A stretch of 48,580 bases of DNA, from positions 1 to 48,580 of the forward strand of contig JAGNBF010000055.1 of NCBI GenBank assembly GCA_018004935.1, read 5' to 3'. The stretch is from Chloroflexota bacterium. GTDB taxonomy: Bacteria; Chloroflexota; Anaerolineae; Promineifilales; Promineifilaceae. The notes beneath the pieces were generated by a model. It was not told the DNA's origin. It saw only the letters and a program-made list of their open reading frames with translations, and ran no database searches. Positions 1 to 48,580 of the stretch are shown here, in pieces (the stretch's first letter is position 1; each line of letters starts with the position of its first letter). The position numbers were made by a program, and so were the translations under genes.

Positions 1-128
1 ATTGGTGTATTGGTGTATTGGTGTATTGGTGTATTGGTGTATTGGTGTATTGGTGTATTGGTGTATTGGTGTATTGGTGTATTGGTGTATTGGTGTATTG
101 GTGTATTGGTGTATTGGTGTATTGGTGA
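1..128. repeat. 8-bp minisatellite (ATTGGTGT)n
   Basis: An essentially perfect head-to-tail array of the octamer ATTGGTGT, about 16 copies, beginning at or before the window edge and ending at ATTGGTG near 127. Because 8 is not a multiple of 3, it reads as an open frame with an 8-residue period, but there is no ribosome binding site and nothing protein-like after it. I regard it as non-coding simple-sequence DNA. Degenerate inverted copies lie at 427-456. Confidence 0.95.
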
Positions 129-239
129 GTGTTCTGCACCATGAGGGTTATCTTAATTTGGTTGATAAATGTTGTCAATATTGATTCATTAATCAATGCA
201 TGATAAAATACCCCACATACCACCCCTAAGTAATCGTTC

Positions 240-400
240 GTTTTTAACTTAGCGGTCTGGAGACTATACTGTTCGCGGTCAGTAGTTGCGCTTTTGTGCT
301 GTGGCCGGTCTCCTGACCGAGCCACCAAACTGTGACCGCGCTGAGTATAGAGACTGGAGACTGACAAACCTTTAGTCTCCAGTCTCCCTGTAACCGTGAA
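240..400. repeat. Dispersed family A palindrome plus a 13-bp inverted repeat
   Basis: Positions 301-326 carry an imperfect palindrome (GTGGCCGGTCTCCTGACC, then GAGCCACC) that recurs near 6427, 30471, 32065, 32297 and 38301. Just downstream GAGACTGGAGACT (350-362) is perfectly inverted at 374-386. No gene is seen in 129-467. The stretch upstream of the citrate synthase gene consists of these repeats. Confidence 0.8.
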
Positions 401-426
401 CTTGTTTCCAAACGATTACTAATAAT

Positions 427-456
427 CAATAACCAATAGACCAATACACCAATATA
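427..456. repeat. Degenerate inverted copies of the ATTGGTGT unit
   Basis: The stretch reads as CCAATA units with variable spacers (CCAATAGA, CCAATACA, CCAATATA). This is the reverse complement of the 1-128 minisatellite in decayed form. It ends only about 11 bp before the ATG of the downstream gene, so it occupies the place where a ribosome binding site would be expected. Confidence 0.7.
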
Positions 457-467
457 CCCTATTTCCC

Positions 468-1688
468 ATGCCCACCTTCCTCACCGCCGCCGAAGCGGCC
501 GCAGAACTCGACATCTCTCTGCCCACGTTGTACGCCTACGTTAGCCGGGGGCTGATTCGCTCCGAGCCGGGTGATAATCAGCGGCGGACGCGCCGTTACC
601 ATGCCGAAGATGTGGCCCGGCTGAAGGAGCGACAGGCCAACCGGCGTGATCCGGGGCGGGTGGCGGAAACGGCTCTGCATTATGGCTCCCCCTTGCTGGA
701 ATCGGCCCTGACGTTGATTGACCAGGGGCGGCTGTATTACCGCGGCCGCGATGTCCTCACCCTCGCCCAATCCCACAGCCTGGAACAGGTGGCCGCCCTG
801 TTGTGGGCCGACGATCTGACCGCTCCCCTCTTTCACCGGGCACAAACTCGTTTATCACCCTTGCTGGAACAACTGCGGCCGCAACTCCAACCCCTCGCCC
901 CCATCGAACAGTTCCTGGCCTGGCTCCCCATCGCGGCCGCGAGCGATTTCGCCGCCTATGACCTCTCGCCCGATGGGGTGCGGCAGACGGGGGCACGTAT
1001 TTTGGATGGGTTGGTAGGGCTGGCGACGGGGCAACCAGTGGGGGAAACTGGCATCGGCCCGGCGTTGCAACAGGCGTGGTTGCCAGAGGTGGGAAACGCG
1101 GCCGCGTGGCTCAATTCAGCCCTCATCCTCTGCGCCGATCATGAGTTAAACATCTCCGCTTTTACCGCCCGGTGTGTGGCTTCGGCGGGGGCGACGCCGT
1201 ATGGCGTGGTACAGGCGGGGCTGGCGGCGTTGCAGGGGAGCAAACATGGTGGCTACACCGCTCGTGTCGAGGCGTTGTTCCGCGAGGTGCAGACCCCGGC
1301 GCAGGCCCAGGTGGTGCTGACCGGGCGGTTGCGTCGGGGGGAAGGTATCCCCGGGTTTCATCATCCGTTGTATGCGGAAGGGGACCCACGCGGCCGCGAA
1401 CTGCTCCACCTCGCTCATCAGGCTAACCCCGACTCCCTGGCCCTGGCTCTGGCCCACACCATCCGCGACACAACTTTTTCCTTGTTGGGACACCATCCCA
1501 CCCTGGATTTCGGCCTGGTGACGCTGTGCCAGACCCTCAACCTGCCCCCCGGAACGGCCATCACCCTCTTTGCCCTGGGGCGAACCGTCGGCTGGATCGG
1601 TCACGCCCTGGAACAATACGCCCGCGACGAACTCATTCGCCCTCGCGCCCGATATGTGGGGCCAGTAGCGGGTCAGCATTTCAGCTAG
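468..1688 (+). CDS. Citrate/methylcitrate synthase-family protein with N-terminal MerR-like HTH
   Basis: 406 residues. Residues 4-55 form a MerR/excisionase-type winged-helix segment (AAEAAAELDISLPTLYAYVS, then a basic RRYHAEDVARL stretch). Residues from about 65 onward are a citrate synthase fold. The catalytic triad can be placed: His260 in SKHGGYT, His299 in GFHHPLYAEGDPR and Asp347 in TLDFGLV. The family condenses oxaloacetate (or an analogue) with acetyl- or propionyl-CoA. HTH-fused versions are known as a subfamily, but their function is not settled. The ATG at 468 has no clear Shine-Dalgarno. The sequence before it is decayed minisatellite. The gene carries six GCGGCCGC palindromes, in all three frames. 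It could be a regulator that senses a CoA ester, a real synthase, or both. Confidence 0.88.
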   Translation: MPTFLTAAEAAAELDISLPTLYAYVSRGLIRSEPGDNQRRTRRYHAEDVARLKERQANRRDPGRVAETALHYGSPLLESALTLIDQGRLYYRGRDVLTLAQSHSLEQVAALLWADDLTAPLFHRAQTRLSPLLEQLRPQLQPLAPIEQFLAWLPIAAASDFAAYDLSPDGVRQTGARILDGLVGLATGQPVGETGIGPALQQAWLPEVGNAAAWLNSALILCADHELNISAFTARCVASAGATPYGVVQAGLAALQGSKHGGYTARVEALFREVQTPAQAQVVLTGRLRRGEGIPGFHHPLYAEGDPRGRELLHLAHQANPDSLALALAHTIRDTTFSLLGHHPTLDFGLVTLCQTLNLPPGTAITLFALGRTVGWIGHALEQYARDELIRPRARYVGPVAGQHFS

Positions 1689-1737
1689 TCAGCTTGTCAG
1701 CCAGCGAAACCTCTAACCCGATATGCGTAACGAAGGG

Positions 1738-1812
1738 TTCGTAAAAATATAACTTCCTGGTTTAGACCTGACAGGTTTCCGAAAACCTGTCAGGTCTTGA
1801 CGGAACTTAATC
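1738..1812. repeat. Family B repeat, copy 1
   Basis: Contains a perfect 34-bp palindrome-type hairpin at 1764-1797 (AGACCTGACAGGTTTCC and its complement). It is flanked by GTTCGTAAAAATATAACTTC on the left and GACGGAACTTAATCTTTT on the right. Copies recur near 6487, 8217 and 39749. The hairpin lies 76 nt after the citrate synthase stop and could act as a weak transcript end, but it has no U-tract. Confidence 0.9.
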
Positions 1813-2200
1813 TTTTGCAGGCCCTTAAATCAGCCATTCTCAACTCGACATTGGTGGTGTTCGTTTCTGCCAGAGAACGCACAGCCTGGAAAGGCTGTGC
1901 TACGTCCAGAGGTCGCGTACAAATTCGGCAAAATCGAATTCTCAATTTGGCCTGAGCCTCTAAGAATGAGCATTGTTACGTCTGGCGTAATAAAATCAGG
2001 TGATGATCCAATCGTTCCGATGTAGGAACTGTTTGCAGGGAAGGTATTTATACAAGTGCCCAAACTTATTCCCACGCTCTGCGTGGGAATACCATCTGGG
2101 ACGCTCTGCGTCCTACACGACGCAGAGCGTCGTAGGGAGCATTCCACGCAGAGCGTGGAACGAGTGCCTGTAGAGATACCAGGGAAGAATCCCAAAAGGG
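1813..2200. other. Gene-free stretch with REP-like hairpins
   Basis: No gene seen. Positions 1870-1900 hold a CACAGCCTGGAAAGGCTGTG hairpin also found near 5930 and 6175. Positions 2068-2162 hold a cluster of short hairpins built on ACGCTCTGCGT and its complement, for example ATTCCCACGC/GCGTGGGAAT at 2068-2077 and 2081-2090. Related CGCTCGGCGT-type hairpins occur at 16110-16175. These look like REP-type palindromes. They are not a CRISPR array because the spacing and units are irregular. Confidence 0.6.
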
Positions 2201-2207
2201 GAAAATC

Positions 2208-2709
2208 ATGTCACGACCTGTTAATCAAATGCGCCCGGTTCATCCGGGGGAAATCCTGCGTGAAGAATATCTGGCCCACTTGGTCTGAGTGTGAATGCAC
2301 TGGCCCTGGCCCTCGGTGTACCAGCAACACGTATCCATGAAATTGTCAAAGAACGCCGCACTGTTACCTAGGGCGATTGCATACTCACCAGAATGAACCC
2401 ATCCCCCTACCCCCCTTCCCAAAATCGGGAAGGGGGAACCCACTCGGCGGGTAAAATCGGGGCAAAGCCCCGATTTTACCCGCCTTAAAAAACTCCCCGC
2501 CCCTGGGGGCGGGGTTGGGGGTGGGGGAAATCCGAATATGCAATCGCCCTGGCACTGTTACCCCTGACACTGCCGCCCGCCTGGCCAAGTACTTTGGTGG
2601 TGATGCGGCTTCCTGGCTGGCGTTACAGGCCATTTACGATCTTAAAACCTTGCCCACACGCCAGGAGATAGAGCAAAAAGTTCCTTCACGCGAACCAGCG
2701 GTTGCTTAA
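2208..2709 (+). pseudogene. higA: higA-like antitoxin gene, frameshifted and split by an insertion
   Basis: The start MSRPVNQMRPVHPGEILREE is the classic HigA (XRE-type antidote) N-terminus, after a good AAAAGGGG Shine-Dalgarno at 2194-2201. A stop is met at 2285 because one base is missing. In the next frame the protein continues as GLSVNALALALGVPATRIHE up to KERRTVT. A 183-bp repeat element then intervenes. The homologous reading resumes at 2555 as TVTPDTAARLAKYFGGDAAS and runs to TAA at 2709. Removing the element with one copy of its 11-bp duplication joins KERRTV to TPDTAAR exactly in frame. No higB toxin is visible next to it. The call rests on motif recognition and is strong. The gene is doubly inactivated. 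Confidence 0.88.
2369..2551. mobile_element. MITE-like element inserted in higA (copy 1)
   Basis: Perfect 14-bp terminal inverted repeats AGGGCGATTGCATA lie at 2370-2383 and 2537-2550. The element is flanked by the direct repeat GCACTGTTACC at 2358-2368 and 2552-2562, which I read as the target-site duplication. The body is several nested palindromes, including a GGCGGGTAAAATCGGGGC hairpin at about 2449-2483 and a CCCCGCCCC/GGGGCGGGG hairpin at about 2496-2515. It encodes no transposase, so it would need one in trans. Inverted relatives are at 9934-10115 and 10129-10218. Confidence 0.88.
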
Positions 2710-2716
2710 AAAAGGG

Positions 2717-2777
2717 GTTTTCGGGATTTCGTGGGGTACGGGCAACCCTTGTGGTTGCCCACCCTGAACAGGCACAA
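2717..2777. repeat. Family D repeat, partial copy
   Basis: TTTCGGGATTTCGTGGGGTA followed by a GGGCAACC/GGTTGCCC hairpin, ending GAACAGGCACAAG. Longer relatives occur at 6047-6170, 8385-8492 and 41282-41468. It sits between the dead higA and the promoter of the next toxin-antitoxin pair. Confidence 0.75.
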
Positions 2778-2791
2778 GATTACTCCTTTTA

Positions 2792-2820
2792 TTGCTTAAT
2801 CCATGATGGCTATGTACAAT
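2792..2820 (+). promoter_or_regulatory. Promoter of yefM-yoeB
   Basis: TTGCTT at 2792-2797 and TACAAT at 2815-2820, separated by 17 bp. This is a good sigma70-type promoter about 35 bp before the yefM start. The -10 element overlaps the first TGTACA operator half. Confidence 0.7.
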
Positions 2821-2830
2821 TATTTGTACA
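2813..2830. promoter_or_regulatory. YefM-type operator: two TGTACA palindromes
   Basis: TGTACA hexamers occur at 2813-2818 and 2825-2830, 12 bp centre to centre, overlapping and just after the -10 box. In E. coli the YefM antitoxin recognises paired palindromes with a TGTACA core. The same core in the same place here points to conserved autoregulation. Confidence 0.72.
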
Positions 2831-2854
2831 AATTTCAACCAGGAGACAGGTCTA

Positions 2855-3106
2855 ATGGAAGCGATTAATTACACAGTTGTACGTCAGACATTGGCCCCCA
2901 TTATGGATCGGGTATGTGATGATCACACCCCTATCATCATCACCCGGCAAAACAACCGCTCTGTGGTAATGATGTCCTTAGCCGATTACGAGGCGTTAGA
3001 GGAAACGGCTTATCTGTTGCGTAGTCCCAAGAATGCCAAACGGTTATTGGAATCCATTCTGGAACTGGAAAGTGGCGGGGGTACGGAGCGGAGTCTGGTC
3101 GAATGA
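2855..3106 (+). CDS. yefM: Type II antitoxin, Phd/YefM family
   Basis: 83 residues. The N-terminal half (NYTVVRQTLAPIMDRVCDDH, then TPIIITRQNNRSVVMMSLAD) is the DNA-binding dimerisation core of YefM. The acidic C-terminal tail (residues 55-83) is the toxin-neutralising part. An AGGAGA Shine-Dalgarno at 2841-2846 sets the start. The stop overlaps the start of the next gene (ATGA at 3103-3106), so translation is coupled. Upstream are a promoter and paired TGTACA operators. YefM binds and neutralises YoeB and represses the operon. Confidence 0.95.
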   Translation: MEAINYTVVRQTLAPIMDRVCDDHTPIIITRQNNRSVVMMSLADYEALEETAYLLRSPKNAKRLLESILELESGGGTERSLVE

Positions 3107-3357
3107 GGCTTATATTCTCCGAAAATGGCTGGGAAGATTACCTTTATTGGCAAAAGACAGACAAAAAAATAGTGATTCGTATCAATGCGCTCATTAAGGA
3201 AATTCAACGGGATCCTTTTACCGGAACGGGCAAGCCAGAACCCCTTAAATATGGCCTGACCGGTTATTGGTCGCGGCGCATAGATAGCGAACATCGTATT
3301 GTTTACAAGGTGATAGGCGATGATTTGTTGATTGCCCAACTGCGCCATCATTATTAG
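3103..3357 (+). CDS. yoeB: Type II toxin, YoeB mRNA interferase
   Basis: 84 residues, the same length as E. coli YoeB. The known active residues fall at identical numbers: Glu46 (KPEPLK), Arg65 (SEHRIVY), His83 and Tyr84 at the very end (LRHHY). YoeB is a RelE-fold RNase that cleaves mRNA in the ribosomal A site when freed from YefM. The reading frame is complete and all catalytic residues are present, so the pair looks functional, unlike the dead higA just upstream. No GCGGCCGC sites occur in this pair. Confidence 0.95.
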   Translation: MRLIFSENGWEDYLYWQKTDKKIVIRINALIKEIQRDPFTGTGKPEPLKYGLTGYWSRRIDSEHRIVYKVIGDDLLIAQLRHHY

Positions 3358-3374
3358 TGGATTAGCCAAACCCA

Positions 3375-4001
3375 ATGAATCTTCTCTTTCGCCCTGCCCG
3401 CCCTGAAGATGCGACCCAGGCTGTGCCGTTGATTTATAGCTCCGGCCCGGCGGCGTTTGAATATGTGTTTACCGATATGGTGCGGGGCAACGCGGCCGCG
3501 TTCCTTCACAGTGCCTTCAGCCAAAAACGGGGCGAATTCGGCTATGCCAATCACACCGTTGTGGAGGTAGATGGGCAAGTCGTGGGGATTGGGGCCACCT
3601 TTAGCGGCCGCGATAGTTTCCGGTTTGGGGTTGCGGCCGCACGGCAAATCCTGGCTTTTTATGGCCTGGTGCGCTGTTGGCGGGTCATCCGGCACGGGTT
3701 ACAGGTGGAGAAAGTGGTGCAACTGCCCACCCCGGGGATGCACTACCTGGCGCACCTGGGGGTGGCTCCGGCCTGGCGCGGGCAAGGGATTGGGGCGCGG
3801 CTGATTGATTATTTTCTGCAACAGGGACAAGAGATGGGACGGAGTGCGGCCGCGCTCGATGTCGCCGTTACCAATCCCCGCGCCCAGGCGTTGTACGAAC
3901 GGCTGGGTTTCATCGTAACCCAAGAACTCCCATCCAGCCTCAAAAACGAACATACCACCGTCGCCGCCCACCGGCGTATGGAAAAACAGATAATCCCCTA
4001 A
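3375..4001 (+). CDS. GNAT-family N-acetyltransferase
   Basis: 208 residues. The acetyl-CoA-binding motif A is clear at residues 127-148 (HLGVAPAWRGQGIGARLIDY, with RGQGIG at 135-140). It is followed by the typical ALYERLGF segment near 177-184. The fold transfers acetyl from acetyl-CoA to an amine or a protein. The substrate cannot be told. It starts 17 nt after yoeB, so it may be co-transcribed with the toxin pair. RelE-type toxins and GNATs are both common in accessory islands, but here the gene carries four GCGGCCGC sites like resident genes do. The N-terminal 120 residues are longer than in minimal GNATs. Confidence 0.88.
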   Translation: MNLLFRPARPEDATQAVPLIYSSGPAAFEYVFTDMVRGNAAAFLHSAFSQKRGEFGYANHTVVEVDGQVVGIGATFSGRDSFRFGVAAARQILAFYGLVRCWRVIRHGLQVEKVVQLPTPGMHYLAHLGVAPAWRGQGIGARLIDYFLQQGQEMGRSAAALDVAVTNPRAQALYERLGFIVTQELPSSLKNEHTTVAAHRRMEKQIIP

Positions 4002-4051
4002 CCTGGATAAACCAGGATCAAAAAGACGTTACACAGAGGGTCACAGAGAAG

Positions 4052-4099
4052 GCAGAGAGGTTCACAGAGTTTTATGGCTTTCTCTGTGAACCTCTCTGC
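4052..4099. terminator. 18-bp inverted repeat, possible transcript end
   Basis: GCAGAGAGGTTCACAGAG at 4052-4069 is perfectly inverted at 4082-4099, with a 12-nt loop. Around it are decayed copies of CACAGAG. There is no U-run, so this may be a palindromic repeat that doubles as an RNA 3' end after the GNAT gene. The rest of 4002-4335 holds one GCGGCCGC (4156-4163), a GT-rich stretch at 4217-4232, and a weak TATAAT (4291-4296) before the next gene. Confidence 0.5.
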
Positions 4100-4335
4100 A
4101 TTTTCTCCGTGTATCTCTGTGCAACTTCTTTCTTGAAATCGCACCTGTAACTGGCGCGGCCGCGTCTACGGCTAGCTCTGCTTATTTTACAAAACTGACT
4201 TCTTTGCAGAACATAGGTGTGTGTGGTGTGTGGTGCGTAAAATATTGAGGGTTAATTCTGTCCCTGTTCTGAGGAACGGGTAACAGGCGTTATAATTGCT
4301 TATCATACCACCCCATTACCCAAGAGGAACCAGCC

Positions 4336-5583
4336 ATGAATATTGAACAAGCCAACCAGATTGCAGTCGAACGGATGATGACGGCGCGGCCGCAACTCAC
4401 CACCATCGCGGCCGCACGCGACGTCATCCCCGGAATGCGCGACAACCTGCTCCTGCACGCCGGGCCACCCATCACCTGGGAACGCGCCTCTGGCCCCATG
4501 CGCGGCGCGATTGTCGGTGCGCTCATCTTTGAGGGCTTAGCCACCGATTGGGCCAGCGCCGAACAGCTCGTCACCTCTAATCAGATTGACCTGGAACCGT
4601 GCCACGAACACAACGCCGTCGGGCCGATGGCCGGGGTCACGTCCGCCTCAATGCAGGTGTACGTCATCGAAAACATCACCCACGGCAACAAAGCGTACTC
4701 CAACCTCAATGAAGGGTACGGCAAAGTCCTGCGTTACGGTGCGTACAGCCCCGAAGTCCTGGCTAAACTGCGCTGGATGAATGAGGTGATGGCCCCCACC
4801 CTGGCCGAGGCTCTCGCCATGATGAACGGTGGCCTGGACATCCGCGCCCTGCTGGCCGAAGCCCTGCACATGGGAGACGAAGGGCACAACCGCAACAAAG
4901 CTGGCTCCTTCATCTACGCCACCCGGCTGGCTCCCTTCATTGCCCGCACCAGCACCAGCAGTGAAGAGAAAAGCAAAATCCTGCAATTCCTGGGCGACAA
5001 TGCCCTCAGCGTGTTGAACCCGGTTATGGCCGCCTGCAAAGCGATGGCCGACGCCGGGCATGGGGTTGAAGGCAGTACCATCATGTCTACAATGGCTCGT
5101 AATGGCACCGATTTGGGTATTCGTGTCAGTGGGATGGGCAATCGTTGGTTCACCGGCCCGGTCGGTACACCCGATGGCCTTTACTTTTCCGGCTTCACCG
5201 CCGCCGATGCCAGTGGCGACATTGGGGACAGCACAATCACGGAGACGGCGGGCATTGGCGCGTTTGCGATGGCGGCCGCGCCTGCTATCGTTACCTTCAT
5301 CAGCGGCACACCCCAGGACGCCATCAACGCCACCCTGGAGATGTACGAAATCACCACCGCCGAACACACCGCCTTCACCATCCCCTCGCTCGATTTTCGC
5401 GGCACCCCCGTCGGGGTAGACATCCGCAAAGTGGTCGAACTGGGCATCACCCCCCGCATCAACACCGGCATCGCTCACAAGGATGCCGGGGTAGGACAGG
5501 TAGGCGCGGGTTTGGTGCGGCCGCCGATGAATGTGTTTGAAGATGCGTTGGTGGCGTTTGCCGAAAAATATCTCGAAGAATGA
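4336..5583 (+). CDS. DUF1116 protein (AllG/YlbE/YahG-like)
   Basis: 415 residues. Signature segments of DUF1116 are present: CHEHNAVGPMAG at 89-100 and MGDEGHNRNKAG at 179-190. The family includes AllG (YlbE) of E. coli, one of the subunits assigned to oxamate carbamoyltransferase in allantoin catabolism, normally beside AllF (FdrA), AllH and a carbamate kinase. None of those partners is in this window, so the gene stands alone and its reaction here is open. AAGAGGAA at 4321-4328 is a good Shine-Dalgarno for the ATG at 4336. No signal peptide, so probably cytoplasmic. Carries four GCGGCCGC sites. Confidence 0.82.
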   Translation: MNIEQANQIAVERMMTARPQLTTIAAARDVIPGMRDNLLLHAGPPITWERASGPMRGAIVGALIFEGLATDWASAEQLVTSNQIDLEPCHEHNAVGPMAGVTSASMQVYVIENITHGNKAYSNLNEGYGKVLRYGAYSPEVLAKLRWMNEVMAPTLAEALAMMNGGLDIRALLAEALHMGDEGHNRNKAGSFIYATRLAPFIARTSTSSEEKSKILQFLGDNALSVLNPVMAACKAMADAGHGVEGSTIMSTMARNGTDLGIRVSGMGNRWFTGPVGTPDGLYFSGFTAADASGDIGDSTITETAGIGAFAMAAAPAIVTFISGTPQDAINATLEMYEITTAEHTAFTIPSLDFRGTPVGVDIRKVVELGITPRINTGIAHKDAGVGQVGAGLVRPPMNVFEDALVAFAEKYLEE

Positions 5584-5644
5584 GTGTATACTTACCACGG
5601 TCATAAAGTGACATGTTGTTTGCGGCAACAGCCTGGGTAGGTTT

Positions 5645-5778
5645 AGGCTGAAGATCCATACCCCTTCGATCCCAGAGGGAACGAGGGAAAACCACGCCAA
5701 GAAAAGTTCCCCGCCCCTGGAGGCGGGGATAGGGGTGGGTGTCCACGGATACAGCCAACACGGCGATAAAGCGACACG
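5645..5778. repeat. Family C palindromic repeat, partial copy
   Basis: Runs CCATACCCCTTCGATCCCAG, then GTTCCCCGCCCCTGGAGGCG with GGGGATAGGGGTGGG, and ends in CGGCGATAAAGCGACACG. The same order occurs at 16190-16290, 25716-25880, 26845-27032 and 32118-32245. The last part is the left half of a repeat (family H) whose right half lies at 6269-6315, displaced by the inserted element at 5779-6267. Confidence 0.7.
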
Positions 5779-6267
5779 CAGCAATTCTCAACTTGGCCTG
5801 AACGTCTAAAAGTGCCGAGGCCACCCGCCCGTAAAACGGGCCGGGCTACGGTTACGAAGGCCGTTGGCCTGCTGTTTTGGCCCGTAGGGCTTGGTATTGA
5901 ATGGATAGCCTGTCGGTCAACTGGGCGTAGCACAGCCTTTCCAGGCTGTGCGGGAGTACGGCTCTACCTGAGCTTGTCGCAGGCAGAGCCGGGCTTCGGC
6001 AAGCTCAGCCCTCGAGGACGTGTATCGTTACGCCTATTTTTTGTGGTTCTTTCGGAATTCGCGGGGTAGGGCTATCTGTAGGGGCTGGCCTTGTGCCTGC
6101 CCCGCCGAGGGCAACCCTTGTGGTTGCCCCTACAGATGGTGTCAACCCCCTGAAATCCCGAAGACCCAGGGCGAACAGCCTGAAAGGCTGTTCTACGGGT
6201 GGGGCCATTTTCGAGCGTGCTCCTGGAGTCCAACGGTTTTAACCGTTGGCTAAATTGAGAATTGCTG
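5779..6267. mobile_element. 489-bp TIR element without transposase, inserted in a repeat
   Basis: The left end CAGCAATTCTCAACTTGG (5779-5796) is inverted at 6250-6267 with two mismatches. Both sides carry the direct repeat GCGACACG (5771-5778 and 6269-6276), read as a target duplication. Inside are a CCCGTAAAACGGGCCGGGCT family F segment, a CACAGCCTTTCCAGGCTGTG hairpin, a GAGCTTGTCGCAGGC hairpin and a family D copy (6047-6170). There is no convincing reading frame. It could be a composite MITE or a nest of several small elements. Confidence 0.65.
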
Positions 6268-6318
6268 TGCGACACGACGAAAAAATGTCGGATTATGCCC
6301 TTTGGCAGTATAACTACC
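6268..6318. repeat. Family H repeat, right half
   Basis: GACGAAAAAATGTCGG, then ATTATGCCCTTTGGCAGTAT, matches 16250-16292 and 26995-27032. Joined to 5761-5778 it forms one ordinary family H copy, which shows that the 489-bp element between them is a later insertion. Confidence 0.7.
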
Positions 6319-6325
6319 AACTGGA

Positions 6326-6401
6326 GTTTAGAGCGAGAGGGGAGAGCAAGAGGAAATTACTCTGGAAAACCCTCTGGCTTTGGCTCTGGCTCTGAACTCA
6401 A
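6326..6401. repeat. Family G repeat, copy 1
   Basis: GGAGTTTAGAGCGAGAGG, then AATTACTCTGGAAAACCCTC, then a run of TGGCTCTGGCTCTGAACTC. The arms are loosely complementary. The second copy at 41718-41800 forms the end of the methyltransferase gene. Confidence 0.75.
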
Positions 6402-6426
6402 GTAAGTAATCGTCCAAAAATAAGTT

Positions 6427-6456
6427 GGGTGGCACGGTCAGGAGACAGGCCACAGC
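6427..6456. repeat. Family A palindrome
   Basis: GGTGGCACGGTCAGGAGAC followed by AGGCCACAGC, the same element as at 301-326 in the other orientation. Confidence 0.75.
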
Positions 6457-6486
6457 AAAACGGGGAGTTATTCTTAGACGGTTACT

Positions 6487-6582
6487 AAGGGTTCGTAAAA
6501 ATATAACTTCCCAGTTTAGACCTGACAGGTTTCCGGAAACCTGTCAGGTCTTGACGGAACTTAATCTTTTAGAGGCCCTAAG
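6487..6582. repeat. Family B repeat, copy 2
   Basis: The palindrome lies at 6518-6551, flanked by GGTTCGTAAAAATATAACTT and GACGGAACTTAATCTTTTAG, as at 1738-1812. The rest of the gap up to 6699 holds a GAGCTTGTCGAAGGC/GCGACAGGCTC hairpin (6593-6630) and no gene. Confidence 0.85.
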
Positions 6583-6699
6583 CCTGTGGCCTGAGCTTGT
6601 CGAAGGCGGTTGGTTGCGACAGGCTCAACCAACGTCACCCCACTTTATTGAGACGATACACTGAGTGGCACATATCGGGCGTGCCTGGCGGAGAATGTT

Positions 6700-8142
6700 A
6701 TGTCTACTATCACTGGAAATGTATTGCTCCAGCAGGGCTGGCCGCAGGGTTCCATCATTGGCCTGGGATTAAAAGCGGCCCTGGCCCTGGAACAAAATGG
6801 TTATACCCATGAAACGGCTCTGGCTTTGCTGGATGAAGTGCGCCAGCACCCCACCCCCTTTGTGACTCATCCACAGGTGGGCGCATTGGCACAGGCCTGG
6901 CTGGCCATGAGTAATGTGCCCAATCCCATCCGCCCCACGGAATTAAGGAAACAACCATTGCCTTATCAGGCGTGGGGGAAGGAACTGGTAGAAGCGGGTG
7001 CCATTACGCAAATGGAAAATGCCGCCCGACTGCCCATCGCCCGTGCGGCCGCGCTCATGCCAGATGCCCATGTGGGTTATGGATTACCCATTGGCGGTGT
7101 GTTGGCGACCGAAAATAGTGTGATTCCCTATGCTGTTGGGGTAGACATCGCCTGCCGGATGCGCCTCTCAATAGTGGCCGCCTCACCTCACCTACTCGAC
7201 CAGAAACGGGATAATTTCGAGAAGGCGTTGCTTAATAGCACCCGTTTTGGTGCGGGTGTGGGCTGGGAACGCGGCCGCAGAGCCGAACACGCGGTCATGG
7301 ATGATCCGGCCTGGGGCCTGCTCCCCCTGCTTGGCCAGCTTAAAGGCACAGCGTATGAACAACTGGGCACGTCTGGCAGTGGCAACCATTTTGTTGAATG
7401 GGGTTCTCTCACTCTGGAGCAGGACGCCCCTGACCTGGGACTCACAAAAGGGCGTTATCTGGCGCTGTTATCCCATAGCGGTTCACGGGGAACCGGGGCA
7501 CGGATAGCCGAGTATTACACCAAAGTCGCCATGGAACGCCATGCCCATCTCGATGGTAATGTGAAACATCTGGCCTGGCTGGATTTGGACCGGGAAGAGG
7601 GGGCCGCCTATTGGCTGGCCATGGAGTTGGCAGGGAAATACGCGGCGGCCAATCATTTTATTATTCACGAACGTGTCCTCGCGGCCGCGGGCGTCGAAAC
7701 CCTTGCCGTTGTGGAAAATCATCACAATTTTGCCTGGCGCGAGCACCTGCCCGATGGCTCAGAAGTGATTGTGCATCGCAAAGGAGCTACCCCGGCTGGC
7801 AAAGGTGTGTTGGGTGTCATCCCCGGCTCTATGGGTGATCCGGGCTATGTCGTGCGAGGGTTGGGCAATAGTGCTTCTATCAATTCCGCCGCGCATGGGG
7901 CCGGTCGCCGGATGAGCCGCTCCGAAGCATTCGCCAAAATAGACGCGGATCAGATGGCGCGTTACCTGAAAAAGCACAACATTATTTTGTTAGGGGGTAG
8001 TCTGGACGAATCACCCCAGGCGTACAAACCGATCAAAACGGTAATGGCCGCCCAATCTGATTTGGTGGAAGCAGTGGCTGAATTTATGCCCCGCATCGTG
8101 CGGATGGATCAGGGTGGGAAGCCGCACCGGACGCGGAAGTGA
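6700..8142 (+). CDS. rtcB: RNA-splicing ligase RtcB
   Basis: 480 residues. The hallmark motifs are present in order: MPDAHVGYGLPIGGVLAT (about 121-138), VGVDIAC with metal-binding Asp149 and Cys152, GTSGSGNHFVEWG (about 225-237), HSGSRGTGA (about 263-271), and SAAHGAGRR, where His399 is the residue that becomes guanylylated. RtcB joins RNA 2',3'-cyclic phosphate or 3'-phosphate ends to 5'-hydroxyl ends with GTP and Mn2+. About the first 85 residues precede the usual core and resemble a small helical extension. No archease (an RtcB activator in other organisms) or RtcA is next to it. The start codon has only a weak GGAG-like signal (6690-6693). Repeat-filled gaps lie on both sides, so it is likely a single-gene unit. 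Confidence 0.95.
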   Translation: MSTITGNVLLQQGWPQGSIIGLGLKAALALEQNGYTHETALALLDEVRQHPTPFVTHPQVGALAQAWLAMSNVPNPIRPTELRKQPLPYQAWGKELVEAGAITQMENAARLPIARAAALMPDAHVGYGLPIGGVLATENSVIPYAVGVDIACRMRLSIVAASPHLLDQKRDNFEKALLNSTRFGAGVGWERGRRAEHAVMDDPAWGLLPLLGQLKGTAYEQLGTSGSGNHFVEWGSLTLEQDAPDLGLTKGRYLALLSHSGSRGTGARIAEYYTKVAMERHAHLDGNVKHLAWLDLDREEGAAYWLAMELAGKYAAANHFIIHERVLAAAGVETLAVVENHHNFAWREHLPDGSEVIVHRKGATPAGKGVLGVIPGSMGDPGYVVRGLGNSASINSAAHGAGRRMSRSEAFAKIDADQMARYLKKHNIILLGGSLDESPQAYKPIKTVMAAQSDLVEAVAEFMPRIVRMDQGGKPHRTRK

Positions 8143-8216
8143 GTCTGAGCCATGCCGAATGGATTGATTGACCCTTATTGTTGACCCCCATGTCAAGACC
8201 ACGATAAGCCAAAACT

Positions 8217-8314
8217 AAGTAATCGTCCAAGAATAAGTTCCGCGCAGACCTGACAGGTTTCCGAAAACGTGTCAGGTCTAAACCGGGAAGTTATTTTTAG
8301 ATGTTCACTAAGGT
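8217..8314. repeat. Family B repeat, copy 3
   Basis: AGTAATCGTCCAAGAATAAG, then the palindrome at 8246-8279 (one mismatch, AACGTGTC), then AAACCGGGAAGTTATTTTTAG and ATGTTCACT. Nearly identical end to end with 39749-39841, which suggests recent spread. Confidence 0.9.
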
Positions 8315-8384
8315 GGAACAAGGGGACGATAAACAACGGTTTCAGCGGCCAAAGTACAGTTGAGCCGGAAATTATTTTAAGTCT

Positions 8385-8492
8385 TTGGGAATTCAGGGGG
8401 TTGACAGCAAATGTACGGGCTGGCCTTGTGCCTGTCCCGTGTGGGGCAACCACACGGGTTGCCCGTACCCCACGAAATCCCCAAGAACCATT
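8385..8492. repeat. Family D repeat
   Basis: GGAATTCAGGGGGTTGACAG, then TGTACGGGCTGGCCTTGTGC, then GGGGCAACC with its inverted GGTTGCCCG, then TACCCCACGAAATCCCC. Full-length relative of 41282-41468 in inverse orientation. Fills the gap between the convergent rtcB and exporter genes. Confidence 0.8.
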
Positions 8493-8508
8493 ATTTTTAG
8501 AGGTTCAC

Positions 8509-9819
8509 TCACATTTCCCCATGTTTTTCGTGGCGACGGAAAAAGATGGAGGGAATGGCGATACCGGCGGCTAAAGCGCCTAAAATCAGGCCGGTTTTGA
8601 TCATGTTGGTGATCATGGAGAGGAGTAGGCGTTCAGGCAGGGGCGCGGCCGCAACGTTGAGCACTTCCGCCAATTGCAATAAGCCAATCATCGCCCCAAA
8701 GGCAAAAGTCCCCGGAACCATAGGAATAACCCCACAAATGGTAAAGGTGGGGGTAGGAATGCGTAACCGTCGAGCCAACAGTTCACCCAATACCCCCACG
8801 GCCAACGCACCGATGAAGGTGGATGCCTCCACGGTGCTGATTCCCTCCCAGCCTGCATTTAACACGGCCGTGCGTACGGCGTGCCCCATAGCCCCACACA
8901 AAACACACCCCCATAAAGTACGGGGGGGCACGTTAAACAATAACGCAAACCCCAACGCGGCCGCGCCAGACCAAAAAGCATCTAGCCAAATGGAGTCCAG
9001 GGGGGGAAATCCTTGCCACAAATTTGTCACCCCCGCTATACCCAGGGCGATGGCTAACCCCAAGGCAATCCCCAGCGAGATAAGCCCCCCATTGATCCCT
9101 CGGATGATTCCGGTGACAGTATGTCCTTTCAGTAAATCTTCACTGGCATTTACCAGTTGCACCCCGGGAACCAGCAACAAAACACTGGCCGCCAGGGCTA
9201 TTTGCGGCATGGTACTCCAGGCAAATAACGTAGCCGTAGAAGCCAACAACCCGGCCACGAATGCCGTCAGCACCACATTCAACAAAGCATTGGTCTGGCG
9301 ATGGGTTAACATCTGCCGAACAGCCATGGCAACCGCGGCCGCGACCCATGTCACCGCAAAAACCGGCCAATCCCCACCAAATAGGCGGCTAAACCCGGCA
9401 CAGGCCAGCCCAACCAACACCACCACCAGCCAACGGGGATACGCAGGCGGCCGCGTGGTAATCTCTTCCAACGCCGCCCGCACCCCCATTCGATCCAATT
9501 CTCCCCGGTTCACCTGGCGGCTTAGCCGATTTACCACCGCAACTGCCGTCAAATTCACCCCCCCAAAACGAACCACTCGCCGCACTTTGGTACGAAACGC
9601 CAGCCCACTGCTTGTCGTCGCAATAATGGCATTCGGCGATATAAGAATATCGAGCCAGTTGCATCCCAGCCCCGTACCCAACCGATGAACGGTTTCCTCA
9701 ACTCTGGCCGTCTCAGCCCCGTTCTGTAATAACACCTGTCCGGCCCACAAAGCCAGGTCAATCACATCCCGCAACTCTTCGGGAGGAAGTTCGGGTTTAT
9801 CTTCATTTACCATAAGCAT
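8509..9819 (-). CDS. Threonine/serine exporter, ThrE family (YjjP-YjjB fusion)
   Basis: 436 residues with about ten hydrophobic helices. The N-terminal half (1-265) is the ThrE/YjjP (DUF1212) domain: a cytoplasmic start with NGAETARVEETVHRLG, ISPNAIIAT and RLSRQVNRGEL, then five membrane helices. The C-terminal part (about 280-425) is the YjjB/ThrE_2 half with GVIPMVPGTFAFGA. Members export threonine and serine by proton antiport across the inner membrane. Here both halves are in one chain, as in actinobacterial ThrE. Two ATGs are close (9819 and 9813), and neither has a strong Shine-Dalgarno. It faces rtcB tail to tail. Confidence 0.88.
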   Translation of the reverse strand: MLMVNEDKPELPPEELRDVIDLALWAGQVLLQNGAETARVEETVHRLGTGLGCNWLDILISPNAIIATTSSGLAFRTKVRRVVRFGGVNLTAVAVVNRLSRQVNRGELDRMGVRAALEEITTRPPAYPRWLVVVLVGLACAGFSRLFGGDWPVFAVTWVAAAVAMAVRQMLTHRQTNALLNVVLTAFVAGLLASTATLFAWSTMPQIALAASVLLLVPGVQLVNASEDLLKGHTVTGIIRGINGGLISLGIALGLAIALGIAGVTNLWQGFPPLDSIWLDAFWSGAAALGFALLFNVPPRTLWGCVLCGAMGHAVRTAVLNAGWEGISTVEASTFIGALAVGVLGELLARRLRIPTPTFTICGVIPMVPGTFAFGAMIGLLQLAEVLNVAAAPLPERLLLSMITNMIKTGLILGALAAGIAIPSIFFRRHEKHGEM

Positions 9820-9933
9820 AATGTATCCATTCAGGTGTCAGAACTCATGCCCACGCTTTTGTAGTGTAAGCGTTCAGTTACCCCACCTGATCTCAATCTT
9901 AGCCCCATAGCCCCAAGAAGGGCAAGGGGAGAG

Positions 9934-10115
9934 ATCGCGATTGCAGACTCGGAGTTCCCCCACCCCCAACCCCGCCCCCAGGGGCGGGGAGTTTTTTAAG
10001 GCGGGCAAAATCGAGGGCTTCGCCCTCCGATTTTGCCCGCCAAGCGGGTTCCCCCTTCCCGATTTCGGGAATCGTCAGGGGGATGGGTTCATTTGGGTGA
10101 GTAGGCAATCGCCCT
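9934..10115. mobile_element. MITE-like element, copy 2
   Basis: 182 bp, the inverse orientation of the element at 2369-2551 and of the same internal order (CCCCGCCCCCAGGGGCGGGG hairpin, GTTTTTTAAGGCGGGC, GGCGAAGCC-type hairpin, TTCCCGATTTCGGGAA). The right end is CAATCGCCCT. The left end ATCGCGATTGC is a mutated version. Flanked directly by the 13-bp repeat GGCAAGGGGAGAG at 9921-9933 and 10116-10128. Confidence 0.8.
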
Positions 10116-10128
10116 GGCAAGGGGAGAG

Positions 10129-10218
10129 CACGCGATTGCAGACTCGGAGTTCCCCCACCCCCAAGTTTTTTAAGGCGGGTTCCCCCTTCCCGATTTCGGG
10201 AATCGTCAGGGGGATGGG
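10129..10218. mobile_element. MITE-like element, copy 3, deleted and truncated
   Basis: Starts CACGCGATTGCAGACTCGG immediately after the right target duplication of copy 2. It lacks the CCCCGCCCC hairpin and the AAAATCG hairpin, and it loses similarity after GGGGGATGGGTT. Copies 2 and 3 together fill most of the gap between the exporter and the CCA enzyme (9820-10279). Confidence 0.7.
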
Positions 10219-10279
10219 TTTCCCGAATGCGCCCCAAAACCGCTCACTGCTCTCCCCCCAAATCAGATACAATTTACCC

Positions 10280-12949
10280 ATGCTGTTAATCCTGACGCAC
10301 GAGAATGCCGATTTTGATGCGGTGGCTTCCCAGTTAGCGGCCCACAAGTTGTACCCCAACGGGGTGCCGCTCTTGTCGCGGCGTGTAAACCGGAATGTAA
10401 ATCAGTTTATTAGCCTGCACCGGGGGGCGTTGCCTTTTGTGCGGCCGCAAGAATGGCGACGTAAACATATCGAACGGGTTCTCCTGGTAGATAGCCAGTC
10501 TATTCCCACGGTACGGGGTATTCGCGGCCGCGAATCAGTTCAGGTGATTGATCACCACATCGGCCATAAAGAAAAAACGGGCTGGCAGTACCATATCGAA
10601 GCCCTGGGGGCAACCGTCACCATTTTAGTAGAGCAGATCAAAGAGGCCGGGTTAAGCCTCACCCCCATTGAGGCCACACTACTCCTATTGGGGGTGTATG
10701 AAGACACCGGCTCCCTGACCTATGACACAACCACAGCGCGAGATGGGTACGCGGCCGCGTGGCTTCTAGAGCAAGGGGCACAACTCCACATTGCCCGGCA
10801 GTTCCTCAACATTCCGCTCACCCCAGATCAGCAGGCGGTATACGAACAGCTTCACCGGTCTACCCAATGGTTCACCATTCACGAACAGGCTATTGCCATC
10901 GCTACCGCCATTGCCCCCCCCGACTTTGCCGAAGAAATTTCCTCCATCACCCACCGCCTCCGTGATGCCCTGGCCGCCACGGGTCTCATCGTTCTGGTGC
11001 AACTCAAACATCACGTCCAGATGGTTGCTCGCAGTAGCCATGAGGCAGTAGATGTGGCCCTACTGGCCAAAACCCTCGGCGGGGGAGGGCATAGTCGCGC
11101 TTCAGCGGCAATGCTTCCAGAACAAACCGTGGAGCAGGTCAAAGCGCACATCGTCCATCTGTTACCCCAAACTATCAAACCGGCAACCCGCGTCAGCCAC
11201 ATCATGTCTTACCGGGTGCAAACCTTGCCCCTCACCGCCACCGTGCGTGATGCCTACGCCCAAATGCAACGGACCGGCCATGAAGGCTTCCCGGTAATAG
11301 ATAGTGGCCAGCATATCGTGGGGCTGGTGACACGCCGGGCGATTGACCGGGCGATGAGTCACCGGCTAGAGAAATATACTCTGGACAAGGTGATGAAGAG
11401 CGGCCGCGTCACAGTGCGCCCGAATGATTCTGTTGCTCACTTGCAACGACTCATGATGGACGCCGACTGGGGGCAGATTCCTGTTGTGAATGAACAAGAT
11501 CATCTCATCGGCATTGTTACCCGCACCGATCTGTTACGCCTGCTCACCCGCCTGCCGCACGAAGAAATAGCCCCCTCGTGGCGAGAACAACTGGCCCGTT
11601 ACCTCGCACCGGCTTTATGGAACATGGTGCAAGTAATCAGCGACGCGGCCGCGGGTCTAAACTTGCCGCTCTATTTTGTTGGTGGTCTGGTACGGGACTT
11701 CCTGCTCAACAAACCCATCAGCGATGTAGACATGGTGGTAGAAGGGGATGCGATTACCCTGGCCCAATATCTGCAAAAACAGTTTGGTGGTGACTTACAC
11801 ACCCACGAACGGTTCGGCACCGCCACCTGGGGGCTTACACCAGAGGTGTGGGCCGGAACATGGGGAGAACAAGCTACCACCAACGGGGAACAGTCAAAGG
11901 TTGCCCCGTCTCTTCCGGCTTCCATAGATTTTGTCACCGCCCGCAGTGAATTCTACGAACAACCCTCCGCTTTGCCCGAAGTGGCCCGGGGTTCTATCAA
12001 ACTCGATTTACATCGGCGCGACTTTACCATCAACACCCTGGCTATTCGTCTGGATGGGGCACATCTGGGCGAATTACTGGACTTCTATGGCGGTCAACGG
12101 GATTTACAGGACGGGATCATCCGGGTTTTGCATAGCCTCAGCTTCATAGATGATCCCACCCGCATATTACGGGCCGTGCGTTTTGAACAACGGTTGGGGT
12201 TTAACATTGAACCACGTACCCTGGAACTGGTCGCGGCCGCGTTACCCATGTTAGATCGTGTCTCTGGCGAACGCATTCGTCACGAAATCGAACACAGCCT
12301 GCGGGAAGCAGATCCCAGCAAACTTCTTCAGCGGTTAGATCAGCTAGACATCCTGGCCCAACTTCACCCACAACTTACCTGGAAACCGGAACTTGTTACC
12401 GCTTTTACCTGTCTGGATGAATGCCTGCGCCAATCGGCCTGGCAAGAAACACTCCAGGGAGACACCCGTGCCCCTCTCTACTTCATTACCTGGCTGGCCT
12501 TGTTTCCCCGCGAGGTTCAGCAGGCAGTCACCAGCCGCATTCGCGCCCGCCAGAGTACCCAGGAAGATATTCTGGCCGTAATGACTATTTTGCAGACGCT
12601 GGCGGCCTTGCCCCCAGATGTTTTGCCCGGAACCGTGGAAAAGGTATTGCGGCCGCATCAAAAACGACCCCGTGTTTTCCTGGTTGCCCTTGCCCTCACC
12701 CCAGATCCCCGCCTCGTAAGTTACTTACATGACTACTTCTTCCACTACCGTCACAGCAAAACCACCATCACCGGCCATACCCTCCGCCAGATGGGCCTCA
12801 AACCCGGTCCCCACTACGCCACCATCCTCGATGGCCTCTTAGCCGCCAGGCTCAACCACCACCTCATCACCCCCGACGACGAATACACCTGGCTCACACA
12901 TTGGTTAGCGGCAAACGATCTCGAAGGAACAGAAAACCCCCACCCCTAA
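10280..12949 (+). CDS. DHH-CBS-CBS-tRNA nucleotidyltransferase fusion (CCA/A-adding type)
   Basis: 889 residues from the ATG at 10280. The open frame runs further upstream only because it crosses MITE copies. DHH phosphoesterase: NADFDA (9-14), IDHH with Asp91-His92-His93, EDTGSLT with Asp142, and the DHHA1 glycine motif GGGGHSRAS (267-275). Two CBS domains span about 305-427. The nucleotidyltransferase head has VGGLVRD at 467-473 and the catalytic pair Asp482/Asp484, followed by DPTRILRAVRFEQR, the RNA-binding neck and a helical tail. It adds C and/or A to tRNA 3' ends. The DHH part may trim oligoribonucleotides, and the CBS pair may sense adenylates. The last codons (NPHP and stop) fall inside a family C repeat. 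Seven GCGGCCGC sites. Confidence 0.92.
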   Translation: MLLILTHENADFDAVASQLAAHKLYPNGVPLLSRRVNRNVNQFISLHRGALPFVRPQEWRRKHIERVLLVDSQSIPTVRGIRGRESVQVIDHHIGHKEKTGWQYHIEALGATVTILVEQIKEAGLSLTPIEATLLLLGVYEDTGSLTYDTTTARDGYAAAWLLEQGAQLHIARQFLNIPLTPDQQAVYEQLHRSTQWFTIHEQAIAIATAIAPPDFAEEISSITHRLRDALAATGLIVLVQLKHHVQMVARSSHEAVDVALLAKTLGGGGHSRASAAMLPEQTVEQVKAHIVHLLPQTIKPATRVSHIMSYRVQTLPLTATVRDAYAQMQRTGHEGFPVIDSGQHIVGLVTRRAIDRAMSHRLEKYTLDKVMKSGRVTVRPNDSVAHLQRLMMDADWGQIPVVNEQDHLIGIVTRTDLLRLLTRLPHEEIAPSWREQLARYLAPALWNMVQVISDAAAGLNLPLYFVGGLVRDFLLNKPISDVDMVVEGDAITLAQYLQKQFGGDLHTHERFGTATWGLTPEVWAGTWGEQATTNGEQSKVAPSLPASIDFVTARSEFYEQPSALPEVARGSIKLDLHRRDFTINTLAIRLDGAHLGELLDFYGGQRDLQDGIIRVLHSLSFIDDPTRILRAVRFEQRLGFNIEPRTLELVAAALPMLDRVSGERIRHEIEHSLREADPSKLLQRLDQLDILAQLHPQLTWKPELVTAFTCLDECLRQSAWQETLQGDTRAPLYFITWLALFPREVQQAVTSRIRARQSTQEDILAVMTILQTLAALPPDVLPGTVEKVLRPHQKRPRVFLVALALTPDPRLVSYLHDYFFHYRHSKTTITGHTLRQMGLKPGPHYATILDGLLAARLNHHLITPDDEYTWLTHWLAANDLEGTENPHP

Positions 12950-12976
12950 CCCCGTCCCCAGGGGCGGGGAACTTTC
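12933..12976. repeat. Family C hairpin overlapping a stop codon
   Basis: CCCCCACCCCTAACCCCG followed by TCCCCAGGGGCGGGGAAC, the same unit as in the elements near 2500, 9970 and 16195. The TAA of the CCA enzyme is the TAA inside CCCCTAACCCC, so the repeat supplies the gene end. The remaining 12977-13227 shows no gene. A GTACTTGAGTAC palindrome lies at 13100-13111. Confidence 0.75.
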
Positions 12977-13227
12977 TCATGTGTCGGGCTTCCTTCGCGC
13001 TGGAAGCACTGGTTAAATTAATCAAAAAGTGGACTTTTTGCCGTAGGCTCAATCATTATTCGGATATTAAGGTTTTGTGGCTAATTTTTTTGTACAATGT
13101 AGTACTTGAGTACCAAAGGGCGCTTATTCCCGGTTGCCTGTTGAACCAAGAAGTGTGCGGTTGCTGTTACCGGGTTACTTACCTTTGTTCACCGTACACA
13201 CAACATGTCAACCGAAAAGGAATATAA

Positions 13228-15696
13228 ATGAAAAAACCACCTTTATTCTCCCTAACCCGTTTATTGTTTTTTCTCGTTTTAGTCCTGGCCTTGTGCGGCA
13301 TTCTCTGGCTTAGCCAGGGAGCAAACTCACCAGTTTATGCGGCTCCCTGCTCCGGCACCGACATCACGGGCACCATTTTCCGTGATTACAATGCCGACGG
13401 CACACGGGATAGCGGTGAAGATGGCATTGCCAACATCACCATCAACGCCTACAACGCCGCCGGAGCCATCGTAGATAGTTGCGAATCTCTGGCCAATGGC
13501 ACATACGGTCTGAATGTCCCTGCGGCAACACCAGTACGTCTGGAAGTTGCCACCCTGCCCGCCTATTTACAACCTGGAGCCGCCGGGGCAGATTCAGAAA
13601 CCACCGTTACTTTTGTTACCAGCCCGGCCAGCGGTATTGACATCAGCCTCAACAATCCAGGTGAATATTGCCAGGCCAACCCCAATATGGTCACCACTTG
13701 CTTTGTAGAAGGGGATCAATCGGGCACTGATGATGTCATCGTAGCCATACCTTATAATGCCTCGGGCACAGGGAGCAATATTTATCTGGCTCAGGCCAAC
13801 GAAGTGGGCACAGTCTGGGGGTTAGCCCATCAGCGCACGAGCGGTTCTGTTTTTGCTTCCTCATATGCCAAGCGTCAGGCAGGTTACGGCCCAGGGGGCA
13901 TTGGGGCAATTTATGAAATTAATGCGGGGGGCGCAGTCAGCACCCTGATTGATTTTGGCGCTTTGGCTGGCACGGATACCCATTCCCTACCCTATGATCT
14001 GGATAACGGCAGTGGGGCCAATGCCTATCCCAGTGCCACCAGTCCTTATGCGTTGGTAGGTAAAACCGCCTTCGGCAATATGGAAATCTCGGAAGATGAA
14101 ACAACACTGTATGTGATCAACCTGTTTGATCGCAGTTTGTACAGTATCAACATTGATACCCCCGTTATCACAAACCTGGGGGTAGTACCGGATCCCGGGT
14201 GTGTGAATGGGGTAGCCCGCCCCTTTGCTATGGAAGTTAAAGATGGCCTGCTCTATATCGGGGGCGTCTGTACCGCAGAAGCCCCCACCGGAACCGCGGC
14301 CAATCTGCAAGCCTACGTTTACACCTATGATCCTTCGGGTGGGTATGGGGCCACTCCGGTTCTGCAATTTCCGCTTAATTACCCCCGTGGCTGTGGTGAC
14401 ATCGATCCCACCTATACCATTGATGGGAGTGCTCCCATCACCTGCCGCACGCTTACGAATGATCTGTCCCAGGGCGCACCTGGCTCAGGGCAAGGCAGTC
14501 TCGCCGACTGGAAACCCTGGCGTGACACCTGGCCGGATCCTGAAACCAGCGCTGGGGGCAATAGTGGTTATACGGGGGGTTATTTTGGTTATTCCCAGCC
14601 CATGCTGACCAATATTGTTTTTGATGGTAATGACATGATTCTAGGATTTCGGGATCGTATGGGGGACCAGACGGGCTGGAATGACCTTGCCCCGTCTCAT
14701 GCCGATTTTCCCAGTGATAACCTTTTCACTATTCCGGCAGGGGATATTCTGCGGGCCAATCCCAATGGCTCCGGGGGGTGGACCCTCGAAAACAATGGCG
14801 CTTCTAACCCTGGTGGTATCTTTGGCCCTTCCGCCGGTGACAATAACCAACAAGGCCCCAGCAATGGTGAATATTATTTTGGTGACTTCTTCTGGGATAA
14901 TCCTGGAGGGCATGATGAAATCACGATGGGCGGCGTGGCCCAACTGCCTGGGGCACCAGAAATTGTGACTACGGCGATGGATCCGCTCCAATTAGAATCG
15001 GCGGGGCTGATCTGGCTCGATAATAGTACCGGGCAAAACAACGATCAGTATGAAATATATGGCCCTACAGCGACTGCGGCTTTTGGCAAAGCCAACGGGC
15101 TGGGGGATCTGGAGCTTATCTGTGATGCCGCACCTCTGGAAATCGGCAACCGGGTGTGGGGAGATAACAACGGCAATGGTATCCAGGATCCCGGCGAACC
15201 GGCGATCAATGGGGTAACAGTGAACCTTTACCGGAATAATGGTAATGGAACCTACACCCTGGTAGGGACAACGCTGACCAGTGGCAATGGGCAATTCATT
15301 TTTAATGATGCCAATGTAATATTGAATGGTGCCGCTGGTGTCGCCCCGAATACTGGTTATGTTATTCGTATTGATAATCTATTGCCTATTCTGGGCGCGG
15401 GTTACACGCATGTTTCTCCGGCCAATCAGGGAACCGTAGATATACGGGATACGGATGCGGTGAATGGGGATGTGATGAATGCCGGGTTGAACCGCCCAGA
15501 GATTGTCATAGCGACGCAAGGGGCGGGGTTTAACAATCATTCTTATGATTTTGGGTTTAATGCTGTACCGACGGCTATCAGTTTACAGAGTGGGGGGGTA
15601 ATAAAATCGTTGGGCATCGCGGCCGCGATCATTGCCACTCTCTCCGTCCTCAGCTTTGCCACCCTTATCATCCTGCGTCGCCGCCCTACCGCCTGA
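13228..15696 (+). CDS. Secreted SdrD-B-domain surface protein, membrane-anchored
   Basis: 822 residues. A signal peptide covers about 1-38 ([17 protein letters not shown] core, cleavage near VYAAPC). An SdrD-B-like beta module spans 44-115 ([19 protein letters not shown]). A 500-residue region (about 150-635) is shared with the next gene: [71 protein letters not shown]. It looks like a beta-propeller. A second SdrD-B module is at about 636-740 ([20 protein letters not shown]). A final helix (about 797-818) is followed by RRRPTA. There is no LPXTG. AAAAGGAAT before the ATG is a good Shine-Dalgarno. A strong terminator follows. It probably works in surface attachment or matrix, but that is inference. 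Confidence 0.85.
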
Positions 15697-15728
15697 CACT
15701 CCTTCCCTCAATCTACTCGCTAATCTCT

Positions 15729-15758
15729 AACCGCCCGGTCTTTAACCGGGTGGTTTTT
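15729..15758 (+). terminator. Rho-independent terminator
   Basis: Stem ACCGCCCGGT (15730-15739), loop CTTT/AA, stem ACCGGGTGGT (15744-15753) with one G-U pair, then a T6 run. It lies 34 nt after the stop of the 822-aa surface protein and ends that unit. Confidence 0.85.
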
Positions 15759-15789
15759 TGTTCCGGCTCTGCCAAAGGTGCCACTACTT

Positions 15790-15850
15790 CCTACGAAAAT
15801 GTAGGACAATTGGGCAAAGGGGGTGTTTCATTTCGGTTGAGGTAACTGTT
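15790..15850. repeat. Family E fragment
   Basis: CTTCCTACGAAAATGTAGGAC resembles the left end of the repeats at 38005, 38128 and 39609. It is short and decayed. Confidence 0.5.
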
Positions 15851-15867
15851 CAGTCGTGTAAATTTAG

Positions 15868-15985
15868 CCGCCAGACCCGCCCGGCCGTAAACGACCGGGC
15901 TATGGTTACAAAGGCCGCTGGCCTGGGGTTTTAGCCCGTAGGGCTTCGTAAATTTAGCCCGGTGGTTTGACCACCAGACGGGATA
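15868..15985. repeat. Family F repeat
   Basis: CCGCCCGGCCGTAAACGACC, GGGCTATGGTTACAAAGGCC, GCTGGCCTGGGGTTTTAGCC and CGTAGGGCTTCGTAAATT follow each other. The same order occurs inside the inserted element at 5820-5895. A second arm GGTGGTTTGACCACC lies at 15961-15975. Confidence 0.7.
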
Positions 15986-16028
15986 ACTGAACGCTTACGT
16001 TCAATAATTAATGATTCGTATCTATACA

Positions 16029-16076
16029 GCCCCTCACCCTAACCCTCTCCCCAGGGAGAGGGTTAGGGTGAGGGGC
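16029..16076. repeat. 21-bp perfect inverted repeat
   Basis: GCCCCTCACCCTAACCCTCTC (16029-16049, written here as its first 20 bases plus C) is perfectly inverted at 16056-16076 with a 6-nt loop. A diverged relative is at 41531-41580. It has no U-run, so it is more likely a REP-type element than a terminator. Confidence 0.8.
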
Positions 16077-16189
16077 TGGGGTGAGGGTCAGCGGTTTCAC
16101 CTTCTCATTCCACACTCGGCGTCGTGGAAGACGCCAGCCGTCCCAGAGGGAATTCCCACGCCGAGCGTGGGAATACGTTGTGAAGGGCG

Positions 16190-16292
16190 GGGTTAGGGGT
16201 GGGGGTGGCCTCAGATAAACCCCACGCGGCAATAAAGTGACACAGCGACAGGGCGAAAAAATGTCAGATTATGCCCTTTGGCAATATATTAT
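16190..16292. repeat. Family C/H repeat
   Basis: GGTTAGGGGTGGGGGTGGCC, then ACGCGGCAATAAAGTGACAC, then GGGCGAAAAAATGTCAGATT and ATGCCCTTTGGCAATAT. An uninterrupted family H copy to compare with 5761-6315. Confidence 0.75.
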
Positions 16293-16406
16293 TTTCCTCA
16301 ACAAAACTTCTTCTCTCATCCTAAAAATATCAGGGGTGTGTTCATTACAACCTTTTTCCAACCCTATACAGGACTATGGTACTAGTAGAGCCAATTTTAT
16401 TTAGCC

Positions 16407-16658
16407 TATAATCAATACACTCGTAATGCAAAAATAGACGTTGCTCTCTTGCATTAATTTCTCGTGTCAAATAGATAGTTTATTCACTATTCATATGCAA
16501 TCCGGCCAGACTAACTTAAAGTCTAGCCGTCACATGACATAAATCTTTCTGATCCTGACGTTATCGCTGTTTCAAGGACGGATCAGCTTCATTTCGCGAT
16601 TAATCGCACATCTTTAAGGTTCCCATTAAGGGGTGTTGTCCAGACAAAGGGGTAAATT
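16407..16658 (+). promoter_or_regulatory. Long AT-rich leader of the giant surface gene
   Basis: A TATAAT at 16407-16412 is a possible -10 box, but I see no good -35. The 240 nt to the ATG contain short inverted repeats: AGACT/AGTCT near 16508-16523, CTGATCC/GGATCAG at 16549-16555 and 16580-16586, and the perfect palindrome GCGATTAATCGC at 16596-16607. AAAGGGG at 16646-16652 is the Shine-Dalgarno. The AT-rich character differs from the repeat-filled gaps elsewhere and suggests a real, structured 5' region. I do not recognise a known riboswitch. Confidence 0.4.
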
Positions 16659-19600
16659 ATGTTTTTTTCTTCATCTTTGGGTCGTAAACCATTCGCATCT
16701 CTTTTACAACGTATCGGTCAATTATTTGTTCTGGCTCTCTTCATGCTTTTATTGACGCATCAACCCTTAGCCCTTTCGGCGGGGCCACTTGCAGGCACGA
16801 TTAGTGGCAATGTCTTTCGCGATTATGATGCCGATGGGGGAGATGATGGCCCTGCCGAACCCGGTCTGGGGGGAGTGCTTGTCACGGCTACCGACAACGC
16901 CGGTAACATACAGACAGCGACAACCGCTACCGATGGCTCTTACACGATTCCCCTCCTACCAGGGAATTCAGCCCGGGTAGAATTTACGTTGCCGGATAGT
17001 CTGCGCCTTCAGGCAGGGCCGGTCAACGGGGCCTTGGCTGGCTCAACGGTGCAGTTTGTAGACATCTCAGCGGGAAATGTAAGCAATGTGAATGTTGGCT
17101 TCTATAGCCCCTCTGACTATTGTCAGGCGAACCCGGATCTGGTGACAAACTGTTATGTGCAGGGGGATCAGACAGGTGTGGGCACAGTCATTGTGGCGCA
17201 ACCCTATACGGCCAATCAAAATACAAATACCCTGGATGATGATCAATCTGTGGCCAATCAGGTGGGGACGACATATGGTCTGGCTTATATGCGTAGTAGT
17301 GGGACATTGTTCGCGGCCGCGTTCACTAAACGCAACGCCGGTTATGGCCCCACCCTCGCGGGCAATCCTTACTCCGATGGTACCGGCATCATCTACCGCA
17401 TCACCTATGGCGGGGCAAACGATGGCACCCCCTTCCTTGACCTGGACGTTCTCTTTGGCAATAGCAGTCAAACTGGCCTCAACCCTCATACTAACTACCT
17501 GCCCGCCAATGGCGACGCCGACTTCGACCTCGGAGCTTACGCGGCCGTCGGCAAAGTCGCCTTCGGTGATATGGATATGTCCCCCGATGAAAGTACCCTG
17601 TACATCATCAATCTGGCGGACCGCCACCTGTATGAAATTCCAGTAGGAGCGGGGGTTACTCCCCCCACCCAGGCCAGCCAGGTGCGTCACACACCCGTTC
17701 CTGATCCTGGCTGTGTCAATGGGGTAGCCCGTCCCTTTGGTTTGGCCGTTCACAATGGCTTCGTTTACGTTGGTGGCGTCTGTACAGCCGAAAAAGTGGG
17801 CGGCACGGCCGCCGATCTCCTGGCTTACGTCTACCAATTTGACCCCCTCACCGGAACCTATAGCAGTGAACCGGTTTTGCAAAGCCCACTTAATTATGTA
17901 CGCGGTTGTAGTGACATCTGGACGGCCTATCCCTATTATTGCCGGGATGGCATTGCTGGCCTGCTGGCCGAATGGCAACCCTGGCGCGACGCCCTGGATA
18001 CCACCTACCCCGCCGGTTACGATGCCGGGTTTATCGCCCAACCCCAGCCCATTCTCAGTGATATCGAATTTGTCGGTGAGGATATGGTTCTCGCCTTTCG
18101 TGATCGGTTTGGTGATCAAATGGGCAATTATGATCCCGGCCCCACAGAAGCCTTCCCCCCAGGTGGTAATAACATCATTATGCTCCCGGCCGGTGATATT
18201 TTACGCGCCAGCCCCAACCCTTCGGAAACCGGCCATTGGGTAATTGAAAAGGCTGGACAATCCGTCCCGCCCGGTAGCTTTGGCCCTTCGGCCGGAGCCA
18301 ACAACGAACAAGGCCCAGGGGGAGGGGAGTTTTACTACCAGGACAATCTGGGCGGCTCCCATGATGAACTCATCTTTGGCGGTCTGGCTCAAGTTCCATC
18401 CAACCCGGAGATCTCGATGACCGCCTTTGACCCCTGGGATGTATTCACCGGGGGCACGATCCAGTTAAGTAATACAACCGGCGGCCGCGTGCGTGGTTAT
18501 GAAATTTATGCGACAGGTGATTTCCAAAAAGCCAACGGCTTAGGAGATCTGGAAGCCATCTGCGCGGCCGCGCCGCTAGAAATCGGTAATCGGGTCTGGA
18601 TTGACACCAACAACAATGGTCGCCAGGATCCTGACGAAAGCGGCCGCGCCAACGTCACCATTCAGTTATACAGTAACGCCGGTACCCTATTAGACACCGT
18701 CACCACCGATACCAACGGATTATGGCGCTTCACCACCACCGATGGTCTCCAACCCGCCACCGCCTACTACCTCATCATCGATCCCACCGAATTTATTGCC
18801 GGGGGTGATCTCTTCGGTTACTCCGCCACCACTCACCACAGCACCACCGATCCCATAGATAACAACGCCCAGGCCATCACCACCAACGCCCTCGGCGCCC
18901 GCACCGGTATGCTCTACACCACCGGCCCCGTCGGGGCCAACGATCACACCCTTGACTTCGGCTTCACCCCCCTTGTCAGCCTGGGAGATTTCCTCTGGAA
19001 CGACAAAAACAACGATGGTTTATATGACCTGCCTGTACGTCTTGGCGATACCGTCTGGTACGATCTGAATGCGAATGGCCTACAAGACAGCGGCGAAACC
19101 GGCGTCTCCGGTGTAATCGTTGCCTTACATCAGGCAACCGATGCCAACTGTAGCGTCCCCCCCCTCTCCCTGACCCATACCGGTGTAGATGGACGTTACC
19201 TCTTTGATAACTTACCCCCCGGCAACTACTTCGTCTGTTTTGATCTCCTCACCATTCCCCCAGGTTATAGCGTCACCACCAGCAATGTAGGCGGTGACGA
19301 CACCATTGACTCCGATGCCAATACCGTCTCTGGGCAAACAGCCGCCACCGGGGCCTTAACCGCCGGGCAACAAAACCTCACCCTGGATATGGGGCTAACC
19401 GCTACCGGCGTCGTCTCCGTAGGTGATCGCGTCTGGTACGATCTCAATCGGGACGGTATCCAGGATGCCAGCGAAACAACCGGCGTTCCTGGCATTCGTG
19501 TAGAACTGTACCGCAATGGCGAAACTTGTGCGGTCAGCACTCCCAGTGCCAGCACCTACACCAACCAGACCGGCTATTATCAATTTGCCGGTCTGACACC

Positions 19601-22600
19601 GGGTAACTACTTCGTCTGTTTTGATCAAGGCAGTCTGCCCGCCGGGTACGAAATCACCAGCCAAAACCAGGGCGGTGACGACAGCCGCGACTCCGATGCA
19701 GACACCACCACAGGCGTCACCGCTTCTACCGGGGCACTGATTGCCGGACAAAGCAACATGACCCTGGATATGGGTATCCGGGCGACCAATGCCACCACCA
19801 ACAGCCTCGGCGACCGGGTCTGGTTTGATCGCAACCAGGATGGCGACCAGGATGGGGGTACAGAGCCGGGTGTCGCAGGGGTGACCGTTTCGCTCCATCC
19901 GGCAGGCGGCAGTTGCGCGGACATACCACTAGCCGTTACCAGTACCAACAACCAGGGCAACTACCTGTTCACCGGTTTACCCGATGGCAGTTACTTTGTC
20001 TGCTTTGACCTGGACACCATCCCCACCAGCACCCAGGTTACACCCATTAATCAGGGGGGTGATGGCACCCAAGACTCTGATGCCAACAGTACCACCGGCC
20101 AGACAGTTTCAGTGGCTGTTGCCGGGGGCATGAGCAATCTGACGTTGGACATGGGGCTGATTGTTGCCGCCACCGTCACTGTCGGTGATCGAGTCTGGTA
20201 TGATACGAATCGAGATGGTATACAGGATAGCAATGAAAACCAGGGTGTCTCAGGTATCACCGTTGCCCTACAGCCTGATGGTGCCACCTGTACTGACACA
20301 CCTCTGGCAACCACCAGCACCGATAACACCGGTTACTATCTGTTCGCCGGTCTGACGCCAGGGAACTATTTTGTCTGTTTCAATCTGGCGACTTTACCCG
20401 CCGGGTATCAAGTTACCAGCCAAAACCAAGGGGGTAACGATGCCCTGGATTCGGATGCCAGTGCCGTAGACGGAGCCACCGCGCCCACAGGAAATCTGAC
20501 AGCCGGGCAGGTCAACCTGACGCTCGACATGGGTATTCGGGCCACCAATGCCACAACCAACAGCCTGGGCGACCGGGTCTGGTATGATCGGGACCGGGAT
20601 GGGGTACAGGATGCTAACGAAGGGGGAACACACCGGGTACAAGTAACGTTACACCGTTCTACCGATGCCAATTGCAGTGCCACTCCCTTAGCCACTACTA
20701 CAACCAACGAATTGGGCCTCTATCTCTTCAGTGGCCTGCCCGATGGCAGTTATTTCGTCTGTTTTGATCTGACTACCTTACCGGGTGGGTTTGCTGTCAC
20801 CACACAAGGGGCAGGTCCCGGCTCTGGTACGGCCACAGACTCAGATGCGAATACCACAAGCGGCCAAACACCAACGGTGGCGCTGGCGGGTGGGGTCACG
20901 AATACGGATCTGGATATGGGTATTCGTTTGAGCAATGCCGGGGTTGTAGCCGTAGGCGACCGGGTATGGCTGGATAGTGATCGGGACAACGTACAAGATG
21001 TGGGGGAACTGGGTGTGCCGGGTATCCGGGTAGATTTACATACGGGAGCGCCAACTTGCGGCACCACTGCACCCTTCGCGACCACGGTAACGGACGCTCA
21101 GGGGTATTATCTGTTCACCAATCTGCCTGGTAACACCTACCGTGTCTGCTTCCGTCTGCCTGTGCCAACGGGCTTCCAGATTGTAACGATTGACGTGGGT
21201 GGAGATGACCGGGTGGACTCGGATGCCGTCATAGCCACGGGTCTATCGAACACAACTGGGGCTTTGGCCTTGGGGCAGGCGGATTTGACGCTGGACATGG
21301 GGATTCAGTCACCCGCGGCCGCAACGGTAAGCATCGGTAACTTTGTCTGGTACGATCAGGACAACGATGGTATTCAGGATGCCGCTGAGCCAGGCGTACC
21401 CAATGTAAACGTAACCTTATTCAACAGTACCGCGCGGCCGCTGGCCACCACCACCACCGATAACACCGGGGCTTACCTCTTCACCGGGTTACCCGCCGGT
21501 AGTTACTACGTCGTCTTCAACCTCAACACCATCCCCACCGGCTTCCGACCCACCATACCCGGAACGGGCATTGGTTCCGGCTCCGCCACCGATTCTGACG
21601 CCAACCCACGCACTGGCCGCACCAACCTGATTACCCTCATCGCACCGGGATCCAATCTAGACCTGGATATGGGCATTACCGCGCTCACCGTCCGGGTAGG
21701 GGATTTGGGTTGGCTGGATAGTAACCGTGACGGCCTGCAAGATAGCACCGAATTGGGCGTGCCAGGTATCCAGGTGGAGTTATACACCAGTGGTGAAGTA
21801 TGCCGCTGGACTGATGTCTGGACTCATGCCGGAACTCAAGACGAATGGGAATATGGTTCGCCCACCTATTTCACCGCCGTGGCCACTTTTGCGGGCAGTT
21901 GTAACAGTGGCTCATTCTGTTGGGGCACAGACCTGAACAACAGTTATAACAACACAGGGAATCAAGATCTGTACTCCCCGGTTATTCCTATTCCGGTCGG
22001 GGCTACGGCACCAATTACCGTACGCTGGGCACGGGCCTACTCTCTTTCCAATGCCGGAGACACCGTGCAAGGGTTCTATCGCTGTAATGGTGGTGCCTGG
22101 ACAGCCCTCGCGGCCGCGAACGCCGGAGCCGCCAACGTGGCCTGGGGTTTCCAAAATTCCGGGGCCACCTGCGCCCCCGGGCAAAATTTGGAACTCCGCT
22201 TCAACCTCACCTCCGATGCCGCCGGGGGAGCCAACAACGCCGGTTTTTACATTGATGACATCACCATTTTCGATACCCTGGGAACCATCTACAACACCGA
22301 CTTTGAACCAGCCTCTCCCACCAGGAGTTACACCGACAGCAATGGTGCCTACCTGTTCACGGATCAGGCTCCGGGCAACTACTTCACCTGCTTCGCGGTT
22401 AATACACGCCCCAGTAATACCGAAATCACGACGCAAAACGCCGGGGGCAACGACACCCTGGACTCCGATGCCAATACACTTACCGGCGTCACCGCCAACA
22501 CCGGTCTCCTCACTGGGGGTCAGGCCGACCTGACCCTGGATATAGGGGTGCGGACAACGACGGCCAATCAGGTCAGCGTAGGCGACTATGTCTGGTATGA

Positions 22601-25600
22601 CCAAAATGCCAACGGTTTGCAAGAAGCCAATGAAGCAGGTGTGACCGGGGTCAAAGTTACCCTGTTTGAAACCACCAATAGCCGCCCCATTGCCACCACG
22701 ACCACCAACTCCCTGGGGCTGTACCTCTTCAATGGGCTACCAGCCGGTAACTATTACGTCATTTTCGATCTGTCCACCTTACCCGTTGGTTATGTTCCCA
22801 CCACCGCCAACGTGGGAGGCAACGATGCCATTGATTCAGATGCCGCCGTGACCACCGGTCAGACAGCGGCAACCGGGGCAATTGCCGCTCCAGGAAGTAA
22901 CCTTACTCTGGATATGGGCATTATTCCGGCAGGAAATGTGCGTGTGGGCGACCGAGTCTGGCAGGATCAGGACCAGGATGGCCGCCAGGACGAGGCCGAA
23001 CCGGGTGTGCCCGGGGTGACGGTCTATCTGCATAGCCAGAGCCAGAGCGACAGTTGTGCCGATACACCTCTGGGAAGCAGTATCACCAATCAATATGGAT
23101 ATTACCTGTTTGCCAACCTGGCACCGGGTAACTACTTTGTCTGTTTTGATCTGGACAGTCTGCCCGGCGGGTATCAGGTAACAGCGGCTGACACGGAAGC
23201 CGATGATGCTCTGGACAGCGACGCCAATCCTGTGACGGGCCGCACGGCTCCCACAGGTAGCCTCACCAATGGCCGCTTCGATCTGACATTGGATATGGGT
23301 ATCTATAATACGGGCAATGTCACCATAGGGGACACCGTCTGGTATGATGGCAATAACAATGGTCTGCAAGATATTGGCGAAGGGGGTGTAGAGGGGGTAC
23401 GGGTAGAACTGTACCGTAATGGGCAGATTTGCGGCCGCGACTTCCCTCTCGCCGTCACCAGTACAGCCAACAATGGGTCCTACCTCTTCACCAACCTGCC
23501 CACCGGGAGTTACTTCGTCTGCTTTGACCTGGGCACACTCCCCACGGGCTACACCGTCACCACTCCCAACGCCGGAACCGACACCCAAGACTCCGACGCG
23601 GATGCCACCACGGGAGCTACCGCCGCCACCGCCAGCCTCACCACCGGCCAATCAGATCTGACCCTGGACATGGGTATCCGCCAGAGTGCGGCAGGAACCG
23701 TCGCCGTCGGTGATTATGTCTGGTATGACGCGGATCGAGATGGCACCCAGGATGCCGCTGAGGCAGGTGTACCCGGTGTCACCGTTGACCTGCACACCAG
23801 CGGCCAAACCTGCGCCGATGCCCCGGTCAACAGTACCACCACCACCAATACTGGTTATTACCTGTTTAGCGGTTTGGCCGCAGGCAATTACTTCGTCTGT
23901 TTTGATCTGCTAACCCTGCCCACCAACTACATTGTCACCCTACAGAATGCCACCGGTAATGATGGCACGGATTCCGATGCTGACCCCCTCACCGGGCAAA
24001 CAGCCGATACGGGAGCTTTGGCGGCCGGAGAGGTGAACCGTACCCTGGATATGGGTATCTATACCCCGGATCATGAAATTCCTCTGGCTGGGGTGACGGT
24101 ACAACTATATGCCGGGGCAACCCTCTGTGATGGCTCCTCTTACCTCTTGCAGGTTACAAGTGATGCCAATGGCAACTATATCTTCCCAGATTTGCCCGCC
24201 GGTAATTACTATATTCACATTCCCGCCAGCAACTTTGGGGTAGGGCAACCTCTGGAATACATGATCAGCAGTACCGGCAACGACCCGGCCCCGGATCCCG
24301 ATAGCAATGCGTCGAATATAGATGATAACGGCACAGCCATTACAGTGGGGTCTTGTAGCGGTGGCGTCAGTTCTGCCATCACGACTCTGGCTGTGGCCAC
24401 CGAACCGACGGGTGATGGCAACACCGATCCCAACATCCCGGACGTAAGTCACAACCTGACGGTAGACATGGGCTTCTTTGAACCACTCTGCCTGGGTGAT
24501 CTGGTCTGGTTGGATGCGGATAACAGTGGCACCCTGAATGGCACGGAATATGGCCTCAACGGCATTAACCTTAATCTGTACCGGGATGTGAATAATAATG
24601 GCACATTTGAACCAGGCGGAGGGGATGGAGCGGCTATTGCCAACGCCACCACAGCCCAGGTAGGCGGTGTTAATGGTTCTTACAGCTTCTGCACCCTCAT
24701 TCCTGATGATTATTTCATCCATATTCCGGCCACGGAGTTCCAACCGGGTGATCTGCTCTACCTGTTTGGCAGTAGCACGGCGAACAACAACCCGGAAACG
24801 ACGGTCGCTGAGGATGATGACAATGGTACGGATGGCGGTAACGCGGCCGCGAACGGTATCGTCTCTGTCGCCCATGTCACTCTGGCGCTTCAGACTGAAC
24901 CCACCACAGACAACAACACCAATGACAATGGTCGTCGTGATTCCAGCACCAATCAAATGGTTGATTTTGGCGTTTATCGTACCGTTCCCATGGATTATGG
25001 CGACTTGCCTACCACCTACAATAACACCATCCTGGGCGAAAATGGCCCCCGACACACCAGCAATGGTCTGTCATTGGGTCTGGTCTGGGATGCCGATAAC
25101 GATGGGCAAGAGAGCGCGGCCGCGAATGGGGACGACCTCAATGCAGATGATGAAGATGGCGTAGCCTGGAGTGGCAACTGGAGCGATGGCACAGGCGACC
25201 TGACCGTCACCAGCAGTGGAAATGGCTGTTTGAATATCTGGCTCGATTTCACCAATGGCACAGTACTTACGCCGGATGGGGATTTCAATGACACCTATGT
25301 AACCGGGGGAACCTTCCCTGAACATGTGGTGCAAAATCTGGTCGTCATCAGCGGAGCCACACCGGTCAGTTTTAATCTGCCCCTTAACGCGGCTAACAGT
25401 GCTACCTTTAACCTGCGGGCACGCCTGACCCCCCGCGATGCGGGGAACGGTTGTGCGGCCGCAGAGGCCTATGCGGGTGGTAGTGGTGCCAGTGCCACTG
25501 GCTTAGCCACTGGAGGCGAAATTGAGGATTACCAGATACAGTTTGGCCCCACAACAATTTCTCTGCAACAGTTGACAGTGGCGCAATCAGTAGGCGTCGC

Positions 25601-25676
25601 GGCCGCGGTCATGGCTTTGCTCCTGTTGGCAGGCTTTACCGTAGGGCTGATACTGTACCGCCGTCGCGTCCATTAA
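16659..25676 (+). CDS. Giant SdrD-B repeat surface protein (3005 aa)
   Basis: A signal/TM segment covers about 15-42. An SdrD-B-like module follows (ISGNVFRDYDADGGDDG, about 46-110). The propeller-like region (about 150-635) is shared with the 822-aa paralogue. Further SdrD-B modules then follow with the motif GDRVWYD.N.DG.QD..E. Twelve are in tandem at about 795-2468, each 121-129 residues and ending in LTLDMGI. One unit is interrupted by a 170-residue domain (about 1715-1885). Two divergent modules lie at 2468-2780, a GEVED-type domain ends GGEIEDYQIQFG near 2965, and a membrane helix with YRRRVH closes the chain. There is no LPXTG. Asp-rich loops in SdrD-B repeats bind Ca2+ in known proteins. 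It is probably a rod-like stalk on the cell surface. Twelve GCGGCCGC sites. Confidence 0.88.
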   Translation: MFFSSSLGRKPFASLLQRIGQLFVLALFMLLLTHQPLALSAGPLAGTISGNVFRDYDADGGDDGPAEPGLGGVLVTATDNAGNIQTATTATDGSYTIPLLPGNSARVEFTLPDSLRLQAGPVNGALAGSTVQFVDISAGNVSNVNVGFYSPSDYCQANPDLVTNCYVQGDQTGVGTVIVAQPYTANQNTNTLDDDQSVANQVGTTYGLAYMRSSGTLFAAAFTKRNAGYGPTLAGNPYSDGTGIIYRITYGGANDGTPFLDLDVLFGNSSQTGLNPHTNYLPANGDADFDLGAYAAVGKVAFGDMDMSPDESTLYIINLADRHLYEIPVGAGVTPPTQASQVRHTPVPDPGCVNGVARPFGLAVHNGFVYVGGVCTAEKVGGTAADLLAYVYQFDPLTGTYSSEPVLQSPLNYVRGCSDIWTAYPYYCRDGIAGLLAEWQPWRDALDTTYPAGYDAGFIAQPQPILSDIEFVGEDMVLAFRDRFGDQMGNYDPGPTEAFPPGGNNIIMLPAGDILRASPNPSETGHWVIEKAGQSVPPGSFGPSAGANNEQGPGGGEFYYQDNLGGSHDELIFGGLAQVPSNPEISMTAFDPWDVFTGGTIQLSNTTGGRVRGYEIYATGDFQKANGLGDLEAICAAAPLEIGNRVWIDTNNNGRQDPDESGRANVTIQLYSNAGTLLDTVTTDTNGLWRFTTTDGLQPATAYYLIIDPTEFIAGGDLFGYSATTHHSTTDPIDNNAQAITTNALGARTGMLYTTGPVGANDHTLDFGFTPLVSLGDFLWNDKNNDGLYDLPVRLGDTVWYDLNANGLQDSGETGVSGVIVALHQATDANCSVPPLSLTHTGVDGRYLFDNLPPGNYFVCFDLLTIPPGYSVTTSNVGGDDTIDSDANTVSGQTAATGALTAGQQNLTLDMGLTATGVVSVGDRVWYDLNRDGIQDASETTGVPGIRVELYRNGETCAVSTPSASTYTNQTGYYQFAGLTPGNYFVCFDQGSLPAGYEITSQNQGGDDSRDSDADTTTGVTASTGALIAGQSNMTLDMGIRATNATTNSLGDRVWFDRNQDGDQDGGTEPGVAGVTVSLHPAGGSCADIPLAVTSTNNQGNYLFTGLPDGSYFVCFDLDTIPTSTQVTPINQGGDGTQDSDANSTTGQTVSVAVAGGMSNLTLDMGLIVAATVTVGDRVWYDTNRDGIQDSNENQGVSGITVALQPDGATCTDTPLATTSTDNTGYYLFAGLTPGNYFVCFNLATLPAGYQVTSQNQGGNDALDSDASAVDGATAPTGNLTAGQVNLTLDMGIRATNATTNSLGDRVWYDRDRDGVQDANEGGTHRVQVTLHRSTDANCSATPLATTTTNELGLYLFSGLPDGSYFVCFDLTTLPGGFAVTTQGAGPGSGTATDSDANTTSGQTPTVALAGGVTNTDLDMGIRLSNAGVVAVGDRVWLDSDRDNVQDVGELGVPGIRVDLHTGAPTCGTTAPFATTVTDAQGYYLFTNLPGNTYRVCFRLPVPTGFQIVTIDVGGDDRVDSDAVIATGLSNTTGALALGQADLTLDMGIQSPAAATVSIGNFVWYDQDNDGIQDAAEPGVPNVNVTLFNSTARPLATTTTDNTGAYLFTGLPAGSYYVVFNLNTIPTGFRPTIPGTGIGSGSATDSDANPRTGRTNLITLIAPGSNLDLDMGITALTVRVGDLGWLDSNRDGLQDSTELGVPGIQVELYTSGEVCRWTDVWTHAGTQDEWEYGSPTYFTAVATFAGSCNSGSFCWGTDLNNSYNNTGNQDLYSPVIPIPVGATAPITVRWARAYSLSNAGDTVQGFYRCNGGAWTALAAANAGAANVAWGFQNSGATCAPGQNLELRFNLTSDAAGGANNAGFYIDDITIFDTLGTIYNTDFEPASPTRSYTDSNGAYLFTDQAPGNYFTCFAVNTRPSNTEITTQNAGGNDTLDSDANTLTGVTANTGLLTGGQADLTLDIGVRTTTANQVSVGDYVWYDQNANGLQEANEAGVTGVKVTLFETTNSRPIATTTTNSLGLYLFNGLPAGNYYVIFDLSTLPVGYVPTTANVGGNDAIDSDAAVTTGQTAATGAIAAPGSNLTLDMGIIPAGNVRVGDRVWQDQDQDGRQDEAEPGVPGVTVYLHSQSQSDSCADTPLGSSITNQYGYYLFANLAPGNYFVCFDLDSLPGGYQVTAADTEADDALDSDANPVTGRTAPTGSLTNGRFDLTLDMGIYNTGNVTIGDTVWYDGNNNGLQDIGEGGVEGVRVELYRNGQICGRDFPLAVTSTANNGSYLFTNLPTGSYFVCFDLGTLPTGYTVTTPNAGTDTQDSDADATTGATAATASLTTGQSDLTLDMGIRQSAAGTVAVGDYVWYDADRDGTQDAAEAGVPGVTVDLHTSGQTCADAPVNSTTTTNTGYYLFSGLAAGNYFVCFDLLTLPTNYIVTLQNATGNDGTDSDADPLTGQTADTGALAAGEVNRTLDMGIYTPDHEIPLAGVTVQLYAGATLCDGSSYLLQVTSDANGNYIFPDLPAGNYYIHIPASNFGVGQPLEYMISSTGNDPAPDPDSNASNIDDNGTAITVGSCSGGVSSAITTLAVATEPTGDGNTDPNIPDVSHNLTVDMGFFEPLCLGDLVWLDADNSGTLNGTEYGLNGINLNLYRDVNNNGTFEPGGGDGAAIANATTAQVGGVNGSYSFCTLIPDDYFIHIPATEFQPGDLLYLFGSSTANNNPETTVAEDDDNGTDGGNAAANGIVSVAHVTLALQTEPTTDNNTNDNGRRDSSTNQMVDFGVYRTVPMDYGDLPTTYNNTILGENGPRHTSNGLSLGLVWDADNDGQESAAANGDDLNADDEDGVAWSGNWSDGTGDLTVTSSGNGCLNIWLDFTNGTVLTPDGDFNDTYVTGGTFPEHVVQNLVVISGATPVSFNLPLNAANSATFNLRARLTPRDAGNGCAAAEAYAGGSGASATGLATGGEIEDYQIQFGPTTISLQQLTVAQSVGVAAAVMALLLLAGFTVGLILYRRRVH
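19037..24070 (+). repeat. Twelve coding tandem repeats of 363-387 bp
   Basis: Unit anchors (the Gly codon of GDxVW) fall at about 19043, 19422, 19809, 20184, 20568, 20955, 21336, 21699, 22581, 22947, 23328 and 23709. Spacing is 363-387 bp, except 882 bp after 21699, where about 510 bp of foreign coding sequence is nested. All spacings are multiples of 3. The units at 19809 and 20568 share a longer lead (RATNATTNSLGDRVW), pointing to a two-unit duplication. Confidence 0.85.
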
Positions 25677-25715
25677 GAAGCAGGTAAGGATCAAGGATGA
25701 AATTAAGCCCTTCGT

Positions 25716-25880
25716 AGATTTAGTGGGCAGACCCATCCCCCTACGATCCCAGAGGGAACGTCTGAACCAGACGGCGCGGTTTTTCGGGGCCTTCGCCCCG
25801 AAAAACCGCGCCCAGAAAAGTTTCCCACCCCGGGGAACGGGGTCAGAGGTGGGGGTTTCCGGCGACAAACCAGGGAAAAA
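25716..25880. repeat. Family C element with GGCGCGG hairpin, copy 1
   Basis: CCCATCCCCCTACGATCCCA, GAGGGAACG, then a perfect hairpin with 18-bp arms GGCGCGGTTTTTCGGGGC at 25773-25790 and 25795-25812 (loop CTTC), then AAAAGTTTCCCACCCCGGGG and GGTGGGGGTTTCCGGCGACA. Copies are at 26845-27032 and 32118-32245. It follows the giant gene and may also end transcripts, though no U-run is seen. Confidence 0.85.
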
Positions 25881-25886
25881 GATACC

Positions 25887-26759
25887 CTACACCTCAACCG
25901 GCTTTACTTCCACTGGTGTTACCCACAATGAGGTATACCGGGCATCCAGACCTGTCGCCACAATTTTCAGCGTCTTTTTTACCTGGGCAACCCGTTGCCC
26001 AAAAATGATAGGGTTGACGTGATATTTGGCGGCCACTTCTGCTTCCCCAGTTTGCACCATCTCCTGCTCAGCAATCAGATACTCCACAACAGCGGCCCAG
26101 GCCAGGGGAACATCAATGACCGGCTTCCCTTTCGTCCGGAAATCACGCCATAACTGCCGGGCGTTTACCAGGGCCAGAAGGCTATGCCCCTGTTCTTGCA
26201 GGTGAGGTAATAGCAATCGCTCGACCTCATCGGCCAGGGCATCCGCACGAATGGGTAAACGAATGGCCCCCGCCAAAAAGGCCAGGGGCAACACCCAGGG
26301 ATCCGGCGGAACCCCTCGCCCCGATTTAATGAGTTCGTTGTCCAGCAAAATGCCACGAGCACGCGGGGGGGTCATGGGCGCATTAATCTGGCCGGGATTT
26401 ATGTCCAGAACGCGCCATTTGTCCCCCACCCGGCGCAGGCGCACATACACAAAATCCTCTTCACCAACCAGATTGTCTTGACTGACATCGGGCCAGGCAT
26501 ACTCCAGAAAAACATGGCGACCTTTATCGGTCTGGATGGCGTAAGTAAGGGTGGCGTTGTCCCGGTCATACACCGTTTTGAGCAGGATGTCCAGGGCAAT
26601 GGGGCCAAAGAGGGTAAGGATCGCGGCCGCGTTCCCACTGGCCACGATCAGCTTCCGCATTGCTTTCTCGTCTTGGGCAACAGTCGCTTTGAGTAGCTCC
26701 GTAACCACGGGCCACAATTCATTAAAAACAGCATCTTGATTGATAGGTTGACTAGGCAT
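25887..26759 (-). CDS. Unknown protein, 290 aa
   Basis: Start taken at ATG 26759 (MPSQPINQDAVFNELWPVVT). The frame stays open upstream to 26909 only through a family C repeat. No signal peptide or membrane helix. The N-terminal 110 residues mix helix with a small alpha/beta segment (FLEYAWPDVSQ, EDFVYVRLRRVGDKWRVLDI) that resembles SnoaL/NTF2-like tails. The C-terminal part is helical, ending in an HTH-like stretch (GEAEVAAKYHVNPIIFGQRV). It might bind DNA through that stretch, which is only a guess. It lies downstream of the M50 gene on the same strand, 287 bp away across a repeat. One GCGGCCGC site at 26623. Confidence 0.7.
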   Translation of the reverse strand: MPSQPINQDAVFNELWPVVTELLKATVAQDEKAMRKLIVASGNAAAILTLFGPIALDILLKTVYDRDNATLTYAIQTDKGRHVFLEYAWPDVSQDNLVGEEDFVYVRLRRVGDKWRVLDINPGQINAPMTPPRARGILLDNELIKSGRGVPPDPWVLPLAFLAGAIRLPIRADALADEVERLLLPHLQEQGHSLLALVNARQLWRDFRTKGKPVIDVPLAWAAVVEYLIAEQEMVQTGEAEVAAKYHVNPIIFGQRVAQVKKTLKIVATGLDARYTSLWVTPVEVKPVEV

Positions 26760-26844
26760 GGGGCAGAATTGTAACACAACCACCCACACCCTGGCGTAAA
26801 AACAACACCAGTGAGCACGACACCTGTATACTCGCCCAAACGAT

Positions 26845-27032
26845 CCCATCCCCCTGCGATCCCAGAGGGAAGGGAGAACTCCAACGGCGCGGTTTTTCAG
26901 GGCCTTCACCCCGAAAAACCGCGCCTGGAAAGTTCCCCGCCCCTGGGGGTGGGGGCTACGGATATACCCGACGCGGCGATAATATGACAGGGCGATACGG
27001 CGAAAAAATGTTAGATTATGCCCGTTGACAGC
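26845..27032. repeat. Family C/H element with GGCGCGG hairpin, copy 2
   Basis: ATCCCATCCCCCTGCGATCC, then the hairpin at 26886-26925 (one mismatch per arm), then GTTCCCCGCCCCTGGGGGTG, then the family H end GCGGCGATAATATGACAGGG to TTAGATTATGCCCGTTGAC. It fills the gap between the M50 gene and the 290-aa gene. Confidence 0.8.
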
Positions 27033-27046
27033 ATAGGTTTCCCGCC

Positions 27047-30000
27047 TTAACTCACCAACCCCGTCAGCCCCAACCGGCGACGGGTATCCAGCAAGCGGCC
27101 ACTACCAATTTGTTCCACATAATGGGACAACTCACGGCTCCGGGCCACCAGGCTGTCAAACGTGGGTTCGTCCAGGCAGAGCAGAGACACAGCCGTGGCA
27201 GTGCGGTAAGTAGCCTCATAAGGAGTGTCGGCAAATAAGGCGTACTCACCAAAATGCTCACCTGGCCCCAATTTTTCCACAACCTGCGCCCCATCCACCC
27301 CACGCCGTACTGTTTCCACTTCCCCCGCCTGGATGATGTACAGGTCGGAGCGGTGTTGCCCCTGACGGATGATGGTTTTACCGGCGGGCACAGTCAGCGG
27401 CCGCAACCGTCTATCTACCATCATCACTTCCTGCGGGCTGAGGGTGCGGAACAGAGGCATCTTCCGTAGCAACTGCCGCGTCTCGGCCCCAGCACTTACC
27501 TGTGAAGCCAGAGTGGTATCGGCCCGGAGCAAGGGGTCAAATTTGTTGCGGGCGATAAATAACAATTTGACCTCAGACAGGGCGCGGTAAGTTGCCGAAT
27601 ATGTTCCACTATCGAGCAATGCTTTTTCACCAAAGTACCCCCCACCCATTAACAAAGCCACCTGCTCTCCTTCACGGTAGACGCCTATTTCCCCAGACTC
27701 AATCAGGTAAAACCGGGTGGCCTCTTCTCCTTGAGTGGCAATGACAGTCCGCGGCCGCGCCCGTTGCCCATCGGCCACCTGCACCAACTCCTCAATTCCC
27801 TCATTGTCAAACCCGGCAAAAATATCCGCCTGCCGGAACAGATCCGCCCGGCTGTCATGTGTCAGGCTAAAGGATTGGGCCAATGCCTGCCCCCAATGCG
27901 TCGCCGAAAGGACATGGCGCACCAACGTTTCCCCCTCTAACCAGGGCAAACTATCGTAAGCGGCCTGCCCCACACGGGCCGTGAAGGCTGTCCCCGCCAG
28001 ATCATCCAGCCGATCTATCGCCAGGAGCAGGGCAGTACGGCAAAAATCGGCCAGAGCAAACAGATTATGCTCCTCATCGAAAAGCCGGTTTTGTTGTAAG
28101 GCGACAATCTGCGTCTGAATTTCGGCCAGGCGGCGGCCCCCAAAGATGGGTTCATAAACAGCAAACATGGCCTGCAAAAAATGGTTAAACCCATTCACCA
28201 GCCGTTCGCGCTCACTCAGACTGTCCTCAACAACGAGGGTCGGACGGTCAAACTCGGTCAGGTAGCCCAGGAACAGATAGAGCAGGGTGGCGTAAAACCA
28301 GAGCAGGGAGAGGGAAAAATCGAGCCAGGGGAAGTAATGATAGAGCCAGGGTAGGGCCAGGATGGTAAGCAGGTAGAGGCTCCAGGGCAACCAAAAACGG
28401 GATACCCAAAAGTTAATGAGTAAGGGAATCAAGGCCATCAGGCTGATGGTAGTACCGATCTGGATGAGAGCAGAAAAACCCCAGGTGAGAGTATCACTGG
28501 GGGGCACGATTTGGGGTAACAGGATACCGGTAGTCAGACTCAGAAGGAGGACGCCCACCCAGCCCAGGCGATCAAATGTGTGCCATTGGGTCGGGCGCAC
28601 AGTCAACCAGGCAATGATGCCGCCGGTCAGAAAACACGCGGCCGCGACCAGCACCCACCAGCCCAACCATAGCGGCCGTTCCGGCGCCAGTTGCGCCAGG
28701 GTCAGAGCGGCTACCCCCCCGGCCAATGACCCGATTACCCATTGGAAGCGGCTCCCCGGCCATTGCCGGGCTACCTGAATGAGGGCTACCACTGTGCCCA
28801 CATGAACCAACCAGGTGATAACCCGGAGCAGAATGGCCCCACCCAGGAACGCGGCCGCACCAACACCCAATAACGGCATACCCACCAGCACCGCCAATAC
28901 TTCTACACGCCCCAGGAGTTCTTGCCGGGCCAGCCATTCCAGCCAGCGGCGCAACTGCCCCCACCCCCACAAAATCAGGTAATAACCGGCAGGGACAAGG
29001 GTCGCGGCCGCGATGATCAACACAATCAATCGGCCCACCAGGCCATAATTTAGCCACAAACTCACAAAGAGCGGAGCCAGCCGGGTCTGCCAAAAGTAGA
29101 GGGCAAATCCCAGGGCATAGATGGAATACACCAGCGCCGCCACCCCAAAAAAGGTAAAGATGCGCTCACGATGATGAAGCGCACCCCAAAAAGCCCGTGG
29201 TGTGGGGTTGGCTTTCACCTTAGCCCACAATGCGTGCTGTAAAAATTGGAAAGCCCGCGGCCGCAAACCGGGCATATCCAGCCAATCCATCAAAATAAAA
29301 TAGCCATCCAGTTCCAGCAATGGGTTCAGGTTCATAAATACGCTAAAAAAGGCCAGAAACCCCATCTGGTAGAAAAAATTAGCCGCGATGGAACTGGTCA
29401 CAGTCGGGACTAGCCGCTCCAACAAGGTAAGGGCAAAGCCAATGGTGGCCCCAATGAGTAACCCGGAATGTGGCCCAGCCCAGGAAACAGCAATGCGGCC
29501 GCGGGCCGGTGAGAGCCAGGTATCCCGAGTATCCACAAAAAAGGCAGGCAACCCCCAATACAACAAAAACCCCCCTCGATCACACTCTCGTCCTAAATGT
29601 TTGGTCATCAGCCCATGGGCCAGTTCATGAATAAAGATAACGATGAGGTTCGCCACCAGTAACCCCAAAGCCCCAACCCCCAAACCCGCGCCACCCGCCA
29701 GGGCATACGTGGGTTGCTCCTGCAAAAACAGCCGTACATACAAACCAAACCCCAACACAATCCATACCCAGAACACCCCCTGCATTACCGGGTGAAAAAG
29801 CCAACGACTGGCCTGATACAGCTGGGTAAAGATCTGATCAAGGTCCCCAGTACTCCATTCACTGTGCATAAAAGCATTAATGAGGGCGCGGCCGCGGTTT
29901 TCTGGTTGTCGTTTCTGTAGAGCCTGACTCACCTGCGTGTACACCTGCACCGGTGGATCCTGCAAAAAATACCCCTGGCGTAAATCCGTCACCAACCCAT

Positions 30001-30277
30001 TCAACCGGCCAAAGGGTAACGTCTTAAAGCGGCGCAAACTATAAAACAGCAAATCCTTCAACGAACGTTGGCCGTCCATCTGCCACCACAAAGCGTAATC
30101 CTGCGGTGACAGGCGCAAATAGGTATGTTGCTCTGGTTGTTTCAGCACATAATACGCCCCATCCTCTGAAGAAAGGCGGGCCACTTCCACATGCATAACC
30201 CGCTGGGGCCGATAATTGGCGGAGTCGGCCAATTCTGTGAGCTGTTGCCAAAAACCCGGCTTCTCTGCTTGTGACAT
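27047..30277 (-). CDS. Membrane M50 metalloprotease fused to two cyclic-nucleotide-binding domains
   Basis: 1076 residues from ATG 30277, which has an AGGAA signal upstream. A GTG at 30319 would add 14. Residues 40-105 look PqqD-like (YVLKQPEQHTYLRLSPQDYA, LRQGYF). About 12 membrane helices follow. The zinc motif HELAH has His217, Glu218 and His221, and the third ligand Asp324 lies in NPLLELDGYF. This is the site-2-protease plan. The C-terminus holds two cNMP-binding folds, about 815-925 (GEIGVYREGE, GGGYFGEKALLDSGTYSATY) and 935-1050 (GEVETVRRG, GEHFGEYALFADTPYEATY), with phosphate-binding FGE.AL motifs. It probably cleaves a membrane protein or exports a peptide under nucleotide control. 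The substrate is unknown. Eight GCGGCCGC sites. Confidence 0.85.
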   Translation of the reverse strand: MSQAEKPGFWQQLTELADSANYRPQRVMHVEVARLSSEDGAYYVLKQPEQHTYLRLSPQDYALWWQMDGQRSLKDLLFYSLRRFKTLPFGRLNGLVTDLRQGYFLQDPPVQVYTQVSQALQKRQPENRGRALINAFMHSEWSTGDLDQIFTQLYQASRWLFHPVMQGVFWVWIVLGFGLYVRLFLQEQPTYALAGGAGLGVGALGLLVANLIVIFIHELAHGLMTKHLGRECDRGGFLLYWGLPAFFVDTRDTWLSPARGRIAVSWAGPHSGLLIGATIGFALTLLERLVPTVTSSIAANFFYQMGFLAFFSVFMNLNPLLELDGYFILMDWLDMPGLRPRAFQFLQHALWAKVKANPTPRAFWGALHHRERIFTFFGVAALVYSIYALGFALYFWQTRLAPLFVSLWLNYGLVGRLIVLIIAAATLVPAGYYLILWGWGQLRRWLEWLARQELLGRVEVLAVLVGMPLLGVGAAAFLGGAILLRVITWLVHVGTVVALIQVARQWPGSRFQWVIGSLAGGVAALTLAQLAPERPLWLGWWVLVAAACFLTGGIIAWLTVRPTQWHTFDRLGWVGVLLLSLTTGILLPQIVPPSDTLTWGFSALIQIGTTISLMALIPLLINFWVSRFWLPWSLYLLTILALPWLYHYFPWLDFSLSLLWFYATLLYLFLGYLTEFDRPTLVVEDSLSERERLVNGFNHFLQAMFAVYEPIFGGRRLAEIQTQIVALQQNRLFDEEHNLFALADFCRTALLLAIDRLDDLAGTAFTARVGQAAYDSLPWLEGETLVRHVLSATHWGQALAQSFSLTHDSRADLFRQADIFAGFDNEGIEELVQVADGQRARPRTVIATQGEEATRFYLIESGEIGVYREGEQVALLMGGGYFGEKALLDSGTYSATYRALSEVKLLFIARNKFDPLLRADTTLASQVSAGAETRQLLRKMPLFRTLSPQEVMMVDRRLRPLTVPAGKTIIRQGQHRSDLYIIQAGEVETVRRGVDGAQVVEKLGPGEHFGEYALFADTPYEATYRTATAVSLLCLDEPTFDSLVARSRELSHYVEQIGSGRLLDTRRRLGLTGLVS

Positions 30278-30470
30278 TGTAGCAATTCCTACGCCAGAGT
30301 TTCTAAACGGCTGATCCACTGGACAAAATAACGAGAGAGATAAAGTCCCATTTTACCAGCAATTCTTAATTTGGTTTGGCAGATCTTCTGGTTTTCTGTA
30401 TCAGAAGTTGACTCATACGGCACGATAAACAGCCCTCATTCTGGGGTGCGCGTCACTTTTGGGGATACGA

Positions 30471-30499
30471 GGTGGCACGGTTGGGAGATCGGCCACAGC
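30471..30499. repeat. Family A palindrome
   Basis: GGTGGCACGGTTGGGAGATC followed by GGCCACAGC, a diverged copy of the 6427 and 301 elements. Between 30278 and 30550 I see no gene. Confidence 0.6.
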
Positions 30500-30550
30500 G
30501 ATTCTCTGGTCATCCAAAGATTTGACACGCACCCCTCGTTCTGTGACAAC

Positions 30551-30579
30551 TTGCTATCCCTTTCTGTGACATTTATAAC
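30551..30579 (+). promoter_or_regulatory. Promoter of the CoA-transferase gene
   Basis: TTGCTA (30551-30556) and TATAAC (30574-30579) are separated by exactly 17 bp. CTGTGACA occurs as a direct repeat at 30541 and 30564. Predicted transcription start is near 30586, giving a leader of about 95 nt. Confidence 0.7.
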
Positions 30580-30590
30580 TGGAGTTATAA
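30573..30590. promoter_or_regulatory. Operator-like palindrome over the -10 box
   Basis: TTATAACT-GG-AGTTATAA is a perfect 8-bp inverted repeat with a 2-bp spacer. It covers the -10 box and the expected start point, so a bound regulator would block initiation. The regulator is not in view. Confidence 0.55.
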
Positions 30591-30630
30591 CCCCTTCATC
30601 CCTTACACTACTCACATAACGAATCAAAAC

Positions 30631-30664
30631 AAACCCATCTGCGCCCATAGGCAGATGGGTTTTT
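30631..30664 (+). terminator. Intrinsic terminator inside the leader of the CoA-transferase gene
   Basis: AAACCCATCTGC (30631-30642) is perfectly inverted at 30651-30662 with an 8-nt loop, and the T-run reaches 30664. It lies downstream of the promoter and only 15 nt before the ATG at 30680, so it should end transcripts before the gene unless overcome. No coding gene upstream on this strand needs it. Confidence 0.75.
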
Positions 30665-30679
30665 GTCTGGAGTGTAAAC

Positions 30680-31975
30680 ATGAACTGGGAAACTGTATAC
30701 CGGCAAAAACGAACCGATGTTTCTACTGCAATGCAGGCCGTTCTGCCGGGTCATCGTATCTATCTTGGGGGTGGGGCCGGTGTGCCCGTCAAACTCGTCG
30801 AAGGGTTGATGGAACGAGCACCCCAGCTACATCGCGTGGAACTGACCCACATTTTAACATTTGCTCCCGCCCCTTACACCCAACCAGAATACCAAAACCA
30901 CCTACGCGTAAACGCCTTATTCATTGGCGGTAATGTACGCAAAGCCGTGCAAGAAGGGCGAGCTGACTTTACGCCCGTATTCCTTTCCGAGATACCTAGC
31001 CTCTTCCGCAATGGCTCTCTCCCCCTCAATGTGGCAATGATTTCGGTGACACCCCCCGATGATCATGGATTCTGTAGCTTTGGCGTAGAAGTCGGCACCA
31101 CCAAACCAGCCGCCGAAGCCGCCCGCATCATTATTGCCGAGGTGAACAAACAAATGCCCCGCACCCTCGGCGATAGTTTCATTCATGTAAACGAATTAGA
31201 TCACATCGTAGAAGTGGATTATCCTATCCCTGAAGCACCACAGGGAGGGAGTTCAGCGGAGCATCTTCAGATTGGTCAACATATCGCCGGTCTGATTCCT
31301 GATGGGGCCACCCTGCAAATGGGTATCGGCAATATTCCTGATGCGGTGTTGCAATGCTTAAACGATCACCGTGACCTGGGTATTCATACAGAACTGTTTT
31401 CCGATGGGGTGATTGACCTGGTAGAAAAGGGAATCATTACCTGTAACCGCAAAACTTTCCACCCCGGCAAGATTGTGGCCGGATTCCTCTTTGGTACGCA
31501 ACGGTTATATGAATTTGTGAATAATAACCCACTCATTGAAATGCACCCTACGGACTATGTAAACGATCCCTTTAATATTGCCCAAAATGCCCGCATGGTG
31601 GCGATCAATTCAGCTCTGCAAATTGACCTGACAGGGCAGGTATGCGCCGACTCCATTGGGGCAAAGATGTATAGCGGGGCGGGTGGGCAGGTAGACTTCA
31701 TTCGGGGGGCGGCCCGCGCCAAAGGGGGACTACCCATTATTGCCTGTCTGTCTACAGCACAGGATGGGGCTGTCAGTCGGATTGTGCCTACATTGACGCA
31801 AGGTTCCGGGGTAGTAACCACACGAAATGACGTGCACTGGGTTGTTACGGAATATGGGGTTGCGGCGCTACACGGCAAAACCTTACGCCAGCGGGCGCAG
31901 GCTCTCATCCGTATTTCTCATCCTAAATTCCGCGATGAGCTAACCTGTGCGGCAAAAGAATTAGAGTACTTGTAA
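30680..31975 (+). CDS. Acetyl-CoA hydrolase/transferase family CoA-transferase
   Basis: 431 residues, the usual length of 4-hydroxybutyrate/butyrate:acetyl-CoA transferases (Cat2/AbfT/Ach1 class). Family motifs are IYLGGGAGVPVKLVEGL near the start, GIGNIPDAV (215-223), the catalytic Glu238 in TELFSDGV that forms the glutamyl-CoA thioester, and GAGGQVDFIRGA near 336-347. It moves CoA between acetate and another short acid, in the cytoplasm. The partner acid cannot be told from the sequence. GGAG at 30668-30671 serves as Shine-Dalgarno just after the leader terminator. It has no GCGGCCGC site in 1.3 kb, unlike most genes around it, which may mark later arrival. Confidence 0.9.
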   Translation: MNWETVYRQKRTDVSTAMQAVLPGHRIYLGGGAGVPVKLVEGLMERAPQLHRVELTHILTFAPAPYTQPEYQNHLRVNALFIGGNVRKAVQEGRADFTPVFLSEIPSLFRNGSLPLNVAMISVTPPDDHGFCSFGVEVGTTKPAAEAARIIIAEVNKQMPRTLGDSFIHVNELDHIVEVDYPIPEAPQGGSSAEHLQIGQHIAGLIPDGATLQMGIGNIPDAVLQCLNDHRDLGIHTELFSDGVIDLVEKGIITCNRKTFHPGKIVAGFLFGTQRLYEFVNNNPLIEMHPTDYVNDPFNIAQNARMVAINSALQIDLTGQVCADSIGAKMYSGAGGQVDFIRGAARAKGGLPIIACLSTAQDGAVSRIVPTLTQGSGVVTTRNDVHWVVTEYGVAALHGKTLRQRAQALIRISHPKFRDELTCAAKELEYL

Positions 31976-32064
31976 ATCGTGGAGATGGAGGGTACTATCT
32001 TTTCAGCTATGCAGGGGATCATTTACCAACTTAGGATTGACGATTAAATAACTTGAACATTTGC

Positions 32065-32091
32065 GGTGGCCAGTCTCCTGACCGAGCCACC
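32065..32091. repeat. Family A palindrome
   Basis: GGTGGCCAGTCTCCTGACC followed by GAGCCACC, same orientation as at 301. It lies 90 nt after the CoA-transferase stop. Confidence 0.7.
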
Positions 32092-32117
32092 CAACCTAAT
32101 TGTGAGTGAACCCTTCG

Positions 32118-32245
32118 TTTGTCACCGGAAACCCCCACCCCTAGGCGGGGAACTTTTCTGGACGCGGTTTTTCGGGGCCTTCGCCCCGAAAAACCGCGCC
32201 GTTACGTTTCCCCTCCCCCCCCCCCCGGGAAGGGGCAGGAGGATG
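32118..32245. repeat. Family C element with GGCGCGG hairpin, copy 3
   Basis: GTTTGTCACCGGAAACCCCC, CACCCCTAGGCGGGGAACTT, the hairpin at 32163-32198 (CGCGGTTTTTCGGGGC arms), then CCCCTCCCCC with GGGAAGGGG and AGGAGGATGGGTC. Inverse orientation to copy 1. A C12-run at 32216-32227 is a likely slippage site. Confidence 0.75.
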
Positions 32246-32296
32246 GGTCTTCTGACTACACTGGCTAAGGCCTCATTCATCAATAACTTTGGAGTT

Positions 32297-32326
32297 GGCG
32301 GTGACCGGTCTCCTGACCGGGCCACC
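32297..32326. repeat. Family A palindrome
   Basis: GGCGGTGACCGGTCTCCTG followed by ACCGGGCCACC. Second family A copy within 240 bp, flanking the family C element. The whole gap 31976-32388 is repeats only. Confidence 0.7.
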
Positions 32327-32388
32327 AATATGTGCCCGTAATGGGTATGACGCATTACAATTCTGATAGTTGAACCCTCTTTTTGCCT

Positions 32389-32751
32389 ATGAGCGTTGAA
32401 GAATTTCGCACGATTGGTCTGATCATGGCCGCGATTGTTATCGGGGGATTGGTGCTGGTAGGAATATTATTCCTCATTGCCCTACGCCAGGTGCGCCAAT
32501 TGAACATCCCCGAGGATGCAGGCTTTAGTGAAACACTTCACTACACGCCCCTGGTTGTGGCTGTGATGATTGACGTTTTGGATTTGTCACTGGATTTTTT
32601 GGCCGCACCTGTGGCCTGGGTTTTGCTGGATCGGTTGGGGTTGAAGGCATTGCGTGGGGTTTCAGTATTGGAAGCCTTCATCCCTGGCACCCAGTTTATT
32701 CCCACGATGACTCTGGCCTGGATTTTGGTTCGGCTTTTCAATATTCGCTAA
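32389..32751 (+). CDS. Small membrane protein, unknown
   Basis: 120 residues from ATG 32389. A TTG two codons earlier is possible. Helix one at about 9-32 (LIMAAIVIGGLVLVGILFLI), a polar link (RQVRQLNIPEDAGFSETLHY), a second hydrophobic stretch at about 50-72 and a third near 95-117 (FIPTMTLAWILVRLF). No motif I recognise. It ends 11 bp from the stop of the convergent LysM-M23 gene, and no terminator lies between them. No GCGGCCGC site. Its coding character is supported by clean membrane topology. Confidence 0.65.
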   Translation: MSVEEFRTIGLIMAAIVIGGLVLVGILFLIALRQVRQLNIPEDAGFSETLHYTPLVVAVMIDVLDLSLDFLAAPVAWVLLDRLGLKALRGVSVLEAFIPGTQFIPTMTLAWILVRLFNIR

Positions 32752-32762
32752 CCAGCCCGAGA

Positions 32763-34361
32763 CTACTCCCCTAACAGTGCGTTGCCCTCGACGCGACATT
32801 CACAGGCTTCTTTAACTGCATCCCCGCGTACAAATAAGCCGTAATACTCGACTCCCTGTCCTTGAGAAACCCAGCCCCCCATGTTGAAGGGGAGTGCCCC
32901 ATCGGCGGCAATCCAGCGGCCATTGTATGTGCGCGAAATATGCAGGTGGGTGGCGGTGGAAAAACCGCCCTCACAGGAGGGGTGGCCGAGTTGATCACCG
33001 GCTTTAACTAAGGTTCCGACGGCAACGCGGCCGCGTGATTCCAGGTGCATATACGTAATCGCCCAACCTGTTCCCGCATAACCATCTCCATCCAGGTCTA
33101 CGACCACAGCCCCAAAACTACTACGCGTCACCACTCCGTCAGCCACCGCTGTCACCCAGTTTTCATCCTGATAACAACCTAATTGTTCACCCGGGGGGGC
33201 AAAATCCAGGGCGGCCCAGGCAGAGCCGCTGGCCCACCCTCCATGTGGCCCCCCGGTGTAATACCAGGTTTCGCCCAAAGCCCAGGGGAAACGCAAGGCT
33301 GGTTGTATCAGACCGGGGGGTAATAATGGCTCAAAGGTGTAGGCAAACGGGTTGCCAAAAAGTTGGTTATAGGTGGCAAAAAAACCATCTGGCCCTACCT
33401 CTTGCTCCCAGGCGGCATAAGATGTCGCTGAGACGGCCAGGTAATGTTGCAGAGCGGCAGTGCCATTGTTGACATCGGCCGCAAAGGTGAGCTGGGAGTC
33501 ATCGGTCAGGGTAAAGGTATGGCGACCCCCTTCGGCCCGCCCATAGAAACCGAGGTTTAACTCGTTTGCGGCCCAACCCAGTTGTTTGTATAACCCCTCT
33601 GTACCGGGGGTGTAATAGTGTAAGGGGTAGACGGTTTCGGCAGGATTGGGTTGGGTGAGCCAGCCCGCACGGAATTCTAATAGGGCTAATAACAGGCGTG
33701 GGTTAACGCTAAAACGATGGGCCACAAGGGCGACGACTTCCGGCCCAGTGATGACCTGCCCTTCAATGTCCTCAGTGTAGGTGTTGAGATAACCCTGATA
33801 CGCGGCCGCGATCTCTGCCACGTTCACCTCTTTGGCCCGGGGTCCATACACCAACTCACTATCGGGAATGATCTTAAAACTGGGGCCAGTCAGTCCGGCA
33901 AGACCATTTCCGCCAGGGATCAGCAACGATTGCCCGGCATAAAGGAAATCATTGTTACCAATGCCATTGGCCTGCGCCAGTTGATCAATGGTCAGGCCAT
34001 AATTCTGGGCAATAATGCCTAATGTTTCGCCCGCATTGACGGTATGGGTAAACTCCGCCCCGCCAGTACCCGCAGTGCTATGATGGGGGGGATCAGGTGT
34101 GGGTGTACCAATATATACCATAACCACAACTGGTGTGGGGGTTGCCTGAGCGGGTGTGGGGGGGACAACCAAGGGGACGTTGCTGTCAGTGCTGGGAGCG
34201 AGGGTAACAGGGGCCAGGGTGGGGGGGATAGCCAGGGGAACCTGGGTGGCGACGACGATTACCTGGGGATCAGGGCGTTGGCAACTAACGAGCCACAGGA
34301 GCAAAAACGTAAAGGTTGTCAGATAAAGGAATGGGGTAAGGCGATGTGTTTGTCTCATCAT
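32763..34361 (-). CDS. LysM-M23-like lipoprotein
   Basis: 532 residues from ATG 34361. The open frame starts 12 codons earlier. A lipoprotein signal ends LLLWLVSC with lipidated Cys27, followed by a Pro/Thr-rich linker to about 100. One LysM domain (about 103-148, HTVNAGETLGIIAQNYGLTI) binds peptidoglycan-type glycan. The C-terminal 170 residues follow the M23 endopeptidase plan: GSAWAALDFAPPG, YMHLESRG and THLHISR with His472 and His474. The first zinc ligand, expected as His four residues before Asp386, is Trp382 here, so peptidase activity is doubtful. It probably acts at the cell wall. Two GCGGCCGC sites. An NlpD-like activator role is conceivable. Confidence 0.82.
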   Translation of the reverse strand: MMRQTHRLTPFLYLTTFTFLLLWLVSCQRPDPQVIVVATQVPLAIPPTLAPVTLAPSTDSNVPLVVPPTPAQATPTPVVVMVYIGTPTPDPPHHSTAGTGGAEFTHTVNAGETLGIIAQNYGLTIDQLAQANGIGNNDFLYAGQSLLIPGGNGLAGLTGPSFKIIPDSELVYGPRAKEVNVAEIAAAYQGYLNTYTEDIEGQVITGPEVVALVAHRFSVNPRLLLALLEFRAGWLTQPNPAETVYPLHYYTPGTEGLYKQLGWAANELNLGFYGRAEGGRHTFTLTDDSQLTFAADVNNGTAALQHYLAVSATSYAAWEQEVGPDGFFATYNQLFGNPFAYTFEPLLPPGLIQPALRFPWALGETWYYTGGPHGGWASGSAWAALDFAPPGEQLGCYQDENWVTAVADGVVTRSSFGAVVVDLDGDGYAGTGWAITYMHLESRGRVAVGTLVKAGDQLGHPSCEGGFSTATHLHISRTYNGRWIAADGALPFNMGGWVSQGQGVEYYGLFVRGDAVKEACECRVEGNALLGE

Positions 34362-34456
34362 ACCCCATTTTAGCCCATTCTTGGTGGCTATCCACAAACA
34401 GAAATAGAACGATTACCAAGCAATTATCAAGCGGTAAGTCTGGACCGGCCAAAGTC

Positions 34457-37400
34457 TCAGGCAAAGATGATAGGGGCATCGGAATGGGGTGTCCCATGAC
34501 CGTTGAGGGGGACGGCCACGTAAAAAGTGGACCCTTCGCCTAGTTTACTGTGACACCAAACGCGGCCGCCATGCCGTTTGGCGATGGAGCGCACCAGTGA
34601 AAGTCCTAACCCGGCTCCTTTGACGTGTTCGGAGCCGCGTTGTTGTACCCGGTAAAATTCATCAAAGAGACGTGGAACACTATCGGCAGGAATGCCTGGC
34701 CCACGATCTTGCACACTAAAGATAAGTTCGTCATGGTTCGCGGCCGCGGCCAAAATCAACGGCCCACTATCTTTGGCATATTTAATGGCATTCGCCACCA
34801 GGTTAGAGAGGGCTTGCTGGATAAGCGAACGATCTACCCGCACGGCAGGCATATCTACTGGTATATCCGTTACCAGATGTAAACCAGCTTTCTCCGCTTC
34901 TTGTTCGTGAATTTGCGCCACATTTTCTAATAACTGTTCCGGGCGCACCTCTTCCATCATCACCTCACTGCCAGATTCCAGGCGGCGCAGGTTCAAGATA
35001 CCTTCCACCAGGCTGGTCATCTGGTCTACACCGGTGACAATTTTGGAGAGGTAATACTGTTGTTTGTCGTTGATTTCGCCGACAGTGGGGAGCATGGTGG
35101 CATAACCACGCATGTAAGAGAGCGGGCCACGCAGGTCATGAGAGACGGTGCGTACCAGTTCCGACTTCATCTCATTGATCTCTTTCATAGCCGTAATGTC
35201 ACGCAGGACAGCCACTCGGCCCAAGACTTCATCGCGCTCGCCGCGAATGGCGGAAAGGCTGGCCAGGTAGACGCGTTCATCTGGGGCGGTGAGTTCAAAA
35301 CTTTGCGGCCGCGCTGTCTTCTTCAACAATGCGTCCAACAATGTGGACGTCATGACCACATCCCGTACATGGCGGCGATAAACAGCACTCCCTTTCAGAG
35401 CAAAAGCCTTCTCCATCGCCGGGTTTACCAAAATAATCCGATCAGTCTGGTCGGTTACAATGACGGCATCCGAGGTGCTGGAAAGGACAGCCAGCAGGCG
35501 ACGGCGTCCCCCCTCAGCGTTGGCAAAGAGGAGTGTGTTCTCCGCTACTACCGAAGCTTGCCCGGCGAGTGTGGTCAGAAAATTGATCTCGAGCTGGCTG
35601 AACTCATGGGGTTCTACATAACCCAGCCAGAATACGCCTCGGTAACGGTCACGGGCGTGCATAGGAATGGCGATGAGTGCGGCCAGGGGCAAATCCCCAG
35701 TCATCGGTTTATCGGCAGAGAGGGTGGTCCGAATTTGCTGGCGTGAGCGCATAATAAGGACACCACTTTGTTGCTGGTTGGCTAACCGCATCAGTGTCCG
35801 ATCATATAGTTCCATGAGGGAAGCAATTGACCCTTCGCCAAACTGGAGTGGCTGGCGCCCCCCGGGATTAGACATGATAATCCGCGCCCCATCGGCTCTG
35901 GTGGCCTGAATGGCACTGCTGATAATAGCCTGCAAACTCTGACCAATATCCATGCTGGTGGAGACATTCTGGCTGACACTCAGGAGTAAGGAGAGTTCAT
36001 CTAGCCTTTTTTTCAAGGAACGCCGCATCTGCTCAAAGGCCTGGGCCAGTTGTCCCACTTCATCATCCCGATCTACCGGCACGGTTATATCCAGGCTTCC
36101 TTGGGAGATTTGCCGGGCAACCAGGGAAAGGCTGGTGATTGGGTTGGTAATGCGGCGACCTTGACGCACCAGATGGTAAACGTAAGCCATCAGGGGTAGC
36201 GGCAGAACCAGTCCAATCATAACCCCTACGGGTAAAGCTTGTTCTAGCACTTTGTCGTAGGAGGTGGTAATGACAACCCGCCAGTTTTGTCCGGCCGCGT
36301 TGGCCTCACGATAATGGACCAATTGGCGTGCGCCGGTAGTGGCGCTCCATTCTTCATAACTGGTGCTGATCGCGGCCGCATCCTGAGGTTGCGCTACGTC
36401 TTCTTGGGGGGCAGGCCGCCAGAACTGATTAAGCCGCCCCCCGGTGGGGTCAGCAATGATGGTTTCGCCCTGATCAGTGATAAATATGGTACCCACGATA
36501 CCGGTCGCGGCCGCGAGGGCATCTACCTGTGCCTGATTCACTCGCCCAATCAGTGTAGCCCCATTGCCTGTTATGGGAACCATAAAACTGATGAGGTATG
36601 TGTTGCCGGAAATTGGTTCTGGCTGAGCCGGGCTGAGGTGTGTGACCAGCCCATTCCCCACCACCGTGAGGTTATCTTGCTCCCAGTCGGTTAAGGTTAA
36701 TCCAGCAGGCTCACTGCCCCATACACTCCCATCTGGGCCAACCAGCAATGTGGCGACAAACAGGTCACCGGTGTCAAAAAGCTGGTTTAATAGGGCAGTA
36801 TCATCGGTAGGGTTCCTGTTGGCCAGGGTTTCATTTTGGCTATACGCTATTAAAATATCCTGGCGCAACTGAATAAATTCGTCTACACGCCCGGTGATGT
36901 AGGCAGTGGCCTGAGCCATTTGATTGGTAACGACGTTGCGGGTGATTGCGGCCGCGCGTAAGGTAGCCACCAACATGCCGATGGTCGTCAGAATAAGGCT
37001 GAAAAGGATGAAATGGCGCACCAGGGTGGTGCTGATATGCTGTCGCCAGGGCAAATTTAGGGGGGCAGGCAGGGCGGGACGCGCCTGGGGGATGCTCGAG
37101 AACACAACAAGAACGACGATACCAGCCGCAACTCCTTCAGCCAGGGCAGGGAGAAGATGAACCCAGGCAGTGGTGAGGGCAATATCCAGGGCAGAAAGAG
37201 GGGTTATGCTGTCCTGTGTCTGGGCAAATGCCGCCAGCCCAATGAACGGAACATGCGCCAACATGAAGGTAGCCCCATTGATAACCGGGTGGCGCAAGGC
37301 GGCATAGACACGTCCTACATAATGACGCTGGAGGAAAATCTGGGAAACCAGAGCTAATAGAGCGAAATAGAGTGGGGTAAAGAGATCATGGGTTTGCCCC

Positions 37401-37771
37401 ACCGCCCGGACTAAACCAGTGATCAGTCCGACAATGAAGGCGGCGGCAGGATTGAGAGTCGCGGCCGCGAGTAGCCAGGCAATAGAGCCAAAAGGGGTAA
37501 AAAAAGCCTGAATGGGTCGAAAAACGGGGGTAGGATCAAGGGTGTTTTCACCAGGGAAGGGCCAGTCAATAAAAGTGGTAAGGGCGCCAATAACACACAA
37601 GCCAAAAACAACCAGCCATTGCCGCCCCTTCACCCGGCCAAACTCTCCCCGGAAGTAGTAGACAACATAACTTAGCAGGAGAAAATTGGCAAGGAGCAAA
37701 AGATACCCAAATGGGCGATCTGGTAGCGTCAAACTTCGTGCAACCTGTTCCCCCAGGAAATCATCAGGCAT
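34457..37771 (-). CDS. Hybrid membrane sensor histidine kinase (Cache-HAMP-GAF-PAS-HisKA-HATPase)
   Basis: 1104 residues from ATG 37771. The frame opens at a TTG ten codons earlier. Six or seven membrane helices at about 17-225 form an N-terminal membrane sensor. A further helix (about 255-280), an extracytoplasmic Cache-like region (about 285-530) and a helix at about 535-555 lead to HAMP (RITNPITSLSLVARQISQGS). GAF (about 645-790) and PAS (about 795-865) follow. The phosphoacceptor is His878 in VRTVSHDLRGPL. The N box is LSNLVANAIKYA, and the G boxes are DRGPGIP and GAGLGLSLV. It autophosphorylates on ATP and passes phosphate to a response regulator not encoded nearby. A strong promoter lies about 125 bp upstream. 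Seven GCGGCCGC sites. Confidence 0.9.
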   Translation of the reverse strand: MPDDFLGEQVARSLTLPDRPFGYLLLLANFLLLSYVVYYFRGEFGRVKGRQWLVVFGLCVIGALTTFIDWPFPGENTLDPTPVFRPIQAFFTPFGSIAWLLAAATLNPAAAFIVGLITGLVRAVGQTHDLFTPLYFALLALVSQIFLQRHYVGRVYAALRHPVINGATFMLAHVPFIGLAAFAQTQDSITPLSALDIALTTAWVHLLPALAEGVAAGIVVLVVFSSIPQARPALPAPLNLPWRQHISTTLVRHFILFSLILTTIGMLVATLRAAAITRNVVTNQMAQATAYITGRVDEFIQLRQDILIAYSQNETLANRNPTDDTALLNQLFDTGDLFVATLLVGPDGSVWGSEPAGLTLTDWEQDNLTVVGNGLVTHLSPAQPEPISGNTYLISFMVPITGNGATLIGRVNQAQVDALAAATGIVGTIFITDQGETIIADPTGGRLNQFWRPAPQEDVAQPQDAAAISTSYEEWSATTGARQLVHYREANAAGQNWRVVITTSYDKVLEQALPVGVMIGLVLPLPLMAYVYHLVRQGRRITNPITSLSLVARQISQGSLDITVPVDRDDEVGQLAQAFEQMRRSLKKRLDELSLLLSVSQNVSTSMDIGQSLQAIISSAIQATRADGARIIMSNPGGRQPLQFGEGSIASLMELYDRTLMRLANQQQSGVLIMRSRQQIRTTLSADKPMTGDLPLAALIAIPMHARDRYRGVFWLGYVEPHEFSQLEINFLTTLAGQASVVAENTLLFANAEGGRRRLLAVLSSTSDAVIVTDQTDRIILVNPAMEKAFALKGSAVYRRHVRDVVMTSTLLDALLKKTARPQSFELTAPDERVYLASLSAIRGERDEVLGRVAVLRDITAMKEINEMKSELVRTVSHDLRGPLSYMRGYATMLPTVGEINDKQQYYLSKIVTGVDQMTSLVEGILNLRRLESGSEVMMEEVRPEQLLENVAQIHEQEAEKAGLHLVTDIPVDMPAVRVDRSLIQQALSNLVANAIKYAKDSGPLILAAAANHDELIFSVQDRGPGIPADSVPRLFDEFYRVQQRGSEHVKGAGLGLSLVRSIAKRHGGRVWCHSKLGEGSTFYVAVPLNGHGTPHSDAPIIFA

Positions 37772-37895
37772 ACCATCCCATTCCCGTGCGTTGCCCTGCA
37801 ACCTACCGACAAAACAGCACGACGCTTATTGCGTTAGAAGTTCTACCATAGACGGATTACGCCTTTGGGGAGAATAACATAACGTAACGGCGGGC

Positions 37896-37924
37896 ATTAT
37901 AACATGCTGGGGATCGTGTCGCAA
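37896..37924 (-). promoter_or_regulatory. Promoter of the histidine kinase gene
   Basis: On the minus strand, TTGCGA (37924-37919) and a perfect TATAAT (37901-37896) are separated by 17 bp. The predicted start near 37889 gives a leader of about 118 nt to the ATG at 37771. Confidence 0.78.
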
Positions 37925-38004
37925 TGCAGTAGAGGCTCAGGGAGAATGAAGAACACGGGAATTTGCGCTACTCAAGCGCCGAACTTGAGTAGTTGGTACT
38001 GACT

Positions 38005-38220
38005 CTCCTACGAAAATAATCCCTGATTAAAAAACACGGATGGGAAGGAACACGGATAGGAATGAAAAATGGTGGCGTTATTTTCATTCATCTTGGTGCG
38101 CGATGTGCTCATGGGGAACTCCTACGAAAATAGCCACTGATAATGGAAACACGGATAGGAAAAAACACGGATGGGGATGAAAATGGTGGCATTATTTTCA
38201 TTCATCCCTTTGCTTTGGTA
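38005..38220. repeat. Family E repeat, two copies in tandem
   Basis: CTCCTACGAAAATA, then CACGGATGGGAAGGAACACG, then AAATGGTGGCGTTATTTTCA, TTCATCTTGGTGCG, then CATGGGGAA, and then the whole unit again from about 38128 in diverged form. More copies are at 39609-39735 and in fragments near 15790 and 38700. No gene is seen between 37925 and 38358. Confidence 0.75.
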
Positions 38221-38300
38221 AGCTCAGGGCGGGTTTGGTATGCCGTTGGCCTATGGGGAACTTTTAAAAATAATGGGAGTACGTGTCTAAAAATAACTTG

Positions 38301-38329
38301 GCTGGTGCGGCCAGGAGACCGGTCACAGC
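38301..38329. repeat. Family A palindrome
   Basis: GCTGGTGCGGCCAGGAGACC followed by GGTCACAGC, 30 bp from the stop of the convergent-side BMC gene. Confidence 0.65.
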
Positions 38330-38358
38330 AAATCGCTAAGTTAAAAACAAACGATTAC

Positions 38359-38628
38359 TTAAGATAGGCTCAACTGATCAACAATGCCGACAATAATTGC
38401 CCGCACAGGGGCTTCGGCCAAACGCAAAATTTGCCTGGCCCCATTGCCTTCATCTAGTACCAGGACCCGGTCGCCGACACCCACCTGAACGGTGTCCACA
38501 CAAATGTCATATTCACCGGAGGGCTGGCCCTCCAGGTTTAGTCTGTCCACGAGTAATAGTTTGCGGCCGCGAAAGGTCTCATTTTTTATCGTAGCCACAA
38601 CTGTTCCGGCAACCTGACCTACATACAT
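38359..38628 (-). CDS. Bacterial microcompartment vertex protein (EutN/CcmL family)
   Basis: 89 residues from ATG 38628, after a TGAGGTC signal. The pentamer-family pattern is clear: the start MYVGQVAGTVVATIKNETFR, LLLVDRLNLEGQPSG, then VDTVQVGVGDRVLVL, GNGARQ (the GSSAR position) and the end VRAIIVGIVDQL. Pentamers of this family cap the vertices of polyhedral protein shells. No hexameric shell protein (BMC-H/T) or encapsulated enzyme lies in this window, so it is either a satellite of a locus elsewhere or has been repurposed. It carries one GCGGCCGC site like a resident gene. Next gene upstream on the strand is 215 bp away across repeats. Confidence 0.88.
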   Translation of the reverse strand: MYVGQVAGTVVATIKNETFRGRKLLLVDRLNLEGQPSGEYDICVDTVQVGVGDRVLVLDEGNGARQILRLAEAPVRAIIVGIVDQLSLS

Positions 38629-38843
38629 GATTTTGACCTCAGTCTGCTGTTTAAGGGTATCTCTGGTGTACCTTTTCGGCAAATTGGTTCTAAGGCGATT
38701 GCCATATCGCCCTACAAATTTTTATCCAACCTGGTGTGCACCACGTCCATGAGGAACTCTGAAGAAGTTGCACTTTTAACTCTGCTGGACGGCGCATTAC
38801 CAGAGAAAGGTTTAACGGTTTGGCTGAACGGCTTCAGGCCAAA

Positions 38844-39608
38844 TTAGTTTTCATAATCAACTGCTATGATATGGCTACAATGCTCACGCATATATGCTAA
38901 TACGGGCAAATGTACAGGGTGCGCCTGGTAAGCTTGCAATCCGGCAATATCATCAAAGGTGGCAATGAGGCCAATATCGTAGCTACGGGGGGAGTGGATA
39001 AGGTCGGCACCTACACGGATGGAGCGCAGGCTGGGAATTTGTCCGTCAAGGGAGCGCAGGTGTGTGAGCGCGGCCGCGATGTTGGTTTCGCTTGCCTCTT
39101 TCAGCTTAAACATAACCTGGTGATTAATTGGCCCAACGATTATCTCCTCCGCTTGAATCCCCTGAGTGTCTAACTCCAACTTCATAACATTTTCGTCCTC
39201 ATGGACTTCACCGGTATCCACAAAACCCAATTTTTGGTAGAACGGCTGGGGACAACCTTCGCCAGGAACATAACTGAGGGTCATTTCTCGGGCTTGCGGC
39301 CGCCGTCTGACGTACTCAATCAGCAGATGCAACGCCTGATACCCATAACCCTTGCCCTGATGATCCGCGCCAATCATAAAACGCCACAAGTAATAGGTAG
39401 GTTTGACTGTATCCAGATGCATCATTAAAAACCCTACAGGAGTCTCATCGGCGTAAATTGCTCGGGGCCATGCCTTTGGTTCCAGAGCCGCCTCGGCTAA
39501 TGAATAGACATTTGGGGCCACAAACTGCTTTTGCGTGTCCGACACTGTTAATTTGACAATGGCATGCAGATTGTCCTTGGTTACCGGACGTAGACTCATA
39601 GTGGTCAT
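38844..39608 (-). CDS. GNAT acetyltransferase fused to a Dabb (A/B barrel) domain
   Basis: 254 residues. Residues 5-147 are a GNAT of the diamine/spermidine acetyltransferase type: LWRFMIGADHQGKGYGYQAL (74-93) is the acetyl-CoA motif and PFYQKLGFVDTGE is motif B. Residues 160-252 are a stress-responsive A/B barrel (Dabb) domain: INHQVMFKLKE, LRSIRVGADLIHSPRSYDIG, ATFDDIAGLQAYQAHPVH. The two are in one uninterrupted frame with a short link (residues 148-160). GNAT acetylates an amine. Dabb dimers fold like small oxygenases or bind ligands, and most have no assigned reaction. The GGAG ribosome signal lies in the edge of a family E repeat. Two GCGGCCGC sites. Confidence 0.88.
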   Translation of the reverse strand: MTTMSLRPVTKDNLHAIVKLTVSDTQKQFVAPNVYSLAEAALEPKAWPRAIYADETPVGFLMMHLDTVKPTYYLWRFMIGADHQGKGYGYQALHLLIEYVRRRPQAREMTLSYVPGEGCPQPFYQKLGFVDTGEVHEDENVMKLELDTQGIQAEEIIVGPINHQVMFKLKEASETNIAAALTHLRSLDGQIPSLRSIRVGADLIHSPRSYDIGLIATFDDIAGLQAYQAHPVHLPVLAYMREHCSHIIAVDYEN

Positions 39609-39735
39609 AATTACTCCTACGAAAATGTAGGGCGATTTTGTAAATCGCCCAGTGGACGATTTACCAAATCGTCCTACAAATTTTCATTCCTCTTGGTGCG
39701 CTCAAAGCCCATGGGGAACTCCTGCGAAAATAGCC
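39609..39735. repeat. Family E repeat
   Basis: CTCCTACGAAAATGTAGG, a GCGATTTTGTAAATCGC hairpin, GGACGATTTACCAAATCGTCC hairpin-like arms, then CATTCCTCTTGGTGCGC and CATGGGGAACTCC. Fragments of the hairpins also occur near 38690-38750. The repeat begins at the base before the GNAT-Dabb start codon. Confidence 0.75.
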
Positions 39736-39748
39736 GCTGATGAAGCTT

Positions 39749-39841
39749 AGTAATCGTCCAAGAATAAGTTCCGCGCAGACCTGACAGGTTTCCGAAAACC
39801 TGTCAGGTCTAAACCGGGAAGTTATTTTTAGATGTTCACTT
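39749..39841. repeat. Family B repeat, copy 4
   Basis: AGTAATCGTCCAAGAATAAG, perfect palindrome at 39777-39810, AAACCGGGAAGTTATTTTTAG, ATGTTCACT. Almost identical to 8217-8314. Its right edge abuts and overlaps the stop codon of the YqcC-like gene. Confidence 0.9.
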
Positions 39842-40145
39842 AGAATAGCGCATCAAAGGCACATAATAACTCAACAAGTCGTGCCGCTTCGGGAACACTA
39901 TCATATTCACGAATGGCTTGTGCCCCAACCTGGCTACGCATGGGAAAGGTACCCTGGCTAGACAAAATTTGCGTAACACGTGGTACAAAGATGAACTGCA
40001 ACCATTGGTTGAAGGCCATTGTATCCAGGGCAAAGGGGGCACGAAAATTATATTTGTCTGGTGGTAATGGCTCATCCTGCCACAAACCAATCAGTTTCAT
40101 CTCGGTCACAATTTCGTCTAGTTTTGTTTGTACGTCTTGATACAT
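39840..40145 (-). CDS. YqcC-family (DUF446) protein
   Basis: 101 residues, close to the usual 105-110. The family pattern is present: GLWQDEPLPPDKYNFRAPFA, then LDTMAFNQWLQFIFVPR, then PMRSQVGAQAIREY and a closing LVELLCAFDALF. E. coli YqcC is encoded beside the tRNA pseudouridine synthase TruC, but its job is not established. No truC is visible here. The stop codon lies at the junction with a family B repeat. Helical, no signal peptide, probably cytoplasmic. No GCGGCCGC site. Confidence 0.85.
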   Translation of the reverse strand: MYQDVQTKLDEIVTEMKLIGLWQDEPLPPDKYNFRAPFALDTMAFNQWLQFIFVPRVTQILSSQGTFPMRSQVGAQAIREYDSVPEAARLVELLCAFDALF

Positions 40146-40225
40146 AGGGCATGAATCCAGGTATAAAATCTTTGGTTCTTTGTTTCGGTTCTTGGGGTAT
40201 CTTCTCAGTAAAGTGCGGTGACGTT

Positions 40226-40275
40226 AGTTGAGCTTGTCAAAACCAACCGCCTGCGACAGGCTCAGCCCTCGAGAG
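40226..40275. repeat. Hairpin repeat (GAGCTTGTC type)
   Basis: TTGAGCTTGTC, then AACCAACCGCCTGC, then GACAGGCTCAGCCCTCGAG. Similar hairpins are at 5968-6017 and 6593-6632, the latter with the GGTTGGTTGCGACAGGCTCA arm. It lies between the hydrolase stop and the YqcC gene. Confidence 0.65.
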
Positions 40276-40289
40276 GGTAGTAGTTACCT

Positions 40290-41276
40290 TTATTTACATT
40301 CAGACAAGGCAATCAGGGGATTGGCCTCGGTGATTAACTGATTAAACCGCTCTTGCGCGGCCGCGTTATCCAATACGACACCTTCAATAAAAAACTCGAT
40401 GGCGTCTCCTAATAAATACCGCAGGGCCACTTCATTTTCATCGGCGGGCAGGTCAAGGAACGGGCGACCGGTAGTTTTATCTTGGGGGTGACAGGGCAGG
40501 TAATGGTTGGCCCCCTCAAGAATGAGCAAGGAGATGTCGTTGCGGCCGCAATCCGGCACTCCTTCGCGAAAGGTTCGTTCCAGCGGTTCCCAATTGTGAG
40601 TCTGACTTTGTTCGTAGCGGCCCACACTCCCCGCGATCACCCCATCACGCGTGCCCCCCATAATGAGCAAAGGCACGTCACCACTGAGGGGCAAAATTGT
40701 GTCGGCGGCGTAGCCCAACATGGTAGGGGCTTTGGTATGAGCGGCATAACTGAATGCGGCCGCGACCTGGGGAAACCATTGGCGGTTGGCGTTTTGCAGG
40801 GCCAATGTCCCTCCGGCGGCGTGTCCCCCCAAGATGAGGCTATCGAGGCGGAGTAAACCCGCCAGGACACCTCGCACCTGGAGTTGCGCCAGGGTTTGGA
40901 GCAGGGCAGGCAAGATGGCAGAGGAGGGAAGGGTGCCGTAGATTTGCGGCCGCAGGGCTTGAATATTCATCCCGGGTGTCAGACTCACCGTGCCGGGAAT
41001 GTCTTCAGCAATATAACTATACGTGATGGTGACTATGCCCCGTCGGGCCAGTTGTTCTGCCAACCATTGATAACTTTCCGGGCCACAATTGACCTCGGGC
41101 ATAAAAATCAGTACCGGGAAGGGCGCCATCGCCGTATCGGCCGGAATAATCCCGGCATTACGCTCTTCGGCCGTATCTCCCAGCCGTGCCGGATAAAACA
41201 CCTTCAGGGTCAATGTGTCATAGGGTGCAGGGATGTTTTCTAGTTTGGTCTGACGGTACAACGCTCTCACAGACAT
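40290..41276 (-). CDS. Alpha/beta-hydrolase-fold protein lacking the nucleophile serine
   Basis: 328 residues from ATG 41276. The longer open frame to 41438 runs through a family D repeat. The fold resembles dienelactone hydrolase/chlorophyllase-like enzymes: PVLIFMPEVNCGPESYQWLA (oxyanion strand), then LGGHAAGGTLAL where GHSxGG is expected, GGTRDGV with the acid Asp, and EGANHYLP with the base His. The nucleophile position is Ala153 (codon GCC) instead of Ser. Asp and His are kept. Either this is a pseudoenzyme or another residue serves. No clear Shine-Dalgarno, because the repeat begins a few bases upstream. No signal peptide. Four GCGGCCGC sites. Confidence 0.75.
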   Translation of the reverse strand: MSVRALYRQTKLENIPAPYDTLTLKVFYPARLGDTAEERNAGIIPADTAMAPFPVLIFMPEVNCGPESYQWLAEQLARRGIVTITYSYIAEDIPGTVSLTPGMNIQALRPQIYGTLPSSAILPALLQTLAQLQVRGVLAGLLRLDSLILGGHAAGGTLALQNANRQWFPQVAAAFSYAAHTKAPTMLGYAADTILPLSGDVPLLIMGGTRDGVIAGSVGRYEQSQTHNWEPLERTFREGVPDCGRNDISLLILEGANHYLPCHPQDKTTGRPFLDLPADENEVALRYLLGDAIEFFIEGVVLDNAAAQERFNQLITEANPLIALSECK

Positions 41277-41281
41277 AGGTT

Positions 41282-41468
41282 TTATTGGGTCTTCGGGATT
41301 TCGTGGGGTACGGGCAACTCTTGTGGTTGCCCCACACGGGGCAGGCACAAGGCCAGCCCGTACATATGGTGTCAACCTGGCTTCGAGGCGGTTGCCGCTG
41401 GAGCCGGTGAGGGGCAGGCACAAGGCCAGCCCGTACATATGGTGTCAACCCCCTGAATTCCCAAAGAG
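41282..41468. repeat. Family D repeat, double copy
   Basis: GTCTTCGGGATTTCGTGGGG, GGGCAACTCTTGTGGTTGCC, CAGGCACAAGGCCAGCCCGT, ACATATGGTGTCAACC, a short link, then CAGGCACAAGGCCAGCCCGT and ACATATGGTGTCAACC again, ending CCCCCTGAATTCCC. The internal duplication shows two overlapping insertions. Between 41469 and 41717 there is another hairpin (41531-41580) and no gene. Confidence 0.8.
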
Positions 41469-41530
41469 TGTTTTGTTTTCACTTATGACATAGTCAGAAA
41501 CTTTTTTGGCAACCGTTCACTCAAGAAATT

Positions 41531-41580
41531 GACCCTCACCCCCAGCCCCTCTCCCTGAGGAGAGGTTGGAGGTGAGTGAG
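41531..41580. repeat. Inverted repeat
   Basis: CTCACCCCCAGCCCCTCTCC, TGAGGAGAGG, TTGGAGGTGAG. A diverged relative of the 21-bp inverted repeat at 16029-16076. Confidence 0.6.
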
Positions 41581-41717
41581 TGTATAATACTTTACAAACC
41601 AACTTCTTGTATAGAAAACAAGAAGATCACCTCGAATTACACGAATGAGTCCACTGAAAACAGGAACCGCAAAGACGCCAATCTAAGATCCTGAAGATCC
41701 CATTATATTTCTATACT

Positions 41718-41800
41718 TGAGTTTAGAGCTAGAGGATAGAGCTAGAGGGAATTACTCTGGAAAACCCTCTAGCTCTCGCTCTGAACTCTAAACTCAAATT
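41718..41800. repeat. Family G repeat, copy 2
   Basis: TTGAGTTTAGAGCTAGAGG, AATTACTCTGGAAAACCCTC, TAGCTCTCGCTCTGAACTC, TAAACTCAA. The two arms are complementary and form a long hairpin. The last 30 bp are also the last codons and stop of the methyltransferase gene on the minus strand. Confidence 0.8.
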
Positions 41801-42305
41801 TTATAAGCGTCTCTATTTTCTCTGGTGGCAGGTTACTATAAAACTCGATTTCGTTCCGTTCAACCATCTGAACAGTCAGATAGCCGGGATTGTAACCCGT
41901 TGGCTGTAGGTTGAAAGCGGCAAATGTGCCCAATAGATTGGCTTCACGCCGTTTCAGATAACAGATGAGTAGCGGCTGATTGGTGTCATACCGGCTTAAC
42001 AGACGAATGGCCTGAAAAAGTTGTGCCAGCGAAACATTGAAAAAAGGGGGATCACACAAAATCAGGTCGAAATTCTGCCCTAACCAGACGGGCCGATATA
42101 GATCATACTTCTGGAAAGAAGGCAGATCCGCAAACCGTTCGTCGTTGTCTAGAATGGTTACCTTAACACGCCGCCGCACCAATTCCCGCCCGACCATTGG
42201 TGTACACAGGCAACATGGATGGGTGAATTCTTGCCCAAAATCGGCCAGGTGAGTGATAGTAGCCTGATTAAAGAAATATTGTTCGTGTTGGTGTCGTTCG
42301 TACAT
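41769..42305 (-). CDS. N6-adenine/lysine methyltransferase-like protein (pfam10237 type)
   Basis: 178 residues. The catalytic DPPF sits at 85-88 in NFDLILCDPPFFN. The AdoMet-binding part is CLCTPMVGREL followed by VTILDNDERF and FQKYDLYRP, the pattern of the N6-adenineMlase family. Eukaryotic members (EEF1AKMT1) turned out to be protein lysine methyltransferases, so the bacterial substrate is open. The last eight residues (FRVQSES region) and the TAG come from a family G repeat, so the native C-terminus may have been replaced. It is divergent from the lipoprotein gene starting at 42411. No GCGGCCGC site. Confidence 0.8.
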   Translation of the reverse strand: MYERHQHEQYFFNQATITHLADFGQEFTHPCCLCTPMVGRELVRRRVKVTILDNDERFADLPSFQKYDLYRPVWLGQNFDLILCDPPFFNVSLAQLFQAIRLLSRYDTNQPLLICYLKRREANLLGTFAAFNLQPTGYNPGYLTVQMVERNEIEFYSNLPPEKIETLIKFEFRVQSES

Positions 42306-42410
42306 GGGTGTGGTGTGGAGTATATGAGGATTATAACAATTTTCGTGTCAGTAAGAGGGCTGTTTTTGTGTTTGCCCAACCTTGAGGCTTTTCACTCCCT
42401 AAAAACTATC

Positions 42411-43793
42411 ATGTCGCGCCAAATTCTGTTTACCTCGGTTCTTGTCCTATTTCTGTTGAGTTGTGGACTTTCCTCGTCAGCCATAAACAATCCCCCAACA
42501 GAGTTCCCCACCCCATCCCCTCACTCCCATACGAACCATCTGGAAACCCCTGCAATAACTGATTTACCTCAACCCGCAAACCCAACGCGGCTCCTTCAGC
42601 CAGATGAGTTGATCTACCAGGGTGCTTTTCTGCTTCCACCAGGAGATGCCTGGGATTATAGTGGTTACGCAATGACCTATTTCCCTGGGGGTGATCCGGA
42701 TGGTTCTGAAGATGGGTTCCCCGGTTCTCTTTTTGTCCTTGGGCATGATCATCAACAAATGGTTGCGGAAATTACGATTCCTATTCCCGTCATCACGACG
42801 GATGCGGCCGCATTGAATACAGCTATTACATTACAACCCTTTGCAGACATTACCGGTGGCATGTTTGGCGAGATGGAGATTCCACGGGCAGGACTGGCTT
42901 ATCTGCCTCCCATAGGCGCACAAAGTAGCGGTAAACTCTATTTCACCTGGGGCCAACATTTCCAATTTGAAGCCACGCCTTCCCACGGTTGGGCCGAACT
43001 CGATTTATCCAATCCTGATCCGGCGGGGCCCTGGTTTGTAGGGGAATATACCAACTACGTCCTCAACGATTACCTGTTTGAAATTCCTGAAGATTGGGCC
43101 GCTACCTATGTCTCCGGGTTACGCCTCGCCACCGGGCGTTTTCGTGACGGCAGGTGGGGTGGCCTGGGTCCAGCCTTATTCGCCATCGCCCCCTGGCTCG
43201 AAGGCAATCCACCTACCGCCTATACTCGCCTGAATCAGGTTGTTCCCCTGTTGCTTTATGGCGAAAATGTTCCCGGAAGTCCGGAGATTGATGTTTCTCA
43301 AGGCTTTCAGATGGTAGGTTATGCAGAGCCGGATGAATGGTCAGGCGGAGCCTGGCTTACACATGATGAGAAGAGCGCCCTGGTATTTGTTGGCACAAAA
43401 GCCATGGGGAGAACCTGGTACGGTTTTTCTAATGGCGTGGAATATCCCACAGGTAGCGACCCCAATGAAGTTTATCCTGAAGTGCCACCCTGGCCTCATG
43501 ACGAGCGGGGTTGGTGGTCTGAGGATATTCAAGCTCAAATCATCTTTTTCAACCCGGACGATCTGGCCGCAGTGGCTCAGGGGCACATGGCATCCTGGGA
43601 GCCGCAACCGTATGCCGTATTAGAACTCACAGATTTCCTGTTCAGCCCCGGTTTTGATTTTGAGAATCACAAACATCATCTGATGGGGGATGTCGCTTTT
43701 GATCGCGACAATGGTCTGCTTTACCTTATTGAAAGACGAGCACTTCCTAAAGGGGAAAGTGTCGTCCATGTCTTCAAAATCGGGGCGAGATAA
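42411..43793 (+). CDS. Lipoprotein, unknown function
   Basis: 460 residues from ATG 42411. The open frame reaches back to 42219, but the lipoprotein signal (MSRQILFTSVLVLFLLSC, lipidated Cys18) fixes this start. A Pro/Thr/His-rich linker covers 20-60. The rest is a beta-rich domain with regular Gly/Trp turns: GSLFVLGHDHQQMVAEITIP, GEMEIPRAGLAYLP, LYFTWGQHFQFE, AWLTHDEKSALVFVGTKAMG, GDVAFDRDNGLLYLIERRA. The pattern fits a six- or seven-bladed propeller. I do not recognise a named family. Likely outer face of the membrane. One GCGGCCGC site. Confidence 0.75.
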   Translation: MSRQILFTSVLVLFLLSCGLSSSAINNPPTEFPTPSPHSHTNHLETPAITDLPQPANPTRLLQPDELIYQGAFLLPPGDAWDYSGYAMTYFPGGDPDGSEDGFPGSLFVLGHDHQQMVAEITIPIPVITTDAAALNTAITLQPFADITGGMFGEMEIPRAGLAYLPPIGAQSSGKLYFTWGQHFQFEATPSHGWAELDLSNPDPAGPWFVGEYTNYVLNDYLFEIPEDWAATYVSGLRLATGRFRDGRWGGLGPALFAIAPWLEGNPPTAYTRLNQVVPLLLYGENVPGSPEIDVSQGFQMVGYAEPDEWSGGAWLTHDEKSALVFVGTKAMGRTWYGFSNGVEYPTGSDPNEVYPEVPPWPHDERGWWSEDIQAQIIFFNPDDLAAVAQGHMASWEPQPYAVLELTDFLFSPGFDFENHKHHLMGDVAFDRDNGLLYLIERRALPKGESVVHVFKIGAR

Positions 43794-43831
43794 GAGAGTG
43801 GTACAGTACGGCGTAAGTAGAAACCAGATTT

Positions 43832-43948
43832 TTATATCAGGTTTGGAAGCGATTTACAGGAGAAAAACCTGTCAGCCGTATCCCGCCGGTCAATGGCTCG
43901 TAATAATTCATTGGTAGAGAGTCGTACCCCCAATTCAACCGTAGACAT
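43832..43948 (-). CDS. Small protein, 38 aa, possibly truncated
   Basis: MSTVELGVRLSTNELLRAID, then RRDTADRFFSCKSLPNLI, stop. AAAGGAG seven bases before the ATG (minus strand, 43949-43965) is one of the best ribosome signals in the window. The first 20 residues resemble the start of short helical proteins (VELxVxLSxxELLxAIxQL) found in cyanobacteria and Chloroflexota, which are usually 70-90 residues. The tail from RRDT on looks unlike them, so the gene may be cut off by a deletion. It stands alone in the gap between two lipoprotein genes. Confidence 0.5.
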   Translation of the reverse strand: MSTVELGVRLSTNELLRAIDRRDTADRFFSCKSLPNLI

Positions 43949-44027
43949 GGTGACTCCTTTGGCTATCTCACAACACTGCAATCAGTATAAGCCATTTCCG
44001 AGGGGTGACAAGAGGCAAGGTATCGCA

Positions 44028-45782
44028 TTACTCAGGAGCACGGATAATGACAACCTTTTCCGTCTCAAAATCAACATACAGCTCAAAGCTCAAGTATTGC
44101 CCATCAAACGACCAACTGGCACGACTGATTTGATTTTTGCCGTTTACCGTGATGGGGATTAGTTTTCGCGTTTGCAGATCATAAACCATCAGGTTTTCTG
44201 ACACATCACGCATGAGAATTTTTTGGCTATCTGGTGACCAAATGAAGGATTGGGGATGATTAGCCGAGGTTGCAGGAATGATCGTGAGAAGCTGGCGACT
44301 CGTTAAATCCAGGATGTTAAGCTGTTTGGTTGATCCTGGCACAGTGTCCCCAGTTGGCCTTCCTTCCGCATCCAGTAAAAGTTGTTGGGTGGTATAAAAC
44401 GCCAGGTATTGCCCGTCGGGAGAGAATTGTTCACCATATTTGGTTGGTAGGGATGGCAACAGGGCCTTGCCACTCACCCGATCCACCAACAACAGATAAG
44501 TGGACGAATCTGTGTTTTCTGGTGCAGGTAATTCTTGTAGGGGTTGACCGTCACCGCTGATTTCTATAGGGCCAGTGGTCGTTACGGCTATGGTATCGCC
44601 AGTGGGGGAGAGGGTCGCGTTAAGGCCAAAGGGTAAGAAGGGGTGTAGTTGATCGGCGGCGACATCCCACCATTGCAACTGGTTGTCTTCAACACAGGGT
44701 TGCCCCTGACGGCACAGTTCCGGATCGGTGATTAGCCAGGTTCTGACTAACATCGTATCTGTGCCGGGTAGCCAGTCTAAAAAAGTGGAATTGGGGATGG
44801 GAAGCTGGTTTATTTGCGGCCGCGATAAACGTAAGAACTTATCCCAAGTAATAGATGGTTCTGTAGAAGTCCAGAGCAAGTCAATAGAGACCACCATTGC
44901 CGTCATCGAAAAATCTACTCCCTCACCAGTTCCAATGTAATGAGGCGATGGGCGGAAAGAATATCCATGCACGTAAAAATCGGATGAAACCTCACCTGTG
45001 CGTATATTGAGAAACAAGCCACTGCTGGTTCCACCACTGGCATAGGCTGATAATAAAAGCGTTTCTTCATTCACCCAGTCTCCAAACGAGGGAATACGAA
45101 TAGTTTGGATTTCCGAAACAACTGTATCTACCGTTGCCCGCTGACCTTCCCACAACCAAATAGTCGCAGGTCCCGAATCTAAATGCCACCAGCCATAATA
45201 TTTCTTGGCGTCAATACCAACAAAAACCACCTTCTGTCCATCTAGTGACCATGTGATGTCCACTCCAGCACTAATGGACCACATGCCAGGGCAGTAAAAG
45301 TCGGTAAAGAGCGGTGTTAAAGGAGTGAACTCTGGCGCGGCCGCGTAATAAATCGTCCCATTGGGCGGTAATTCCATTTCACTGGGCCGATACGGGGGGC
45401 AGACAGCCAGCAAAACCTCGTTGCTCGTCGGCGACCAGGACGCTTCACCATGATTCAGGGTCAGCAAAGGGGTAATGCCTTCCGCCCAAACGGGGGTTGG
45501 TAACGGTGTAACTGTTGGTGGGTGGGTCGGGGTGGTCGTAGCACTGGGTATCGCAGTGGCTTTGGCGAGAACGTCTTCTTCAAGCACAAGGGGTGTCGCG
45601 GCCGCGCTCCTGGTTCGGGTCATGGTTGGCGTGGCCGAGGGGGAGAGGGTAGGGGTGTAGGTGGGGAAGGGGCTTGCGGCCGCGATCTCCACCGTTTCTG
45701 TGGGTGTTACAGGAACTGGCCCACACCCAACCAACCAGAGCAAAACGAATAGAAACAGGTAGGAGAACACACTTTTATTCAT
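44028..45782 (-). CDS. Lipoprotein with WD40/TolB-like propeller
   Basis: 584 residues. Lipoprotein signal ending LLWLVGC, with Cys20 lipidated. A Thr/Pro/Ser linker (21-98) is typical of this phylum. Propeller blades show repeats of the TolB kind: ASWSPTSNEVLLAVCPPYRP, DITWSLDGQKVVFVG, ATLSPTGDTIAVTT, EQFSPDGQYLAFYT, FIWSPDSQKILMRD and ASWSFDGQYLSFE. Such proteins bind other proteins or glycans at the outer face of the membrane. The partner is unknown. It is followed (in transcription order preceded) by a similar lipoprotein at 45894-47297, so the two are probably paralogues in one unit. Four GCGGCCGC sites, two in the linker. Confidence 0.83.
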   Translation of the reverse strand: MNKSVFSYLFLFVLLWLVGCGPVPVTPTETVEIAAASPFPTYTPTLSPSATPTMTRTRSAAATPLVLEEDVLAKATAIPSATTTPTHPPTVTPLPTPVWAEGITPLLTLNHGEASWSPTSNEVLLAVCPPYRPSEMELPPNGTIYYAAAPEFTPLTPLFTDFYCPGMWSISAGVDITWSLDGQKVVFVGIDAKKYYGWWHLDSGPATIWLWEGQRATVDTVVSEIQTIRIPSFGDWVNEETLLLSAYASGGTSSGLFLNIRTGEVSSDFYVHGYSFRPSPHYIGTGEGVDFSMTAMVVSIDLLWTSTEPSITWDKFLRLSRPQINQLPIPNSTFLDWLPGTDTMLVRTWLITDPELCRQGQPCVEDNQLQWWDVAADQLHPFLPFGLNATLSPTGDTIAVTTTGPIEISGDGQPLQELPAPENTDSSTYLLLVDRVSGKALLPSLPTKYGEQFSPDGQYLAFYTTQQLLLDAEGRPTGDTVPGSTKQLNILDLTSRQLLTIIPATSANHPQSFIWSPDSQKILMRDVSENLMVYDLQTRKLIPITVNGKNQISRASWSFDGQYLSFELYVDFETEKVVIIRAPE

Positions 45783-45810
45783 TTGTCACCGCCATTTAAT
45801 CGTGATATGG

Positions 45811-45893
45811 CTATTGAGAAACAAACCAGGGTTCCGCGGCCGCGATGAGTCTCACCTCGCCCGTTGCCACTTCATAAACCCACGTCTCCAATA
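45811..45893 (-). pseudogene. Out-of-frame tail of a propeller protein
   Basis: Directly after the stop of the 467-aa lipoprotein, the minus strand reads, in another frame, ILETWVYEVATGEVRLIAAA, then EPWFVSQ and stop at 45811. VYEVATGEVRLI is a typical last beta-propeller strand pair, and the GCGGCCGC at 45836 falls in it, as such sites do in coding DNA. A two-base shift near 45893 would fuse it to the upstream gene. It may be a frameshifted 3' end or the remnant of a lost gene. Confidence 0.45.
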
Positions 45894-47297
45894 TTATTCT
45901 CCCGATTCAAGCAGTAAAATACCCAATTCATTACCAGCCTGAAAACCAGTAGAGGCAATAGCTCGTTTGCCGGGAGAAACAGCCCAGTAGATATAACTGT
46001 TCTGATTATGATAGGAAATGCCTCTTGCTATCAAATACTCTATTGGGGTTTCAGTTGATAAGTCAAGATAGACTAAAGATGTGTCACTTTGAATCTCGGA
46101 TGGTCCGTTCGTCGTAGAAGGTAAAGCTAATACCCCTAGTCCATCCAGGATATATAATCCATTCCCATTTGGTTCCCACTGGAACAAGCCAAACTTTTCA
46201 GTTAAAAGCGTTGTTTCAAAACTTTCTAAGTCTAAAAAGTATATTCCATAGTCGTTTTCATCAAGCGAGCCAAAAACCGCTGTTCCTATATACGCAAGTT
46301 TTCGCCCATCAGGGCTAAATTCAGGATAAATGCCATTGATTTGCACACTATCGTGGTTAGTGATTTGTGAGAGAGGTTGAACAAAAGATCCATCTGTTGA
46401 AATCAAGTAATGAATTTGCTGGCCTAGCATAGCAGGTAGGTGTGTTCCAATGATAAGCCATTTTCCATCATTTGACCAACGGGCGTAAGAAGGCTGAAAG
46501 TCCGCAATTTTCATTGAGTTTGTACCATTAGTATTAGCGAGCCAGAGTTCTTCTCCAACTTGACCAAAAATAATTGGGGGAGAGAACACCATAATGTCAC
46601 TTACGGAAGATTCATATAGTACAGAGGTAGCACCACAGTTATCAGCATTTGCCACCCCTCCTTGACTAAATGGGCAAAGGTTAAGCATTTCTCTCGTTTC
46701 TTCGCTGACTCGGCTTTCGGGCGACGATAACTGAACTTTGGCTTGAGTTAATAAATCATAATGCCACCATGTCCAATTTCTTGGTTCTTCTGCAATACCA
46801 TCGTACACTGCGTAAACAAGCGTATGGTCATCAGTCCAATTCAGAAAGGCGAGTGTCTGCTCACCAATCGGTTCCAGAGGGATGTAACTGTAGTGCGACT
46901 CTAACTGAGGGTGGATATTTGTTGTTTCATCTGGAATAATCTCAATGGTTTCTGTCCAGGTTTCATAGCCGATCAGACTTATTACCAGTGTATACTCACC
47001 AGAGGTCAGTGTCGTCGAATAAGGTGTCTGTCCATTAATTCCCAATTCAAGAATAGCCAAAGAAGCCCCAGATGGATTAGATAAAGCAACAAGCTTACCC
47101 TCGGCTGGTACTGTCGTTGCGTGAACCGTAGAAGTGGAAAAAGGTGTTGGTCTTGTTGTTGGTGATGGTGTGGAAGTTGCTGAAGGGGCAGGGGTGAGGG
47201 TGGGTGTCGCGGCCGCGATCTCCCGCGTCACCATCTCATCAACTGCACACCCAGCCAATACCACACTCACCAACAGGGCCAATAGGAACCGTCGCAT
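45894..47297 (-). CDS. PEGA-domain lipoprotein with TolB-like propeller
   Basis: 467 residues from ATG 47297, with AAAGGGGG ten bases upstream. The longer open frame adds 21 codons without support. Signal MRRFLLALLVSVVLAGC lipidates Cys17, followed by a Thr/Pro/Ser linker (25-60). A PEGA domain (about 66-130) has the pattern SNPSGASLAILELGINGQTP, GEYTLVISLIGYE. Propeller blades follow (LNWTDDHTLVYAVYDG, ARWSNDGKWLIIGTH, PEFSPDGRKLAYIG, FQWEPNGNGLYILDG). The last blade looks cut short (LGILLLESGE and stop), and its likely remainder lies out of frame at 45811-45893. PEGA domains occur in surface-layer proteins. A role in envelope interactions is inference. Confidence 0.8.
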   Translation of the reverse strand: MRRFLLALLVSVVLAGCAVDEMVTREIAAATPTLTPAPSATSTPSPTTRPTPFSTSTVHATTVPAEGKLVALSNPSGASLAILELGINGQTPYSTTLTSGEYTLVISLIGYETWTETIEIIPDETTNIHPQLESHYSYIPLEPIGEQTLAFLNWTDDHTLVYAVYDGIAEEPRNWTWWHYDLLTQAKVQLSSPESRVSEETREMLNLCPFSQGGVANADNCGATSVLYESSVSDIMVFSPPIIFGQVGEELWLANTNGTNSMKIADFQPSYARWSNDGKWLIIGTHLPAMLGQQIHYLISTDGSFVQPLSQITNHDSVQINGIYPEFSPDGRKLAYIGTAVFGSLDENDYGIYFLDLESFETTLLTEKFGLFQWEPNGNGLYILDGLGVLALPSTTNGPSEIQSDTSLVYLDLSTETPIEYLIARGISYHNQNSYIYWAVSPGKRAIASTGFQAGNELGILLLESGE

Positions 47298-47404
47298 AAA
47301 ATCCCCCTTTGCCGTTCTCCCGATTCCCTGCCAGTTTACCCGCACTCCCCCATCCCCCACCTGACGCTCCCCTCACGCCAGACGGGTGATTCCCCCATGA
47401 AAGA

Positions 47405-47791
47405 TCATGCTGTCAGAAACTCAAGTTTAAGATCGCGTAGGTTGATATTTGCGGCCGCGTGCAACAAGAAATCCATCCCCAATATACCGTTGATAGAAAA
47501 TCCGTAATCCATTCCGCCTACCTCAATAACAAACTCGGCCAACCGACAACTCCCCACCTGTAAAAAATCAAGTTGTCGCGCAAAAACCGCCTCAACTCCA
47601 CCCACCCCACGAATTGTATATAACTCGTCATCCAGTGACGGCTTTATATGTATCGGGGCCAGTGAATCAATACCTAAAATTGTAGTTTCCGAACCTGTAT
47701 CTATTAAAACATGGTCAATCTCAATGGTGGCTCCGCGATAAACAACCTTTACCGTTGTAAATAATAAGTCACCCTGTCGCTCTAGTTCCAT
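47405..47791 (-). CDS. Retropepsin-like aspartic protease domain protein
   Basis: 128 residues from ATG 47791, set by a GGAG signal. A TTG at 47809 would add six. The retropepsin pattern is present: LIDTGSETTIL with catalytic Asp31-Thr-Gly-Ser, a flap-like region (YTIRGVGGVEAVF) and the closing ILGMDFLLHAAANINLRDLK (ILG.D..). Single-domain proteases of this clan work as dimers. There is no membrane segment or pro-region. The start lies inside the end of the upstream small gene (23-nt overlap), so the two are translationally coupled. Substrate unknown. One GCGGCCGC site encodes the AAA in HAAAN. Confidence 0.85.
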   Translation of the reverse strand: MELERQGDLLFTTVKVVYRGATIEIDHVLIDTGSETTILGIDSLAPIHIKPSLDDELYTIRGVGGVEAVFARQLDFLQVGSCRLAEFVIEVGGMDYGFSINGILGMDFLLHAAANINLRDLKLEFLTA

Positions 47792-48050
47792 GACTACTCC
47801 GTATGCCAAACCACTGACGCTCTTGAATATCTAACTGTTCCCGATGCGTATGCACAAAATAAAACTCCCTCACCGGAAACTCCTGATGTAATTGACGATA
47901 GCGTTGCATAGCCACATCCCCATTGGCACATGTTTCGATAACAGCGATGCTGTCTAATTCACGTTTTCTATCACTGGTTGTATGAGCGTGTAAGGCTTCG
48001 ATGATAAGCCATTGTTCAGGAAATTTATTACGAATCTCGGCCCATCGCAT
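47769..48050 (-). CDS. Small partner protein of the retropepsin-like gene
   Basis: 93 residues: MRWAEIRNKFPEQWLIIEAL, AHTTSDRKRELDSIAVIETC, ANGDVAMQRYRQLHQEFPVR, EFYFVHTHREQLDIQERQWF. AGGAG before the ATG at 48050 overlaps the end of the upstream gene (3-bp gap). I recall similar small proteins of unknown function (W.EI...FPEQWLLIEA, ending in LDIEERxWLGIR) in cyanobacteria and Chloroflexota, commonly beside a clan AA aspartic protease, but cannot search here. Alpha/beta mix, no signal peptide. No toxin or antitoxin motif is visible, although the paired, overlapping layout resembles one. Confidence 0.75.
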   Translation of the reverse strand: MRWAEIRNKFPEQWLIIEALHAHTTSDRKRELDSIAVIETCANGDVAMQRYRQLHQEFPVREFYFVHTHREQLDIQERQWFGIRSSHGTRATG

Positions 48051-48053
48051 GAT

Positions 48054-48580
48054 TTATTTCTCCTGTGCCGTGACAATGTTTTTCACTCCTGGTACTTGTC
48101 GTAAGGCAGTCACCAGTTCGGCACTGTAATGAGTAGATTGATTAGGAAAGGTCATGCGTTGCCCCGTCTCCCGGATAACCAGAGTAAACGAATCGGCCCC
48201 GTTGTGTTGGCTGGCAATGCGATGCACCTGCCGGATGGTGTCGCGCCAGTTGGATGCGGCCGCGATTTCCACAATGATGTGACGAGGGGCAGGAGACTGA
48301 GAGACTGAGAGACTGGAGACTGGAGACTGATCAATTGTGAATTGTGAATTGTGAATTGTGAATTGTGAAGGTTCACCGGCCACTGCTGACTGCTGAGAAC
48401 TGAGTTCCTCTGAGTTCCTACGAGTTCCTACGAGTTCCTGCTGACTGCTCACTGCTGACTGCTCACTACTAACGGCCAATGGCTCGCGGCTAACGGCTCG
48501 CGGCTCACTCCCCTCAAAATTCGGCGGCGGTGGTGGCGGGCTGTAACGTGGCGGGGTGGGTTCGGCGATACGGGGGGGAG
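48054..48580 (-). CDS. dnaE: 3' end of a likely DNA polymerase III alpha subunit gene (partial)
   Basis: The frame is open from the window edge (48580) to TAA at 48054, so the 5' part is missing. The last 75 residues (HIIVEIAAASNWRDTIRQVH, then RIASQHNGADSFTLVIRETG, MTFPNQSTHYSAELVTALRQ, VPGVKNIVTAQEK) match the C-terminal domain I know from long DnaE chains of this phylum (W+..R..H.L...G.D....FP...T....EL...L). Before it lie a Pro-rich stretch and an in-frame patchwork of simple repeats (about 48290-48510). DnaE copies the chromosome as the replicase core. The identification rests on the tail only. One GCGGCCGC site (48256). Confidence 0.55.
   Translation of the reverse strand, partial: PPRIAEPTPPRYSPPPPPPNFEGSEPRAVSREPLAVSSEQSAVSSQQELVGTRRNSEELSSQQSAVAGEPSQFTIHNSQFTIDQSPVSSLSVSQSPAPRHIIVEIAAASNWRDTIRQVHRIASQHNGADSFTLVIRETGQRMTFPNQSTHYSAELVTALRQVPGVKNIVTAQEK
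48290..48510. repeat. Cluster of in-frame minisatellites in the dnaE-like linker
   Basis: Adjacent short arrays: GAGACT(GA/GG) units at 48294-48331, ATTGTGA (7 bp, about five copies) at 48332-48369, GAGTTCCTAC (about 10 bp, three to four copies) at 48401-48438, CTGACTGCTCA-type units at 48439-48470, and CGGCTCG/GCGGCTAA units at 48472-48508. None has a stop in the coding frame. Confidence 0.85.

Follow-up and report, generated by a model that had tools for sequence, protein, structure and literature searches.

Patchworks of 7- and 8-bp tandem repeats lie in frame in dnaE1 and other core enzyme genes of a Chloroflexota bacterium

The DNA stretch analysed here (the window, 48,580 bp) is the entire contig C7 of a 7.98 Mb, metagenome-like draft assembly with 229 contigs. 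At its right end a minus-strand reading frame (48578-48054, 174 aa) runs off the contig. The remainder of the gene lies on contig C81, where an open frame of 1581 aa with a PF07733 match (Pfam) encodes a DnaE1 protein that reaches the contig end. C81 ends in the same PPRIAEPTPPRY linker that is found in the window at 48539-48578 (minus strand). The 40-bp ends of both contigs are about 80% identical, and the residues with which the window frame opens, PPRIAEPTPPRYS, match those at the end of the DnaE1 frame on C81, PPRIAEPTPPRYT. Since linker and frame match, C7 and C81 most likely abut within the repeated linker. Judged by eye, the DnaE1 part on C81 (minus strand, approximately 1-4693) also contains, ahead of its HAADYA motif, a stretch that resembles an intein (CLPGDVEV...VHNS).

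The last domain of the protein is encoded within the window at 48069-48287 (minus strand, residues 98-170). A profile of the C-terminal domain, obtained from 13 relatives with the window protein left out, found these residues at E=3.8e-25 with the database size set to 10,000. AlphaFold, applied to the window protein alone, provided no secondary structure for residues 1-99, followed by a domain of b-a-b-b-a-b topology with a pLDDT of about 80-90. The six best PDB matches of this model in Foldseek were all Pol III alpha (4iqj, 2hpi, 3e0d) with E values of 0.03-0.28, none passing E 0.001. A PDB sequence search with the C-terminal domain found nothing, and Pfam gave no match above cut-off for the window piece of DnaE1. 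The window gene is dnaE1, encoding the replicative Pol III alpha subunit. The original prediction of a probable DnaE at this end, to be confirmed by extending the gene upstream, is borne out by the remainder of DnaE1 on C81, by the profile match and by the Foldseek matches to Pol III alpha. A search for DnaE was positive in 56 of 59 genomes.

Directly preceding the C-terminal domain in the protein, Tandem Repeats Finder detected five or six arrays with units of 7, 8, 10 and 14 bp at 48292-48506. The first is a mixed 7/8-bp array of GGAGACT and GAGACTGA (48292-48330), which reads CAGTCTC-CAGTCTC-CAGTCTCT-CAGTCTCT-CAGTCTC on the coding strand. It is followed by 5.3 copies of AATTGTG with 100% matches (48333-48369), by a 7-bp array of ACTGCTG (48382-48396), by a 10-bp array of CTGAGTTCCT and GAGTTCCTAC (48400-48444), by a 7/14-bp array of CTGCTGACTGCTCA (48438-48467) and by a degenerate 7/14-bp array of CGGCTAACGGCTCG (48469-48506); the program describes 48382-48396 and 48438-48467 together as 7/14 bp, CTGCTGACTGCTCA. 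Of all six frames, the coding one (minus strand, 48510-48290) is the only one that stays open through 48290-48510, and stop triplets number 0, 2 and 8 in the three phases of the coding strand. The original prediction was of five or more different tandem arrays that follow one another without a stop in the linker before the last DnaE domain, and both makeup and position were confirmed. Array growth may, as also proposed there, vary the length of this linker between cells or strains. The linker spans 80-211 aa in 24 measurable relatives, three of which (L034, L038, L040) carry other 7-bp repeats in it. In DnaE1 the arrays would occupy a disordered linker that joins the OB-fold part to the C-terminal domain and was variable to begin with.

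Words of the dnaE1 linker also occur outside genes at the other end of the window, as had been noticed: at 350-386 one of them forms an inverted repeat (350-362 and 374-386), a 13-bp hairpin with a folding z-score of -3.74. No fold was obtained for 120 bases of the dnaE1 array itself (z -0.43). The contig begins inside a further array, (ATTGGTGT)15.9 at 1-127 (Tandem Repeats Finder), whose inverted partner, a degenerate CAATA(C/A)CC array at 421-458 (plus strand), ends shortly before an ATG at 469, where inspection by eye shows no obvious ribosome-binding site. Upstream arrays with an inverted partner farther out were likewise seen at three other loci (L062, L096, L091), and such pairs could form large hairpins. 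Near gene starts, at 421-458 as well as at L045, L058, L068, L069, L070, L085, L087, L094 and L096, CCAATAC, CACCATT or CTCGC words reach the start codons, mostly in one orientation. An orientation bias of the CCAAT words upstream of genes was considered and dropped, as 8 sense and 2 antisense cases are too few to claim it.

The abundance of such arrays was determined in a sample of 63 stretches of the genome (1,160,111 bp), comprising the window, C81, part of C72 and the loci L045-L104. The sample contained 43 exact arrays of period 7 and 45 of period 8, while a Markov-1 shuffle of it gave 0 and 1, respectively, this being its only array at any period. Other short periods were rare (four arrays of 6 bp, one each of 9 and 10 bp, three of 12 bp, two of 13 bp, none at 1-5 or 11 bp). 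Longer periods were present at 14 bp (9), 15 bp (11), 16 bp (18), 21 bp (11) and 24 bp (15), with a few at other periods of 18-30 bp. The distinct words numbered 20 of seven bases and 19 of eight. Most bases of the sample come from contigs picked for carrying one word (C36, C74, C83, C84, C116, C150, C165, C207, C229). In the 28 stretches that were not picked in this way (443,210 bp) we counted 16 strict 7/8-bp arrays, i.e. 36 per Mb, compared with 72 (100 per Mb) in the rest. Among arrays of at least 40 bp, 28 were located in coding cores, 17 at gene edges and 32 between genes; the corresponding numbers for the stretches not picked by word were 3, 4 and 10. In the whole genome, GAGACTGGAGACT occurs 65 times and its reversed control not once. 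Related word families are found in intergenic DNA, ahead of gene starts and, keeping the frame, within loops and linkers of core enzymes, both Pol III alpha proteins among them. The dnaE1 patchwork belongs to a population of 7/8-bp arrays that is spread over the genome: the patchwork inside the replicase gene is real, but dnaE is not singled out, the repeats affecting many genes.

Within genes the arrays respect the reading frame. For the 28 coding-core arrays of at least 40 bp the coding frame was open in every case, compared with 14 of 56 other frames on the same strand and 24 of 84 frames on the opposite strand; for the 32 intergenic arrays 45% of the frames were open. Summed by phase, stop triplets in the coding arrays numbered 0, 62 and 50, i.e. 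0 in frame versus 112 off frame, where the zero follows in part from the choice of the set, for which open reading was one criterion. Some of the core arrays sit in upstream extensions of stop-to-stop frames and not in proteins. With the set chosen in part by open reading, these counts support the original prediction that keeping the frame implies selection.

Proteins other than DnaE1 that carry arrays in frame, either inside Pfam domains or between them, are DnaE2, GH42, MoeA, a molybdopterin oxidoreductase, a GT4 glycosyltransferase, a polyketide synthase, an S-methyltransferase/MetH, PurK, an AMP-binding ligase, a PLP decarboxylase, an aminotransferase/HisC and a kinase protein. Enzyme names that go beyond the Pfam names are our interpretation, and two of the eight proteins of the first Pfam set had no match. 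In one polyketide-synthase-like protein (L094, 11144-19999) the arrays lie in linkers between tandem carrier domains. Three of the enzymes were compared with their relatives. The insert of about 29 aa formed by the first MoeA array is absent from the 21 displayed relatives, with conserved flanks; one of these relatives (L272) carries a short CPEPVEGGV piece of its own in this loop, whose CPEPVEGG we take to resemble another dispersed repeat. Similarly, the first DnaE2 array is absent from 12 relatives with conserved flanks. Two conserved motifs of HisC are separated by 110 aa in this genome, corresponding to an insert of about 100 aa, and by 6-32 aa in the 21 of 22 aligned relatives that have both flanks, the remaining one (L349) being partial; in two relatives of one genus this loop holds a different insert, also repeat-like. 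For the second arrays of DnaE2 and MoeA the loops vary in the relatives as well, making these weaker cases of insertion. By these alignments, some of the core-enzyme arrays are evidently inserts that are missing from related bacteria.

The arrangement of the words provides insight into how the arrays may have spread. The 7-7-8-8-7 bp composite of the window is seen again in nearly the same form in DnaE2, MoeA, the AMP-binding ligase, PurK and other proteins. Its 16-bp 7-to-8 junction occurs at 31 distinct sites from 30 loci and the 8-to-7 junction at 6, while reversed controls were absent (0). The reading phase of the composite is the same in 8 of 10 array-bearing genes; HisC uses another phase, and the polyketide synthase two phases, neither of them the common one. 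Because one five-unit layout recurs in unrelated genes, mostly in one phase, the sequences suggest copying between loci together with local slippage, filtered by the reading frame. We therefore favour, with a probability of roughly 70%, genome-wide 7/8-bp arrays that were copied, lengthened locally and kept in genes by frame selection. Arrays and multi-word composites would be copied between loci by a templated process, after which slippage or unequal recombination at each site would make the copies longer and more uniform. In genes, selection would retain stop-free copies with a length that is a multiple of three wherever a disordered peptide is tolerated. The genome yielded neither an enzyme nor a target-site signature that would point to copying. 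For mobilisation of the RAYT/REP type no link was seen: the Y1 transposase domain (Y1_Tnp) has one weak partial match here (E 1.1e-6), while 22 of 29 genomes exceed the cut-off.

A more far-reaching variant, which we regard as possible but tentative, holds that the composites form a so far undescribed class of dispersed elements, made of 7/8-bp units, with two states, a noncoding hairpin and a stop-free direct repeat, that were actively copied from gene to gene and rewrote loops of core enzymes in frame, both polymerases included. Among the 31 composite sites none of the 17 coding ones has an inverted arm within 60 bp upstream, compared with 7 of the 14 noncoding ones. The coding label of these sites was set by hand: a crude coding score calls the dnaE1 site noncoding due to its short flanks, leaves two sites doubtful (L303, L317) and finds one antisense-coding (L326), which was counted as noncoding.

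Alternatively, the arrays could result from purely local replication slippage, with chance seeds extended at unit lengths of 7-8 bp that suit the polymerase and nothing copied between loci; the shared layouts could in this case stem from convergent slippage. A polymerase-footprint hypothesis for heptamers is cited in the literature on cyanobacterial repeats as far as considered here (PMC4692102). Other genomes speak for it as well. The array (GGAGACT)3GG is present in at least 115 stretches from many phyla, and period 7 also leads among the other arrays near it (58 cases) in the 80 of these 115 loci that were checked. These loci share 1 of the 20 seven-base and 0 of the 19 eight-base words with this genome. 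For this reason we rejected the wide occurrence of this array as evidence that a repeat vocabulary is exchanged across phyla. Against slippage alone stand the multi-word composites that unrelated genes share almost unchanged, down to the 7-7-8-8 order of the units, the asymmetry of 31 to 6 between the junctions and the common phase in 8 of 10 genes. On balance we consider a purely local origin rather unlikely.

Small samples of relatives contained 7/8-bp arrays in three genomes (five in G001, two in G005, and three in G023, two of 7 and one of 8 bp) and none in G007 or in the outgroup G048; one relative sample without any such array amounted to 100 kb. The words of the relatives differ from those of this genome, which, like the empty 100-kb sample, speaks against the reading that we favour. 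Across 400 genomes of the phylum, GGAGACTGGAGACTGG was found in 10 and its reversed control in 1. The reversed control pattern occurs 8 times in one genome of the same phylum (G393), which seems to have a heptamer family of its own.

We consider it very improbable that the arrays are contingency loci, under selection because changes in their length switch or tune DnaE1 and other proteins. Gain or loss of a 7- or 8-bp unit would indeed shift the frame, and the DnaE1 linker varies between 80 and 211 aa among relatives, but the targets are housekeeping enzymes (HisC, MetH, PurK) in which loss of frame should be harmful. Least credible is an assembly or binning artefact: C7 has an array at its start and a repeated linker at its end, and the draft of 229 contigs is metagenome-like, but the words are found on tens of contigs, many genes having open frames and conserved sequence on either side, and because they recur in frame on so many contigs, an assembly error, against which the original prediction had advised checking, is unlikely to have created the patchwork, copy numbers being uncertain.

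With the cyanobacterial STRR and heptameric SSRs, in the published descriptions considered here (PMC4692102, PMC2670836), the arrays have 7-bp units, genome-wide dispersal and hairpin-forming copies in common. They differ from these in mixing 7- and 8-bp units in about equal numbers, in forming multi-word patchworks and in lying in many cases in frame within enzyme domains; heptameric SSRs are described as strongly biased to noncoding regions (PMC4692102). The TAACTGA repeats of Beggiatoaceae are likewise dispersed heptamer arrays, many of them just upstream of start codons, and the cases within ORFs covered in that account either extend over a gene end or belong to ORFs that share no similarity (PMC4679880). 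The TAACTGA class is not among the 20 seven-base words of our 1,160,111-bp sample. Rickettsia RPE, as portrayed in PMC2229807, are likewise inserted both between genes and, keeping the frame, into genes of conserved proteins, but they are stem-loop elements of 105-146 bp, whereas here we find variable tandem patchworks, and the piece from dnaE1 does not fold. Chloroflexus aurantiacus (Chloroflexi) heads the bacterial list of satellite-rich genomes in a survey whose sections considered here concern satellites in general and do not describe in-frame invasion of enzymes (PMC6749651). In open-licence PMC papers we found no description of in-frame heptad/octad patchworks in core enzymes. Such patchworks look new, while heptamer repeats and in-frame palindromes were already known.

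Core enzymes that bear arrays represent a natural experiment on the tolerance of proteins towards random-looking peptide, and equally on the spread of 7-bp repeats, which have long been noticed in bacteria without a known mechanism. The composites shared by unrelated loci make copying versus local slippage directly testable. For annotators they are a warning that an odd insert rich in Ser and Gln in a genome of this kind is repeat DNA and not a domain.
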